64,000 nt of DNA from Aurantiochytrium sp. KH105 (taxonomy: Eukaryota; Sar; Bigyra; Thraustochytrida; Thraustochytriidae): assembly GCA_003116975.1 (NCBI GenBank), contig BGKB01000083.1, forward strand, positions 284,504-348,503, read 5' to 3'. Every line of letters starts with the position of its first letter. Position 1 is the first letter of the stretch. The position numbers and the translations under genes were made by a program. Below are positions 1-64,000 of the stretch, piece after piece. Under the pieces are notes generated by a model. The model was not told the origin of the DNA, did not search any database, and saw only the letters and a program-made list of their open reading frames with translations.

Positions 1-1
1 C

Positions 2-1936
2 CCTGGTCTCTCGGGTCGCAAGATTGTCCAGGATGTTCACGACCTTCGCGCTCATCAGCGGCATCTCTTTCTCGACACGGTCTTGCGGCAATTTCTCATT
101 GTCATGGAGCTGCTCGAAGCAGACCCGACGATTTGTACGCGGCAATACTTTAATCCCAATGTCAGGCGGCGCTGGGGACGGAAAAATTCGGTGATCGACT
201 GCTATGCAATGCGCCTCGAGGCCCTCTTTGATGATCAAGACTTTCCCGAACAGCGGGCCGTCGTCGACAAGCTCGAAGACCGTTTGCCAACGGACGACGG
301 GGGTCACGTGCGCTTTCGTGAGATCGAGTTCCAGGGCGAGAAGTTTTTTCTGCAACGTCCGGTGCTCGAGGACGCGCTCAACAGCTTTGAGGATCCATAC
401 CATGGCCAAGTCACAACGTCAGCCGCACCGGTGAGGTTTAAGCCATACCGAGACTACTCGCAAGAGCCGAGCTCGGTGATGAAGACAATGTCGACGAGCT
501 TTAAAGACGGCGGCAAGAGTCGCGACGAAACCACGAACGAAGGGATCAAGGACGACTTTCGCACGGTCAAAAGGCCGTGGATGGCGGCCGTCATCCCCAA
601 GCTCATATACACCAAGGAAGAGGCTGCGCGTTCGCAATATGAAAAGAGCCTCATCAAGCGTGAGCTTGAAGCAACGCGCGAATCGGTCGACATCTGGTTC
701 GGCTCGGAAGACTACCAGTCGCGCATCAAGAAGGAGTTGAAGCGTCGCAAACAGAATCTTAAACGCCGAATTGCACTAACTGAGGTCGATGTCTCGTATG
801 CTGAGCAAAGCGTCAGTGAGGCGAAGCGAGAGCTCATTGATGCTAAGGGGCGCAAAAATCGCTTTGAAAAGGGAGAACCCTTCCACGAGCACGGATTCAA
901 CGATGCAGAGGAGGCTGAGGCCGGTCTCGCGGCAGCCCAGGAAGCGGTGAGCCAAGCGCAAAAGAGCCATGCGGACTTGAAAAAACTGGTCAAGGAGCTC
1001 AAGGCGCAACTAAAGGAGAAACCACGGCAGCAAGAACAGCGTTGCCGCGATGATCTCAAACGAAAGGCTCTCCAGCGCTGCCGAAGGCACATTGTCTTCC
1101 AGGGCAGAATGCTTGCGCGAAAACGTGATTTACGGCGGCCCTGGGACGGTAAAAATGGTCAAATGTTCGTGCAGTGGAAGCAATATTTGGAGGCCATCGA
1201 GCGTGATACAGCTGACATTGAGGAAGAAACTGCGACGAATAATAAGCGGTATCAACTTGATCCCGAGGCAGCAGCCATTCAGGCAGAAACTTTGCGCGCG
1301 GCCATGGAAGGTGTTGAAGCACGGAAGGAACTCATCTATCAGATTCAGGAGATTCACGACCACCCGTACGGATGGAGTTCGGATGACTCGGATGGAGCCT
1401 CCGATAATAATGACTTTGAGATGCCCGAGGGCTCAGATTCTGGCAAAAAGGAGGATGGCGGCGAGAGCGAGGCTGGCAAGTCTTCATCAAAACGCTCTCT
1501 ATCGTTCATGGCCTCGCTCAGCTCGGCGACCGGGGGTGGGGGTCAGGGTGACGCCGAAGACATGGTCGAAGACTCCCCTCCAGGCACTCCCATGGCGAGT
1601 GCTGGTGCTGCTGCCTCTGAGGAAGATGTTATTACACGTCGGTCTTCGCAGCAAGCGAATCAGGTCGCGATGACGGCTCAGCGCCGGGCTTGGTTGCGCC
1701 AGACCACCTTGCGAAATGGAGAGGATGACGGCGAGCTTGAGCTTTCTTCATTGAGTGAAGATGACTCTGTGGGAGACAGTCTCTCCTCAATGAGCAAGTC
1801 GGGCAATGAAGATGACGACGACGACGATGACGATGACGAAGACATTTCAGATACAAAGAACGTTGCCAGAAACCTTCTGGAACAAATTCAAAGTCAAAGT
1901 CAAAGTCAAAGTCAAAGTCAAGACGAAGGAGAATAA
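2..1936 (+). CDS. Partial coiled-coil protein of unknown function, 5' end outside the window
   Basis: I do not recognise this protein. The reading frame is open from base 2, so the gene probably starts left of the window; the first ATG inside it is at 104. The N-terminal part (about 83-700) looks globular. A strongly charged helical region follows (about 700-1350), rich in K, E, R and Q with heptad-like spacing, as in a long coiled coil. The last third is low complexity and acidic: serine/glutamate stretches, a run of about ten Asp, then a short repeated Ser-Gln tail encoded by a TCAAAG hexanucleotide array. It ends at TAA 1934-1936. Such a structure fits a cytoskeletal, axonemal or scaffold protein, but that is inference. 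That the frame is coding is well supported by its length and composition. Confidence 0.7.
   Translation, partial: PGLSGRKIVQDVHDLRAHQRHLFLDTVLRQFLIVMELLEADPTICTRQYFNPNVRRRWGRKNSVIDCYAMRLEALFDDQDFPEQRAVVDKLEDRLPTDDGGHVRFREIEFQGEKFFLQRPVLEDALNSFEDPYHGQVTTSAAPVRFKPYRDYSQEPSSVMKTMSTSFKDGGKSRDETTNEGIKDDFRTVKRPWMAAVIPKLIYTKEEAARSQYEKSLIKRELEATRESVDIWFGSEDYQSRIKKELKRRKQNLKRRIALTEVDVSYAEQSVSEAKRELIDAKGRKNRFEKGEPFHEHGFNDAEEAEAGLAAAQEAVSQAQKSHADLKKLVKELKAQLKEKPRQQEQRCRDDLKRKALQRCRRHIVFQGRMLARKRDLRRPWDGKNGQMFVQWKQYLEAIERDTADIEEETATNNKRYQLDPEAAAIQAETLRAAMEGVEARKELIYQIQEIHDHPYGWSSDDSDGASDNNDFEMPEGSDSGKKEDGGESEAGKSSSKRSLSFMASLSSATGGGGQGDAEDMVEDSPPGTPMASAGAAASEEDVITRRSSQQANQVAMTAQRRAWLRQTTLRNGEDDGELELSSLSEDDSVGDSLSSMSKSGNEDDDDDDDDDEDISDTKNVARNLLEQIQSQSQSQSQSQDEGE
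1888..1922 (+). repeat. TCAAAG hexanucleotide array inside coding sequence
   Basis: About six copies of TCAAAG lie in frame at the 3' end of the coiled-coil gene and encode an alternating Ser-Gln tail. As a multiple of three it can change copy number without breaking the frame. Confidence 0.85.
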
Positions 1937-2350
1937 GATGTACCCAGGTTCAATGACATCAAAGTGAAGGAGCATAAGAAAAAGTTGGGCTCATGCCAAA
2001 ATGCAAGATACGTCAAAGAAGCGTGAATGGTGTATGGAGCCAGTGGTTTTCAAAGACTTTTCATACGAAGAAAGAGTTTGTTGAAGTGCGTGCAAGTTGC
2101 AAACCACAGGTATCGAGAAGCTGCGCGACCTTTTGTAAAGGTATTCGTAGCTAGCGAACAGAAATATGTATTGGCCATGCTAGTCTTGAGCCTTTTGGAG
2201 AAAATACCAAATGTTGCGACGCACTCTTTCTTTCTTTTTCTTTTCGCTAAACATTCCCGGATGTCATCAAGATATATATCGCGCTCTTTACGACACGCAC
2301 GCACGCACGCACGCGCACATGTAAAGATGATGACACTTGAGAAACGCAAA
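1937..2350. other. Intergenic spacer, convergent gene ends
   Basis: This lies between the stop of the coiled-coil gene and the stop of the oxygenase on the other strand. It is AT-richer than the genes and holds a short CACG microsatellite at about 2294-2318. No gene or RNA was recognised. Confidence 0.6.
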
Positions 2351-3541
2351 TCAGGCAGAGTCCGCAGCAACTGCACCGGGATTGGCCTGCGTGATGCGTG
2401 TAAGCATGTGTTTGCCTGCATTCACAGGTGGCATGTACTTTTCTTTGTTTCCGACTTGCGGCGCGAGCGAAGCGTCAAAGTCAGGACCACGAAAAAATGC
2501 AATAGAGTAGCGATGATCGCGAGGATGATTGAACGCGCGATGGACCGTGGAGCGAAAGGTGTCGCCACTCCAGCGCGCAAGCATGTCGCCAACGTTGACA
2601 ACAAAGCAGCCCTCGCGAGGGGCAACGGGCATCCAAGCACCATCCTCGGGGCGAATGATTTCGAGACAAGGGTCATTGGTTCCACGCATGTTAAGAATCG
2701 TCAGACACTCAAAGTCGGTGTGCGCTCCAATGCCAATTTGGGAGCCGAGCTCCCCCGTCTCGAGCGGTGGGTAATGAAGACAATTCATGGACGTCATCGG
2801 TGTCTCGGACGCCTGACGCACAAAAAACTCAGGATCCAGCCCGAGCGCCAGCGCGCTCACGCGCAGCAGGCGATCGGAAAGCTGTCGAACCTCTTCGTAA
2901 TATACCGACATCGGTTCGCGAAAGACGCTCGGGTCGTTGTTGGGCCAGACATTGTCGCAGTAGAGAAGATCGTTGTAGACGGCATGGTCGCGGGGGAGCT
3001 CAGTGCCAAAGTGAAAGAGCTCTTTGTAGTCCATTGCAGCCTTGGCGTCGGCTTCCTTGCCCGCACCCTGGTTCGTCTGGTCCTTGCGCAGGTCCGTGTC
3101 ATCCATGCCATAGTCGCCCTGCTCAAATGGACCCACGTACCCGCGAAAGCTGCCAGTCTTGCTTTGATGGATGGATCCTTTGACCTCTTCATCTGCAAAA
3201 AAGTTAGCCAACGCCGTAAAAGCGCCTTCCTCTACCTCGCGCGGCACGCCGTGGTTGCTCACGTAGAAGAAGCCGAAGCGTCCCGCCGCCTTGCGCAGCT
3301 CCTCGGCGGCCTCCTCATCGCTGCGCGAGAGGTCCACGAGCGGGAGCGCCTCCGCGGCCTTCGCCGACGCAGAGAGCTGTCGCAGCGCGCCGTGTCTCGC
3401 GCGCCGCGCCGCCGTCCCCGCCGCCTTGGCCAACATCGCTCCTGCGCACCTCCTGCCTCTGAATTGATGAAATACGAATTGCGTCTCTCTCGATGATGAT
3501 GCGATCCGAGTTCGAGTGATCGCAGCGTGCCTACCGGCCAT
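2351..3541 (-). CDS. 2-oxoglutarate/Fe(II)-dependent oxygenase, isopenicillin N synthase-like, possibly mitochondrial
   Basis: The protein is 396 aa and has the two parts of the family: an N-terminal DIOX_N-like region (about 66-190, with the FGFFYVSNHGV block) and a C-terminal double-stranded beta-helix. The Fe(II) ligands are visible as HTD (H274, D276) and the distal H334 in VHRAFNHP. The 2-oxoglutarate-binding RYS is at 344-346. Enzymes of this family couple 2-oxoglutarate decarboxylation to oxidation of a small molecule; the substrate cannot be read from sequence. The first ATG is at 3541. A second at 3436 (M36) starts a stretch rich in Ala, Arg and Ser that looks like a mitochondrial presequence, so it may be the true start. 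The gene is divergent from the armadillo-like gene. A second, clearly different member lies at 24748-25761. Confidence 0.88.
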   Translation of the reverse strand: MAGRHAAITRTRIASSSRETQFVFHQFRGRRCAGAMLAKAAGTAARRARHGALRQLSASAKAAEALPLVDLSRSDEEAAEELRKAAGRFGFFYVSNHGVPREVEEGAFTALANFFADEEVKGSIHQSKTGSFRGYVGPFEQGDYGMDDTDLRKDQTNQGAGKEADAKAAMDYKELFHFGTELPRDHAVYNDLLYCDNVWPNNDPSVFREPMSVYYEEVRQLSDRLLRVSALALGLDPEFFVRQASETPMTSMNCLHYPPLETGELGSQIGIGAHTDFECLTILNMRGTNDPCLEIIRPEDGAWMPVAPREGCFVVNVGDMLARWSGDTFRSTVHRAFNHPRDHRYSIAFFRGPDFDASLAPQVGNKEKYMPPVNAGKHMLTRITQANPGAVAADSA

Positions 3542-4040
3542 GAGAGTTTCGACTCCACCGTCATTCCTGTCGTCGGCGTTGGCATTTTCATCATCGTGCT
3601 GCCGCTTCTGCGACGCCCAGCTGCTCGCAAGATGTTTGGAGCAGCATAAGGGTATGGGCTAACCTGCGCGACGCGGCTTGCATGGAGGCTTGATGGGGGC
3701 ACAAGAGGCAGCACTTTTGTGGCGTAATTTCACACATTTGACTCTCCCTCGCGAGAGAACAAGTGGCAAGAAGCAAGGAGACCAATTGTAGTGCTCAGTT
3801 AGCGGCTTGTTTCAGTCAATGAGGACGGCCTGGTTGATGAAGCAAGCTATGGGCCGGCTGACGTAAAGAAGGACGATCAATTTTTATGCTGCGAACTGTG
3901 GGGCTTTGATTTTGGTCATCCGCGACGATGTGTCCACTTTGTCCATTTCAGTTTTCGGACGAGTCGCAGCACAGCAACAGCAGCAAGAATCGAAGCTTGA
4001 AACAAACCTCGAATCAAAGCTGTCCGCCAAGACTGCCAGG
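3542..4040. other. Divergent intergenic region
   Basis: This lies between the starts of two divergent genes and so probably holds both promoters. Frame from 3906 to 4040 is open without an ATG, so part may be 5' leader or an unrecognised exon of the downstream gene. No specific element was recognised. Confidence 0.5.
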
Positions 4041-5075
4041 ATGGAGTTCCTAGCCATGCAAAGCATGTCCGAAGACGCCGCGAGGGAGGCCGGAAATGCG
4101 CTCCGAGCGACCATGCGCGCCCATCGTCTGGATGCGCGAGCGCAAGAGCGAGCATGCCAAAGGCTGCAAGAGCTGTCGACGACGCTTCGGAATGAAGAAA
4201 TACTGGGCGCAGAGCTCGGCATGGGAAACGAAATCAAAGCAGCCATGCAAGTTCACGCGTTTGATGGAGGGGTGCAAGAGCAGGCATGCTGGGCACTCGC
4301 CAGTCTCGCTGAGAATGAGGGGAATCAAGTAACTTTCGTCCAGGACCTTGCAATCGGAAGTGAGATCAAGTCGGCCATGTGCAATCATATGGCGCACGCC
4401 GGAGTGCTAGCAAGCGCATGCGGTGCTCTGCAACACCTTGCTTTGAATCGACACAATCGAGTCATATTATGCCAAGAACTTGAAATTGGCAAGACGATCA
4501 AAGCCGCTATGCAAGCGCATACCGCAGCGTTAACTTTGCAGCAGCAAGCTTGCGAAGCGCTCTGGGGTCTTGCATTGGATGATGAGAACAAGCCGATTCT
4601 TTGTCAAGAACTCAGACTCGGCAAAGAGATTAAGACAGCCATGAAAACGCATGAGGCGAGTGCTGCTCTTCAGCAACAAGCTTGTGTGCTTCTTTGGACG
4701 CTTGCTAGCACGCATGAATGTAATCGGTTGCATCTCGTTCAAGAGGATGAAATTTACAATGAGATTGCGTCGGCGATGCGCGCTCATTCTGAGAGTGCTG
4801 GCGTGCAAGAGTGGGCATGCAGGGCAATGAAGGCACTTGCTATGCCCATGGATGCTCAAATCAGAACGGATCTAACGAAAGCTCTTCGATCGCATCCGTC
4901 GCACGATGGGGTGCAAGACGCAGCGCGCGAGGCTCTCGATGTCCTGGAAAGCCGAGACCAGCCCATTTCCAAATTGCAGGTCAACCACGCAGCCCGTACG
5001 ATCGATAACGACCATTGTGTCAAGGATGCAATTGTCTTACCAATCAACGAGCAATCAGAGTCCAAAGTTATTTGA
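4041..5075 (+). CDS. Armadillo/HEAT-like repeat protein
   Basis: A 344-aa protein from the first ATG at 4041; the open frame extends upstream to 3906 with no ATG. It is built from about six helical repeats of roughly 42 aa. Each has a core such as IKAAMQ.H.....VQEQACWAL..LA followed by a short loop and a Q-E-L-x-IG segment. This is the pattern of armadillo-like arrays, which act as protein-binding superhelices and have no catalytic centre. The same style of repeat occurs in large protist families. Hydrophobic positions and the Gln-Gln-Ala-Cys element recur in register, supporting a true repeat array and not chance. The last 40 residues leave the repeat. Partner and pathway are unknown. Confidence 0.75.
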   Translation: MEFLAMQSMSEDAAREAGNALRATMRAHRLDARAQERACQRLQELSTTLRNEEILGAELGMGNEIKAAMQVHAFDGGVQEQACWALASLAENEGNQVTFVQDLAIGSEIKSAMCNHMAHAGVLASACGALQHLALNRHNRVILCQELEIGKTIKAAMQAHTAALTLQQQACEALWGLALDDENKPILCQELRLGKEIKTAMKTHEASAALQQQACVLLWTLASTHECNRLHLVQEDEIYNEIASAMRAHSESAGVQEWACRAMKALAMPMDAQIRTDLTKALRSHPSHDGVQDAAREALDVLESRDQPISKLQVNHAARTIDNDHCVKDAIVLPINEQSESKVI

Positions 5076-5604
5076 AGAGCAATTCTCGAAGCTCATCACC
5101 GGTGAAGAAGAAGTAGAAGAAGAAAAGATGTCATGGCGTGATAAACAGCTTGCTCGCTCTTTCGCTCGTCACCCTAGGCCATTCCACGACACTTTACTAG
5201 CAAATAAAACGAAGAAAGACTCGTCAATGTTTTTCTGCTATGCTCAGCGACGCATCTTTCCCCAACCGACGATAGGCCCGTGTCACGAGGAGTTGGGCTC
5301 CTTCCTCTGAGGCTTCTTGCGCAACGCGCCAACGCAGTCTGCTCTCGACTCGACTCGACTCGACTCGATTCGATTCGATTCAACTCGAACTTAACCATCC
5401 AGAACCCAAGCGGCGCTTCGCCCAGGTCCACAGCGTGGCGCGGCGCGGCGCGGCGCGGGAGTTGCGGGACGCGAGGCGCGGAGTGCGTCGCAGCCAGTGG
5501 CCATCGCCGACGGCGCGAGGTCGCAGGGCGGCGTGCACTGGCAGGACAAGCTTCCGCTCGTTCCTTTCGCTCATCCATCGGCCATCTGTCCAACATCCAT
5601 CACC
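5076..5604. other. Spacer upstream of MRE11 with a pentanucleotide array
   Basis: This holds the 3' end region of the armadillo-like gene and the presumed promoter and leader of MRE11. A CGACT/CGATT array lies at about 5344-5389, followed by a GC-rich stretch with GGCGC repeats. No gene is seen. Confidence 0.6.
5344..5389. repeat. CGACT/CGATT pentanucleotide microsatellite
   Basis: Roughly nine tandem five-base units, the first half CGACT and the second half CGATT, lie about 220 bases before the MRE11 start codon. Confidence 0.85.
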
Positions 5605-8231
5605 ATGTGCGCTGCGCGGGATGACCTCGAGGAGGAGGCGGCTCGCGCCGTGGCGCGGCTGGAGGACGAGGCGCCGGGGCCCAACGTGCTGCGCGTGCTG
5701 GTGGCGACGGACAACCATCTTGGCTACAAGGAGAATGACCCCGTGCGAGGCGAGGTAGGTTCAGGCAGCGCAGCGAGCAAGAGGCAGTCAAGGGATAAAC
5801 AAGGCTAACTTTGCGAGCTCGCTCGCTCGCTCGCTCACTCACTCGCTCACTCACTCACTCCGCTGGCTCGCTCGCTCACACACGCGCGCAGGACTCGTTT
5901 CGGACAATGGAAGAGATCTTTGAGATTGGCAGACGATGCCACGTGGACATGGCAGTGCTCGGCGGCGACCTCTTTCATATCAACAAGCCAACGAGGAGCA
6001 CCATGGTGCGCACAATGGAAATCTTCCGCAAACACACGCGCGGCGGTCGCGATCTCGACCTCATTGTGCGTGGCAAATTCGGTCGCACAACCGAGGAGGG
6101 CGTGAACTTCGAAGACGAGAATCAAGCCGTTGATCTTCCCGTCTTTATCATCCATGGCAACCACGATGACCCGACCCGCGATGGTGGACAGTTCCAGGCC
6201 TTGTCGGCCTTGGACCTGCTCCAGTCCAACGGTCTCGTTAATTACTTTGGTCGTGTGCAGAAAATGGACGACGCCGTCTTGGAACCCGTGCTTATCGAAA
6301 AAGGCTCTGCTAAACTTCGACTCTATGGTATGGGCTGGATTCGCGATGAACGCATGCACCGCATGTTTTCCAAAGGCCAAGTTTCCTTCAAGCGTCACCA
6401 CCCGGGAAATCTGGAGGAAGAAGAAAGCGAGGGTGGCAACAATGGAAACGAAGAGGATGAGGACAATAGCATGTCAGGTGAGGGCGCGAGCGCCCGTGAT
6501 CGGGACTGGCTCAATGTCTTTATGGTACACCAGAACCGCGACTTTAAGGGTCGTGGCGCCAAGAATTGCTTCAATGATGAGATGATTCCTGCATTTATTA
6601 ATCTTGTGTTCTTTGGACATGAGCATGAGAGCATGATCGAACCGCAGGAAAGCATCAAGAATCCCGAGACCTTTTTGTCCCAGCCGGGGTCCTCTGTGGC
6701 GACGAGTCTCATCGCCGCCGAGGCCGAGCCCAAACACGTGGGCATCATGGAAATTCAGATCGATCCAGAGACTGGAGTCGCAAAATTTGATCTTACCCCG
6801 GTGCGTCTACGGACTGTGCGGCCATTCATCATGGATGAGATTGTCCTCGAAGATATTGATGCACTCGACAGGGACGCCAGCGAAGCCGACAAGGTCGATG
6901 CAGTCCAACGCGTCATCTCCATCAAGGTAAGCGAGATGATCGAGCAAGCGCGGGAGTCCTTTCGCGAGCTCAATCCCACTGCATCTGCCTCCGAGGTGAA
7001 AAAGATGTTACCTCTTATTCGGCTTCGTGTGGAGCATACCTCGTTTCCGGTGCTCAATCTGCAGCGCTTTGGCGACAAATTCATCGGCAAGGTGGCCAAT
7101 CCCAAGGATTTGGTCTTCTTCTTCAGACGTCGCAAGCTGCGCGAGCGCGGCACCAAGAGCGAGGGCGGTCTCGATGACGAGGTCGATGTAACCGCCGACG
7201 AAATCTCTGCAGGGACGCGCATTAACGGACTCATTGAAGACATTCTCAGCGGCGACAACAAGCTCACATTTATTCCCGATAGGGAGCTTCACTTTAATAT
7301 TCAGGAATACGTCGAAAAGGGGGAAGCTCGTCTCCTCGAGACGTATCTTGACGACTACATCAAGACCAGTCAAGCTTTGATCTTGCGTCAACATGGCGCG
7401 TCCAAGGACGACGATAACGAAAATGGCGACGACGATGCTTTTCCCGAAGACGACGAGAAAATCTTCCAAGAGGACAGTATTCTTGAGCAGGTCCGCAAGG
7501 TTGCTGACAAGCGCAACCGCAATGCCTCGCTTCGGCTTTCCAAGGCTCTCGATCCAAAGGATAACGAGGCAGCGTCCAAGGACACCAGGACCCAGCCGTC
7601 GATCAAGTCTGCTCCTGGAAAGAAAAAGGCTTCTACTTCTTCCTCCTCCTCCTCCTCATCTGCGCTTCGGCAGACGACGTTGTCAAGCTTTAGTCGGCAG
7701 CAGAATGATTCTGACGACTCTGAAGCTGACGACTTTGCGGCGGTTCAATACGACGATGTCAGCGACAGTGAGCAAGGTTACAGTGGAGGAAAAGTCGCCA
7801 AGGGTAAGCCCCTTCGCAAAGGCCGTCAGACCAAGTCTGCTACGTCAGCCAAGTCTTCTGCAGCTTCCAAGAGCAAGAGCACGGCCACGAGCACGAGCAC
7901 TGCGAGGAAAAAAAGGCCCGTTGCTGACATCGTGCTTGATTCGAGCGACGACGACGACGACGATGCTGTTTATGTGGGAAATGACAAAGATGACGAGGAT
8001 TCTGACGAGGATTCTGACGAGGAAGAGTTTGGAGCTCGTGCTCGCGCTCGTGCAAAGTCGAGGCGTTTGCCACCGTCGCGTCAGCAAAGCGCGGCGCAGC
8101 CCAAGGGAAAAGCCACACGAGGGCGTAGAGCCGCCCGGAAATCTGTCTCGTACGCAGAAAGCGCTGATGAGATTGAAGACAGTGCCGACGAATCCGTTCC
8201 AAGCCCGAAAAGTAAGCGTCGTCGACGCTAG
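5605..8231 (+). CDS. MRE11: MRE11 double-strand-break repair nuclease, two exons (5605-5754 and 5892-8231)
   Basis: MRE11 is the Mn-dependent nuclease of the MRE11-RAD50-NBS1 complex, acting in the nucleus on DNA ends in repair and telomere upkeep. The spliced protein is 829 aa. Exon 1 opens at ATG 5605 in a CACCATG context and carries phosphoesterase motif I (ATDNHLGY, D36 and H38). Exon 2 carries GGDLFH (74-79), GNHD (about 139-142) and GHEHE (292-296). The order and spacing match known MRE11 proteins, and the junction VRGE/DSF matches the conserved VRGN-D-T/S-F region. After the nuclease core and capping/DNA-binding region comes a long acidic, Ser-rich and finally basic tail ending in RRRR, typical of eukaryotic MRE11 C-termini. 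An extra segment of about 20 residues sits just before GNHD. The stop lies 151 bases from the stop of the convergent EF-hand gene. Confidence 0.95.
5755..5891 (+). other. Intron of MRE11 (137 nt, phase 0)
   Basis: It begins GTAGGT and ends GCGCAG. Removing it joins two halves of MRE11 in frame at a conserved position. It is the only intron in the window that I can support strongly. The middle (about 5815-5880) is an array of GCTC and ACTC units, which makes the intron low in complexity and probably length-variable. Confidence 0.9.
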
Positions 8232-8382
8232 TTTTTTTTTCTTCTTGCTTTCTTTCCCCCCATTCACAATCAAAGAAACAATCTCATGGACCAATTCATC
8301 AATCAATCGAACAATTGAACAAGCAGAAAAATGAGCAAAGCTCTTACTAAAATCAATGAGCATGAAACAACGTGTGATCGTC

Positions 8383-11300
8383 TTACTTCTTCGCACTTTT
8401 GCGGCCAGCGCGAGAGAAAATGCGATCCTCAGCAATGGGGTCATAAGAGTCTCGGCGACGCCGATCTTCTCTTGGTGACGGACTGCGACTTCTGCTTCGT
8501 CTCCGGTTCCGATGATGACGTGACTGCTGTCGAGCTGGCGAGCGGCGTTTCTCCGCGCGCCTCCTTCGCATAACGACCTCGCTGTTTTCACTATCCGAAT
8601 CGCTGCTGGAAGAGTCTCTCTTTCTGTCCACAGTGCGCCACCGACGATCTCGGCTTGCTGAGCTGGAGGAGGACGCCGAGCTCGATGCACGAGAAGACTC
8701 ACTTTTGTCACCATCATCCGAATCAGAACTTTGACTACGATCCCGATGATGCCGGCGTCTATGGTTGCTTCGGCGGTGTGTATTCGACGATTTGATCTTT
8801 TTCGACTTTTTCGCAGCTTTCCGCTTGGGCGACTTGCGTCTTCCGCGACTTCTCCGGCGCCTCGAATCGTTGTCGTCGCTATCCTCGTCATCGTCACTCC
8901 TTGTGAATGCTTCGGCGATGATGGCTCGAAGGGCCCCTTCGCCTTCGCTTCGCAAGCTTGCTTGCTTAACCCCAAACTCCCAGTCGTCATCAGGAGCGTA
9001 CAGAGCAGCTGACGATGACGCATACATAGGATTGCTCTCATGAGCGTGCGGTATGTATCTGTCTGTATGAGATCGTAGGGTGGCCGCAAAGCGAGCCTGT
9101 GCACGTTGTCGTGTTTTGGCATTTGCCGCATGATCCACAACGCGGTGCGCGGTGGACCCTGCGTGGTCATAAAAGACTTCAGGGTCTTGTTGAGTAAGAA
9201 CGGCACGCCAAGCTTGCTGCGAGATGCCGTCTGCTAGCTGATCGTCATCTGCAGCTTCACAGATGCCAAGATACTCGGCGCTTTGTCGAGGCGTCGCGCT
9301 GCCTCGCAGCCATGCCTTGACTTTGGCGTCACCAGCGCGAGCCTCTGTATCAGATATTGCTAACGCTTTGGGTGTGAGCATATGTGCAATCGAGTGGTGC
9401 CGAAGCGGCCCTCTGAAGCCATCGTACCCGCTTCCGTCAACAATGGTTCGCGCTTCCTCTCGATCGTTGTCTTCTTCCTCGGAACGATGATTTCTTCGTC
9501 GGCTTGGGGAACGACGACGTCGAAGCCTTCGTTGTCTGTCCTGGGCAATGACGATATCTGCAGCCTCGCGCGAAGCGGCGCGATCTTGGCGAGAGACAAT
9601 CCACCGCAAGAGGTCTTTGTAATGCACAAGATCAGCATTATCGAATTGCGCAAAACGCCTCGCAAGCATGGCCACCTCGACCTCCGTCACAGGAAGAGCA
9701 AGTACGCGCGCAGCCTCGCGGAACTCTCTCCTCGACACACGTCCATCATCCGCGAGGTCATAGACCCGGAACACATCCACATAGTCGGTACCATCGGCCT
9801 GAACTTCGCGCAATCTCCGTAGCACGCGCGCGGCAAGCTGGTCCAGTTCCAAGTCAGAGAACCCGGCAAAATGTACAAAGCCGGCGTAATCAACTTCGTC
9901 ACGTGCTCGAGGGTCGAATCTTGCAAGGAGAGTCCTCCGTTCGCTTGCGCTAAATCGGAGCCCGAGTTTACTAAGGCCGGTGAAAAATTCTGCTTGTGTG
10001 CAGTGCGAGCGTCCGGAGGAGTCAAAGTTAGCAAAGACGGCTTGCAAGTCTAGATCCGCACCTGCTTCGTGCAAAAGAGCAGCTGTGCGAATAGAATTGC
10101 GAATGCTCGCTTCTAGGCCAGACAGGTCATGATCTTGTATCGCGCCTGCCTCGCCGTGAGGCGCCACAAAGTCGAGAAAGGCAACATAATCGATGCGACC
10201 AGCCTGCTGCCGTTGCTCGCTTTTGCGTCGTTGGAAACGCGACATGAGGCGTCGCAGCTCCGACTCGCGCAGACGCAGCCCCAGCGTACGCAGGCAGGTT
10301 TGTCGGAAATCAACGCGGGAAATCTCACCCTTATCTCTTTTGTCGAGGGCGCGGAAGGCAGCCCAGGCGCTCACGCCGCGCGCGGCCGCCACCCGCAGTT
10401 GGGCCTGAATTGCGCGAGCCAAGGCCTCTTCAGCATGCATGAGGGCCTCAAACTTTCCATAGTCAACACGCGGTCCGAGAGTCTCCTGACGCGGGCCCTC
10501 GAGGTCTCCATTCCGCGGAGCGCACAGGCTCGCCACGGCGCGAAGATCCTCCATGGGCACCACGAGGCCCAACTTGCGAACAGCGGAAATGTACTGCGGG
10601 AAGGACACCGTGCCGTCGCCCGCGCGGTCAATCTCCTCAAAAGGTTTGCGTACATCAGCGGCCTCGCGTCGTGTCTCGGCGAGCTCGAGTAATTGCTGCC
10701 GGACTCGGTCAAGTGCGTCAGATGCGTCGGTCGCAGGGTCCCGGGTACCCGCGGCGCGAGCTGCTCGACCATTGATTCCAGCGCCGCTGCGTGCGAGACG
10801 CAAGAGCTCGACATAGTCAATTTGTCCCGCTGGCGTGTTGGGAGCGAGGATGCGGGTTCTTCGCTCCAGGAGAGATACCTCGGCGTCTGTCAGCGTGCAT
10901 CCGAGAAGCGCGCACGCTTTTGCTACGCTCTTGAGCGAGACGAGAGTTGAGTCTTTTGCGGCAAAAAGCTCAAAGGCGTCGACAGGGCGCATATTGCGTC
11001 CTCGAGCTCGCCGAAGCGCCTTTTCAAGGCGAAGCAAGACCTCGTCTGCGCTGTCAAAGATACCCGACTGAGCTACAGAGCTTTCCGTGTATCCTTGGCC
11101 ACGCTCCAAGAGATCGATGAGGCGCTTCCAATCTGCGGACCCAGTGCCCTTGGGGTCAAGTACGGCACAGAGCTCGTCAAAGTGATGGCGTGGAAGCTGT
11201 CGGATCTGGGCTGCGCGAAATGCGTCCTGGAGAGACGCGAGCGAAATGCGGCCGGGGCGTGTAGGAATGTCTGCAAAGTCCTCGAGAAGGGCGGGAAAGC

Positions 11301-12696
11301 TAAAGACGGCGCCACCATGTTTGGCTGCCGCAGCTTTGGCACGTCGGATGCCACGTCGAAGCACAGCAAGTGCCTCTTGCAGCGCAGGCGTCCAGTCAGC
11401 TTCCACAAGACCTGGGGAAGAGGCGAGACTCTCTGTCTCGTCAAAGTCTAAGATGTGGCGCGGCGGCGAGGGCTCGACCACACGCGCTCGCACGCGAAAA
11501 AGAGGGACTCGCCGCTCATAACTTCCGTCTTCGAATTTTATCTCGAGTGTCTTGCCGTCGCGATTGAGGCGCTCCACCACCGCAGGAAGCCAGGTATTAC
11601 CTCCCAGGAACTGTGCTTCAACGTCTTGGCCCGGATGAAATCGCGTGCGCAAAGGGGAGCGTGACCTCCTGGGCGAGCCGGCAAACGGGACTATGGCGGT
11701 GTTTTCGGATTCTACGTGGTCCAAAAAGGACTTGATTCTGCGAAAAGGGATTTTATTGTCATTGCCGGGGTCGAAGTGGCGCGTAATCCGGGACCACTCG
11801 CGTCTCGAGCACGAGGCTCCAAGGTCAGTGAGAATGCGAATGACTTGCTTTCGCGAGAATGTGAGATGTCGCTCGCTCTGGCCGTCGAGAGGCGCAGTGA
11901 GGAGAGAGGCCCAGCCGTCCTGGGCACACTTGCTTCTGATTTGAGCTTCCACACTTTCCATAAGGGTCTGCACGGAGTTCATATCCGGGGAAAGCGAGCG
12001 CGCTGAGTCGTGATCGCTACGCTCACTACTTGCTGAGCTGGCCACACTGCTTGTTGTACTTTGCGTATCCGGTTCAGATTCATCGTCGGGGTCTGCGCCA
12101 AAGCCTTGGAACCGGGGCAAGGAATTATGGTCTTCGACGTAGGTTTCGAGATCGCGAAGTGAGTCTGCAAGTAAGGCGCCAAGACCGACCTTTGCACGGG
12201 CCTCGCATCGCTCGCCTGAGAGCACGTGAATTGCAGTACTGAGGCTCGTGCGCACGTTGCACAGGGGAAGCTGAGCGGTTGCACGATACTCGTAGCGATC
12301 GAATTCGGTTCGTGCATAGATTGAAATTGTAATATGACTTGATCGGCTCCACTGATCAAAGGCCGCGCACCATTCATTCCAATCAACTTTGAGTGAGATG
12401 CGTCGCGTTTTTTGCCTTGCGGCCTGGGTAGATGGAGATCGAGCTCGAAAAAGTGAAAGTCTGCCGGGTGACTTGGCGTTTTGAGAAGTAGCCTTGGTCT
12501 TAATCACGTGGGATCGTTTGGTCTCTCCGCAGCACGATACTTCGGCAAAGACTGCCCACGTGGACTTGTCGTCTTCTCTGTTCGCGTTGCGGGTTCGTGA
12601 GCGTCCACGACGTCTCGGAGATCGCTCATGGTGTTGCTCGGGCACCGCAACTGAAAGTGTCGCGGTGCGGAGCTGGACTGCGAGTCTGCGTGTCAT
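8383..12696 (-). CDS. Giant multi-EF-hand protein with C2-like and Tudor-like modules and an SR-rich tail
   Basis: A 1437-aa protein from ATG 12696. In order: a basic start; a beta-rich C2-like region (about 45-175); a Ser/Asp linker; a helical EF-like unit (about 245-330); a Tudor-like module (about 352-405, with a W-x-PAVVE and FEDGSYE pattern); then a long array of paired EF-hand-like units (about 430-1080) where helix-loop-helix pairs recur about every 100 residues. Many loops are degenerate, so Ca2+ binding may be kept in only a few, for example those starting DRAGDGTVS and DLADDGRVS. The array recalls large EF-hand proteins of cilia and protists such as the EFCAB6 type. The last 200 residues are SR-, RR- and poly-Ser-rich, like nuclear-speckle or filament-binding tails. 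Localisation is not clear. The gene is convergent with MRE11. Confidence 0.8.
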   Translation of the reverse strand: MTRRLAVQLRTATLSVAVPEQHHERSPRRRGRSRTRNANREDDKSTWAVFAEVSCCGETKRSHVIKTKATSQNAKSPGRLSLFRARSPSTQAARQKTRRISLKVDWNEWCAAFDQWSRSSHITISIYARTEFDRYEYRATAQLPLCNVRTSLSTAIHVLSGERCEARAKVGLGALLADSLRDLETYVEDHNSLPRFQGFGADPDDESEPDTQSTTSSVASSASSERSDHDSARSLSPDMNSVQTLMESVEAQIRSKCAQDGWASLLTAPLDGQSERHLTFSRKQVIRILTDLGASCSRREWSRITRHFDPGNDNKIPFRRIKSFLDHVESENTAIVPFAGSPRRSRSPLRTRFHPGQDVEAQFLGGNTWLPAVVERLNRDGKTLEIKFEDGSYERRVPLFRVRARVVEPSPPRHILDFDETESLASSPGLVEADWTPALQEALAVLRRGIRRAKAAAAKHGGAVFSFPALLEDFADIPTRPGRISLASLQDAFRAAQIRQLPRHHFDELCAVLDPKGTGSADWKRLIDLLERGQGYTESSVAQSGIFDSADEVLLRLEKALRRARGRNMRPVDAFELFAAKDSTLVSLKSVAKACALLGCTLTDAEVSLLERRTRILAPNTPAGQIDYVELLRLARSGAGINGRAARAAGTRDPATDASDALDRVRQQLLELAETRREAADVRKPFEEIDRAGDGTVSFPQYISAVRKLGLVVPMEDLRAVASLCAPRNGDLEGPRQETLGPRVDYGKFEALMHAEEALARAIQAQLRVAAARGVSAWAAFRALDKRDKGEISRVDFRQTCLRTLGLRLRESELRRLMSRFQRRKSEQRQQAGRIDYVAFLDFVAPHGEAGAIQDHDLSGLEASIRNSIRTAALLHEAGADLDLQAVFANFDSSGRSHCTQAEFFTGLSKLGLRFSASERRTLLARFDPRARDEVDYAGFVHFAGFSDLELDQLAARVLRRLREVQADGTDYVDVFRVYDLADDGRVSRREFREAARVLALPVTEVEVAMLARRFAQFDNADLVHYKDLLRWIVSRQDRAASREAADIVIAQDRQRRLRRRRSPSRRRNHRSEEEDNDREEARTIVDGSGYDGFRGPLRHHSIAHMLTPKALAISDTEARAGDAKVKAWLRGSATPRQSAEYLGICEAADDDQLADGISQQAWRAVLTQQDPEVFYDHAGSTAHRVVDHAANAKTRQRAQARFAATLRSHTDRYIPHAHESNPMYASSSAALYAPDDDWEFGVKQASLRSEGEGALRAIIAEAFTRSDDDEDSDDNDSRRRRSRGRRKSPKRKAAKKSKKIKSSNTHRRSNHRRRHHRDRSQSSDSDDGDKSESSRASSSASSSSSASRDRRWRTVDRKRDSSSSDSDSENSEVVMRRRRAEKRRSPARQQSRHHRNRRRSRSRSPSPREDRRRRDSYDPIAEDRIFSRAGRKSAKK

Positions 12697-13145
12697 GGTA
12701 TCTATCTACGCACCGCGCCTCCCTCTTTTGCGAAAGCGTAGCACTTTTGCGATGGCACGTCTTGCGTGCTCGTCCTTGTTGGTGCTTGTGCGAAGGCTCG
12801 CGCATCTGAACAACACGATTGGGAGGGCGGGAAAAAAAATAGCCGTTGGGTCAGATTTCTAATATTCTAGTAGTCACTGTGGCACTCACTGGCAGTCACT
12901 CTTGGCATGGCTGTATATGACTGTGGCACTATGGAATTGGCACGGTGACTGTGGGCGCTATGCATGGGCTCGCTTGCTCGAGGATTGCTTTCTGACGTCT
13001 TAAACTACAGAGTCATGAACCGGATGGCTTATTGCAAATGCATGACAATCTTCCTTTCCTTCTTTTTATTCTTCTTTTTTGGGGATATGAGGCATGAGTC
13101 TTGATGGAAACAGAGTTGTAAAATACGTGTGAGTGAAACATTAAC
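12697..13145. other. Intergenic spacer between two minus-strand genes
   Basis: Contains the presumed promoter of the EF-hand gene. A short imperfect repeat built on ACTGTGGCAC and GGCACGGTGACTGTGG lies at about 12877-12960. No gene is seen. Confidence 0.5.
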
Positions 13146-14252
13146 CTAGCGCACAAGTCCCAGGGATGGGTTTTTGAGAAGATCGGCACAGGCATGACCC
13201 TGCTCGAGAATGCGAAGGACTCGGTCGAGCGTCAGCCAGCCTTCAAGGTAGCGGGGGGAATATCCGAACTCCGTAAGGGGGCCCACGAGAAGATGACAGT
13301 GAAGATAGCCAATCGTGGGCGAAGCATGAAAGCCGAATTGGAGATTCTCGGGACGAAGCCAGTACAGAATATCATGACCCTTGAGCGTTTTGCCCGCCCA
13401 CTTTTCCTGAAAATAGGACTTGTTGGCGCACACAAAGGTCTCGCCACGTTCGCGCAAGTCGCGCAAGAGGGGAATGTCCTCTGGCAAGAGATCAAAGACC
13501 CAACGTCGCACACCAGAGCCAGGAAAGATCTTATGCTCGACGTCGCCACGTGAGCGGCATGTGGCCTGCATGGCCTGCGCAGTGGGGATGAGTAACATGT
13601 GCCAGATCAGAGAGAGGTCAAGACCAGAGATGCCACGAAAGGCGAGAACCTTTGCGTCTTCAACGTAGAAGCCGTTTCTGCCCCCTCGTTCCGCGCCTGC
13701 AGGGAGGATTTCGCCCGAGGCAATTTGGACAAAGATATTTCCCAGGTCTTTGGCACGCTGAGAGAGCTGGGCATCGTACACAAAGTCTGCCGTTGGCGTT
13801 GGATACTTGCCAGACCCCTGCGGCGAGGCGATCTGCGCGAGTGCCGAAGCTTCCTTTTCCTCGTGATCCATACTTAGTTTGTGAAAGAAACGCATGCCCT
13901 CATTGCGAAAGGCCTGGCGATTTGCGATTTCGAGCACGTCGGCGTCTGTGCTGAGGTTTTCCGAGGGTTGACTTTCTTTCTCGCAAGTCTTCTCGGGGCC
14001 CTCGGGTTCGTCGCACGAAGAATGTTCCAAGCGCAGGAACTTGCGTACGCGTCCAGATCGCGCGGGCGAGCACGCTTTTTTGTCACTCCAGCTCGAGGTT
14101 TGGCTTTCCAGGTCATCCTCTGCTGCGCAGGACCCGATGACTGCTGCCTTTCTCGCCGCAGCGTGTTGGACACCGTCTCCTTTAGGATCCAATGCCACGT
14201 TGCAGAGTTCCATATCATCGGTGAGTCTGCGCCCCACGTCGGCTGCAGACAT
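13146..14252 (-). CDS. HIT-like domain protein with a degenerate histidine triad
   Basis: A 368-aa protein from ATG 14252; the open frame runs on to 15362, but that part is a GC-rich low-complexity spacer and was not included. The first 140 residues are charged and probably disordered. From about 150 a globular domain follows, ending in a block that reads LQFGFHASPT and then H318-C-H320-L-L. HIT proteins (HINT, aprataxin, DcpS types) carry RFGFH...P and then a H-x-H-x-H motif; here the third His is Leu. The family binds nucleotides and hydrolyses phosphoramidate or dinucleotide bonds, using the middle His as nucleophile, which is kept. HIT-like is my best reading, not proven. A pyrimidine-rich stretch ending CTGCAG at 14289 lies just upstream and could be the 3' end of a leader intron. 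Confidence 0.6.
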   Translation of the reverse strand: MSAADVGRRLTDDMELCNVALDPKGDGVQHAAARKAAVIGSCAAEDDLESQTSSWSDKKACSPARSGRVRKFLRLEHSSCDEPEGPEKTCEKESQPSENLSTDADVLEIANRQAFRNEGMRFFHKLSMDHEEKEASALAQIASPQGSGKYPTPTADFVYDAQLSQRAKDLGNIFVQIASGEILPAGAERGGRNGFYVEDAKVLAFRGISGLDLSLIWHMLLIPTAQAMQATCRSRGDVEHKIFPGSGVRRWVFDLLPEDIPLLRDLRERGETFVCANKSYFQEKWAGKTLKGHDILYWLRPENLQFGFHASPTIGYLHCHLLVGPLTEFGYSPRYLEGWLTLDRVLRILEQGHACADLLKNPSLGLVR

Positions 14253-15060
14253 TTTCAGAAACTCTCCTCGACGCGCAGCCGTGCAGCCCTGCAGGTAGGA
14301 AAAAGCGATCGCTTCTGGCGTCTTCGCTGCCTCCGGCGTCTCGCGAGTGCTCGCTATCCCCCAAATCGAGAAGAGCTCTTCGTTCTCCTGGCAACTATTC
14401 TCCGCTCTGCTCTGCGCTGCTCTGCGCTGCTCTGCGCTGCGCTGCGTTGCTCCGCCTCGTCTGTCGCTCCGCCTGCTTGCTTCCTCGCCCGTCCGCCCGC
14501 CCGCTCGCGCGCCGCTCCGCTCCGCTCCGCTCTGCCTCCGCGCGTTTTCGCTTTCACTTTCGCGTTTTGCTTGGCCCCGCGGGCCTCGGCTTCTCCTGCT
14601 GCTGCTCCTCCTGCGCGCCTTCCTTGCCCGCGCTCTCCTCGTCCCCCTGCGCCTCCTCCTCGCGCGAGCTTTGTGCGCACGAAGACGCCGCCGATCTCCT
14701 CTTTTCGCCTCTTTCTTCGCCTCTTTTCGCCTCGCCTCGCCTCTCGACGCCGGCCGGGCCCAGGTCTGCTCTGCGGCCGCCGGGCAGCTGCGCTCGGCGA
14801 GCGGGGCGCGGCCGCTTTGCCTCGCCTGCGGCGCGCGGAGGCGAGAATGGGGGAAGACGCGCCGGCCGGCCTTCGATTCGACTTCTGCTCGCGTCTGCCA
14901 CAGTGTAGTGTATCGATCGCTGCGCCGCGGCGTGCCCGCCCGCACGTGCCGCGCGGCTGCGCTACGCTTTCTCGCGCCCGCGCTGGGCGCGCTGGGAGGG
15001 GGGAGGGCGGGCCTGGCCGGCTGGGCGAGGAGGTCGCAGTCGGCGGGACGATACGCTGGC

Positions 15061-15130
15061 GGCTTGGGTTGGCTTGGCTTGGGTTGGCTTGGGTTGGCTT
15101 GGGTTGGCGTGGCTTGGCGTGGCTTGGCTG
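15061..15130. repeat. GGCTTGGGTT-type minisatellite
   Basis: Tandem GGCTTGGGTT and GGCTTGGCGT units over about 70 bases. The complementary CCAAG pentamer array recurs at 23352-23385, so this short motif is used in more than one spacer. Confidence 0.8.
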
Positions 15131-15844
15131 GGGAGTGAGTGGACGAGTGGATGAATGAAGGGCGCAGCGCGTGCACGCGACACGACCAGCAGCAACGCAG
15201 GGCAAGCTGGCCGGGGCGGTCACCGCGGTGCACCGCAGGGCCACACTGTTGCGTCTGTGGCAGGCCAGGCTGCAGCCCTGGCAGGTGGATCGGATTGTCT
15301 GGCTCTCCGATCTCGAACCCTGGCTCGGCCTCGGACGGGTCTCCTGCGCGGCACAAGGACAAGCCTTCAGCCGTCTCGTCGCAGCCGTCTCGTCGCAGCC
15401 GGCCGGCACGGGGCTCGTTCGTGGCACGGGGCTCGCTCGCTCATGCAGCTGCAGACAGAGCGAGGATCCGCGCGCGGCAGAGAAGTTGGCGTGCGTGCCC
15501 CTCCATTGCGTTCCGCAGGTCGCTGTGGCTGTACGTACGTACGTAACAGCACAGCCTCCAGGATCGCAGCAGCCTGAGCCTTGCTGACTGAACGTTGCGA
15601 GGTAACCTTGTCACTTGAGGAGAGGAGATTGGAGAAGCCCGCGAGTTCAGAATCAGCGGTGGGCCGGCTGTGGACTGGACGAGCGAGCGAGGGAAAGAAA
15701 GCAAATCTCGACACGCGAGCCACACGAGCGGACGAACGAAGGACTTGCCGCCACGGCTTACGCACTTGTAGTACGCGATAAGGACGTTGATGACAATGAC
15801 CGGGCAGGGCAGGTCTGCTGCATCCCAGCGCGGGTAGGTAGGAG

Positions 15845-15920
15845 GGATGGATTGGGGTTATGGATGGATGGATGGAGATGAATGGATGAATGGATGAATG
15901 GATGAATGGATGAATGGATG
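15845..15920. repeat. GGATGAAT microsatellite
   Basis: Tandem GGAT and GGATGAAT units, at least eight copies, in the spacer downstream of TAF8. Confidence 0.85.
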
Positions 15921-16329
15921 AAAAGGCGGAAATAACCCCTCGCGTCAGCGTTGAAATAGGCTGGAGGAACGGAGCCTCACGTGAATGCTTACTTATTCAA
16001 AGCCTTGAGAGAAGGAGTACGAATTGTTGGTGCCGTGAGTCGTGGAGTGCACAAAAAAGTGCGCGCAAGGACGCTTCTAGCGATGCGAAAGTCGCTTGTT
16101 TGAACACTCGTTCGTGCGTGCGTGCGTGCGTGCTGCCCTTGCTGCCAATATCTCAAGGAAGGAAAAAATGGGAGACTGTTGCAGAATCAGATGCATTCAT
16201 GTTTTTTTTTAAATTGTCGTGTACTGTAATGAGCTTCTCTTCTCTCCTCTTCTCTCCTCTCCTTTTGCCCCTATTCCATCTGCAGCGCACGTGCACAGCT
16301 CCTTGACCTGACAGTGAAGAACATGGTCG

Positions 16330-17649
16330 TTATGAAAAGGCACTCGGAAGCGAAGGCAGCGTATCTGCTGCGCGTTCAGAGGCTACATCCGGACCGCGCG
16401 TGCCAGAAGCTGCCGCGCTACTGCCAGCAGACTGCGATGAAGCTGTCGCACTAGATTTTCCTTCTGCAGCAGAAGACGAAGCCGCGCCAGCATTGGCTGC
16501 TCCATCACGTTTGCGATCGTCAGCAGGCTCACCAAAGGCACCGTCATCTTTGGTTGCAGTCCCCGAGCCCTGTGAAATGCGCACCAAGGCTTCTTGAACA
16601 CGACGTTTGTCCTCCAAGCTGCGCTCGAGAATCGCTTTGGGATCCGTCTCGCGCTTGGTCGCATCCACATAAGTATAAGAGTATGTATACCTTTCGGGAA
16701 AGGAAGGAAAGTGGCTTGGGACAAAGAGAGGATGCTCCGGCGTGTCTTCTTGCCTCGATTTTGCCCTCGACTTGCTTGCCTTACCAATTTTATCGGTCTT
16801 GCTTTTCTTCTTGTCCTTTGCTTCCGCGCCGCCCTTGGTTTCAGAGTCCACCTCCATCTTGTCGCTGTCCTTATTGTTGTCATTGGTCTTGTTGGTTTTG
16901 TCATTGCTGCTCGTGCCACCGCTACCCTTATCATTATTGGCCGTGCCGTCCGCTGCCCCGGCGGCGGAGGAGGCAGCAGAGCTATCCTTTGCTTTGGCAC
17001 TCTCATCTGCTGTGCTTCCTCCTCCTCCTGCTGCTGCTGCTGAAGATGTGGAGGATGAGGACGAGGAGGCTCCGTTTGCCGCGGCGCCCTCGCCGCTTGT
17101 CAAAGAGGATTTGTTCGCCTCGCCATTGGCTGTCGCAGCAGAGGCCCCTTGCAATGAGGCACCTGCAGCATCAGCATGCTCTGTGCCGCCGTTTGCCTGT
17201 TCGCCGTCCGTCTTTTGCCGCTTGGCACTCGCAAGCAGGTCGGCCGCCGTGCTCGATGGTAGCGCAGACTTGCGTTTCTCGCCGTATTGCTGCGCGCGGC
17301 GTGGCCGTTTGTCAACAGGAAAGTTGGGAATACCCGTGGTGTACGGAACCTGCCATGGGACCTCGCGGCACATGCGCTCGAGGTCACGCCAATCTACGCG
17401 ATTAGGCTCCAGACGATCGAACGATTGCAAGAGATCGAGGAGATTGCTTTCCGTCCTGCCATCGTGCTCCGCGTATGTGCGGCACAGGCGTCCAATCTTT
17501 TCGATATACTTGCCGATCACGTCGACAAAGGTATCAAAGGCGTGCCCTTCGGCGGCGGCATCGAAATCGCCAAACTCTTTTGACCTGCAGATCTGTGCCA
17601 CGGCAATTCGAAGCACCTGATGCGCAAACTGGTCGCTCATCGTCGGCAT
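16330..17649 (-). CDS. TAF8: TAF8, TFIID subunit 8 with histone fold
   Basis: TAF8 is a TFIID subunit that pairs with TAF10 through a histone fold. The 439-aa protein starts at ATG 17649 (a second ATG is three codons in, at 17640). Residues about 5-85 match the bromodomain-associated histone fold: VLRIAVAQICRS, then a D.F..V...YIE.IGRLC helix. Residues about 310-365 match the TAF8 C-terminal motif: HPLFVPSHFPSFPERYTYSYT, followed by KRRVQEALVRIS, which corresponds to the conserved FP-x-FP-D/E-x-HTY element. Between them lies a very long low-complexity linker rich in Ala, Ser, Gly, Asn, Asp and Lys, probably disordered. The tail is Ala/Ser-rich. Both conserved ends in the right order make the call firm. 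Acts in the nucleus in RNA polymerase II initiation. Confidence 0.88.
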   Translation of the reverse strand: MPTMSDQFAHQVLRIAVAQICRSKEFGDFDAAAEGHAFDTFVDVIGKYIEKIGRLCRTYAEHDGRTESNLLDLLQSFDRLEPNRVDWRDLERMCREVPWQVPYTTGIPNFPVDKRPRRAQQYGEKRKSALPSSTAADLLASAKRQKTDGEQANGGTEHADAAGASLQGASAATANGEANKSSLTSGEGAAANGASSSSSSTSSAAAAGGGGSTADESAKAKDSSAASSAAGAADGTANNDKGSGGTSSNDKTNKTNDNNKDSDKMEVDSETKGGAEAKDKKKSKTDKIGKASKSRAKSRQEDTPEHPLFVPSHFPSFPERYTYSYTYVDATKRETDPKAILERSLEDKRRVQEALVRISQGSGTATKDDGAFGEPADDRKRDGAANAGAASSSAAEGKSSATASSQSAGSSAAASGTRGPDVASERAADTLPSLPSAFS

Positions 17650-18425
17650 ATACCGCGCCCCTCGCGGGCGCGCGCGCGCGTTACGACGCCCGCTTCACCC
17701 GTGCTGCTCTCGTCGCTGCGCACGAGCTCGCTCCTGCGCGATTACGCGAACGATCCGCCGCTTTCTGGCGCTCCCTTCTGCGGCAGCCGCTCCCTTCGCG
17801 TGGCCTCTGCACGCGCCTTCCGGCCTCTTCGCCGCGCGCCCGTCGGGTCTCTCTCGATGCGCCCGCGGCCCGCCGCGCGCGCGAGAGCCCCAAGCAACTT
17901 TTTTTTCCTGTTTGTCGCGACGGCCGCACGTTGTAGACTGATTATACTACCATGATCTTTTCACGAGTCTTTTTTGGGTGGACTTGATCATGATCTCGAT
18001 GATGATGGAGTGCCGGGAATGCGCGTCTCTTGTATGCGATCGCTACTTGGGAACGCCTTCGCAAACGATGCAGACGCAGGAAGGGATTAAGAATTTATTT
18101 TAGAGATCAAGGATCGATACCTCGCGGTGGCTTTCTTGTTGTCAAAAACAACGGCATCGATCTTTAAAGACTTCCTGTTCACCAGACTTGCTTGCAGACT
18201 TGAGAATTGAACTTATGCAGCTTCGGCTTGCGCTCAATGTGCTCATCAAGTGTAAGACCCGAACATGAAGCAATATTATAAAGGCAAAAACACATTTTTA
18301 CTACAACGTCTTCACGCAATCAAAAGATACAATTCGCAGACAGACGGACAGACTGATCGACTAAATGACTGAATGACTGACCGCTGGCCATGGATATCCA
18401 CACGAAGAGACAAGCACGTCTCATC
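17650..18425. other. Intergenic spacer, upstream of TAF8
   Basis: A GC-rich part next to TAF8 (to about 17930), then an AT-richer part. Holds the presumed TAF8 promoter and the 3' region of the membrane-protein gene. No gene is seen. Confidence 0.5.
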
Positions 18426-19463
18426 CTATGTCCGCTTGGCAGCAGACGAAAAGGAGGAGGAGGAGGTAGCAGTCGCCGGATGTGAGGACCCCGACGACGA
18501 AGCGCGCCGCGCACCAGGTCTTCGGCGTCTTCGAGGTTTGGTGTCGCCGGCATACAGCTTAAACAGCGACTGCAGTCCCTCTTGGGGCCGGAGAAGCATC
18601 TGTACAATGAGATCGTCGAGCGTCGCGAAAATTTGCACGGCGACGAGATCCGTAATGACGCTCATGGCCGAAGATCCCGAGTCGTCCATGAGAATAAAGT
18701 AAGACAGTGGAAAGAGGGACCACGTGAGGAGGGCATCCGGAAGCAGTCCAAAAAGACGATAAAACGCAGACCACCACTTTGCAGCTTCGTCATCTTCATC
18801 ATCGTCTTGCCTTCTGCACAAATGCCGAGGAAGCCCAAAGACGATGAGGATAAACAAGAGCGGCAAACTGAGCGCCACGGCGAAAAAGGCAAGCACAAGG
18901 CCACGCGCAGCGTACTGAATGAGATTGTAGTCGGCAATCTTCTTGATAAGCGTCTGCGTAGGTTCTTCTGCTTCGCCAATAAGGATCATCCAGGTAAATC
19001 CCATTTCGAAAAGGCTCGGCAGCAGCAGCAGCACAGAGAGCACATAGCCGACTTGTTGATACACGTGCAAGATCGCGCTCGTGTCGTTCTGCATGCCATT
19101 CTCCGAACTCTCGTCTTCCCACGAGACGATCATGCCACTCCATACAAAGACAAGGAGCGTCCAGCACACGAGGCCCTTCACAAACATGCGCTCGTTCGAG
19201 TAGAGGAATTTTAGGTCTTCCAATGTCTCGGCGAGCTCTTCGTCTTCCTGTTCACCATTTTTGCTTGGGTCTTCGAGGTCAGGAATGTCTTTGTCTCCAT
19301 TCGCTTTGGCTGCAGCTGCTCGTTTTACCATGTTCGTCAAGCTCGCCATGGACGATAACGGTGCCTTGGACTGGCTCAAACTATCGCGCTTCGACGTCTT
19401 GAGACCACCTTTACCGCCGCGGTCGGCCGCCTCCGCGTCGCCTTTGGCTGCGCCGCCCTCCAT
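18426..19463 (-). CDS. Multi-pass membrane protein of unknown function
   Basis: 345 aa from ATG 19463. I do not recognise the family. A charged N-terminal region (1-95) is followed by a hydrophobic helix (about 98-114, with CWTLLVFVW), a short polar loop, two more (about 133-163), a fourth (about 185-212, with ALSLPLLFILIVFGL) and one or two near 235-290. The C-terminus is basic (RRRRRPGARR) and then Ser/Ala-rich and probably cytosolic. The total is four to six membrane passes. An acidic loop (QDDDEDDEAA) separates the later passes. The gene is divergent from the VOC-EF-hand gene, with 553 bases between start codons. Confidence 0.7.
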   Translation of the reverse strand: MEGGAAKGDAEAADRGGKGGLKTSKRDSLSQSKAPLSSMASLTNMVKRAAAAKANGDKDIPDLEDPSKNGEQEDEELAETLEDLKFLYSNERMFVKGLVCWTLLVFVWSGMIVSWEDESSENGMQNDTSAILHVYQQVGYVLSVLLLLPSLFEMGFTWMILIGEAEEPTQTLIKKIADYNLIQYAARGLVLAFFAVALSLPLLFILIVFGLPRHLCRRQDDDEDDEAAKWWSAFYRLFGLLPDALLTWSLFPLSYFILMDDSGSSAMSVITDLVAVQIFATLDDLIVQMLLRPQEGLQSLFKLYAGDTKPRRRRRPGARRASSSGSSHPATATSSSSFSSAAKRT

Positions 19464-20016
19464 CTTGACGTTTCACTTCTTCCTCGTCAGCTTGTCGTCG
19501 CCGTCCTCGTCCTCGGCGCAAAACTTGACGAAGTCACCAGCGCAGCGCGCGAGGGCCCCTTGTAAAGGGCCCGCGTGTACCAGGCACCTTAACGAGACTG
19601 GCGCGGCCGCGCGCGAAAGAAAGGACGTTTGCCTGAGGCAAAGTAAAGTTCACTCGCTTGCTCGCTCGCCCGCCAGCCAAGTAGTACTACGAGTCGCCAC
19701 GTTTGTGCGAGCGCGCGCGCGCTGTCCATCCGGACTTCCGGGCTCCCTTTCCGTATATCCGAGTCATGACAAGCCGTTACGATGTCTCCTTACTATACAA
19801 GGCTACTAGCCTACTACTCGAAGCCGTCAGGGACGGCCAGCCCGGGCCGGCGTGCGCGGCTCGATATTCTGACACAGTCAGGTCAAGCTGAAAAGTGGGG
19901 GTGTGCTGCAGACAGCCAGCAAGACCGTTGCGGCGCTTCTTGTGGTTGAAAAAACAATCAAGTCCGGACCTGACAGAGACTATTCTTGTTGCTTGCAGAA
20001 AGACAAGGCTGTGACA
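19464..20016. other. Divergent intergenic region
   Basis: Shared upstream region of two divergent genes. A pyrimidine-rich stretch ending TTGCAG at 19998 sits 18 bases before the ATG at 20017 and resembles a 3' splice site, so a leader intron is possible. No other element was recognised. Confidence 0.5.
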
Positions 20017-21303
20017 ATGAGCGGCGCGACAAGTAGTAAAGAGACCAGCGGCGACGGGCATCATGTGGTGACCGTGGCTACCGGGACGACTGCAAGCGCA
20101 GAGGCACCGACCAAGTCTGCGCAAGAGCTCGTTGTCGAGCTACAGCGTGCAAATGATGAACTCAAGAGGAGAAACGAGCTCCTCCAGGCGAACGTAGAAC
20201 GACTCGGCGACGAGCTCGCCGCGTACCAGCAAAAGAAAGACCTCGAGACCAAGGGTCTTAATGAGTTTTTGCGCAAGGTGAATCACTACAGTCGCGTCGT
20301 TGCCAATGCAGACATTAGCAAGCAATTTTACGTCGATGTGCTTGGTTGCACAGTCTTGAATCGACCCAATTTCCCCGTCCCAGGCCACTGGCTCTGGATG
20401 GGCAACATTCAACTGCACCTCATCGAGGGCAAGCATGTAGACCTTCGCATGGACGGTGTGGCTGTAGGCAACGTGAACCACATTTCTTTTGAAGCTCACG
20501 ATATTGGCCGCGTACAGACACGTCTCGACGAACTCGAGATCCCATACGAGAAGAAGCTCATTCCCGAAGCTGGCTACTTGCTCGTGCAGCTCTTCTTTGC
20601 GGACCCTGACGGCTATTACATCGAGGTCTGCACATGTGATCAGATGAATGACTTTATCTTTGCAAGTGACCCTGCAAGTGTGCGCGACGGACAGGCCGCT
20701 AACGCCCTGGCAGGCTACACGGAGGGCGTCGAGCCTGTAGGCCCAACACTGGCACTCATGGCAGGTCTCAGCCTTGCTTCGCTTGGAGACAGCGACCCAT
20801 TCTGCTCTACCGAGGCTCTTTTCCAGAGCATGCTTGCCAAACTGCAAAAGGTCTTTGTCGCCGTCGCGCCTGGGGCCGAAGAAATTGTTCCTGAAGATGT
20901 CCTCGAGCTACTTCATAAGCTTGGTCATCCGAATGTAAATGCCAATCAGCTCACGTCTTTGCTCATGTCTGCGGATCTCGATGCTTCAAAGTCGCTCAGC
21001 TTTGTGGAGCTCCTCAAGCTCTTCGTGGAGCTCATCAAAGGCACGCGTGACAATATCAAGCAAGCGCTCGGTTCCGCTTTTCAAGCAGCCGACGCTGACG
21101 GTAGTGGCGCATTGTCTCGTAGCGAAGTCTTGCAGCTTGTATGGTGTCTCGGAATCCCACTGTCCGAAGACGCCGCCGACCAAGTGTTTGCCAAGGTCGA
21201 CCGTAATGCAGATGGAAAAATTGTCATTGCCGAGCTTTCCGACATGGTCCTCGAATGTTCCGCGCAGCTCGCCGAGGGTCTTCGTCAGACCACTGCATCA
21301 TGA
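20017..21303 (+). CDS. VOC (glyoxalase-fold) domain fused to EF-hands
   Basis: 428 aa from ATG 20017 (the frame is open back to 19903 without an ATG). Residues about 35-78 form a short coiled coil. Residues about 86-206 form a vicinal-oxygen-chelate module with metal-ligand positions visible: H90 (VNHYSRVV), H155 (VNHISFEA) and E203 (GYYIEVC), with the FFADPDGYYIE signature of glyoxalase I and fosfomycin-resistance relatives. After a linker come helical EF-like units and two canonical loops, DADGSGALSRSE (about 359-370) and DRNADGKIVIAE (about 395-406), which keep the expected acidic positions. It may therefore be a Ca2+-controlled metalloenzyme, probably cytosolic since no signal or membrane segment is seen. 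The substrate is unknown. Confidence 0.85.
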   Translation: MSGATSSKETSGDGHHVVTVATGTTASAEAPTKSAQELVVELQRANDELKRRNELLQANVERLGDELAAYQQKKDLETKGLNEFLRKVNHYSRVVANADISKQFYVDVLGCTVLNRPNFPVPGHWLWMGNIQLHLIEGKHVDLRMDGVAVGNVNHISFEAHDIGRVQTRLDELEIPYEKKLIPEAGYLLVQLFFADPDGYYIEVCTCDQMNDFIFASDPASVRDGQAANALAGYTEGVEPVGPTLALMAGLSLASLGDSDPFCSTEALFQSMLAKLQKVFVAVAPGAEEIVPEDVLELLHKLGHPNVNANQLTSLLMSADLDASKSLSFVELLKLFVELIKGTRDNIKQALGSAFQAADADGSGALSRSEVLQLVWCLGIPLSEDAADQVFAKVDRNADGKIVIAELSDMVLECSAQLAEGLRQTTAS

Positions 21304-21908
21304 TGTGAAGGTTAGCTCGCTCTTGGGCTTGATTGAACCGTCCACGATCACGAGACTCGATCAAGGCACGGCCAGCCAAAATCTATTCTACATTTCTATG
21401 TGGCGGCGGATCGTCGCTTGTATAATCAGCTCTCAACAATCATCTCATCGACAATATCAAAGAATTCATCTGCATCTGCTGCAGAATCGTTTGCATCGCC
21501 GTCGTCGCCACCACCCAAAACCATGTCCGACGTAGTCTTGCGTTTTTCTTGCACGTGCTTCTCTCTTACCTGGCATCTCATCTCGGGAGAAGGCGATATA
21601 CACAGTACTACAACTTGCTGTCGATCGCGCCGCGTTCAGTTCGGATGCGCCTTCGTCCGCTCTCGACCATAACCAGCGCGCGCGCAAGGGGCTCGCAGAG
21701 CCTAGCCAGACGTCACCTCGGTCCGGTCCGGTGACTGCCTGCGTATAGAACACACACTCTTCGTCCTGCTCTTCCGGCTTGACATGCGCGGACAGACAGA
21801 CAGACAGACAGACAGCCAGACAGACAGACAAACCCCGCGGAAAGCTCGCGCTCGCTCGCACGCGGCGGAGATAGCGGCCACGGCAGCATCTGACCACACG
21901 CGGACGCG
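21304..21908. other. Intergenic spacer upstream of pantothenate kinase
   Basis: Holds a GACA tetranucleotide array at 21791-21831 about 80 bases before the pantothenate kinase start. No gene is seen. Confidence 0.55.
21791..21831. repeat. GACA tetranucleotide microsatellite
   Basis: About ten GACA units with one GCCA interruption. GACA or its complement TGTC recurs at 32226-32265 and 63166-63180, each time in a spacer near a gene start. Confidence 0.85.
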
Positions 21909-23102
21909 ATGGCGGTGCGCGAAAATTGTCAGGTGAGCAGCGGCCTGGACGTGGGCGGAACCCTGGCCAAGGCTGTCATCTTCGTGCCCGAGGGCCATCC
22001 CCAGAGCGCGGCCCTGCACGAGACGCTTGCAGACATTGCGTGGGTGGAGGATGACATGCGCATGCCGGCCATTGGCGGTCACCTCATTTTCCTCAAGTAC
22101 CTATCGTCGCATGCGAACCAAGCGTGGCGTAATGTGCGAAAGCATGACCTATTGCCGCGAGGAAGCCGCGTCGACGCGACGGGCGGCGGGGCCTTCAAAA
22201 TCCTCGACGAGAGCATGCAACGTCTCGGTCTCCAACTGCATCGCCATGACGAAATGGAAAGCCTGATGCGAGGCCTCTTGCTCATGGCGCTCGTGCCAGG
22301 AGAGGCGTTTTCCCTGCGCAACATTCTCTTCAAGGGCGCACGCGGACCAGCCCGTGAGCGCATCGAAACGCAACCCGTGCAGCTTGACGCAAGCGCTGGC
22401 ACGGGCTTCCTCGTTGTCAACATTGGTAGCGGCGTTTCTTTCGTGCACTGCACCAAGGACTCGTTTGAGCGTGTCGGTGGCTCGAGTCTTGGCGGCAGCA
22501 CATTTCTTGGCCTCACGGCGCTACTCACGGGCGAGGACAGTTTTGACCGGGCCATCGACCTCGCCGCCAATGGCGATTCAGCACGAGTCGACATGCTTGT
22601 CAGAGACATTTACGGAGCCGGAAAAGAGGTGTATGGCCTCAAAGGCACGACGCTGGCCTCTTCATTCGGCAAGATGATCTCGCGCAAGAATCGAGCTGCT
22701 GCGCGACCAGAAGACATTGCTTTGTCCACGCTCATTATGTGCAGCATGAACGTAGCTGCTCTTGCTCACTTGCACGCCAAGACGCGAGGCACGCGCCACA
22801 TTGTCTTTACAGGCTCCTTCCTGGCGCGCTCTGGGCGGACCTTTAAGCGACAGGACGAGGCATGGCAGCATTCCACGAGCGAGTTGCACCTTCACAAGCG
22901 CAACTCCATCGCCATGCGCACCCTTGCCTACGCCGTATCCTTTTGGTCCAAGGGAGAGCGCTCGGCCGTGTTTTTCAGGCACGAAGGCTTTCTTGGTGCC
23001 CTCGGTGCCCTCACGCACGCAGGAGTCACTGTTGAACATGCGGGAATGCCCGTCGAGCAGCCGCACGTCTCTGAGGCCTCTGCGCTCCTCTCCAAAGTGT
23101 AG
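21909..23102 (+). CDS. Type II (eukaryotic) pantothenate kinase
   Basis: Catalyses ATP-dependent phosphorylation of pantothenate, the first step of coenzyme A synthesis. 397 aa from ATG 21909. The ASKHA-fold motifs of the eukaryotic PanK family are visible in order: a glycine-rich phosphate loop (SGLDVGGTLAKAVIF), ATGGGAFKI, VNIGSGVSF and RVGGSSLGGSTFLGL. The last two are near diagnostic for PANK1-4. Length matches the catalytic core (about 360 aa), with almost no N-terminal extension and no obvious mitochondrial presequence, so it is probably cytosolic. Enzymes of this family are inhibited by acyl-CoA; whether this one is cannot be seen here. Confidence 0.93.
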   Translation: MAVRENCQVSSGLDVGGTLAKAVIFVPEGHPQSAALHETLADIAWVEDDMRMPAIGGHLIFLKYLSSHANQAWRNVRKHDLLPRGSRVDATGGGAFKILDESMQRLGLQLHRHDEMESLMRGLLLMALVPGEAFSLRNILFKGARGPARERIETQPVQLDASAGTGFLVVNIGSGVSFVHCTKDSFERVGGSSLGGSTFLGLTALLTGEDSFDRAIDLAANGDSARVDMLVRDIYGAGKEVYGLKGTTLASSFGKMISRKNRAAARPEDIALSTLIMCSMNVAALAHLHAKTRGTRHIVFTGSFLARSGRTFKRQDEAWQHSTSELHLHKRNSIAMRTLAYAVSFWSKGERSAVFFRHEGFLGALGALTHAGVTVEHAGMPVEQPHVSEASALLSKV

Positions 23103-23631
23103 CTGACATATAATTATTCCATCTTTTTGCTCATTCCATGTTCATTGCTATGCGCGTTACTATTTACAATTTTTCTCATCTTCGTTCATAAGATTTGGTC
23201 TGTGTCGTGAGATCTGAAGTCTTTTCCTTGGTCACTCGGTTGCTCGCAATATTGCTACGCCGATGAATAGCTGATGGTGCATTCCACAAAAATCATATTG
23301 CCAGCGTCAATTGATTGAAACGAGTAGGCTGCCCGACCTCGACCCTGATCTAAGCCAAGCCAAGCCAAGCCAAGCCAAGTCAAGTTCGCCAAAGCCAACG
23401 CTGCTCTACGCCCAGGCCTAATCGCCAAAAGACAAAATAAAACAAAAATGAAAATAAAAATAAATAACGCAAAAACAAAAAGGAAGGAAGGAAGCAAGGA
23501 AGGAAGGGAGGAAGTGCTTGTTGCCGCCGCCGGGCAAACGAGGATTGGCCAAGGGAGGCTGCGCGAGAGCCTCGGGTGCGCGAGAGAGCGCTGCGCGGGC
23601 GGAGAAGCGCGGGTCGGTGCGCGGCGGGGAG
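23103..23631. other. Spacer upstream of the iron-transporter gene
   Basis: Contains a CCAAG array (23352-23385), an A-rich stretch and a GGAA array (about 23484-23515). An open frame from 23518 runs into the transporter but has no ATG before 23632. Confidence 0.55.
23352..23385. repeat. CCAAG pentanucleotide microsatellite
   Basis: Six to seven CCAAG units in the spacer; the complement of the TTGGC motif arrayed at 15061-15130. Confidence 0.8.
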
Positions 23632-24513
23632 ATGGCGTCCGAGTCGACGCCGCTCGTGGCGAACGGCGGCAGCGGTCCAGGGCGCGACCTGAGCCTTGCG
23701 CGCGATGCGTGGGAGAAGGGCGACGCCGAGCTTTCGCGCCAAGCACACCAAACGGAGAAGAGCCCCGAGGAGGGCCACCAGACGGAGGGAGACTTCATCA
23801 AGAGCATTGTGTTTGGCGGCCTCGACGGCATCCTCACGACCTTCGCCATTGTCAGCGGCGCCACCGGTGGCTCGCTTGGCGTTGAGGCTATCCTCATTCT
23901 TGGCTGGAGCTCGAAGCTCGCCGATGCGCTCTCCATGGGTCTCGGCGACGCGCTCTCCTCTCGCGCAGAACACGAATTTGTCATGAAAGAGCGCGAGCGC
24001 GAGTACTGGGAGTTTGACAATTTTCCTGAGGGCGAAAAGGAGGAAATGATGGAGCTCTACAAGATGCGCGGCATGACCGACAGCGATGCCAAGTTGGTAA
24101 TCGATCTCATGTCTGAGCATCGCGACTTTTTCGTTGATGTCATGATGGTAGAGGAGCTTGGACTTCAGGTGCCCACGGGCGACGAGAACCCCTGGCTCGA
24201 GGGCTTTGTGACCTTTTGCTCTTTCATTTTCTTTGGCTTTTTCCCGCTCTTGGGCTACTGCATCTTCCCCTTTGCCTTCCCGCACATCTCTGACGAGGCT
24301 CTTTTCGTCATCGCCTGCGTCTTTTCTGGGCTTACGCTCTTTGTGCTTGGCGCGGTCAAGTCCATGTTCTCTACCAAATCCTGGTACAGATCCGGCTTTG
24401 AGATGCTCGTCATTGGCTCGGGCGTCTGCGTCGTGGCCTACTCGATTGGCGCGATTACTAGTGCCATGGTTGGTGTTGACCCGGACTCGATCGAGATCGG
24501 CCACGTCAGCTAG
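23632..24513 (+). CDS. VIT1/CCC1-family vacuolar iron (Fe/Mn) transporter
   Basis: Moves Fe2+ or Mn2+ from cytosol into the vacuole, usually in exchange for protons. 293 aa from ATG 23632 in a GAGATGG context. The family pattern is complete: a first membrane helix with IVFGGLDGILTTFAIVSGA; a second with ADALSMGLGDALSSRAEHEF; then a cytosolic acidic, helical metal-binding region (EREREYWEFDNFPEGEKEEM...); and three C-terminal helices. The conserved Asp in GGLDG and the Glu-rich middle domain are present. Length is the usual one. The Ser-Thr-Pro-Leu start (ESTPLV) is of a kind found in vacuolar proteins, an impression only. It is convergent with the second 2OG oxygenase, 234 bases apart. Confidence 0.93.
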   Translation: MASESTPLVANGGSGPGRDLSLARDAWEKGDAELSRQAHQTEKSPEEGHQTEGDFIKSIVFGGLDGILTTFAIVSGATGGSLGVEAILILGWSSKLADALSMGLGDALSSRAEHEFVMKEREREYWEFDNFPEGEKEEMMELYKMRGMTDSDAKLVIDLMSEHRDFFVDVMMVEELGLQVPTGDENPWLEGFVTFCSFIFFGFFPLLGYCIFPFAFPHISDEALFVIACVFSGLTLFVLGAVKSMFSTKSWYRSGFEMLVIGSGVCVVAYSIGAITSAMVGVDPDSIEIGHVS

Positions 24514-24747
24514 ACGACTAGCCTTGCAATATCTCTTTCCCTCGCACAAAACGCGGCAAGGCGTTGCCGACTTTAACGATAATTATGCTGCTCCTCTTTT
24601 TTATTTTCTTTGGTCTCCTTTCATTTATCACTGTGGCCTTGACTAGGCCCAAGGCTCAACGAGAGGAACGTCTGTATGCTGTGATGAAATCAAAAATGAC
24701 TTTGCAAACGAAAGTGCTTGCGGAAAACTTATGAAATGTGATTGCCT

Positions 24748-25761
24748 CTACAGTCTACCAGCAACGAGATAGTCACTAATTTGCACGTCGGCCTTGCCGG
24801 TGTCCTCGAGGTCACCTTCAAAGCGTCGCCTACGGAACTCGCCCCAGGTAAAAGGCCGGTATCGAGGCGGCACGTCATCAAGCGTGCGCTTCTGCATCAC
24901 TGCCTCGTAACTAGGATTCAGAAAGAATGGAGCGGAATAACGCTCTTGCTCTGGATTCGCCAGCACACGATGGACCGGCGACTGGAAGCGGTCGTTCGAC
25001 CAGACCTGGCACACATCACCGATGTTGATGATGAAGGCGCCCTTTGCCGGGTGCACGCGCGTCCAGCGCTGCGCGACCCGGTCAAAAACTTGCAATGAGC
25101 AAGGGTCGCCTTCTCGTTGGCGCAAGACAGTCAGCATGCCGGCATCAGTGTGACGATTCACCGAAAAAACGCCATCCTTGTCAGGTTTGGGCTCCTCTTC
25201 AGAATTCCAATCTTCCGGGGCAGCTCGCGTTGTACAAACGGGATAGTAGTTGATTCGCAAAAATGACGTGTTGGGCCGGAGTTCGGGGTCAAAGCTTTGC
25301 GTCTCCAGCGAGAGCGCTTGAGCCAAATATCCAGCGAGCCGCAATGCAAGCGTTTCAAGCTCGCAAAAGTAGCGCTTCACGTCCGTGCGAAAGCGGGTGG
25401 GTTCATCTGGCCACTGGTTGGTGCCGTCGATTGCGAAATCGCCCTCCTCGCCAACATCGAAGACTTCCTTAAAGTCCGGAGTCTGCTTGGTGAGCTCATC
25501 ATCGAACCATCCTCGAGAATTGTCGGCGTGGCGCTTCACTTTGCGTTTGAGATCTGAGGGCTGCGCAAAGAACGCCTCCACGGACTCATCAAAAAGTCGA
25601 ATAGTTTCGGGGTTCACATCGTGGTTTACCACCTGGAAAAACCCCCATCGCTCGCACGCGTCTGCAATCTCGTGTACAATGGGACCTTCGGCGCCACCGA
25701 GGTTGATCACAGGCGGTTCGCGCCCAGCGCGAAATTCTTTCGGTCTCTCCGGGGTCATCAT
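24748..25761 (-). CDS. 2-oxoglutarate/Fe(II) oxygenase, isopenicillin N synthase-like (second copy)
   Basis: 337 aa from ATG 25761 (a second Met follows directly). The N-terminal DIOX_N region has the WGFFQVVNHDV block (39-49). The C-terminal beta-helix carries HTD (H204, D206), the distal H264 in PVHRVLAN and the 2-oxoglutarate-binding R274-Y-S276. It shares fold and motifs with the oxygenase at 2351-3541 but is otherwise quite different and lacks its presequence-like start, so it is probably cytosolic. Such enzymes act in secondary metabolism, hormone or antibiotic-like chemistry; the substrate is unknown. It is divergent from the Sec66-like gene. Confidence 0.9.
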   Translation of the reverse strand: MMTPERPKEFRAGREPPVINLGGAEGPIVHEIADACERWGFFQVVNHDVNPETIRLFDESVEAFFAQPSDLKRKVKRHADNSRGWFDDELTKQTPDFKEVFDVGEEGDFAIDGTNQWPDEPTRFRTDVKRYFCELETLALRLAGYLAQALSLETQSFDPELRPNTSFLRINYYPVCTTRAAPEDWNSEEEPKPDKDGVFSVNRHTDAGMLTVLRQREGDPCSLQVFDRVAQRWTRVHPAKGAFIINIGDVCQVWSNDRFQSPVHRVLANPEQERYSAPFFLNPSYEAVMQKRTLDDVPPRYRPFTWGEFRRRRFEGDLEDTGKADVQISDYLVAGRL

Positions 25762-26632
25762 GGTGTCTCTCGCTCGGCACCTGCCTGCAAGCTACCGCAC
25801 CACGTAGAATCTACGCGCCACGCGTGAACCCGGCTTCGATCTACGCGCCCCCGAACGCTGCTCTGCTCTGCTCTGCTCTGCTCTGCTCTAATTTCTGTTT
25901 TGCTTTGCTCTGTGCGCTTTTGGTGTGCTTTTTGTGGCTTGCTTGCTTTTCGTGCGCCTGCGCTTGTCGGTCCAGTGGCCGCCGCCACGAAAGCTTCCTC
26001 AGTCTCCGTCTCGCGTCTCGGGCCCGCTTCTCGGCGCGAGTCTCTCCCGCGTGCGTGCCTCCCTCCGCGTTCCGCGTCTGCATCCTCTGCTGCCGCGACT
26101 CCGCGTCCTCGCCGCCCTCGCAGCGCAAGCGTCCGCGCGCGGCCCAATCGCGATCACCGAAACGACAACTCAAACAAACAAGCACAGCCGAAGCGCAAAA
26201 GTAAAAAATAAAAATAAAAGAATCGCCGTTTCGGGCTTCCAGCCGTTGGCGTCGTTTCATAACGACTCACAGTAGTATTACGAGGGCGAGGACGGACAGG
26301 CACGAAACGGCTGCTACGAAGGACGGTTGGGGATAACTGCCGTAACGAAGTCTTCCACGCTGGCTGCCGCGAAGAAGAAGAAGAAGAAGAAGAAGAAGAA
26401 GAAGAAGAAGAAGACACGGCGGGAGACGGAGACGGAGACGGCGTCGGTCTGCGCGGGCAGCTGGCTGCGGCAGACCTCGAAACCGCGAGGCTATTTAATT
26501 GACCCTTTGCGCAGCGGCCGGAGCAGAGGACGGCCGACGTCTCTCCGCGGCGGACGCGAAGGCAAGCGTTGAGGTGGACGCAGAGACGTAGAAACGGAGA
26601 CGCAGACGCGGGAGAGAGCCCTCGAGAGCGAG
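25762..26632. other. Divergent spacer with CTCTG and GAA arrays
   Basis: Shared upstream region of the oxygenase and Sec66-like genes, 871 bases. It carries a CTCTG array at 25860-25888 and a pure GAA array at 26371-26414. Overlapping ORFs on both strands are low complexity. No gene is seen. Confidence 0.55.
26371..26414. repeat. GAA trinucleotide microsatellite (about 14 units)
   Basis: Uninterrupted GAA units about 220 bases before the Sec66-like start codon. Confidence 0.9.
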
Positions 26633-27328
26633 ATGGCCTCCGAAGGCGGCCCAACCGGCGAGGAGGAGTCACAGGTGCCGCCCGTGGAAGAGGTCCTGAC
26701 TGCGCAGCAGGCCCTTGTGTTGGTGGTCGTGCTGCTGCTCACGGCGCTATTCTACGCGTACAGATGGTACCGACGGGGCGCCAACGATCGCGCCGCTAAC
26801 GCCTTCATGGACTATGACTTTGAACTCCCCAAGGAAAAGCAGATGTTTATGGAGATTTACAAGCAAAAGCCAGAAAACAAGCGCGAGAACGCAGCCAAAC
26901 TCCAGGAATGGAGAAAGGCTCTCATGCAGGTCCACTTTAAGCGAGTCTTGGGCGTGATTTCTCTTCACGAGAAGGTTATGGCCGATTACAGGACGCAAAC
27001 CGCCCTGTACAAGCGCGGAGTCGCCGTGTCCATGCTGCCTCAGGTCGAAGCTGCAAAGAAACTGGTGGAACGCGAGGTGCAGGAATGCGGCGGTATCGCC
27101 AACAATCTCCAAGAAGGCTGGGGGCGAACAATCTTTCAGGAGGCCTACCAGATGAAGGAGAAGCTAGATGCCAACGAAGCAGCGAAGCGTGCCAAGGAGG
27201 ACCAAGACGCTCGCGAGAAACGCGAAGCTGAGCTCTTAAGGCAAGCCAAGGAACTCCAGGAAAAGGAAGAGGAGATGCTGCGCAAGCGGGCCGAGGAGGA
27301 TCTTCTTGGTTCGGAAAAGGCAAATTGA
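26633..27328 (+). CDS. SEC66: Sec66/Sec71-like subunit of the ER post-translational translocon
   Basis: In yeast, Sec66 (Sec71) works with Sec62 and Sec63 to bring finished proteins through the Sec61 channel. 231 aa from ATG 26633. A short acidic lumenal start is followed by one membrane helix (about 24-44, LVLVVVLLLTALFYAY) and then a cytosolic helical domain. That domain follows the family pattern, with KAALMQVHFKRV-like helix, LYKRGVAVSMLPQVE, and the key signature GWGRTIFQEA near residue 160 that matches the GWGQTIFQ motif of Sec66. The C-terminus is a highly charged coiled coil (KEDQDAREKREAEL). The match is by eye; the signature together with topology and length makes it good. The gene is divergent from the oxygenase. 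Confidence 0.82.
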   Translation: MASEGGPTGEEESQVPPVEEVLTAQQALVLVVVLLLTALFYAYRWYRRGANDRAANAFMDYDFELPKEKQMFMEIYKQKPENKRENAAKLQEWRKALMQVHFKRVLGVISLHEKVMADYRTQTALYKRGVAVSMLPQVEAAKKLVEREVQECGGIANNLQEGWGRTIFQEAYQMKEKLDANEAAKRAKEDQDAREKREAELLRQAKELQEKEEEMLRKRAEEDLLGSEKAN

Positions 27329-27872
27329 TGGTACGGTATTCATTCATTCTTTCTTTCCTTTATTTCTTCTTTCTTTTTCTTTGTTTGTTGACCGGAACTT
27401 GTGGAGGTTCTTTTTCCCCGAGTGAAGCAAACAAACAAACAAACAAACAACCAACCAACCAAACAAACAAACAAATGGCGAGTCAAAAAAGTACAGAAAG
27501 AGAGCCACGACGTATTTCGTTGGAAGAGCAAATGCGGCAGGAATCAGAAATCAGCAAAAGGCCGACCTTTTGCGATCGGGGATGAAAGGAAACAAGACGA
27601 TTTACTCGAAATGTTAAAAGTGCAACAACAACTCTTATACAAAATAATTTTTTTCCTTCCTACGCGTAGCTCGATTCTCCTTGTGCAAACGCCCAGACTA
27701 GCCTCTATATGGACGAACTAAAAAAACTCGAGCATGATGTCTGCTTCTTTTCAACAATACACAGCCACATACACAGATTCTTTAGGAACAAAAGAAAAAC
27801 ATACACGTGTCAGCAAATGATTTTCAGCAGGTTTCCGTTTCTTTCAGACAAAGCCGCCACTGTATCGCCGTC
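27329..27872. other. Convergent spacer with an AAAC array
   Basis: AT-rich, between two convergent gene ends. An AAAC/AACC array lies at 27428-27474. No gene is seen. Confidence 0.55.
27428..27474. repeat. AAAC/AACC tetranucleotide microsatellite
   Basis: About eleven units, mostly AAAC with three AACC in the middle, just after the Sec66-like gene. Confidence 0.85.
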
Positions 27873-30800
27873 TCAGCGCGTTTTCCGCTTCTTGGTGGTG
27901 CCTCCTTTCTTTGCAGATCCGGCGCCACGGGCGCGCGCACCCTTTCCTTCGACCCAAATTATCTTTTCCTTTTCGAAAGCGAGCCATTCAACGTCGCCAT
28001 CGTCATAGCTCACTCGATATTCATTGAGCGAATCATTGTACTCCTTGACGGTGCCAATAAAATATTCCTTCTCGAGAGGCCAAAGCACCTTGAGACGACG
28101 CCCAATGGCCGCTTTACCAAATGGGATTTTGGCTTTTGTCGCGGCCTTTTGCGCCTCTTCGGCAAACTCAGCTTCCTCTTGGCACGATCGCTTTGACCTA
28201 CGCATCGCGATAGACCTCTGTTTAGCCTGTGTGCGCGTCTCGCGAGATTCGGAACCCACGCTTCGCGCCGAGGCCGCCGATGATGGCCGCCGCGCGCTTC
28301 GCGGCGGGGTAGCAACAGTGCCTTTCGACTGTTGTTGATGCAGAGACCTGGACGAGGGCGTGCGAATTGGCGGCGGAGGCGAGGCCACGCGCTGGCCACG
28401 CCGTGGGGTACGCGCAGCAGAAGGGCCGGCGGGTGTCCCTGGCGCGACCTCGCGCTTTGACGCTGTCTTTCGACCCGCCTCGCTCTTTGGCTTTCCACCC
28501 TTGGTTGCAGAAACGCTCCTCGCTCGTGTTGCACCAGCAGCAACAGCAGCTCCAGACTTGGCCTGAATTGAAGATGCCGAAGAGTCCATCGATTCTTTGC
28601 GGGGAATTCGCGGATGGGCTTTAAAGGGATCGACGTCGCCGACCATGAGTTTCTCAAGCTCCGTCTTGCGGCGACGCTTCGATGCGCTTCCCCGGGTCCC
28701 CGCGACGGAGGTTCCCGTGGATTCAAAATCCGCATCAGCCGCGCTCACGGACGCTGCGTCCTGATTCGGGGTCTCCTCGACAGATTCTGAGTGAGAACGT
28801 TTGTCTTGACCAACAACACGGCCTTCGCGCGAAGACACGGCGGACGTCGCCTTGGTGCCCTTGCCATTTGCCAAACTGGTGCCGTTCTCCAAGCTATCTT
28901 GCGTCCCATCGGTGGGGCTTGGCTCTCGCTCTTCTTTGGGCTCGGTGCCTGACGAGGAGGCCTCGCGACCAACTTCTGGCAAAGCCTTTGGCGACGCCAC
29001 CTCGTTCCCGTCTGCCTCTGCCTCTGCCTCGTTCTCGTCCTGCGCTTTGACTGCCTTTGCGCCTGCGCGGCCTCGGCGTCCCTTTGCTTTGTGAACCTTT
29101 ATCTCCTTGTCCTCCTCTTTGACAGCCTTCTTCATTTTGTCTTCGTCAACCAGAGATGATTCCTCGTTTTCTTCGTTGGTGCTTTCATCGGCATGTTCTT
29201 CCTCGTCATCCTCTGCAGAAGCAGACGAGGATGCGTTGGCACGGGCGACTCGCGCAGCTGCCAAGGCAGCTTCCTTTTCCGCTCGAGCTTGACGTTTTGC
29301 TCGAGCGCGCAAGCGCGCCTTTTCACGTCTGCTTTCGGCGACCACCTCAGGAATGAGATAGTTGCAAAGAATGTCTGCAACAGCGTCTTCCTCCTCGTCG
29401 AGCAGCCGCCAATGAAAAGAGTCTTCTTCGTCGGGAGAGAGAGCGGTCCCGTTTTCTCTAAACTTCATTTCCTCCGATACGCCAGTGTTCTCATAGCGAA
29501 CGACGGAAAGCTCAAGTCGCGCCTTGAAACTGGTGCACTTGGCAGGATACCATTGGCCTTCCCATTGAACGCGAACGCGCTTGCCCACAATGCGACGTGG
29601 CGTCCATTCTCCGACGTCTTCGGTGGTGTTGTCGCTCGCGGCGTCTTGCGCCCCGGTCGTCTTGGGTTTCTTAGGTTTAAGAGCAGGCGATCGCGCCGCG
29701 GCGGCGCGGGGTCGCCTTCTCGAAGTTTGCTCATCCTCGCTGGTTTCCTGCGCCTTTGCACTTTCGTCTTCGTCGCTTTCGCGTTGTTTCCGTTCGTCTT
29801 CTCTTCGAGCCAGGACTTCGTCGACTTGGCAAGCGCGAAAGCCCAAAATGGAGGAAACTCTTTTGACGGGAGGTGGGTCCGATGACGCTGGCGACGGGCT
29901 ATCGCTGGCTTGCGAGCCGGCAGGTTCGGTCTCGCTGAGGTCAGCCATGCCGACGTCAAAGAGGAGGCCGAGACCACAAGGAGACAAGGGTCCCAACAAT
30001 GGGTTCTTTTCGCCCTTGACAACTGCCGTTTTGCGCGGGCGCTTGCTGGCCGTTGCACGCTCACGCTCGCGTTCGCGTTCGAGCTCGAGGGCGATCCGAA
30101 CGGCTTCTTCTTCGCGATGAAGTCGATCTTGGTCTTGCTTCTCGGCGGCGATGCGTTGCTGACGAATTTGCTCCTCGAGATAGAGCCTGTACTTGCGTTG
30201 CTGTATTTCCTGTTCCTGTTCTTTGAGCAGCTGCTGCTGGCGTTCGAGTTGCTGCTGGCGCTCTCGGAGTTGTGCCTGTAGGCCTTGGTCAGCGCGCAGC
30301 TTTTGCAGGTGCTCCGCGATGGCCGCAACCGGGTCTGAGGCGTTGTTGGCGACGGCACGGAGGCCTGGCGCCTGCTCGAACATGACGTCGAGATTCTGTT
30401 TGGTAAGCATCTGAGTCTGTTGTTGGCGCTGCTGCATCTCCTGGAGACGTTGCATTTGTTGGAGTTGTTCTGGGGAGAGCCCGATGCCCAAGGAGGAGAG
30501 GATGCTTTGACTAACCATTTGCTGTTTGAGCGAAGCCACCATGGAGCGGAGCTGTGTCGCCATGACGCCAACGAGCTCTTCGGTGACCAGAGCTCGCGTG
30601 CGCGAGAACTGCGCGTCGAAGATGCTTCGTCCGTATGCCTCCGCTTCGAGCGCGGAGTGTCCGTTTGATTGCCAGAGCTGCGCGGCCTGCGTGGAGAGCA
30701 TGAGGGCCCCGATGCGGAGGTTCTTCTGGGCGTTAAAGAAGAGAACCGCCTGTTCGCGCGAGAGCAGTTTGAAGGCGTACTGGGTGACGGCGTCGCCGGA

Positions 30801-31170
30801 TCGTTGCAGGGCTGTGGCCAAGTCTGCGTCTTGCGCCTCGGCGAAGAGCGACAGGAGTCGGGCGGCCAGCTCTCTGGCCACCTTTTCGCAGTCTTCGTCT
30901 GTCATGGAGGCGTCCAGGAGGCCGTCGGACATTTGTGTCTGCTGCATGCGGAGCACCTGCTGCTGCTGCTGCTGCAAGAGTGCCCGCTGCTGCTGCTGCT
31001 GCTGCTGCTGCTGCATCTGTGCCTGCTGCGTCTGCGCCAGGGACGAGAGTGGCGGCGGCGGCTGTTGCTGCTGCTGCTGCCGCTGCTGCTCTGGCTCGCC
31101 GACCCGCTTCTTCCGTTTCTTGGCCGGCGACCGCTTCCGCTTCGCGCCCCCCTGCTGCTGTTCCTGCTGT

Positions 31171-31239
<69 letters not shown>

Positions 31240-31388
31240 CGCGCGCCCTGCTCGCGCTCCTTGCCGCCTTCCGCGCGCGCCCTCGCGTCGTCGGCGTCGC
31301 CCTTGTTGTTGTTGTTGTGCACGGCGGGCGCCAGGCCCGCCAAGTCCGCGCCCGCGACCCCGCCGGGGGCCCCAGCCCGCGCGAGCAT
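27873..31388 (-). CDS. Polyglutamine-rich nuclear protein with two Tudor-like modules
   Basis: 1171 aa from the first ATG at 31388; the frame is open to 31565 without another ATG. In order: an Asn/Gln-rich start with a 25-residue Gln tract; a basic KRKRSPAKKRKKR nuclear-localisation-like stretch; more Gln tracts; a helical region (about 30550-30900) and a long Gln- and Glu-rich coiled coil (about 30030-30500); an acidic/basic disordered region; a first Tudor-like module (about 29400-29610, with VGKRVRVQWEGQWYPAKC); a long KE-rich disordered stretch; and a second near the end (about 27945-28125, with GRRLKVLWPLEKEYFIGTV and YDDGDVEWL). The second resembles the Tudor/PWWP-type module of Pds5-like and related chromatin proteins. 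The first ATG may not be the true start. A chromatin or transcription co-regulator is likely; no named orthologue. Confidence 0.75.
31164..31238 (-). repeat. CAG/CAA tract encoding 25 glutamines
   Basis: Seventy-five bases of CTG (plus strand) with two TTG interruptions, read as glutamine on the minus strand; it continues as Glu then three more Gln to 31152. The two interruptions lie near one end, so most of the tract is a pure CAG run. Shorter CAG tracts occur at 30955-31020 and 31061-31090 in the same gene. Confidence 0.92.
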
Positions 31389-32625
31389 CCCGCGCGCGCG
31401 ACGCGCCTCCTCGCGCGCCTCTCTCCCGCCGCGCGTCTCCTCCGCGCCGCCGCCGGGCTGCCGCGCGGCGCCTCGCGCGGCCCCGCGCGCGCTGCTGCCG
31501 CTGCTGCCGCCGTCGCGCGCCGTCGCCGCGATGCCGCTCTGCTGCCTGCCGCGTTTCAAATTCAAACTCTTGCGCTTCTTTCTTTCTTTCTTTCCTTCTT
31601 TTTTCTTTCTTTTTCTTTCCTCCTTCCTCCCTCCTTCCTTCTTCCCTGCTTTCTTTCTTCGCGCGATTCGCGCCCGTCCCGGCTTCGCCCCGCGTCCGCC
31701 GCAGCACGGGCCCGCCCGCGCGCTTTTGCCTCGTCCCTCGCCGCCCGCCGAAGAGACGCGGCCACTCGAGCCCGCGAGCCCGCCGCGCGCACCTGGCTTG
31801 TGTTTTCTTGGCCTCGCGCGCGCGCAAGGCCGGCCGGACGCCCGGCCGGACGCCGCGCGGAGCGGAGCAGAGCAGAGCGGATCGGGGGCGAGAGAGGTAC
31901 GCGCGGCGGGCTAGCTTGACTGCGAGGCCGCGCTCGCTGGGGAAATCAAAATCAACGCGTCCGCAGGAGAAGGGGTGCGAGGAGGCGCGCTCCAGCCCGA
32001 AGACTGCAGCTCGCTCGCGCGCGAGCTCGCTCGCAGGACGGCTGGCGCGAGGACAGCGCACTGCAGCGCTCGCGGCGCCGCCGTCCGCTTCCCGCCCCCG
32101 TCTCGAGCCGTGGCAGCTGCCGCACGCAGTCTTGACCTCTCGCCCGAGGTCAGGTCTCGCGGCGCCGGTTCGTCGAGGGCAGTGAAAGACCTTCACTCGA
32201 GTCCCGACTTTCCACGATCGACAAAGACAGACAGACAGACAGTCTGACAGACAGTCTGACAGTCAGAGCTGCCAGCGCCTCCAACGCCCGCGTCTGCCCT
32301 GCCTTCGCGCGGCTCCCGCGCCTCCCTTCGCGCGTCTCTTGCGCCCCTCGCGTTTTTCGCGCGTGCGTCAGTCAATCGTCCCGCTGCCGCGGCGGCTTGC
32401 TCTTCTTGATTGTTGTATGCAACACTGACTAGCACACGTGCCGCGCGATCTCGCTGCTCTCGCCGCGCCCCGCGTCGCCGCACGCCGCGCTCAGCTCTGC
32501 TGCGCACAGCTCTGCTGCGCTGCTCTGCTCTGCTCTGCTGCACGGCGGAGTGCTGCTCTGTCGCGGCGGCTGGGCTCGCGTCGCGCGCCTTGACAGTCGG
32601 AGTAGGCCCGGCACGTGACGTCGTG

Positions 32626-32712
<87 letters not shown>

Positions 32713-33318
32713 TCGACTTGCGCTCTCACGCGCAAGTGCGGAATACCCCGCGCGCAAATGCAGAATGCGCCCCGCGCAAGTGCGGATTGCGGCCGCGCGC
32801 CCCCGGCGAGCTGAGCCTCCCCGCCCCAGTACGGTACCGGTACGATACCGCCACCACAGCTGGCGCCGTCGAAGAGTGCGAGCGGGGGAAGGCGACGACG
32901 ACGGACGAATTTGCAGCGCGACTCGAAGATGCGAGGACCCGGGCCGCGGGCTGAGATCCCGGAACAGGGCAGGGAGTGAGGGAGTTGAGGGCGAAAGGTG
33001 AAAATGTGGACAAAGCGAAGGGACGGCGAGCGCGAACGGGCCGGATGGCTGGCTGGCTGGCTGGCTGCCTCGGGGACCCTTCTGGGGACTTCTTGGCGGG
33101 CTTTGGGGACATAGATTCATGCGTTTTCAACGGCGTGCGTGTCTGACGACACGACGGAGTCCTGGGGGCTCGTGAAAAGCAGATTAGAGTGCCTGCTTAG
33201 AAGCAATACAGGTAGGGTGAACTTTGTTGATGTTTATATTTTGAAAAAAGGGTAAGAAAGTAATCAGCATTTCCATCTCGATTGAAACTTTCACTCATCG
33301 GGGAGTCATGACGTTCCA
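31389..33318. other. 1.9-kb GC-rich spacer with a long CTTT array
   Basis: Upstream of the polyglutamine gene. It holds pyrimidine-rich stretches (31576-31660), a TGTC/GACA cluster (32226-32265), a long CTTT array (32626-32714), three copies of a CGCAAGTGCGGA-like unit just after it (about 32723-32790) and a CTGG run (33047-33065). Long ORFs here are low complexity and mirrored on the other strand. No gene is seen. Confidence 0.6.
32626..32714. repeat. CTTT tetranucleotide microsatellite (about 22 units)
   Basis: Uninterrupted CTTT over 89 bases, the longest pure simple repeat in the window. Confidence 0.95.
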
Positions 33319-35250
33319 TCATCCTTTGTGGAGCAAAGGCTTGGATAAAGTCTTCCCATTGCTATTTTCAGGCACCTTCATGATGGGCACCTTTTGCTGC
33401 AGCCTCGCGCTCACACGCCTCCGGGAATATGCACGAGAAAACCAGGACGCCCAAAGCGACTGTGGACCCGACCCAAGGCGCGCGAGAATGGCACGCTGCT
33501 GGACCCCTGCGCCAATTCCCAGTTGCTCGAGCATTTCCTCATCGATATTCAAGCACGCGCACTTAGAAACCAGACCGGCGTTAAAGATAATCACGATTGC
33601 CGAGCGCGAGACCTTGTCCTTTTGCAGCAAGACTTTCGACACGCGTGAACCAGAGATAAATGTTAGAAAGTCCACTGCGGCTCCAAATTGGGACTGGCGC
33701 GCCACGTCCAAAGCAGTACAACCTCGCTGGTCCGCGGCCTGCACATCTGCGCCCGCAGACCAACAAGCCTGCACGCACTGCAAACGTTGAACCATTATTT
33801 CCGGAGACGACAAGCTCTTTCGTTCGCAAGCAAGCCGAAGCGCCGCATCAAGCTTAAGCTTCTCCTTCTTCTCCTTCTTCTCCTTCTTCTCTGCGCAACC
33901 ATGCGAAAGCAAGGCATTCACGATCTCATATCCACCGTGGCTACAAGCATGCATGAGGGCGGTAAAGCCTGTCTGCGACAAAATCTCGGGATCTGCACCT
34001 CGCTCGAGCAGAAGGTTAACAGTCGCGCTGAATCTAAACAGGCATGCGAACATGAGCGCTGTTGAGCCATCCTGAGTTCGAAGGTTTATTTCTGCCCCAT
34101 GCTTGAGCAAAGCGTCAACGAGGTCGCAGTTTGCGCTTGCACTGGCAAGCATCAAGGCGGTCACTCCTTCGTGGTCCTGTACGTTCGGGTCAGCGCCACG
34201 CCTTAGCAAGAGCTTTGCGATGCTGGGGTTTCCGCAGGAGCATGCCAGCATGAGCGCTGTGGCCCCGCTATTTGCACGGACATGGAGGTCAGCACCTGCC
34301 GCAATAAGCGCCTCGACAAGATTGATTGACCTTGCTCGGCAGCTCGACAGCATGAGCGGGGTTCTGCCAGTATCGTCCATTGCGCACGGACGCGCGCCGT
34401 GCGCTAGCAACAAATGCGCGATTTCATTTTGCTTCGCCTGGCAGGCTTGCACGAGTGCCATGTCCAGCTGCTGCGCAGAGAGACCGAGCTTGAGGATACG
34501 CATTGCAATGTCTGTGTGCCCAGAACGAATCACATGTTCCATCGACAACGACGTGCATGCGAGATTTCCGTTGTGTTCAATGACGAATCGAGCCACGTTC
34601 AGAAGATTGAATTTAAGCGCGAGCTGGAAAGCATCGAGTCCATCAGCCCGCTCGGCCGTGTAGTCTGCGCCGTATTTGAGCATCAAGTCACAGAGTTGTG
34701 GATTTCGATAGCGAATAGCGAGCAAGAGTGCAGTGCTTCCGTCGCGAGACCGCTTTTCCATATCCGCGCCTCGTGCAATGAGCGCAGCTGCAGCTGCTGG
34801 CTGATTGTACTGAATTGCAAGCAATAGTGCCGTGTCGCCATTGTTGGCGCGCGATTCGATGCGAATATCGTGCTCGATCATTGTCAGAGCAGCATCTTCG
34901 TGCCCGTTGCGAAGAGCAAACATCAATGGAGTGTATCCCGCCTCGTTTTCGAGGTCAGCAATGCCGCCAAGCGCCATCATACAGTCGATTGCCTGCGGTA
35001 GACCTCGCCACGAACATGCCATGTGTAAGGGGGTGTCCCCGCGTTTGTTGCGCACATTGATCTGCGCCCCGGCCCCAACAAGTTCATTTGCAGTCGCGAT
35101 GTTGCCTCTCATACACGCGAGGTGCAGCGCGGTATCGCCAGCTGCATTTCTGGCGCCAACCCTCGCGCCTGAAATGAGAGCTTTCTCGACCTGTTCCGCC
35201 GTGCCCGCCCTCAAGAGCTCATCCTCGACGCTCTGCGTCATTTCCCACAT
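33319..35250 (-). CDS. Ankyrin-repeat protein with a SAM-like C-terminal segment
   Basis: 643 aa from ATG 35250; the frame is open back to 35295 without an ATG, and a second Met is three codons in. About fourteen ankyrin repeats of 33 aa fill residues 15-480, several near consensus (for example GDTALHLACMRGN, GATALMLACSCGN and GVTALMLASAS). A short Lys/Glu insert (EKKEKKEKKEK) follows and then one or two more repeats. Near 555-585 a helical segment with NIDEEMLEQLGIGAGVQQRAIL recalls the end of a SAM domain. The C-terminus is basic. Ankyrin arrays bind other proteins and have no catalytic role; the partner is unknown. No membrane segment was seen. The gene is divergent from the VOC-like gene. 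Confidence 0.88.
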   Translation of the reverse strand: MWEMTQSVEDELLRAGTAEQVEKALISGARVGARNAAGDTALHLACMRGNIATANELVGAGAQINVRNKRGDTPLHMACSWRGLPQAIDCMMALGGIADLENEAGYTPLMFALRNGHEDAALTMIEHDIRIESRANNGDTALLLAIQYNQPAAAAALIARGADMEKRSRDGSTALLLAIRYRNPQLCDLMLKYGADYTAERADGLDAFQLALKFNLLNVARFVIEHNGNLACTSLSMEHVIRSGHTDIAMRILKLGLSAQQLDMALVQACQAKQNEIAHLLLAHGARPCAMDDTGRTPLMLSSCRARSINLVEALIAAGADLHVRANSGATALMLACSCGNPSIAKLLLRRGADPNVQDHEGVTALMLASASANCDLVDALLKHGAEINLRTQDGSTALMFACLFRFSATVNLLLERGADPEILSQTGFTALMHACSHGGYEIVNALLSHGCAEKKEKKEKKEKLKLDAALRLACERKSLSSPEIMVQRLQCVQACWSAGADVQAADQRGCTALDVARQSQFGAAVDFLTFISGSRVSKVLLQKDKVSRSAIVIIFNAGLVSKCACLNIDEEMLEQLGIGAGVQQRAILARLGSGPQSLWASWFSRAYSRRRVSARLQQKVPIMKVPENSNGKTLSKPLLHKG

Positions 35251-36081
35251 CGTTCGTGCTGCTCGCAATCTCCGTGCCGCGAGGTCTCCCGCCAAGGCCA
35301 GCCAAGCTTAGCTACTCTCGTAATCTTCTCCCCAATTTCGCTTTGCTCGCTCGCCGACCACCTGGCCTCGGCCAGCCCATCTTCGTCCGTCAAGCGCGAG
35401 GCTCCTTCACTTTCTGTGACGAGAAATGCCTTGTGGCTGCCCGGTTCTCCGAGTCCGGATCCGGGGACCCCTTCTCAACCCTCGCGTGGTGTACCTTCTC
35501 GCGTCCTGGACGGAGAACTCTGGACGGAGAACTCGAGGTGTGCTCTCTCCTGCTCGCTCGATCACAGCCGCCTCCAGCTGCGCTTGGAGAACGAGCACGC
35601 CATGAACAACTTAGGCCACTCCAAGAAGAGCTGTACTTTGAGACCCCGGCCTAGCAGAAGAAGTAGAAGAAGACGAAGACGAAGACGAAGACGAGGAAGA
35701 GAACATGAGATGGCAATGGCGACAATGATGTTGACGTTGGAGGCCCTTCGAGCTGGACAAGGAGATGCAGGAGGGCGCCAAGGTCGGGACGACGGAGACG
35801 GAGAGGGGAGGAGCGACTCGGTCCGCCCGACCGCGGCGGAGTCCATGGCGATCCAGAAGTTGCAGCTGCACACGCTCGAGACGCTCCTCCTTCTTGCGCA
35901 AAAGTAGTGGCAGTATAGTTCTCACTGGCAAGATGTCGCCTCGAGCGGCCTGTCCGACGACGACGACAATGACGACGACGAACAGAACCCAAAGCCTGAC
36001 TTGGCCGGCGAGCAGCAGCTGCAGGCTGCAGAGAGGAACAGGCAAGCAGACAGGAAAAGGCAGAGCTCGTTTCTCGCGGCG
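35251..36081. other. Divergent spacer with a candidate upstream exon
   Basis: Between the ankyrin and VOC-like starts. It contains an open frame (ATG 35710 to TAG 35905-35907) in the same phase as the VOC-like gene, described separately. Outside it, a GAAGAC-rich stretch (35655-35700) and nothing else recognised. Confidence 0.5.
35710..35907 (+). other. Candidate upstream exon of the VOC-like gene
   Basis: A 65-codon frame, ATG 35710 to TAG 35905-35907, ending in a helical LQLHTLETLLLLAQK. It is in the same phase as the VOC-like gene 175 bases downstream, and the DNA between is also open (apart from this one stop) with an acidic peptide SGLSDDDDNDDDE. An intron from GT 35904 to CAG 36041 (138 bases, like the 137-base MRE11 intron) would join the two in frame. 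The proposed acceptor lacks a pyrimidine tract, so this is only a hypothesis. Confidence 0.25.
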
Positions 36082-36897
36082 ATGGCGAATCTGGTGGCAC
36101 TCGTGAGCGGAGACGCTCCCGCGGCATGGCAGCGTGCGGGCTTCGCGCTAAGCCGAGCGCCCGTGCCGAGCTTTCTCGCCAAGTACGGGTGCTCGGCCTG
36201 GCTCAATTTGCCGACGCAGAACAGGCGGCTTGCGGTCGGTCTTGGCGCGGAGAGCACGGAACACATTAAATCTGGCATCTCCGCGTGGGTATGGGCAGGG
36301 CTCAAGGACAAGAGCCCTCAGGCTGTAGGCGACTTTGCTTCCCTCGCCATCTCGGATGCCGAAGCCGAGGCAGCCTTCGAGAGCGATGTCAATGCTGGCT
36401 CGCGCGATGATGAACACCCGAACGGCATTGTCAACATCGATCAAGTCGTCTTGAGAACGCTCGACATGGACAGCTCGCTCCAGTCCTTCGAGGCGGCCGG
36501 CCTCAAGCTCTTGCGCAAGCGCGACGACTTGTATCCCGGCACGACGCAGGCGTTCATCAGGCCCTGCGACGATGTTATTCTCGAGATTGTATCGGTAACT
36601 CCTGAATTGCGCAAGAAGCAGGCCAAGATGACCAATCAAATGGTTGCCTTTAACGAAATCGAGAATAGCATTTGGGGCCTTACATACGTTGTCAAAGACA
36701 TTGAGGCTGCCGCAGAGATGTTCAGCCCTAACATTAGCAAGGTCAACAACGCAAAACAGCCTGGACGCAAAATCGCGACCTTGCGCAGCGAGCAGCTCGG
36801 CCTGCGCGCGGCCATTGCGATCATGTCTGCTCACGTCAAGTTGCCTCCTGGACAGGACGCTGCTGTGCCCTCGTCGCCGCCTTCGGCCAAGCTCTAA
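36082..36897 (+). CDS. VOC/glyoxalase-like domain protein
   Basis: 271 aa from ATG 36082; the frame is open upstream to 35908 without an ATG. The N-terminal third is unrecognised. From about 110 a glyoxalase-like region begins (IVNIDQVVLRTLDMDSSLQSFE), with a first beta-alpha-beta-beta-beta unit ending near DVILEIVSV and a second half (IWGLTYVVKDIEAAAEMF) that resembles the paired second unit of VOC proteins. No clear His or Glu metal ligands are kept at the usual positions, so it may be non-catalytic or use another site. It differs from the VOC-EF-hand protein at 20017-21303. The end is 164 bases from the end of the channel gene. An upstream exon is possible. Confidence 0.65.
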   Translation: MANLVALVSGDAPAAWQRAGFALSRAPVPSFLAKYGCSAWLNLPTQNRRLAVGLGAESTEHIKSGISAWVWAGLKDKSPQAVGDFASLAISDAEAEAAFESDVNAGSRDDEHPNGIVNIDQVVLRTLDMDSSLQSFEAAGLKLLRKRDDLYPGTTQAFIRPCDDVILEIVSVTPELRKKQAKMTNQMVAFNEIENSIWGLTYVVKDIEAAAEMFSPNISKVNNAKQPGRKIATLRSEQLGLRAAIAIMSAHVKLPPGQDAAVPSSPPSAKL

Positions 36898-37061
36898 GAA
36901 CCTAATAATTGTTTCACATGCAACAGATTTTGGCCCCTCGACAAGGAGGATTGCTTTACGCGAAAGCGTTCACACTTCCAAATTTTTGAAACAAAGTCGT
37001 CGTGGCATCTTCCACAAAGTTCATGAAACACAACCTACTCTTGTTCTTTGTCTGCTTGAAA

Positions 37062-40000
37062 TCAGATGCAAAAGAGCAGGTCTTCGATATCGCCTGTCGA
37101 GGTACTTCCACCGCTACTACTCTGGCTTTCAGACGTCAGCGAAGACACGGATTGGCCTTCCCAACGAAGCGCCGAAGGCTTGCGGCTCTCCTGCTTTGAG
37201 ACACTTTTGCGCCGCACCTTTTTCTTGTGAGCTGTCACGAGCTCCACCGCGGCAAATTCCAAATGCTCGCGCTCTTCACGCGCAAGCTTGAGAAAGGGAA
37301 ATCGGTCCGATAGACGATCCGCAAAGTGAATACGCAATAGCTCCTTGAATGCCGGCGAGAAAAGCTCACGGAAACGCACATCTTCCACAATAATCCTAAC
37401 AAAATTGCGCACATGAGGAAAACCGCGATCCAGCAAAGAAACCTGATGCACACATTGCACTCCCATTTCGATGAAAAACAGGTGCGAAAACACTAGAATA
37501 TCCGCGAGACCCATTTCTTCTCCACAAAGATACTCGCCCAAGCTACTGGCCTCAAGCTCGGCCAAAAGGTCATCCAAAACCTTCAAGATTGACTCCATCT
37601 GAGCGAGATGAAGCATGTTTTGACCTTCGCGATGCGCCAGGCTACCAAACTCTTGCAGACGAAGCTTGGCCACTGCGTCTCTCTCATTCTGCCTCACCAA
37701 GGCTGTCACCTGAAGAGGACTGTGTTCCACGTCTTGCGCATCACCATGAAACTTGGCCGTAAATAAGATTAAAAACGGTTCTGCAAACTCAGGCATGGAA
37801 CTCTTAAAGGACTCTCGACGCGAAAATTGCTCCACCCAGGCATTCACGCGAGGGAAACCCTCGGCCGTCAGCTCAAACCCGTGAAACCAGGCACAACACA
37901 CTTTTACAATGCGCCAAATCGAAGTGACCAGGGCCACGTCAGCCACTGCGCACGTTGGACCCAACAGAAAGGGCCCGCCCGAGTCCGCAAGCTGAGTCTC
38001 CATCGCGCCCAAGAGCTCGCACATTTCGCGTCGTTTAGCCGCACGCGTAGGGTCGTTCGTCTTCGCCTTGAGGTATGCTTCGCAAATGGCATCGCACGCG
38101 TTAAAGAGTGCCATCTCCGCGCAGCCGTCCACGCGAGAGACCCCCTCGAGCCGCAAGGGCTTGTCCAATGTCGCGTACCTCTGCGTAAAAAGCCGCTGCA
38201 TTGTATTGAGCACAATTTGAGACTCGTTCGTCCATACACCATTCCAATAAATACTAGGGCACTTTCCAGTGCTAGAAGCTTCCGTGAACCACGCCGGCTT
38301 GTCGAGCAAGTCGATCTTAACAGTATGATGCGGAATGCCCGCTTCCATCGCGACCATCTCCACCACGCGTGAAAAGGGACACACTTTGGTCAAAAACTCA
38401 TCGCGATGCACACATCCAATTGCCAAGTACACCTTGTTCATCTCAAACGAGGGACCTGCCATGCCTCCCTTCACGCTGACGGATCCGTCTGCCGCCACGC
38501 AAATCGTATCTTTGCCATAACTCGACATGAGCGTTGTCACCATATCCTCTTCTGCGGCCTTGCGAGACGCTGTGCTGCGGCACCGCAGCGGCTGCCACGC
38601 AGGGAACTTGCGCTCGTAGTGAGCTGCGGCATTCAAGACATAAAATGGCGTCGCGCCTTCAGTCTCGGAGGTTTCACGCATCAACGCTGTCCGCGCCATC
38701 GCAGTCACATACCGCTGCAGTCGCGATAGACCATGTCGCTCCGCGCAAAAACCAGCCATGGGCCGCAAGACACGCTCGAGGCAATAATGTAAGTGCGGAG
38801 CAAGAATGAGGTCATCCAGGCCCACTTCCCTTGCACCAGACAGAAAAGGATACCATGTCAGCGTGACAGTCTGCGCTTTTGTGTCCTCGCCGGTATTGTC
38901 GGTCGCTTCATTTGCCGCAAGAATCGTTTCGAGCGGTTGTAAAACGCTGAGCAAAGTCGCTAGACATTTAGCATCAACCTCGTCGCGCTGTGGCTCGACG
39001 CCAGAGCCGTCTGGTCGCATCATATAAGCATCCGTTGCCGCCTCAAGCTCCTCGCAAATGCGAAAAACATCAGCATAGCTGGTGCGCCGAGGCAGTCGGT
39101 CAAAGTCTGCGCGGTACAGCTCGTGCAAGACGTCGAGAATGGCTTTATCCCCCACGGTGACCCTTTCGTCGGGGCCAGGACCCAAAAGCATAGGCACTTG
39201 ATCGGGACCAACCCAAGTTGGCGGGTCGGCAGCATCAACCAGCACCGTGTTGTGCGGAATGCCCAAAGCGCGCATGACCATTTCCACCTTTTGCGAAGAG
39301 GGGCAATTGCGCACGAGACGATCCCCGCGGTGGCCCACGCCAATGCAAAGAAAAGCTCTGGACCCGTTTGCAGGTGGGCGCTCCTTTACTTTACGCTGCT
39401 GGCGCAAACGTTTCAGTCGGCTCTGATCTGACCCGAGCACCTCATCCATGTTACCAGCCCCGGCTGCCTTGATGTTGAGTACAATCTTGCCTCGAGCTTC
39501 TTCGGGGTTCATGGCCAGCATTTCTCGCATTTTCTCAGGACTCGAGAATATCACAAGGTGAACATGGCGTTCAAGCACGTCGAAAAAGGACCAGGTCGCG
39601 ACCGGGAGATCGTGCGTGCGATTTGCGCGCTTGGCCTGCGCCGGAAACTTGCGGTGCAAGTAGCGCATAATATCTCTCGAATTGTGCGTCCACTTCCCTT
39701 CATAGTAGATTGTGGGCGTGCGTCCGGTCGGCACAGCCTCCGTAAACCACGCGGGCTTGGCGTTCCAGTCAATGTCAATAACTTGATGAGGTATACCGGC
39801 AACAACGAGGAACATGTATACCATTCGCGAGTATGGGCACATGCGCGCAAGATAGTTTTTGATGCGGATGCAACCATAGCAAAGGTACACTGTGCCTACC
39901 AATGGTTCATCTGGCAGCGTTGTCACGACTGCAGCGTGCGTCGCATCGTTCCGTAAACTCGTGTCTCGCCCTTGGAACCGGCCAACTCTTGCACTGCGGC

Positions 40001-41789
40001 CTTGGTTCCGCAAGCCAGACGCGAGCCGCCGCCTCGGGCTCTTGCTCGCCCGGCGCGCCCGAACCTGATGCAAGTCTTCGACTTCGTCATCCTCGCTGTC
40101 TTCGAGAGCATGCAGCGCTTCCATAAGTCTCTCGTGCGTGACGCCTACGGCCGCTTCAACGCCATCAAACTTGTCGAAATTGGCCCGAATACCCTTGCCT
40201 CCAGGGCGTCGCTCCATCATGTTGCCAAAGAGAATGCCGCCAAGCTCGAGATCGATGCCTCTGTACTGAGTTGTGCACACCAGCAAGTCGTTGTAAACAG
40301 AGTCATGCCCCGAAAAGCTCACGCTGAGAACGATGTTTGCCATTTCCTCCGGGTCAAGCAGAAACCGCCGGAGAGGCGATCGTTCGTCGATCTTGTGTAT
40401 GATCGTTGCGACTGCAGTGACAATGGGCGGGAACGAGGTCTCGAGCGTGTCATACCCGACAAAGTTCTCGCCTTCCGTCGTTTCGTGAAATCGCAAAAGA
40501 TTAACGGATACGCGGGTTTCGTAGACGAGATTGACGCGTCGATTCCCCACGCGAATGAGCAAGGTCGGCTCGCCGTCTCGAGTTGTCACGAGTGCTTTTT
40601 TGCTAAAGACAATGTCTGGCTTGGGAATCTGAAACTTGGAAACAACCACGGAGAGGACAATCACATTGAGCATGATGCCGGCAAATTGCTGCACGCATGA
40701 GAGCACGTACAGGCCGTACGATCCAGGTAGACACGGGCCGTATCCGAGAGTCAAGATGTTGCTCGTCGCAAAAACAAAGGCGCTGCCAAACGTTCCTGGA
40801 ATGAAAATATCCTCGCCCGACTCGCACTCGATCTCATCCGAGAGAATCCAAGACACGAGCGACCACAAGAGACACATGAGCAAATAGCTCAATGCTGAGA
40901 GGAAAAAGACGAACGCCCAGCTCCAATCAAGGAGCACATAATACCAATTCTTCGCCTCGTACCATTTGGAGGCGCCGGTGCCATGCAATGCTGATCTCTT
41001 CTTTCGCTTGCCGGACTCAATGTGGTCCGGGAGGTATTTGCGTTGCTTGTAAGAGTGTTTGTGTTTTTTGCGCAGTCGCTCGACGCGGAAGCGCCTCCAA
41101 TCTGCGAGGGACATCCCGATTGCATGCGTATGATTGCGTCGTGGTTGGTCTCGTTGAATTCCTTCGAGGGTGCCGAAATTGACCTCGCTTGCGGATCGTG
41201 GGCAATTTTCTTCAGATTCTTCACGGTGAATTTCGTCCTTTTTCTTTCTCCGTCTCCTCATGCTTGTGTTCCGCAAAGGGAGTTCCCCGCCGTCTTCGAC
41301 AAGAGCGTTGTCTTCTTTGTTCTCCTCTTCGCCTTTGTTGTCGTCATCACCTTCTTCTTCTTCATCTTCTTCTTCTCGTTCTTCTGTTTCTTCGTTCCCA
41401 TCGTCGTCGTTGCCGTTGTTGTCGTTGTTGCTTGTCCTCTTGTGTTGGTAATGACCATGATGATGACTATGATGATGATGATGAGAAGGAGAAGGGGGAT
41501 TGCTGTCTTCAAGATTTACGTCTTCTGGAGACAAGATGCACGTTTGCATAGCCACCATGGCGTCGCGGCTGTCGTGGCGTGTTGACCTCCGCTCTCCGCG
41601 CTCCACGTCCTCTTCGCCCGGGTCATGGACCAGAGTGATTTCGCTGCCGAGCAAGCGGTCTTGACCACTACCGGCACGGCCGGTACGGGCGAGGGGTGCA
41701 CCATGCTCGGCGTCACTGCCGCCATCGTAGACGCCCTTCTGGCTGCGCGGCGCCTCCTCGTCGCGCGCGCTCGAGCTGCTTGCTCCCAT
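37062..41789 (-). CDS. Inward-rectifier K+ channel fused to tandem GST/CLIC-like modules
   Basis: 1575 aa from ATG 41789. The start MGASSS fits N-myristoylation. A disordered stretch (1-270) holds a His-rich run (about 103-118) and acidic tracts. The Kir channel follows: slide helix and first membrane helix (about 278-316), pore with T347-L-G-Y-G351, second helix (about 358-384), and the Kir cytoplasmic beta domain (393-545) with IVFSKKALVTTRDGEPTLLIRVGN and ATIIHKIDERSPL, matching Kir family blocks in order. Then come thioredoxin-fold plus helical units: module 1 at about 632-760 (CPYS 651-654), module 2 at 812-1010 (CPSS 829-832), module 3 at 1118-1325 (CPFS 1137-1140), and a fourth helical half at 1400-1480. 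CP-x-S is the redox or glutathione site of CLIC and dehydroascorbate-reductase-like proteins. It is all one frame with no stop. Predicted role: a K+ channel gated by redox state or glutathione. Confidence 0.88.
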   Translation of the reverse strand: MGASSSSARDEEAPRSQKGVYDGGSDAEHGAPLARTGRAGSGQDRLLGSEITLVHDPGEEDVERGERRSTRHDSRDAMVAMQTCILSPEDVNLEDSNPPSPSHHHHHSHHHGHYQHKRTSNNDNNGNDDDGNEETEEREEEDEEEEGDDDNKGEEENKEDNALVEDGGELPLRNTSMRRRRKKKDEIHREESEENCPRSASEVNFGTLEGIQRDQPRRNHTHAIGMSLADWRRFRVERLRKKHKHSYKQRKYLPDHIESGKRKKRSALHGTGASKWYEAKNWYYVLLDWSWAFVFFLSALSYLLMCLLWSLVSWILSDEIECESGEDIFIPGTFGSAFVFATSNILTLGYGPCLPGSYGLYVLSCVQQFAGIMLNVIVLSVVVSKFQIPKPDIVFSKKALVTTRDGEPTLLIRVGNRRVNLVYETRVSVNLLRFHETTEGENFVGYDTLETSFPPIVTAVATIIHKIDERSPLRRFLLDPEEMANIVLSVSFSGHDSVYNDLLVCTTQYRGIDLELGGILFGNMMERRPGGKGIRANFDKFDGVEAAVGVTHERLMEALHALEDSEDDEVEDLHQVRARRASKSPRRRLASGLRNQGRSARVGRFQGRDTSLRNDATHAAVVTTLPDEPLVGTVYLCYGCIRIKNYLARMCPYSRMVYMFLVVAGIPHQVIDIDWNAKPAWFTEAVPTGRTPTIYYEGKWTHNSRDIMRYLHRKFPAQAKRANRTHDLPVATWSFFDVLERHVHLVIFSSPEKMREMLAMNPEEARGKIVLNIKAAGAGNMDEVLGSDQSRLKRLRQQRKVKERPPANGSRAFLCIGVGHRGDRLVRNCPSSQKVEMVMRALGIPHNTVLVDAADPPTWVGPDQVPMLLGPGPDERVTVGDKAILDVLHELYRADFDRLPRRTSYADVFRICEELEAATDAYMMRPDGSGVEPQRDEVDAKCLATLLSVLQPLETILAANEATDNTGEDTKAQTVTLTWYPFLSGAREVGLDDLILAPHLHYCLERVLRPMAGFCAERHGLSRLQRYVTAMARTALMRETSETEGATPFYVLNAAAHYERKFPAWQPLRCRSTASRKAAEEDMVTTLMSSYGKDTICVAADGSVSVKGGMAGPSFEMNKVYLAIGCVHRDEFLTKVCPFSRVVEMVAMEAGIPHHTVKIDLLDKPAWFTEASSTGKCPSIYWNGVWTNESQIVLNTMQRLFTQRYATLDKPLRLEGVSRVDGCAEMALFNACDAICEAYLKAKTNDPTRAAKRREMCELLGAMETQLADSGGPFLLGPTCAVADVALVTSIWRIVKVCCAWFHGFELTAEGFPRVNAWVEQFSRRESFKSSMPEFAEPFLILFTAKFHGDAQDVEHSPLQVTALVRQNERDAVAKLRLQEFGSLAHREGQNMLHLAQMESILKVLDDLLAELEASSLGEYLCGEEMGLADILVFSHLFFIEMGVQCVHQVSLLDRGFPHVRNFVRIIVEDVRFRELFSPAFKELLRIHFADRLSDRFPFLKLAREEREHLEFAAVELVTAHKKKVRRKSVSKQESRKPSALRWEGQSVSSLTSESQSSSGGSTSTGDIEDLLFCI

Positions 41790-42071
41790 GGTGGCAGCCA
41801 GTCTCCGCGTCGAGCGAGTGCTGGCTGTTGGGTCTTTGATTGGGACTCCGCGACCAAACGAATTCTACCCGAATCGTATAGTACGACTAGGCCTAGGCCT
41901 TGGCTTGGGCTGCGCGCAAGATGACCTCCCGAGCCCGAGTCAAGCAACAAGCCCTTTCGTCTTTGTTCTCTTTCCTTTTTCAATAACGAAAAGGACCAAC
42001 GCAAGGGCGAATCTGCAACTGAAGCTTGTTTCATTGTTGGTGGTATAATTTACTGCTTGTCTCAATGAGGA
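41790..42071. other. Spacer upstream of the channel gene
   Basis: 282 bases between two minus-strand genes. It holds the presumed channel-gene promoter and the 3' end of the EF-hand gene; a short CCTAGGCCTTGG palindrome-like stretch lies near 41890-41905. Nothing else is seen. Confidence 0.5.
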
Positions 42072-45000
42072 TCAGATACTTTCTTCGAGCTGCTTGACGA
42101 GCCGTAGCATAATGTTCTCGTTGTCGTATTTCCAGTAGGGAAGCTCGATATTTCGTCGAATGCAGATTGTGGCAAAGGCCTCCGGCGTGATGATGTCGTC
42201 GTCGTCGTCGTCCTCATGATCGTTGACTTCGATCCAAAGATCCATCACCTGCGTCTCGTCGAGAGGCGGCTGCGGCTGTGCGGTGCGGAGGAGTTCTTGA
42301 AACTCCTCAAAGGACAAAACCCCATCGCCGTTGACATCAAACGTACGAAAGAGCTGGATCATCATTGTGCGATCAAGCTCGACCTTACTGAGAAAGACTT
42401 GTGCTACCTTGCCAAGAAAATCGTCACACTTGACGACCTTGATATCGCTGGTGGTAGACTTGTCCACTTCAGACTCGGGTACGCTGTTTGTTTCAACCCA
42501 CTTGATAAGGCGCTGTCGGAAAGCGCTTGGCATTGGCCACGACCGCGTCGTACTAGAGTCCTCGTCAGGATCCTCGTCTGTCCCGCTTCGATTTACGTCT
42601 CCGTCCACAAGCTTAAAGATTGATCGCGCGGCGCGCAACGCGTGAGTGCTCTGTACCACAGTCTGCTCCGGACCATGCTCTAGAGTCTTGGCAATACTTT
42701 CGATGCGAGGGAAGATGACCGAAATCACGGCCATGATCACGTCGCACAACGTCTGTGAGTAGTGCTCGGGGTCCACAACGCCGACGAGCATACCAAAGAG
42801 GCGAACTCGGGGCGAGTTCTCGCAATCTTCGCGAATGGCCTGCACGACGCCATACAAATACTCTTCAGCAAGCTTTTTCAGTCCGTACTTTTGCGTGAAA
42901 AAGTGCAAAATCGTCTTGGCCAAGGAGTGAGGCTTGCGGCCTGCCTCGCGTCGCATCTTATCGCTCTGCACCTTTTTCTGGTAGACTTCGCCAATAATGA
43001 CGTCTTGAAGTTGCGAGGGCTCGATCTTGCGCGCACGCCTGTGCTTGGGTGGCCTGTGCAAATACTTTTCCCAAGGGAGAGCCTCGTTGAGAAGAGGAGC
43101 AATGTACTTTGCATGGATTCGGCGCAGGGTAACCATCATGGCCAGCTCGCCACCTTCGCGCAAGAGAGACTTGTTACGAATGTCAACCGTGTTAAAGACG
43201 GTGTCGAGCTTTTTCATCTTTTTCGGCTTGCGTTTATCCTTTTTGTTCGTCTGTGTGCCCCCGCTACTTGGTCGTGAAACCAGTTCGCTGTCATCGTATT
43301 CGTCTTCCTTGTCAGTGCAATTTTCATCGTCAACTTTTTCGTCCTTGCTGTCGCCGTCGCCATCTTTGTCCTTCGATGTGTGCTGACCTTGCGAGTCGTT
43401 GTCCAGAGTGGCGCTTCCTGAGTCCTCCAATCCATCAAGTGCAGCATCCGGAGAATCAAGATCAAGATCAGTGCCGAGCGTGAGCACCGTCGATGGACTC
43501 AGCGGAACCTCGTCGGATTCTAACTTGTCTTTGATGGCCTGTATAATGATATTCCGGGCCTCCTCGCCTGGATGATCATACATTGGGATGGTGATGTCGG
43601 TCTGCACGAGCTTGCAATTCTCATCGTCGAAACTACTCTCAAGGTCGCCGTGGTGTCTGTCGAGCGCCGAAGACGAGTTTGCTCCGTGCACAGACTCTTC
43701 GTTGTCAATACCGTCTGGACCGAGTTCCTTCATGGATTCAAAGAGGCGCTTGCTCGTCACCTTCTTGATGAGCGTGGGCGTGATCATGTCGAGTTCTTCG
43801 GAGTCGAGCATTTGGACAAATTCGAGCACGAGATCGACACGATCTCGGCTTGAATTGAGCTGCCGGAGCACCTCGCGGATGAAATTGGTTGCGCGGCCGT
43901 CGGCAGCGCTCTCCATGAGTGAAGCTACCAAGCTACGCTGGCCATCCTCATCGAGCGCCATGATCATGTGTTTGAGTCGAGCGTGATCCACGGTGGTGAG
44001 CCAGTTTGCCATGAACTGTGATTGCTGCAGATCGTCCAGAAGCTTGACGTTGTTCTCGATGTTATCCTGAATGCAAACGGAAGCGCGCCGTTTTTCGGAA
44101 CCGCCCACAACAACAACTTGACCCAAATCATTCCGTTCAGGCTCTGGAACTCCGTTTCCTAGCTGCTCTTCCGCTCCAGCATCGCTGTCAGCAAGTTCGC
44201 CCGCGAGAGCGGCCTGCGCCTCCGTGCGGGATCTGCCCGAGCCCCCAGATGCCGAAGACTGCGTCGAGGGCTGTCTTTCTGGTACATCTGCCTCTTGACC
44301 AGTCTCGGACCACTCGCGAGCCAATCGTTGTCTTCGTGGACCCGTGATTTTTCGCATATGCTCAAGCAGGCGTTCGAGCGCCTCAATGACCCCTGAAGGT
44401 TGCAGTTGCGCGATTTCTCTTCGTAAAAGTGCAAAGTCCTCGTCATTTCCTGCTGCGTCATTGTAAGCTGCGAGAGCGTCAAGAATCTCGTTACAGTTGC
44501 TCAAGGCCGTCTGCAGCTCCTCAATCTGATTGTCGCGTTCCTGAATATTTTTGCGCAAAATGTTGTTCGTATGTTCGAGAGCTGCAACGAAATTGGGATC
44601 TGATTCGCGTTCGAATTTTGCGCGCTCATCGCCATAGCGCTCAAGAAGAAGGTACAGGATACGGTGCTCAGTACGCCATAGCCGCAACAGCTTTGAGCCG
44701 CGCTTGAGGCATGTTTCCGTCACTTGACGGGGCATCCCGTCCACCGTTGCGGCCATTTGAGCAAGGCTCGAAGTTCCAGGACGTGGGTTGCTCGAGAGAA
44801 CTGAGCCGCTGGCTTCAAGCAGAGACTCACCGTCTGCCAAGACGGAAGCCTCAAAATCCCCTCGAGAATCCATCATGTACCGTTGCAAGAACGCCAAGTC
44901 CTCACGCAAGAATCGTAGACAGGCATCGAACTCTGTCCCGCAAACCTCGATGCACTCTTTCCCGATGCGGACAGGATCGCTTGTATTTTCGGCCAAGTTA

Positions 45001-45692
45001 CGCATCCACGTCTCCGCCATGGATTCAGGCATTGATGTTCCGGTGGACATTGTAGAATGACTTTGCGATACCTCGGCGCTCCCTTGCGCAAGGCTCCCGA
45101 GAAGGCCCATTGTATCTTCTCGCATTTCGAGAAGTCCGCCATTGTCGCTCATTGACTCGGACAGGCCGTACGCCATTTGGCCGAACGAAGGAGAAGATCG
45201 CGAGGGTAGTGGATCGAGGACTGTCGGAGGCCGCCGTCGTCGCGGTCGTAGTTTCTTGCGGTAGGCCTTTTCCAGTCGGGAGTCAATGTATGAGACGCGC
45301 TCGAGTGCATCGTCGTCAATTGAGGTGGTGTTTACGCTGGAATCCGCAAGGAAGATGAGACCCGATGAAGATGTCTCGCCTTGATTCATGGGTAGACTTG
45401 CTAGTTTCTCCTCCCCGTCTTCAAGTTCTTCGTATTCTTGGCGCACCGAACGCCGCAAGAGCTCGGCGTTGCTTGCGGGCAGGTCCAGAGCACGCTGGTG
45501 TCCTCGCTTAACAGGACTCAGGCTTCTCGTGAGCCTTTGTCCGTGTCCATGCCTTCGTGATCTTGATGGACTCGGTGAAGACCTTGCAAGAATCGCTTGA
45601 TTTTCGTCTTCGTCTTCGTCGAACTCGCAGTCGAAAACACGGCATGCATCGTGCACCGCGGCTGCCGCGACGTCTTTATTTTCGTCGTCCAT
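42072..45692 (-). CDS. Large EF-hand protein with a conserved helical block
   Basis: 1206 aa from the first ATG at 45692; the frame is open to 45815 without an ATG. The N-terminal half is mostly charged and disordered, with coiled-coil segments (for example around 44480-44600). A Ser/Asp-rich linker follows. From about 43200 to 42600 a well-ordered helical block appears with features such as LREGGELAMMVTLRRIHAKYI, KKVQSDKMRREAGRKPHSL and FFTQKYGLKKLAEEYLYGV. This pattern recalls long helical ciliary or flagellar proteins, an impression only. The last part has one canonical EF-hand loop (DVNGDGVLSFEE, about 42305-42340) and a second degenerate acidic one (EVNDHEDDDDDD). Ca2+ binding by the first loop is likely. 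No membrane segment. It is divergent from the EDEM gene. Confidence 0.75.
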   Translation of the reverse strand: MDDENKDVAAAAVHDACRVFDCEFDEDEDENQAILARSSPSPSRSRRHGHGQRLTRSLSPVKRGHQRALDLPASNAELLRRSVRQEYEELEDGEEKLASLPMNQGETSSSGLIFLADSSVNTTSIDDDALERVSYIDSRLEKAYRKKLRPRRRRPPTVLDPLPSRSSPSFGQMAYGLSESMSDNGGLLEMREDTMGLLGSLAQGSAEVSQSHSTMSTGTSMPESMAETWMRNLAENTSDPVRIGKECIEVCGTEFDACLRFLREDLAFLQRYMMDSRGDFEASVLADGESLLEASGSVLSSNPRPGTSSLAQMAATVDGMPRQVTETCLKRGSKLLRLWRTEHRILYLLLERYGDERAKFERESDPNFVAALEHTNNILRKNIQERDNQIEELQTALSNCNEILDALAAYNDAAGNDEDFALLRREIAQLQPSGVIEALERLLEHMRKITGPRRQRLAREWSETGQEADVPERQPSTQSSASGGSGRSRTEAQAALAGELADSDAGAEEQLGNGVPEPERNDLGQVVVVGGSEKRRASVCIQDNIENNVKLLDDLQQSQFMANWLTTVDHARLKHMIMALDEDGQRSLVASLMESAADGRATNFIREVLRQLNSSRDRVDLVLEFVQMLDSEELDMITPTLIKKVTSKRLFESMKELGPDGIDNEESVHGANSSSALDRHHGDLESSFDDENCKLVQTDITIPMYDHPGEEARNIIIQAIKDKLESDEVPLSPSTVLTLGTDLDLDSPDAALDGLEDSGSATLDNDSQGQHTSKDKDGDGDSKDEKVDDENCTDKEDEYDDSELVSRPSSGGTQTNKKDKRKPKKMKKLDTVFNTVDIRNKSLLREGGELAMMVTLRRIHAKYIAPLLNEALPWEKYLHRPPKHRRARKIEPSQLQDVIIGEVYQKKVQSDKMRREAGRKPHSLAKTILHFFTQKYGLKKLAEEYLYGVVQAIREDCENSPRVRLFGMLVGVVDPEHYSQTLCDVIMAVISVIFPRIESIAKTLEHGPEQTVVQSTHALRAARSIFKLVDGDVNRSGTDEDPDEDSSTTRSWPMPSAFRQRLIKWVETNSVPESEVDKSTTSDIKVVKCDDFLGKVAQVFLSKVELDRTMMIQLFRTFDVNGDGVLSFEEFQELLRTAQPQPPLDETQVMDLWIEVNDHEDDDDDDIITPEAFATICIRRNIELPYWKYDNENIMLRLVKQLEESI

Positions 45693-46508
45693 GACGGCTT
45701 GCTGCACGATCTCTCTCCGTACGCCAAAGCTGACTGGCTTGGCAGCTCGCCTGGGTGGTGTCAAGCAAACGCATGGTATGCACGTGCACGTGCTGCGAGG
45801 CGCAACATTGAACAATCAAGATCGATCGGGGAAACTCGTTGCTGTAACGCATATATCGGGAAAATCCATTGACACACGTACACTCGCCTGCCTCTCTGCC
45901 AAAAGGCGCAAAAGTACTTGTCGACGACAAAAGTACGACTGAACGTGCACACCGCACCCACCATGAACAACGTTTGTTCTGGCGTTGAGATAGAGAAGAT
46001 ACACTAGAATTCTTGCCACGAACTCGGGCCGCCGGTCGCATCGACTTTCCTTCTTCTTCTTCTTCTTCTTCACCCGCGTTAGATAGAGACTACGATATAC
46101 ATTCCTTACTACCGCACATACATCACACTCGTAAAAGCTGAGCTTGATGCGAGATCGCCAATCGCCGACTGCGCTCTCTCTCCACCAGCGCAACAACGAC
46201 AACCAAGTCAGAACTCGAAAGAGCATCACGACGCAGTCATGACCCCGTTCGAGAAAAGGGACCTATCGAGAGACCGAAGGGACCTAAAAAAACACAAGTT
46301 TCTCAGCTCTCCAGCTCCTCTCTCTCGGCGGCCAAACCCGCGAGGCGCCCGCGCGGCGCTCGGGGCGCACACGCGTCGCTCGGGGCGGTACAGCAGGGCC
46401 TGGGCAGCGGCCGCAAAAGGAGCCCGCGGGGAAGGTGTCTCCGCCGTCGCCCGCCAGACTCTTCTCCGCGTGTAGACCTCGAAGGCGAGGCGCACGAAGA
46501 GCACGACG
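45693..46508. other. Divergent spacer with a CTT array
   Basis: Shared upstream region of the EF-hand and EDEM genes, 816 bases. A CTT trinucleotide array lies at 46049-46070. Nothing else was recognised. Confidence 0.55.
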
Positions 46509-48983
46509 ATGGTGTTTCGGCGCGTGCCACGGCACGGCGCGGCGACGCTGGCAGCCTTGATCCTGGCCTGCGCGACGCGCTTAGGCCTCGGACTGGACTT
46601 GGAGGAGGCCGCGCACGATGACCTTGGCTCCATCGGATTTGCGCTGCGCGAACAGACCGGACGTATGCTCGACCATGCCTTTGGAAATTACATGGACCAC
46701 GCGTACCCGTGGGACGAACTCAAGCCTTTGAGCTGCAGCGGAAGGCGATGGGATCGCCGCGAGCGCGGGACGATTGACGACACGCTTGGAGGGTTCTCGC
46801 TAACGCTGATTGATGCCCTCGATTCTCTGGCAGTCATGGGGAGGTACGAGGCATTTTATGACTCCGTGGACCTCGTCCGCCGAGATGTGAGCTTTGACAG
46901 GGACGTGACGGTCTCCGTTTTCGAGACGACCATTCGCGTCCTGGGTGGCCTACTCTCTGCGCACTTGCTTCTTGAAAATGGAACGGTTCCGCAAGCTCCC
47001 CAGGACTGGGCGTACAAGGGCGAGCTTTTGGACCTTGCTGTAGACCTTGGGGAGCGCCTCTTGCCAGCGTTTGAAACTGCCACCGGGATCCCGTACCACC
47101 GTGTAAACCTCTTGCGCGGCGTGGAGCCACGCGAAACAACTTTTACGTGCACGGCGGCCGCAGGTACGCTTTTGATGGAGTTCGGGCTTCTCTCTCGCCT
47201 CTCTGCAAAACCCGAGTTTGAGGCCAAGGCGCGACGGGCAATGCTTGCACTGTGGGACCGCAAGCACCCCGATACGGGGCTCGTGGGCAATACGATTTGC
47301 GTCCGCACGGGAAAATGGCAACACGCCAAAACAGGGAGCGGCCCAGGCGTTGACAGTTTTTTCGAGTACTTGCTCAAGGCTGGCATCCTGCTTGAGGACC
47401 CTGCAAGTCCTTTCGTTTCAGACAGCGAGCCGAAGGGCGAAAGTCCTCGTCTTCTTCAAAATGCCTTTGCGGAAGCCTTGGAGAGCGTCGAAGAGCACCT
47501 GGCCTTTGGACCGTGGCATATTGAGGTGGACATGAATGTCGGAAAGACGCAGCCGATGCGTTTTGGTGTTTCGGCCCTTCAGGCGTTTTGGCCTGGCTTA
47601 CTCGCCTCTATTGATAGACTAGAAAGCGCCGAGGAGAGCTTTGACGCCTTTTATGGACTATGGCGCGCACATGGGGCCATGCCGGAAGATTTTGACCTGC
47701 TGGCGCGGCGAACCTCGCAGTATGGTCATGGGTATTATTTGCGTCCCGAACTGGCCGAGAGCACGATGATTCTTTTCCAAAAGACAGGTCAGCGCAAATA
47801 CGTAGAGGCAGCTGCGCGAATTCTCAATGACATTGAGACGCGGTGTCGCGTGCCGTGCGGGTATTCTTCGCTGCGCGATGTAAGCGCCAAGACAGTTGCG
47901 GGAAATCACGAAGATCGCATGGACAGCTACTTTATCGCGGAGACGCTCAAGTACCTTTACATTATATTTGACATGGCAGCACGCAACTCGTCACGAGTCT
48001 CTATGCTAGGTGAGGCGCCGCTCTTCACGACGGAGGGTCACCTCTTGTTTTTGAAACAGAACTCCACCGGCTTAGCAGAGTCGATTGTCGACGCAGCACC
48101 CACTAAAGCAGCTGTAGATAGGAGTGCCGAGACATGTGTCTTAGATACTGCTCACGCCGGCAAGCCGGAGAATTTACCTCCTCGTGCCGATGTAGTGACG
48201 GCTCGTGCGCGCGTGCAAGCGGTGATGACTCCGCATCTGCACGTTCCGGTGGTGGTCCCACAGGGGTCGAGTGAGGCGCGGACCGCGGCATTTATGTTTT
48301 CGCCAGCGTCCTTTGGGCGATCTGTACCACTTGATCTCGACGAACACATGGTGCTGGTCAAGGCGAATCCTTTGGACGCCTGTGGTCCGCTTCGCAATGT
48401 ACAAGCGTTGGAGGACGCTGCCAAGCTGGTGTCACACTTGCGAGTTGTGCGCGGTCATCATCCTCTAGGGCTTGCCGTGGTGGTGAGTCGTGGAAGCTGC
48501 AGCTTTGTAGAGAAAGTTGCTGCAGTCGCAAACGCAACGTCTTCGCCTCTGATCAACTTTGTGGTTGTTTTGAACAGCCCCGAGTACGGCGACGAGCTGC
48601 ACACGATGTCGGACGACGGTTCGGCGCGAATGCAGGGGCCGCGTCTGGCGCAGATGCGCAGCGTCTTGGCGCCTTATGCGCTGGCTCAATACCTGCAAAA
48701 GGTAGGTTTTCCCGTCGCCAAGCGACTGCCAGAGGTGGACTCTTTTCACCAGTCTCATTACGCAGTGCTCCGCATGCAAGGCGATACCTTTGACGCTAGT
48801 GGTGGTTCGCGCGGTACAATGCAATCTTCTAGGGCCAGGAGAAAAACCAAAACGATGAAGAGGGCCGCTGCGGGCGGACTGCAGGACGTCTGGCGCATCG
48901 CAATTGGCGATTCGAGCCTTTTTCAGGGTATTGCGCAACTGTTTGATCATGTCTTCAAACTCGATGGGCGGGACGAGCTGTAA
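46509..48983 (+). CDS. EDEM3-like ER alpha-mannosidase (GH47) with PA domain and RDEL tail
   Basis: Trims mannose from misfolded glycoproteins in the ER and so feeds ER-associated degradation. 824 aa from ATG 46509. A signal peptide is seen (1 to about 28, ATLAALILACATRLGLG). The GH47 catalytic domain (about 40-515) carries GGFSLTLIDALDSL, SVFETTIRVLGGLLSAH, CTAAAGTLLMEF, GVDSFFEYLLKA, GNHEDRMDSYFIAETLKYLY and the Ca-site TTEGH. A protease-associated (PA) domain of about 145 aa follows (near 48180-48620). The C-terminus is basic, then ends GRDEL; RDEL is a functional variant of the KDEL ER-retrieval signal. PA domain plus retrieval tail and length are those of EDEM3, not the shorter EDEM1/2 type. 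Whether it cleaves mannose or mainly binds is not shown by sequence. Confidence 0.93.
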   Translation: MVFRRVPRHGAATLAALILACATRLGLGLDLEEAAHDDLGSIGFALREQTGRMLDHAFGNYMDHAYPWDELKPLSCSGRRWDRRERGTIDDTLGGFSLTLIDALDSLAVMGRYEAFYDSVDLVRRDVSFDRDVTVSVFETTIRVLGGLLSAHLLLENGTVPQAPQDWAYKGELLDLAVDLGERLLPAFETATGIPYHRVNLLRGVEPRETTFTCTAAAGTLLMEFGLLSRLSAKPEFEAKARRAMLALWDRKHPDTGLVGNTICVRTGKWQHAKTGSGPGVDSFFEYLLKAGILLEDPASPFVSDSEPKGESPRLLQNAFAEALESVEEHLAFGPWHIEVDMNVGKTQPMRFGVSALQAFWPGLLASIDRLESAEESFDAFYGLWRAHGAMPEDFDLLARRTSQYGHGYYLRPELAESTMILFQKTGQRKYVEAAARILNDIETRCRVPCGYSSLRDVSAKTVAGNHEDRMDSYFIAETLKYLYIIFDMAARNSSRVSMLGEAPLFTTEGHLLFLKQNSTGLAESIVDAAPTKAAVDRSAETCVLDTAHAGKPENLPPRADVVTARARVQAVMTPHLHVPVVVPQGSSEARTAAFMFSPASFGRSVPLDLDEHMVLVKANPLDACGPLRNVQALEDAAKLVSHLRVVRGHHPLGLAVVVSRGSCSFVEKVAAVANATSSPLINFVVVLNSPEYGDELHTMSDDGSARMQGPRLAQMRSVLAPYALAQYLQKVGFPVAKRLPEVDSFHQSHYAVLRMQGDTFDASGGSRGTMQSSRARRKTKTMKRAAAGGLQDVWRIAIGDSSLFQGIAQLFDHVFKLDGRDEL

Positions 48984-49525
48984 TTGAGGTCAGTGTGTTC
49001 TTTTGATCTCTTTGATGTCTGATTTTATGTCAATATTATTTTTGTGGTCTATACACACTCTCTCTCTGTCTCATCGCTTTGTAGCGATTTGTATCTGCAG
49101 CTGCTTGTTTTTCGTGTGACACAAAAACCTCGCAAGTTCAAATTCATCCGCGGGCGCTCTTTCCACCTCTTCCTTTTTCATTTTTCTTTCTTCCTTTTTC
49201 GGAAGGGGGAAGACGTTGGCTATACTGTAGGTGTGAAGTCACATTGGCCACTCCATGGAGGCTGTGCGGTGATCAACCCATGCCGTAAACTACTTATAGT
49301 TAGTAGGTTAGGCTAGGCTAGGCAAGGCTAGGTTGAAAGTTGATGCATCTTGCAGCTAGCTAGCTATAGGTGCCTGAAGAATGGAAACCAGATTTCGTTT
49401 ATAGGTGGTAGTAGCAGCTAGCCTATTACGACCTAAATGTTATGCAATAGAACTCACGCGCTGGGAATGAATGCCAAAAAAAGGAAACGAAAAGAGAGAG
49501 AGAGAGAGGGAGAAAGAGACCTCTT
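48984..49525. other. Convergent spacer
   Basis: AT-rich. It carries a GGCTAGGCTA-type short repeat at 49308-49332 and a GA run at 49494-49512. No gene is seen. Confidence 0.55.
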
Positions 49526-52500
49526 TCACTTTCTGCGGAGCGGCATGCCCTTGGGTGGCAATGGCGCGTCGAGGTTCTTGACAAAGGAAGGGAGAATGTG
49601 GTCCGTGGAGCTGACGATAGTCCAGTCGAGCAGGGCACCACACACTTCGTTTTCGAACTCGTCGCAAGAAAGTACAGAGAGACCATCAAGGTTAGTAAAT
49701 GCCTGGAGGGCCTTGTACTTGACCTCGGAAAGGGAAAGACCATGGTCGAAGGAGGCGTGCTCGCAAATCACACACAACCAACGCTTTCGGCCATGGAACG
49801 TCACATAGAGACTCAGGTCCGAATGGATCTCCGTTGTGATGAACTTCACCATGGTCTTGATGTGAGCCTGGTCGGGGCTCAAACGCTGGGGCGCGCCAAA
49901 GTAGAGCGTTCTCTCACGTGGCGGCGCGTTCGGGTCCACGACGCCCGGCCCATGCGGCACGCGTTCCAGGACCTCGTCGAGTAGGTGAATGCGGAACTTG
50001 TGGTAGAGCCTTGCGAATTCTTGGAATGCTGGCGCAATGTCGTCGGACCAGGCCCAGAGGTCGACTGTGATTCCCATTTCGAGGGCGGCGCCCGCGGCGT
50101 CGAGGAACTCCTCGGACCCGCTCACGATGGCGTACGAACGCGTGACCGTTCTGCCGCCCATGAGCCGCTGCGCGGTCATGGCGCCCAGATCGCCGGCGAC
50201 GATCCGCGCCATCCGTGTCGCTGTGGCCGCAGCAGACCTCGTTGCTCTGGATGCCGCAGTCGCCCGCGCAGCAGAGCTCGAGCTTGGCTGCAATAGCCGC
50301 CCCGGCGGCATTCGGGGTGCGGGTACGGGTGCCCCGCCGCCATGCGCGCCAGGAAAGGTACCCGCGGGGCCGTCATGGGCGCGCGCGAGGCCGTCATCAT
50401 CGCCGCCATGGTCATTGGCGTCGGCATCATCGTCTACGTGCGCATCATCACGATCGTCGTCGCCCGCGGCGGCATCGTTGGCCTCGAGGCCGCTGCAGTC
50501 CGCATTGGCGCCGCCGCCGAGCGCGTCGCGCACGCGCCCCGCGTCGCCGCCGCCGCCGCCGCCGCCGAGGAGCGCGGGAGCCCCTTCTGCGTGCCCGCGC
50601 GGCGCGGCGCCCGCGGGAGGCGAGGCGGCGTCTCTCGCGCGGGACTCGACGGTGACGTCGTTGGTGTCGTCGTTGGTGTCGCCGATCTTGTCGCCGTTGG
50701 TGTCGTCGTTGATGTCTTCAATGGTGTCTTCAATAGAGTTGCCAATGACAGCGCCCGTGCCGACCACGGCGGTGTCGCCGATGGTGTCGCCGATGGTGTC
50801 GCCCTTGGTGTCGGCATTCGTGTCCGCGAGGACGGGCGAAGCGGAATCGGTGGCAGCGGCGGCAGCGAAGCGAGAGGAAGCTTGCGAGGGAAATCGCTTG
50901 AAAACGCGAACGAGCGTCGCGGGGCGGATTTTGCTGGTCGGCGGCGCGGCACTGCTGGGGCCCGCGGGGACCGGGACAGCGCGGGGGGCCGGGGCGGCGC
51001 GCATTACGTCGACGAGGCCAGGGATGCTGATGCGGGCGGCGCCATGGTGCTGGAATTGATGCAAATAATCATCATCGATGAGCACAATGGCCCCCTCCTT
51101 GCGGAAAAGCTGAAAGTCCTCCGTTGCGTGCGGGTTTGGGGGCGGCGGTGGCAGCGTTGCGTCGCCGTGGGTTGAAGTGGACCCCAAGCCCGCACTCCCA
51201 GGTCCCACGCTGCTGATGCCGCTGCTGCTACCGCGACCATCGGACGTGGGCGCGGAAGAGAGCAAGGGCGTTCGTCCAGAGCCTGGCGTAACGACCGAGG
51301 CGTACGAAGGCCCGCCTGAGTTTGCTCGAGCCCCTTGCTCGGGCAAGAGGCGCACGTGGGCGGCGACGGGATTTGGATTGGGGCGACGCGAGGTCTTTGC
51401 AAAACTTACACGCATGCCGATCCTTGCATGCTCGGCGTTGGGAAAGTTATTTCCGAGGCTGCTCGCAAAGTACAAGCTGCGCGGCGGCAGGTTAGCGGGC
51501 TGATCATCGGCACGGATAAACCACTTATGGGCACCTTGGCGATTCACAATCTCACCCATGAGACGCGTCTCACCATTATGATCAAGACCGCCTTCGAGCG
51601 GGGAAGAAGAAAATGAGGATGAAGAAGAAGAGGACGAATAAGACGACGACGAGGAAGCCGCCGTCGCAGATGAAGAAGCCCCAGGAGCGGAAAATGTAAT
51701 TCCCCAGGGCGATGAAGATGTGCCCAGCGAAGGTGCTGCTGTTGGCAGAGGTTCTCCTGCTCCGACGCCTCTCCCGGCATCATCACTTCCCCTGTTTCTA
51801 AGTGAGGCTAAAACACTGGGTGGAAAGTCCGGGACTCTGCCAAAGATAGGTATGCCCGCAGCATCCCGGATTAGCTTCACATCAGTCACCACGGCTGACG
51901 GCATACGCGGTGCCGGATTCGCAACGGTGAAGCGCACCCGCATGCCGATCTCGCCGGAGCGCGATTCGGGAAAGTGACGACTGAAGCCAGAAACGAAATA
52001 AAAGACAGGCTCGCTCAAGGCACTTGTCTGCGAGGCGCCGTCCTCACTGGCGGTATCGCCAAGAATATACCAGTACGCAGGCGCATTATAGGCGCAGAGA
52101 AGGCCAGTGCTCCTCGTGCCCGGGACGAGGGTCATCCCCGGGGTCGGTGTCACGGAGGCCTGGGAGCTTCCATGAACCTCGGAAAGAGGCCGCACGGCAA
52201 AATGCTCAAAATCGGGGAACAGTTCGACGACATCTTCGCGCATGCGAAAAATGTGTGGCTGACTGCGGACGAGCGCGGCGACAGGTTTCGTGGAAAATCG
52301 GTATGGGATCTCGCGCTTGACCTGGTCGGGGACCTGCTCTAAAACGGTGGCGCCAAGGATGGAGCCTTCATTGCGGACGAGAGCAAGTACGACGCCTGCC
52401 ACCACGGCAGGGTCGCCCAGCGTGCCTACGGGAATCTTCGGATCGTCCCACAGCCCATCAAGGTACTCGAGAACCCCGTGGCTATGTAAGAGGAAGAATT

Positions 52501-52813
52501 CAGGCCAGCTTTGAATAAGGTCGAGGAGGCTGTTTTGCCCCCTCGCGAGAAAGGCCCTTCGCGCCCATGCGGGAAGCTCGGAGAGGACTCTCGGCATGGA
52601 GAGCGACCCGCCCGAGATCTCTGCCGTGGCTGCCAGGGCGGCCACGAGAAGTTCGTCGGGGATGTTTGCTGGATCTCGAGCGCGTGGATTTGGTCTTTTA
52701 CTGCTACTGGCGCTGACACTGCTACTGTTACTATTGCTGTTGGTGCTCGGGTTACTGGAGCTACTTCTTCTGCCATTGTGCGTGGCCCCTAGCCTCGAAT
52801 TCGGTGGATTCAT
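49526..52813 (-). CDS. LOTUS-like/cold-shock-like/NYN RNA-regulatory protein
   Basis: 1095 aa from the first ATG at 52813 (frame open to 52951, no ATG). In order: a Ser/Asn-rich start; two winged-helix regions like LOTUS (OST-HTH) domains (about 52-120 and 132-204, the first with AWARRAFLARGQNSLLDLI); two matching beta-barrel modules of cold-shock type (about 240-316 and 418-491) that share YFVSGFS/YFASSLG and EIGMRVRF/RIGMRVSF; then the start of a NYN (PIN-like) domain (AIVLIDDDYL, about 575-584). Its second half (SYAIVSGSEEFLDAAGAALEMGITVDLWAW, in parts, about 893-922) comes only after about 250 residues of low complexity. NYN nucleases have SGDxDF; here the acidic residues are shifted or lost (SGSEEF). 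The C-terminal 130 residues form an unknown domain. LOTUS plus NYN recalls MARF1-type regulators of germline or stored mRNA. Confidence 0.75.
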   Translation of the reverse strand: MNPPNSRLGATHNGRRSSSSNPSTNSNSNSSSVSASSSKRPNPRARDPANIPDELLVAALAATAEISGGSLSMPRVLSELPAWARRAFLARGQNSLLDLIQSWPEFFLLHSHGVLEYLDGLWDDPKIPVGTLGDPAVVAGVVLALVRNEGSILGATVLEQVPDQVKREIPYRFSTKPVAALVRSQPHIFRMREDVVELFPDFEHFAVRPLSEVHGSSQASVTPTPGMTLVPGTRSTGLLCAYNAPAYWYILGDTASEDGASQTSALSEPVFYFVSGFSRHFPESRSGEIGMRVRFTVANPAPRMPSAVVTDVKLIRDAAGIPIFGRVPDFPPSVLASLRNRGSDDAGRGVGAGEPLPTAAPSLGTSSSPWGITFSAPGASSSATAASSSSSYSSSSSSSSFSSSPLEGGLDHNGETRLMGEIVNRQGAHKWFIRADDQPANLPPRSLYFASSLGNNFPNAEHARIGMRVSFAKTSRRPNPNPVAAHVRLLPEQGARANSGGPSYASVVTPGSGRTPLLSSAPTSDGRGSSSGISSVGPGSAGLGSTSTHGDATLPPPPPNPHATEDFQLFRKEGAIVLIDDDYLHQFQHHGAARISIPGLVDVMRAAPAPRAVPVPAGPSSAAPPTSKIRPATLVRVFKRFPSQASSRFAAAAATDSASPVLADTNADTKGDTIGDTIGDTAVVGTGAVIGNSIEDTIEDINDDTNGDKIGDTNDDTNDVTVESRARDAASPPAGAAPRGHAEGAPALLGGGGGGGDAGRVRDALGGGANADCSGLEANDAAAGDDDRDDAHVDDDADANDHGGDDDGLARAHDGPAGTFPGAHGGGAPVPAPRMPPGRLLQPSSSSAARATAASRATRSAAATATRMARIVAGDLGAMTAQRLMGGRTVTRSYAIVSGSEEFLDAAGAALEMGITVDLWAWSDDIAPAFQEFARLYHKFRIHLLDEVLERVPHGPGVVDPNAPPRERTLYFGAPQRLSPDQAHIKTMVKFITTEIHSDLSLYVTFHGRKRWLCVICEHASFDHGLSLSEVKYKALQAFTNLDGLSVLSCDEFENEVCGALLDWTIVSSTDHILPSFVKNLDAPLPPKGMPLRRK
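50650..50830 (-). repeat. GATACCGAC-like short repeats encoding GDT and NDDT units
   Basis: Imperfect units of six to nine bases, read on the minus strand as GDTxGDT and NDDTNDD, inside the low-complexity insert of the NYN gene. Same-frame units change length without breaking the frame. Confidence 0.75.
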
Positions 52814-53679
52814 GATGGCCTTGGATGTGTTGGTGAGGTCTCGCGTGCGCTGCTGCGCTTTCCGCGCCGAAGAGAGAGGGGAGAAGGGGCGAAAGGGGTG
52901 GGAGAGAGACGGGGGAGAAGGAGCTCTCGGGGCGGCCAGCCCCTCGTGCACGAGATGTTCTCGCGCGCCCGCCCTCGCGTGTTTCTTTCTCCACGGCGAG
53001 CGAGTTGATCACCAGGCGCCGCGGCAGCAGCTACAACACAACAATTCCTTCCGGGCTCGCCCGCTCGCTCGCTCGCTCGCTCGCTCGCTTGCCAGCTCGG
53101 GCTCGCTCGCTTGCCAGCTCGGGCTCGCTCGCCTGCTCGGGCGGCGGCGCCGATCTCTTGGCCTCGCGGGGTGGATCTGATCATTCGCGACAATAAACAG
53201 CTTGCTCGTTCCGTTTGGTTCTGATCGGGCCTCCCCATCGAGGAGGGTTTTCTATTTCGAGACCCCGTATCGTCAGGTGGGTTGCGGTCGGCCAGAGGCT
53301 GCAGCATGCGGCAGCGGGCGGGTAAGAGATAGCAGATAGCGATGGCCCCGACGTGGCTTGGAGCCGTCTGTGCGTTGCCGCGCACGTCGGCGCGCGTGGC
53401 GACGGCAGCTTCACTGGACGGGAGAGGGGTGCGCGAGACTCCCTAAAGTTGCATATTTCTGCGTTTCCGCGCGTTGCCTTTGTGAGCAACTGCATCCCCA
53501 GCAGCCGTTTGTATTGGTCATCGTCGCTTCGACCTCCTTTCCACGCTTCGCTATCGTTGTCGTCGCGAAAGCAAGCAAGTGCTTCACCTCTGCGGAGAAG
53601 ACTATCTACGTGCTCGTGCTCGTGCCCTTACCCGCGCGCATTCCACCTCAGCAGGCGACACTACGGGTTGAGCCAGGCC
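52814..53679. other. Spacer between the LOTUS/NYN gene and the assembly gap
   Basis: GC-rich, with a CGCT array at 53057-53085 and repeats of CTTGCCAGCTCGGGCTCG (53086-53125). It holds the presumed LOTUS/NYN promoter. No gene is seen up to the gap. Confidence 0.55.
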
Positions 53680-53836
53680 NNNNNNNNNNNNNNNNNNNNN
53701 NNNNNNNNNNNNNNNNNNNNNNNNNNNNNNNNNNNNNNNNNNNNNNNNNNNNNNNNNNNNNNNNNNNNNNNNNNNNNNNNNNNNNNNNNNNNNNNNNNNN
53801 NNNNNNNNNNNNNNNNNNNNNNNNNNNNNNNNNNNN
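53680..53836. other. Assembly gap (157 N)
   Basis: A run of undetermined bases. Sequence on the two sides does not obviously continue: GC-rich spacer before, a lower-GC reading frame after. True size is unknown. Confidence 0.99.
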
Positions 53837-54172
53837 CAGGGGAAGTCCTTTCATCCCCATCTTGACCAGAACCTGCAGACGAATGTTGGCTTTGGGCTCG
53901 AGTATGCAGGCAGACAAATGGCACTGACCGTCAACTTTAAGGAGTTCTTCGACTGTCTTGATCAAGAGATGCGTGTGACACGTAAGGATCCCATCACCGA
54001 TGATACAATTCGCAACAAGATTGGTTTCGGAGACTCCTTATACAGTGTGGAAGACACCGTTTACAGATCGTACGAGCATCTCAAGCAGAAGACGCAAGGA
54101 TGGCGAGAACGCTTTTCAAGACCCGTAAAGGTAGTTCTTATGAGCCGTGCTACCACTTCCGAAACTGCTTAA
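53837..54172 (+). CDS. Partial reading frame truncated by the gap, unknown protein
   Basis: A frame open from the edge of the gap to TAA 54170-54172, 111 codons. Codon use and a mixed globular composition (for example GFGLEYAGRQMALTVNFKEFF and DPITDDTIRNKIGFGDSL, in part) look coding, unlike the ORFs in the desert to its right. I do not recognise the family. The 5' part is lost in the gap. A possible splice donor GTAAAG lies at 54125, so the last codons may be intron. It could be the end of a host gene or a fragment of a mobile element. Confidence 0.5.
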   Translation, partial: QGKSFHPHLDQNLQTNVGFGLEYAGRQMALTVNFKEFFDCLDQEMRVTRKDPITDDTIRNKIGFGDSLYSVEDTVYRSYEHLKQKTQGWRERFSRPVKVVLMSRATTSETA

Positions 54173-55473
54173 ACGAAATCATTTGTGTACAAACGTTTCC
54201 TTCTTGCATTTGCAGTGTCTTTGTACGACCCTTCACTACATCAGTTGGACTTTGTCGAATTTTGGGCTCATTTTCCTCTCCACCCCTTTACTGCAGGGAT
54301 TGGAGCCATTCTACACTCTTGCCACAGAGGGCGGCCTTCGTCATATTTTTGATGATCGACTCATTTTTCACCCTTGCTACAGAGGGTGTACTTGGTCGTT
54401 TTTTTCATGCTGTGCCTCGCTGTGCGCCCATTTTTTCCTACCCCCCTCCTCTCCATGCTACCCCCCCCGGCAAGCGCACTGGGTCTGTTAAATTTCGCCG
54501 CCTCGAAGCCGCGTGGAAAACCTTCCAACGAGAAAAAAAATAAAAATAAAAATGACAAGTATTGTCGCGAATTTTGCGCGTCACCTCGCGGGGCCCTGGC
54601 CTGTTCTGTCCTGCGCCGCGGTCGCGGCGCCCCTCGCCGGGCGCGTCGTCGAGCCGAGCTCTCCCAGGCGCCCAAAAATGTCAAGCCGCTTCGAGGCCGC
54701 CCCGCTCAACGCACTCACTCAGGCCGCGCGGCCGCGGCGCGAGCTGCCTCGGCGCTCACGCGCCCGACCCCGCCGCCTCGCGCAGCCGCGACGCGCAGCC
54801 GCCTCGCGCAGCCGCCTCGCGCAGCCGCGACGCGACGCCGCGCGGCGGGCTCGCGTCTGCCTCGCCCGCCTCGCTCCGGGTTCGCGCCGCGCCCGGGCGC
54901 GCAATGCCCGCCGGCGCGTACGAGCCCGCGCTGGCCGCGGCCGGCGCTGCGCCGCGATCGATCGATCAATCGATCGATCGCGCGAGCGAGCCCGGAATCG
55001 ATCCCGCGCGCGCGAGCGAGCCCGCCCGCGCGCGCCGCCGCCGGGGCGCTCTCGGTCTGCCTGCCTGTCTGCCTGCCTGCCTGCCTGTCTGTCTGCAGGT
55101 GCCGGATGCCGATGGCCTCGACCGTCGCTCGAGCCCGATCGGATCGCGGCGCAGCGGCCTTGCGCCGCTCTTCCGCCGCTTGGGCTTCTGCGCGGCGGCG
55201 CGGCGGCGACGGCTCGCTCGCCCGCGCGCCGCTCGCTCGGCCGGCGCTCTCTCTTCTCCCTGGCGCGGGCAGGTCTCGGCGGACGGGGGGAGCGCGGCGG
55301 CTGCTTCGCGAAGTCGGAGGGGGGAGAGGGCGAGGGCGCGGAGAGAGGCAGAGGCAGTGGGAGGCCCAGGGCGACCGACGAGCCTCGGACGATGCCTCGC
55401 GGCCTGCCTGTGGCCGCCGCTCCTGTACTGCCGCCGCGCGGAGGATTGGATGGAAATGCGATGCAGCGAAATG

Positions 55474-55513
55474 CAATCGAATGAAATGAGATGAGATGAA
55501 ATGAAATGAAATG
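55474..55513. repeat. AAATG/AGATG pentanucleotide microsatellite
   Basis: Eight or so five-base units, AAATG and AGATG, on the plus strand; shortly before the CTGC array. Confidence 0.85.
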
Positions 55514-55536
55514 ACCCTGGGGACCGGGCTGGACGC

Positions 55537-55539
<3 letters not shown>

Positions 55540-55589
<50 letters not shown>

Positions 55590-55591
55590 CC
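55540..55591. repeat. CTGC tetranucleotide microsatellite (13 units)
   Basis: A pure CTGC run of 52 bases in the gene-poor region. Confidence 0.92.
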
Positions 55592-56640
55592 AATGTGCGG
55601 CAGCGGCCGGCGTGCGTGTCTGTTTGTCGGTTCGTCGGCTTCGCTGCAGGGTTCGTTCGTTGCAAAGATGGAAAATGGCTTCTTGGCTTGGCTGGACAGT
55701 GAGTTGGCTTGGTTTGCTCGGCCTCGCTCGCTCGCTCGCACGGCCTCGCTTGCTCGCTCGCTCGCTGCTTCTGCGCTCCGCCGCGCCGCCTCCTCGTCGG
55801 GGCAGCCCAGCCGGGCACAATCCAGTTCAAGGTCTCGGCCTCGGGCGCGGCGAGGAATGGTTGGCGGGTCAGCCAGCCAGCCACCGCACTCACCTCTATG
55901 TCGCGGCGCCTCGACGCATTCCAGTTTGCAGCTCCAGGCAGGCAGCCAGACAAACAAACACGGGTTTGCGCAGAAGGCGCGGGCGACGCGCAGAAAGGTG
56001 GGCGGGAGGTCGCATAGTATCGCATGCACATCGCGAGGCATGCGTGCGAGCGTGGCACGCAAAAGTTGAGTCAAGCGGAGAGACCATCGTGACCGTACGC
56101 CCGCCCGGCAGGCAGCCCGCCAGAGGCCCCCTCGCCCGCCGCTGCCGCGCTCTCTCGGGAGAGCCAGGCGGCCAGAAAGCCCGGCAGCCAGGGCAGCAAG
56201 CTCTCGCGAACTCGCGCGTCCTCACGGTCGAGCTCGAGGCGTCCCGAGCGGCGCGCGCGTGAGGCGCGGCGCGGCGTGGCGCGGGTGGGGACGATACGGA
56301 CGACCGCGTAATAATCGCGCATGACTACGGTGAAATCTGCCTTCTTCCGCTTCACAGATAGCTAGCGGCAGCCCCGGCACCCGCCATCGCGCTGCGCTCG
56401 CGCGCTCGCTCGCGCGCTCACTCGCTCACTCGCTCTGTCCCGCTCCGCTCGCGACGGGGGCTGGCCCGCCGCCGCCGCCGATGCTGGCGCCGGGGCGCCC
56501 GACGGCTGCGCGGCGCCAGCCTGGCCAACTCGGCCCGCGGATCGGGAAGGGAAGGGAAGGGAGGGGAAAGGAAGCGCGGCACCCCCGGAGGGAGAGGGAA
56601 AGCGGAAGGCGCCCCGAAGCGCGAAACACACAGGCGTAGG

Positions 56641-58541
56641 GGAAGGTGCGGTGGCCCCCACTTCTTGCAAGCAGGGCAAGTGTAGGAAAGGTGTGGGGAA
56701 TGGGGACAACCTCCGCCGGGAGGCAACTCCAAGTATTGCAACTAAGCTGTGGGGTGCTGGGAGCTATGGCCCCTACAAGTTGCTATCTGCCATGCTGGCT
56801 GCTTTGCGAGGACGATCACAGTGGCGCGGCCATGGCCAGTGAACGGCTGCGGTGACCGCGGGGCCTGGTCTGCGGAGGGCCGGCCGGCCCGGACGATATG
56901 CGGCCAGCCAGCCAGCTATCCAGCTAGCTAGCTGGCTGTCTGTCTGTCTGTCTCCATCCTTCTTTCTCCTCTCCTTCTTTCCCTCTTCCGTCCATCGACC
57001 CGCCAGCCCCGGAGCCGCGGTGCCTGGCGCGCTTCTTCTCCGCGCCTGCCCCGCCTGGCCAGCAAGCAGCTGCACTGCAGGCAGGGAACGAACGCACAGG
57101 GAAGGAGGAGCGAGGGACCAGGCACCGCCGCCGTCGCTCAGGCGTCGTCCCTCCCGGGGAAAACTTCATAACAAACAAATCGACAGCGACCCGCCTGCCG
57201 GTCGAGTCGCAGTCCGCGCTGCTGCTCCATGCAGCGGCAACAAACTCGCGCGTGCTTGCGCGTGCGCTTGCGTTTGCGTCCGCGCCGAGGCCGCCACTGC
57301 TCGCTGCCCGGCTGCTGCTGCCTAGCTAGCGAAATGGCAGGTTGAAAGAAAGCAGGCACGCGAGCGGCTGCTGGCGTGGAGGCCGCTGCCGCTGCCGCTG
57401 CACGCCGCGCCTTCTTCGTCTCCCCGCCCCCCGAGAGGCACACTTGGCAACACGCGGCGCCTTGCCTGGCGCGCTGCGGGTCCACAGAGACAGAGGGGAA
57501 GAGGGACGGGCCGTCGTCCTCTGCCGCAGTTGTCCTGCAGGTGAGGAAGGCGTCTGCCTGTCTGTCTGTCTGCCTGCCTGCCGCTTGCGAAATTGATTGG
57601 TTGGTTACTGTTAGTGCTGCAGCAGCAGCGTGCAGTTCATTGTGTTGCTCCCGTTGCTTGGGGGGGGGGGTTGGCTTGGGTCGGGGATTTTGATTGGATT
57701 TGACTTGTGCTCGTAGTATGTGCGAGACTTCCCGCTGCGGCTTTAACTTTGAGAGTGTTACGGGCACCGGTCTCAAAGCCTGCGATGACGGTAGGCGTGG
57801 ATCCGATGCGGAATCCGTTGTTCCTGCTGCGTGTACGTTCGATACATCGAATGCATCTCTGACTCTCGGAGCAACTAGATCTCTAGAAAGATCCACTCCA
57901 GGCTTGATGCCAGTGCCTCCCCGTCATTGATAGGAGTACGAGGAGTTTTTGGGCTTGGTGGCTTCGATCCTTGGTTGCCGTGGGTCGATGCGAGGAGCAG
58001 CGGCGTTTCCCATTCTTATTCCTGGAGAAAACCGGAAACAGACCACGAGCATAGAAGCTCATTTTGTCAGAAAAATGTCATCGAGAACGTCGTATCACTG
58101 TTTCTTGTCGAGAAGGACGACGATCTTTCTTTCCTTTTTATTCCTTTAGCTAACAACCAAGTGGATAAGTCGTGTTTTCGAGCTCTGTCGCCATGGTCGA
58201 TGTGTTCTAAAGTTCATCAGCCTAGCCGGGAAGAAAAGGCAAAAGAAATTGTACAACAGAACGCTCATTTTGTTATTAAAAAAGATGTCATTGCGAACGC
58301 ATGCACTGTTGTCGTGAGCGAGCCCATCTAAAGATGAAAGAGATGGACATCGCCTGCAAACTTTGTAGATCTCCTGAATGCAAGCGTGGAAAAGAAAAGG
58401 AAACAAAAGAGAAAAAGGCACAAGAAGGTTTTTTGTTTGTTTTTAGTCATGTTGCAGGCGCATTGAACATGGGGGAAAGAATCAAGATCATCGAGCACGT
58501 GAGAACATTGTGATTGCTTCGCATACCCGATCTCGGTTTCC
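56641..58541. other. Gene-poor region, part 2
   Basis: Mixed composition. From about 57690 the GC content falls. A diverged pair of units about 60 bases long, sharing GCTCATTTTGT...ATGTCAT..CGAACG, lies at 58057-58113 and 58263-58320. Short runs of TGTC (56935-56955) and TCTG (57560-57585) occur, and a G tract at 57660-57670. Open frames here (for example 57694-57930 and 57927-58331) are short and unsupported. No gene or RNA was recognised. Confidence 0.55.
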
Positions 58542-59487
58542 TCAAGCGAGAAATACCACAAAAAAGGTGATAAAAAAGAGAAGGACAAAGAGAATCTTGG
58601 CCGCGAGCCAACGGTTGTTGCTCACGCCCATCCATGTGCGTACAAGCTGCTCGTAGCCCTGCTGCATGTTCTCCTGGGCGGCTGTGACGTTGTCATCTAT
58701 CCTTTCAATTGAGATGCGGGAGTCGGCCACCATGTGCGCGAGCTGATGAAAAACCTCTCCAAGCTCCGAAATATGACGCTCGATCGAGTTCATCGCCTGC
58801 ACGCGGCTCGAAAGATACGCATTGTCTTGTACAGTGGCTGTTTGTTGAATCAAGGGTGCCTCATCAAATACGATCTCTTCCTCGTCATCCCCGCCTTCGC
58901 TAAGAAACTGTTGCTGCTGAAAGCTTGTGCGCTGATGCAAACCCCCATTCTGGCTGACGACCGAGACACCTGAGGGCCGCGGGAGCGAGGATCCCTGGCT
59001 GGACGCCTGCTGATTCTGCTGGCCTTGCTGCTGTCCACCTGCGCTTGCACCTTGGCCAAGCCCGCTAAGCGGGGCACGCTTCGTTCCGAAAAGGCCGCGT
59101 CGGTCAGACTTTTTCCTCATTGTGGACTGGCGCTCCTCGAGGACGTTTTTGAAACTCTTGGCTGTGTTTCCAAGCTGCATCTTCATGGTCTGCACGATGG
59201 CCATCGAGTGCTCTGCGGCATTGTCGCTACCGCGGCCCACCTTTTGCCGATTCCGATCAAGGTACGCCTGGAGCTGGTCGAGCTCATACTTGATGAATTT
59301 GGTGTCTTCTTTGAGCCGCGCTGAAAGGACGTTGATCTCATCCATCGGGTCATCAAAGGTGCCCTGCCGCCGCGTGAGCTGCGCAAGGTGCTGCAGCTTT
59401 TTCGAGGTGAGGCTGATCTTGCCCGAGAGCTCTGCGGCGCGCTGGCCGAACACGCGAGCCTCCTCGGTGGGCGAGAGCAGTCCCGCG

Positions 59488-59521
<34 letters not shown>

Positions 59522-59696
59522 GGCCCGCGCCGGCGCCGGCGCCCGCCCCGACGCCGGCACCGGCGCCGGCTCCGGCGTGCGCGAGACCGGTTACGGGCCT
59601 CACGCCCGCCTGGACCTGCGCGGACACGGCGCTGAAGAACTCCGCGGTGCGGTCCACCACCGCGCCGCCCTCGTCCCCGCCCTGCCACGGCGCCAT
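58542..59696 (-). CDS. Syntaxin-5/Sed5-type Qa-SNARE
   Basis: A Golgi SNARE that drives ER-to-Golgi and intra-Golgi fusion. 384 aa from ATG 59696. The N-terminus has the short syntaxin-5 pattern (R-T-A-E-F, residues 16-20), then an Ala/Gly-only tract (about 39-72), then the three-helix Habc region (about 76-195). A Gln/Ser-rich linker follows. The SNARE motif (about 300-353) holds the central Gln (Q318) within FHQLAHMV, and the tail anchor (about 363-384) contains SNNRWLAAKILFVLLFF, all close to syntaxin-5. The GA tract of about 34 residues, coded by GCGCCC-type units, is not a feature of the family. Divergent from the first cyclin gene. Confidence 0.93.
59495..59575 (-). repeat. GCGCCC/GGCGCC coding repeat (Ala-Gly tract)
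   Basis: Short GC units within the syntaxin gene, read as alternating Gly-Ala on the minus strand. The run is in frame. Confidence 0.85.
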
Positions 59697-60535
59697 CGCT
59701 GCTGTGCGCTGCGCTGCGCCGCGCCGCGCCGCGCCTGCGTGCGTGCAGCGTGCTTTGCTTTTCTGCAGCGCTCGCTCGCTCGCTAGCTACGAAAAAGGCC
59801 TTTTCTGCTCCACGTGGCCGCCTTTCGCCGCCTCTAGCACCATCAAATCGCCCCTCGCTGCTCCCGAGGCAGGCAGGGCACGCGCGCGGGAGTCTGCAGC
59901 CGACTTTCTGCTCCGCGCGAGCCTCCTCCAGCCCCGAGTCCGCTCGCCACGTACGCCTGGCCGGGGAGGCAGCAAGGTCTCCTCGCTGCTGGCCTTGCTT
60001 GCTTGCGTGCTTGCTCGCTTGCTTGCTTGCTTGCTCTTCGGTGCTGCTTGTTCACTCACGCTCGCTGTCGAGCACGGCGCCGCCTCGCTCGAGGTCAATC
60101 GCGACCCGCCGGGGGGTGTGCGCGTACGCGCGCGAGGTCTGGGCGCGCGACGCGGCGGCGCAGGGTCGCTCGCGCGCTCGGTCGCTCGCAGCTGCAGGCT
60201 GGGCCGCGGCTGGCGGCACGGCGGGCGGGACTGGCCGAGGACGCGCCGCGAGGGACGGCCGCTTGCTTGCGAGCGCGAGCGCAGACCGCCGAAGTGCGGC
60301 CGGCCCGAGGCCAGCGGCGCCACGCGACCATGCGCAAACCGGCCGGCGCAAAGGGAGGACCACGTCAGGCGCGCCTCGCGAGGGCGGCGGCAGACCTGCA
60401 AGCTCGACTCCGGCTGGCAGAGCGAGGGCAGAGCGAGAGCAGACCTGCAACGAGCTGACGCGGGAGACTGGCTGGCTGGCTGCCTGACTGACTGACGGGG
60501 GACCGCGACGAGAGAGAGGCAAGCGAGAACCATCC
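59697..60535. other. Divergent spacer with a TTGC array
   Basis: Shared upstream region of the syntaxin and first cyclin genes. A TTGC array at 60000-60036 and general GC richness. ORFs on both strands are low complexity. No gene is seen. Confidence 0.55.
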
Positions 60536-61309
60536 ATGGAGGCACGTGAAAACGTGGCGACTCGGTTTCGCGCGCAAACCTTATTCGCTAAAATGGAGGC
60601 TAGCAGCCACAGACCGGAGAGCTGCGCCAAGCGGATATGGAGACCAAGGGAAATGTCTGTCGAGACCTCGCCAGGGAGCACGAGCACCATGTGCAGCGGA
60701 AGCACCTTTTACAGCAGCACGAGCAGCAGCGGATGCCGACGAAACAGCATCAACATAGACACACATTCGGACCACGAGGGTCCGTTGAAGGCAGGCAAAC
60801 GTCCACGACCGCTCGAGCGCGTCGTCATTTCTACTCTCGGCAAGGCGCTCGGGGCGATGGCAAATCGCGCAAAAGACCTGAACAAGACCGATGATGATGC
60901 TTTTGTCGGACCGAGCGTGCCCGAAATCTCCATGGAAAACTACCTGTACCGCCTCGCGGGCTACTTGAACCAATGGCAAGGGGAGAAAGCGGGCGGAACT
61001 TCGCTTGGCCTTCGCGCCTTGATCATGGGCCTCGTCTATGTCGATCGTCTCTGTGCGCGGGACCCTGGCATGATGCTTTCTCCTGTGAACATCCACCGCA
61101 TCTGCATGACCACAACGTTGGTGGCCGTAAAGTCCATTGAGGACGCGCCCTTTCTGAATTCTTTTTGGTGCCAAGTCGGTGGCGTAAGTCTGCGCGAGCT
61201 CAACGCTCTAGAGCTGCATCTCCTCAAGCGTCTCGACTGGGACGTCAATGTGTCAAGGGAGGTGTTCGACCGCACCCTCGCCATGCTGCGCTCGGTGGCA
61301 GCAGTCTGA
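60536..61309 (+). CDS. PHO80/cyclin-P/U-like cyclin (copy 1)
   Basis: 257 aa from ATG 60536. After a Ser/Thr-rich start (1-90), a cyclin fold runs from about 130 to 255: ISMENYLYRLAGYLNQW, GLRALIMGLVYVDRLC, NIHRICMTTTLVAVK, FWCQVGGVSLRELNALELHLLKRLDWDV. This is the pattern of the PHO80-type (cyclin P/U) group, which pair with a CDK of the PHO85 or CDK5/16 type and often act in nutrient signalling or the cell cycle. A destruction-box candidate is not obvious. It is arranged tail to tail with a second, related cyclin at 61931-63070. Confidence 0.88.
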   Translation: MEARENVATRFRAQTLFAKMEASSHRPESCAKRIWRPREMSVETSPGSTSTMCSGSTFYSSTSSSGCRRNSINIDTHSDHEGPLKAGKRPRPLERVVISTLGKALGAMANRAKDLNKTDDDAFVGPSVPEISMENYLYRLAGYLNQWQGEKAGGTSLGLRALIMGLVYVDRLCARDPGMMLSPVNIHRICMTTTLVAVKSIEDAPFLNSFWCQVGGVSLRELNALELHLLKRLDWDVNVSREVFDRTLAMLRSVAAV

Positions 61310-61930
61310 TTCGTAATTTCACGGCTTATTTCATGACCATCAACTCACAGCTCATAGGCGAGCGTCACATCCTGGCCGCGCTGCGATTCTTGACGCACCC
61401 AACCCATCAATGATACCCTTTTTGTCGACATGCGAATCGACACGGAAGTACGAAAGTACTGCCACATGCCCTATTATTTATTGATCACATCGTACCAGGC
61501 TGCAGCAGCCTCGGGGGAGGAAGCAAAAGGGACGGAAGGCCGGACAAGCGCCGTACTGCTCGCTTTGCCGCGCCTTGCCTCCGAGCCTGGCCGTCGTGCC
61601 AGCGGTGTGATGAGAAAAACTAGACTTTCCATTTTTCCGCCCTTTCTTTTTTTGCTTGTTTTTTCGGGTTTGGTTTGGAATGTTGAAACCTAATGCCATG
61701 GTCAACTCGTTGTCGCGCGCCGTGGCGTTGCAAGTATCCGGACGCGCCGAACGGACGCGTCAACGGCCCGTAGGCCTAGAGTATAGGTCATTGTGAGAAC
61801 AGAGCAGACAGAACAAACAGAATAATTTTCTAGATTAGGAAAGTAATAACAAGGCAAGCCAAAAAGGGGGGGGGGGGGGGGTAGTATGATATGAAGACTG
61901 TGAATGAGTGAAAGAAGGCCCGGCTGCCGA
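61310..61930. other. Spacer between the two cyclin genes
   Basis: 621 bases between convergent stops. It contains a poly-G run (61866-61881). No gene is seen. Confidence 0.55.
61866..61881. repeat. Homopolymer G run (16)
   Basis: Sixteen G in a row on the plus strand, in the spacer between the cyclins. Its length may be unreliable in the assembly. Confidence 0.9.
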
Positions 61931-63070
61931 TCATCTTGCATCCAAGAGCTGCGAGACCATAGAAGAGCACGTCTCGTACTCGTCAGGGTGAATAAATAAG
62001 TCGAACTTGAGAAGAGCGCACAGCTGGAACTCGAGATGATTGAGCTCCGCGAGCTCGAGGCCCCCAACCTGGGCCCAGAACCTGTTGCTCACCTTGCGGT
62101 CTTCTGTGAATTTTACAGCGAGCAGCATGCCCGCGAGAATGATACGATGCATGTTGAATGTTGAAATGCGCGCGCGCGGATACACTTGGTGGATACGGTC
62201 CGTGTAAATGAGAGCGATCAAGAGGCTCCGGAGACCCACGTCACTGCCGGGACTTCCCACCTCACCCAGCGCCTCGGCGCCCTCGACCTCGTCAGCCGAG
62301 GACCGCTTGTCGCCCATGTGTGGCGTGGCCTTTTCCTGCTTCCAGGCACCCAGGTAATGTACGAGGCGCGCGAGGTAGTCGCGGAAGCGAAAGCTCGGGC
62401 GTTCCGAGCCACGAAACGCCTGGAGCGCGTCGTCCTCGACGTCCACGTCCTGGCAGAAAACGTCGTTGAGACCAGCCACCTCCTCGAGAGCGTCGCCGAT
62501 GGCGGTAATAAGGCGAGCGCGAGGGCTCGCGGCGGCGGTCTCCGCTTCCGCCTCCTCTGCCTCGGCCTCGGCCTCGGCCACGGCCGCTGCGGCTGCGGCA
62601 GGGCACATCGGGTCTGTGGCATCGGACCCGAGCCGCCTCGTGCGTCCGGCTTCGGGCACGTCGGGGCTACGCCCGTACAAGGACCCTCCGCTGCACGGAG
62701 ACGGCGGCGTGGCCACGGCGGCGGCTTCCTGGCCTACCGCCTTTTGCTCCTGCTCCTCCTCCTCGTCGTCGTCGTCTTCTGCCTCCTCGTCGTACCTGCA
62801 CGAGCACTTTCGCGCGACCTTGGCCCTGTCCTCTGCGTTCACGCGCAGCCTGCGCTTGACGCCTGCGTGACGTACCTCTCGCTGCTGCTCTTGTCCCTTT
62901 TCTCCTCCTCCTCGTCGCGCTTGTGCTCGAGCATGGCGCGCTTGTACCTGCCTCTCCGGCTCCTGCTCCCGCCCCTGCGCACGCTGCCGCTGCGGCTCGC
63001 CCGCGGCCTTACGCTGCACGCCCGCCCGGAGCTGCACGCCGGCGGCGGCCGCGAGCGCCGCGCGCAGCAT
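61931..63070 (-). CDS. PHO80/cyclin-P/U-like cyclin (copy 2)
   Basis: 379 aa from ATG 63070; the frame is open to 63196 without an ATG. The first half is low complexity: Arg/Gln/Glu-rich, then an acidic tract, then an Ala/Glu run. The cyclin fold follows (about 190-375) and matches copy 1 closely in order and spacing: FRDYLARLVHYLGAWKQEK, GLRSLLIALIYTDRIH, NMHRIILAGMLLAVKF, FWAQVGGLELAELNHLEFQLCALLKFDLFI. The real start may be downstream of 63070, since the first 130 residues are compositionally like the surrounding spacer. Confidence 0.82.
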   Translation of the reverse strand: MLRAALAAAAGVQLRAGVQRKAAGEPQRQRAQGREQEPERQVQARHARAQARRGGGEKGQEQQREVRHAGVKRRLRVNAEDRAKVARKCSCRYDEEAEDDDDEEEEQEQKAVGQEAAAVATPPSPCSGGSLYGRSPDVPEAGRTRRLGSDATDPMCPAAAAAAVAEAEAEAEEAEAETAAASPRARLITAIGDALEEVAGLNDVFCQDVDVEDDALQAFRGSERPSFRFRDYLARLVHYLGAWKQEKATPHMGDKRSSADEVEGAEALGEVGSPGSDVGLRSLLIALIYTDRIHQVYPRARISTFNMHRIILAGMLLAVKFTEDRKVSNRFWAQVGGLELAELNHLEFQLCALLKFDLFIHPDEYETCSSMVSQLLDAR

Positions 63071-64000
63071 CGCGCCGCGCGCGCTCTCGGGTTTGTTCGC
63101 CTCGCCGTGCTCGTCCTGCGCGAGCTCGACGATGGCGTCTTCGCAATCGCAATCGCAGCCACAGACAGACAGACAGACGGACACTAACTGCAACAAGACG
63201 CACGCACGTGCCGGTTCCGGCGCCTCGATGCGCGCCGGCCCCGCCCCGCCGGCTCGGCGCCGGCCCTCGCGCGTCTGCGACCGCTCGCCTCGCCCGCCGC
63301 GCGCCCGGCGGCCTCGCAGGCGAGCGCGGGCGGTGAAGCACGCCGGCAGGCGAGCAGGCGAGAAGCCTCGCAGGCGCGGCGGCTTCGACCTGCGAGGTGC
63401 CGCAACGATGTCGCGATCCCGCCGAGCGAGCCCCGCGCGACCCAGGCAGACAGACAGGCAGCCAGCGACCCGGGCAGGCAGACGCGCCAGTCGAGCGGCG
63501 CGCGCGCGGGACTGCCGCGTCCTCGCTCGCCTCGCTCGCCTCGCCTCCTCGCGCCGCGCCGTGGTCCGCGCGGGCGGTCGCTCGGGCGCCGCGACTGCGA
63601 TTTCATTCTGCTCGCTCGGCTTTCTCGCGTTCCTTTCTCCCTGCTTTCTTCCCTTCTTCCTTTCACTCCCGCCTGCAGGGACTTACCTTACCTTGCTCTC
63701 AGCCTGTCGCGGTACCGGTTTGGGGGACCGCGCGGTACCCTGGCGGCGGTAAGAGCGAGGCCCTCGCCGCCCGCCCGAGCGCCCCGAGCGCGAGCCGCGG
63801 CGAGCGCCGGGCGGGCGCGGAGGAAGAGAGGGAGCGCGCGCGGCGCGGGCGGAGAGGCGCGAGGGCCTGGCGGCGCGAGCGCGGGCGCGAGGGCGGGCGG
63901 GGCCTGGCTGGAAGCGCGGGAGCCTCGCGTGAAATGGCGCCGGGGCGCGTGAAATGCTGCGACGCCGCTGTTTTTTTTATTTCCTGGTTGTTACTTTTAT
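63071..64000. other. GC-rich right edge of the window
   Basis: Very GC-rich, with a GACA cluster (63166-63180) and repeats of GCAGGCGAGCAGGCGAG type (63316-63400). ORFs on both strands are low complexity and mirrored. No gene or RNA was recognised. Confidence 0.55.

Follow-up and report, generated by a model that had tools for sequence, protein, structure and literature searches.

A predicted Kir-family K+ channel subunit joined in one frame to a GST-type cassette in Aurantiochytrium sp. KH105, with glutathione or redox gating as a tentative function

The window analyzed here, a stretch of 64,000 nucleotides from Aurantiochytrium sp. KH105 (contig BGKB01000083.1, termed C83 below), carries on its minus strand an open reading frame (ORF) in which a Kir-type K+ channel part is followed by a cassette of GST-type domains. 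This fusion ORF spans 1575 codons without an internal stop, and its ATG start codon lies in a Kozak-like context (gccaccATGG). A rough model based on the dinucleotides of the window puts the chance of 1575 open codons at ~1.5e-19, a value that is uncorrected for the choice of place. Neighbors on the same strand (33319-35295 and 42072-45815, both minus) encode an ankyrin-repeat protein and a large EF-hand protein, and a neighboring ORF at 36001-36897 (plus strand) gave no Pfam match at E<=0.05. The features of the fusion ORF are as follows, in the order of the protein.

37062..41789, minus strand: entire fusion ORF of 1575 aa and a stop codon, with an ATG start; same frame in the other allele (L005)
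41040..41789, minus strand: N-terminal segment, aa 1-250; acidic, His-rich, of low complexity; site of the three allelic indels, each of whole codons
40992..41120, minus strand: strongly basic region, aa 224-266, ahead of the slide helix/TM1 (sequence)
40839..40925, minus strand: TM1, aa 289-317 (hydropathy; KirBac3.1 alignment)
40737..40751, minus strand: K+ selectivity filter TLGYG, aa 347-351 (sequence, alignment)
40623..40712, minus strand: TM2, aa 360-389, with Asn375 at the rectification controller (hydropathy, alignment)
40155..40613, minus strand: Kir cytoplasmic domain (IRK_C), aa 393-545 (Pfam)
39879..40154, minus strand: linker from Kir to GST part, aa 546-637; open and free of indels, with an allelic dN/dS of 0.75
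39630..39878, minus strand: Trx-like N-domain 1 (CPYS, Cys651), aa 638-720 (stretch scan; PDB search)
39345..39629, minus strand: post-Trx1 stretch, aa 721-815; no detectable GST C-domain
39060..39344, minus strand: Trx-like N-domain 2 (CPSS, Cys829), aa 816-910; degenerate glutathione site; GST_N_2 just under cut-off
38670..39059, minus strand: GST C-domain 2, aa 911-1040; a weak match, with GST_C_2 under cut-off (E=0.007)
38145..38429, minus strand: Trx-like N-domain 3 (CPFS, Cys1137), aa 1121-1215; closest to plant DHAR
37785..38144, minus strand: GST C-domain 3, aa 1216-1335 (Pfam; PDB search)
37350..37784, minus strand: fourth GST C-domain region (C4), aa 1336-1480; GST_C E=2.8e-6, above cut-off; without a Trx of its own
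37065..37349, minus strand: C-terminal tail, aa 1481-1575; basic, then Ser-rich

The protein starts with MGASSSS in both alleles (window 41769-41789), a beginning that resembles an N-myristoylation signal, here in a protein equipped with membrane helices of its own. The basic stretch ahead of TM1 is a candidate for a possible lipid contact.

The assembly (76 Mb in 367 contigs) holds a second haplotype, and on contig C85 (L005) the same fusion frame is uninterrupted, with 1607 codons open. The haplotypes are 95.6% identical over a 10,052-column alignment that extends into the neighbor genes. Over 1574 aligned codons of the fusion ORF, we determined an allelic dS of 0.091 and a dN of 0.013 (i.e., a dN/dS of 0.15). 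More specifically, allelic dN/dS was 0.07 for the Kir part (286-545), 0.08 for the GST part (638-1480), 0.47 for the N-terminal 250 residues, and 0.75 for the Kir-to-GST linker (546-637), throughout which the frame is kept; the pore stretch (286-390) has zero amino-acid differences between alleles. The three allelic indels in the ORF (of 1, 7, and 1 codons) all fall in the N-terminal low-complexity stretch, whereas indels of 1 and 15 bases occur in the 5' flank (over 282 compared bases) and one 1-base indel in the 3' flank (over 163), apart from a 9-base overhang left there by trimming of the sequence. The allelic dN/dS values, together with whole-codon indels in the ORF as opposed to those in the flanks, indicate protein-level constraint on both the Kir and the GST half within a single frame. 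The linker between them evolves freely, in the manner of a disordered tether.

The earlier note on this DNA had read a Kir pore, a Kir cytoplasmic domain, and CPYS, CPSS, and CPFS modules in a single frame free of stops and frameshifts, and we see this arrangement in both alleles. Since neither allele contains any stop or frameshift, two separate proteins are unlikely; an in-frame intron may still lie within the linker, and two weak GTAGG donor-like sites are found there. That two adjacent genes or a misassembly have been read as one, so that the fusion is not a real protein, is hardly credible and was rejected: the relaxed linker and its donor-like sites speak for such an artefact, but both haplotypes are open end to end at 95.6% identity, all three ORF indels are of whole codons as against a 1-base indel in each intergenic flank, and there is no stop at which a Kir-only protein could terminate.

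Assignment of the first half to the Kir family is based on two membrane helices flanking a T-x-G-Y/F-G filter and on the presence of a Kir cytoplasmic domain, both of which were found. Hydropathy analysis gave two clear helices (289-317 and 360-389), as well as two marginal stretches (1274-1292 and 1426-1444) that are barely above threshold and lie inside GST C-domains. In Pfam, IRK_C matched at 393-545 with E=6e-14 in the whole protein (PF17655, E=5.8e-15 for the Kir part alone) and Ion_trans_2 matched at 305-386 above cut-off, and the IRK membrane model remained below cut-off (E=0.011 for the whole protein, 0.001 for the Kir part alone). KirBac3.1 was the PDB match over 280-531 (E=1e-19). 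The window Kir shares with KirBac3.1, Kir5.1, and Kir2.2 the order TM1-pore-TM2, the T-x-G-Y-G filter, and IRK_C, and it aligns with E=1e-20 (27% identity) to KirBac3.1 and 4e-20 to KCNJ16 (Kir5.1); it differs from KirBac3.1 and the animal Kirs in having ~1000 extra C-terminal residues with GST domains. Among 75 columns conserved in >=90% of 46 KirBac relatives, 34 are kept by the window Kir.

The C-linker of the window Kir equals that of KirBac in length, being 3 residues shorter than those of Kir6.2 and three other Kirs of the same genome, and the positions of K187/K188, the PIP2-coordinating lysines of eukaryotic Kir, are missing from it. PMC3884141 describes these two C-linker lysines as PIP2-coordinating and offers, as a speculation, the linker difference and K187/K188 as the reason for the lack of KirBac activation by PIP2. 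Asn375 occupies the rectification controller, from which the acidic residue of strong rectifiers is absent; the weak rectifier Kir1.1 carries N171 at this position, and the effect of the residue is described as not all-or-none (PMC4145359). With this C-linker and Asn375, the channel is predicted to be weakly rectifying and to lack classical PIP2 activation. As candidates for the extracellular Cys pair of eukaryotic Kirs, Cys322 and Cys353 flank the pore on either side, but the post-filter loop has the length of that in KirBac.

In the second half, Pfam analysis of the whole protein placed GST_N_2, GST_N_3, CLIC-like_N, and GST_C_2 in three stretches apiece, and the CP-x-S motifs (CPYS at 651, CPSS at 829, and CPFS at 1137) retain their cysteine in all three modules in both alleles. 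When stretches were scanned alone, Trx1 matched GST_N_2 (E=2e-12) and CLIC-like_N, both above cut-off; Trx2 matched GST_N_2 just below cut-off (8e-5); Trx3 matched GST_N_2 above cut-off (4.5e-10) along with GST_C_2 (3e-8); and aa 1340-1500 matched GST_C (E=2.8e-6). Against a GST profile of nine sequences, two of which are module 3 from both alleles, hhalign probabilities were 98 for Trx1, 96.6 for module 2, 57.5 for the module 2 tail, and 93 for C4 (51 columns), with 1.2 for the stretch 1041-1128 and 0.1 for the C-tail. Likewise, the 720-815 tail of Trx1 scored 0.1 against this profile, equal to two control stretches (0.1 each). These stretch-by-stretch Pfam scans and the profile comparison point to the cassette order N1 - N2C2 - N3C3 - C4 (i.e., three Trx halves and three C-half regions rather than three pairs), in which a helical C-domain after the N-domain is present in module 3, weak in module 2, and not detected in module 1. 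Three or more GST/CLIC-like modules had been proposed for this frame; the three Trx halves and three C-half regions bear this out in part, but three complete GSTs were rejected, as the 95-residue stretch that follows Trx1 gave no match to a GST C-domain and C4 is unpaired.

The nearest solved structure to module 3 is plant DHAR2 (E=3e-13), with plant DHAR as the PDB match over 1136-1330, and those nearest to module 1 are pyrimidodiazepine synthase, DHAR2, and GST omega; module 2 matches DHAR weakly (0.03). For C4, and at odds with the cassette order above, the PDB search placed two non-GST proteins at the top (E=0.003 and 0.013), with GST-fold proteins from 0.4 up. Sequence identity is 45% between Trx1 and Trx3 (80 residues), 50% between Trx2 and Trx3 (44 residues), and 29% between Trx2 and Trx1 (83 residues). 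In a small tree, the three Trx modules formed a clade of their own (support 0.949), apart from the eight other GSTs included, which fits internal duplication; the Trx modules thus look like internal duplicates of the DHAR/omega/CLIC type. Tandem GST units occur in thiol-dependent reductase 1 (PDB 4ags; match E=4e-9 to module 3), a tandem GST of Leishmania that has several GST units per chain and is not known to have a channel part. Compared with plant DHAR, GST omega, and CLIC, which share the CPxS Trx-type N-domain and the helical C-domain, the window modules are arranged in tandem within a channel chain, lack the Lys8 equivalent, include one degenerate member, and leave one N-half and one C-half unpaired.

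The earlier note had also pointed to the use of CP-x-C/S sites for redox and glutathione binding in CLIC and dehydroascorbate-reductase-like proteins. In modules 1 and 3, the Cys, the Pro before strand 3, and an Asn-Ser or Glu-Ser pair are all kept, whereas Gly-Asp replaces this pair in module 2. By these residues, modules 1 and 3 appear to keep most of a glutathione pocket, and module 2 looks degenerate there. The Lys8 position was placed by the register of DHAR. A Lys8 equivalent before the active Cys is a DHAR/CLIC feature (PMC4726096), and it is absent from all three modules, which have Gly/Cys, Gly/Val, and Gly/Cys at -12/-11. Cys640 (module 1) and Cys1126 (module 3) sit near the Lys8 place by this register, and we speculate that they could pair with the active Cys.

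Among the Kir genes found in its own genome, the fusion was seen in one allelic pair. IRK_C gave at least 14 matches on eight contigs, which form four allelic pairs; no GST family was found in the other three Kir pairs (one allele each scanned), and GST domains were seen only in the C83/C85 pair. GST_N_2 gave 39 matches, of which only those on C83 and C85 lie in frames >1000 codons, and CLIC-like_N is restricted to C83/C85 and the pair C100/C107. Among loci covering 30 of the 39 matches, the closest other GST of the genome shares 27-32% identity with part of one module. Two further frames (L030 and L031 on C8/C118, 759 and 723 codons) contain two GST units in tandem without a channel.

Outside this genome, IRK_C was present in 77/386, 16/398, and 124/377 genomes of three prokaryote phylum samples. 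Only the third sample was rich in open frames >450 codons; in the first, 1/702 was of this length, a partial match. None of 12 long Kir frames taken from the third sample carries a C-terminal GST, all 12 ending <=57 residues past the Kir domain, and among 80 KirBac3.1 relatives kept (of 342) none has a long C-terminus (at most 292 residues between the start of the match and the stop codon). A bacterial precursor of the fusion thus found no support in these 80 relatives or 12 long frames. No relatives of the GST part were found in viral contigs and phages, and of 15 pattern matches to the window Kir in a collection of genome contigs, none was confirmed. In a FastTree analysis of 28 sequences, the window Kir grouped with animal Kir6.2 and three Kirs of its own genome (support 0.967) on a very long branch that gives this grouping little weight; with that reservation, a recent gain of the Kir from bacteria was not supported. 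The architecture had been thought undescribed, and our literature searches likewise found no Kir-GST fusion; the available text of two surveys of ion-channel diversity (PMC13183375 and PMC7576140) does not contain the word 'fused' and has no bearing on it.

We tentatively read the protein, with slightly less than even confidence, as a single-chain Kir-family K+ channel subunit with a covalent glutathione/thiol-redox sensor that would be gated by glutathione or redox state. Kir5.1 Cys158 and Kir6.1 Cys176 are inhibited through glutathionylation, from which glutaredoxin rescues Kir6.1 (PMC11631806), and monothiol CPFS sites of CLIC have glutaredoxin-like activity (PMC4291220). As some animal Kirs are thus inhibited by S-glutathionylation and CLIC modules are glutaredoxin-like, redox control is plausible, and glutathione or redox control would be the likeliest function of the cassette. 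The subunit would assemble as a tetramer whose pore sits above a skirt of twelve Trx modules; glutathione binding, or a change at Cys651 and Cys1137 through oxidation or glutathionylation, would alter the packing of this skirt on the Kir cytoplasmic domain, and the pore would open or close in response. The modules may also add glutathione to channel cysteines or remove it, as free glutaredoxin does on Kir6.1. Because the channel is without the eukaryotic PIP2 linker, the cassette may be its main cytosolic control, and a DHAR/CLIC-type cassette within the Kir chain would unite reader and target.

GST folds are frequently pure scaffolds, and those of eEF1B-gamma and the AIMP proteins are protein-protein docking domains. 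The cassette might be no sensor but a scaffold for docking or clustering, which places the channel or holds partners; we consider this somewhat unlikely. The degenerate module 2, the loss of Lys8 from all three modules, a C4 without its own Trx partner, and the weak likeness of C4 to eEF1E1 in the PDB search (E=0.55, not significant) argue for a scaffold, and non-GST proteins as the top PDB matches of C4, along with a fusion known from the one genome examined, also count against a sensor. Retention of the CPxS cysteine in 3/3 modules of both alleles, with the rest of the pocket mostly kept in modules 1 and 3, speaks against a scaffold. An improbable alternative is that the channel serves mainly as an anchor, the modules being working dehydroascorbate or disulfide reductases at the membrane with little effect on gating. 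In its favor, modules 1 and 3 have enzymes (pyrimidodiazepine synthase and DHAR) as their nearest solved structures. Against it, the pore, the filter, and the cytoplasmic domain, which an anchor would not need, all appear intact, and the alleles do not differ in amino acid anywhere in the pore stretch 286-390.

A bolder version of the sensor reading, which we think quite improbable as a whole, would make the protein a eukaryotic channel counterpart of Kef, that is, a Kir released from PIP2 control and gated by glutathione or glutathione adducts. Here Trx1 and C4, each unpaired, would close on each other as a split GST around two complete ones, with twelve modules per tetramer and a K+ flux that tracks electrophile or oxidant load. 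Bacterial Kef has a K+ pathway under the control of a glutathione-binding domain in the cytosol; glutathione closes this pathway and glutathione adducts open it (PMC10224563), and the proposed logic is alike. Kef itself, however, is a K+/H+ antiporter (CPA2 fold) with KTN/RCK, and neither family is among the 15 found at E<=10 in the window protein (Pfam). Closer to the channel side, Kir4.1/5.1 and Kir6.1 have their gating altered by S-glutathionylation, reversed by glutaredoxin for Kir6.1 (PMC11631806), but in those channels the enzyme is a soluble protein apart from the channel, whereas here the cassette lies in the chain. Redox and glutathione control of K+ channels has mostly been studied in this form, as separate soluble enzymes acting on channel cysteines. 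If the covalent-sensor reading is true, glutathione-type domains in a channel's own chain would make the coupling directly testable and constitute a genetically encoded link from glutathione state to membrane potential, and the fusion could reveal how a Kir runs without the PIP2 linker.

Other Kirs encountered in these searches have unusual architectures of their own. In the same genome, the Kirs L010/L011 (C49/C90) and L008/L009 (C24/C112) carry long low-complexity inserts that interrupt the cytoplasmic domain while keeping the frame and that contain a C2H2-like pattern, CPVCGxxF...HLLRHIRYQ (zf-C2H2 E=0.002 in L010, below cut-off), and the filter of L008/L009 reads TSGFG. Among the bacterial frames, all three that were scanned (L139, L140, and L146) place the Kir after a membrane domain of the LtrA family (low temperature requirement A; E=5e-74 to 6e-67) in one frame, and an LtrA-like N-terminal pattern was recognized by eye in 9 of the 12 long frames (L136, L139-L143, and L145-L147), being absent in L138 and L144. 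The genome also gave matches to a PfaA-type polyunsaturated fatty acid synthase (E=1e-278, below the curated cut-off), and the same search matched 11 of 14 control genomes.
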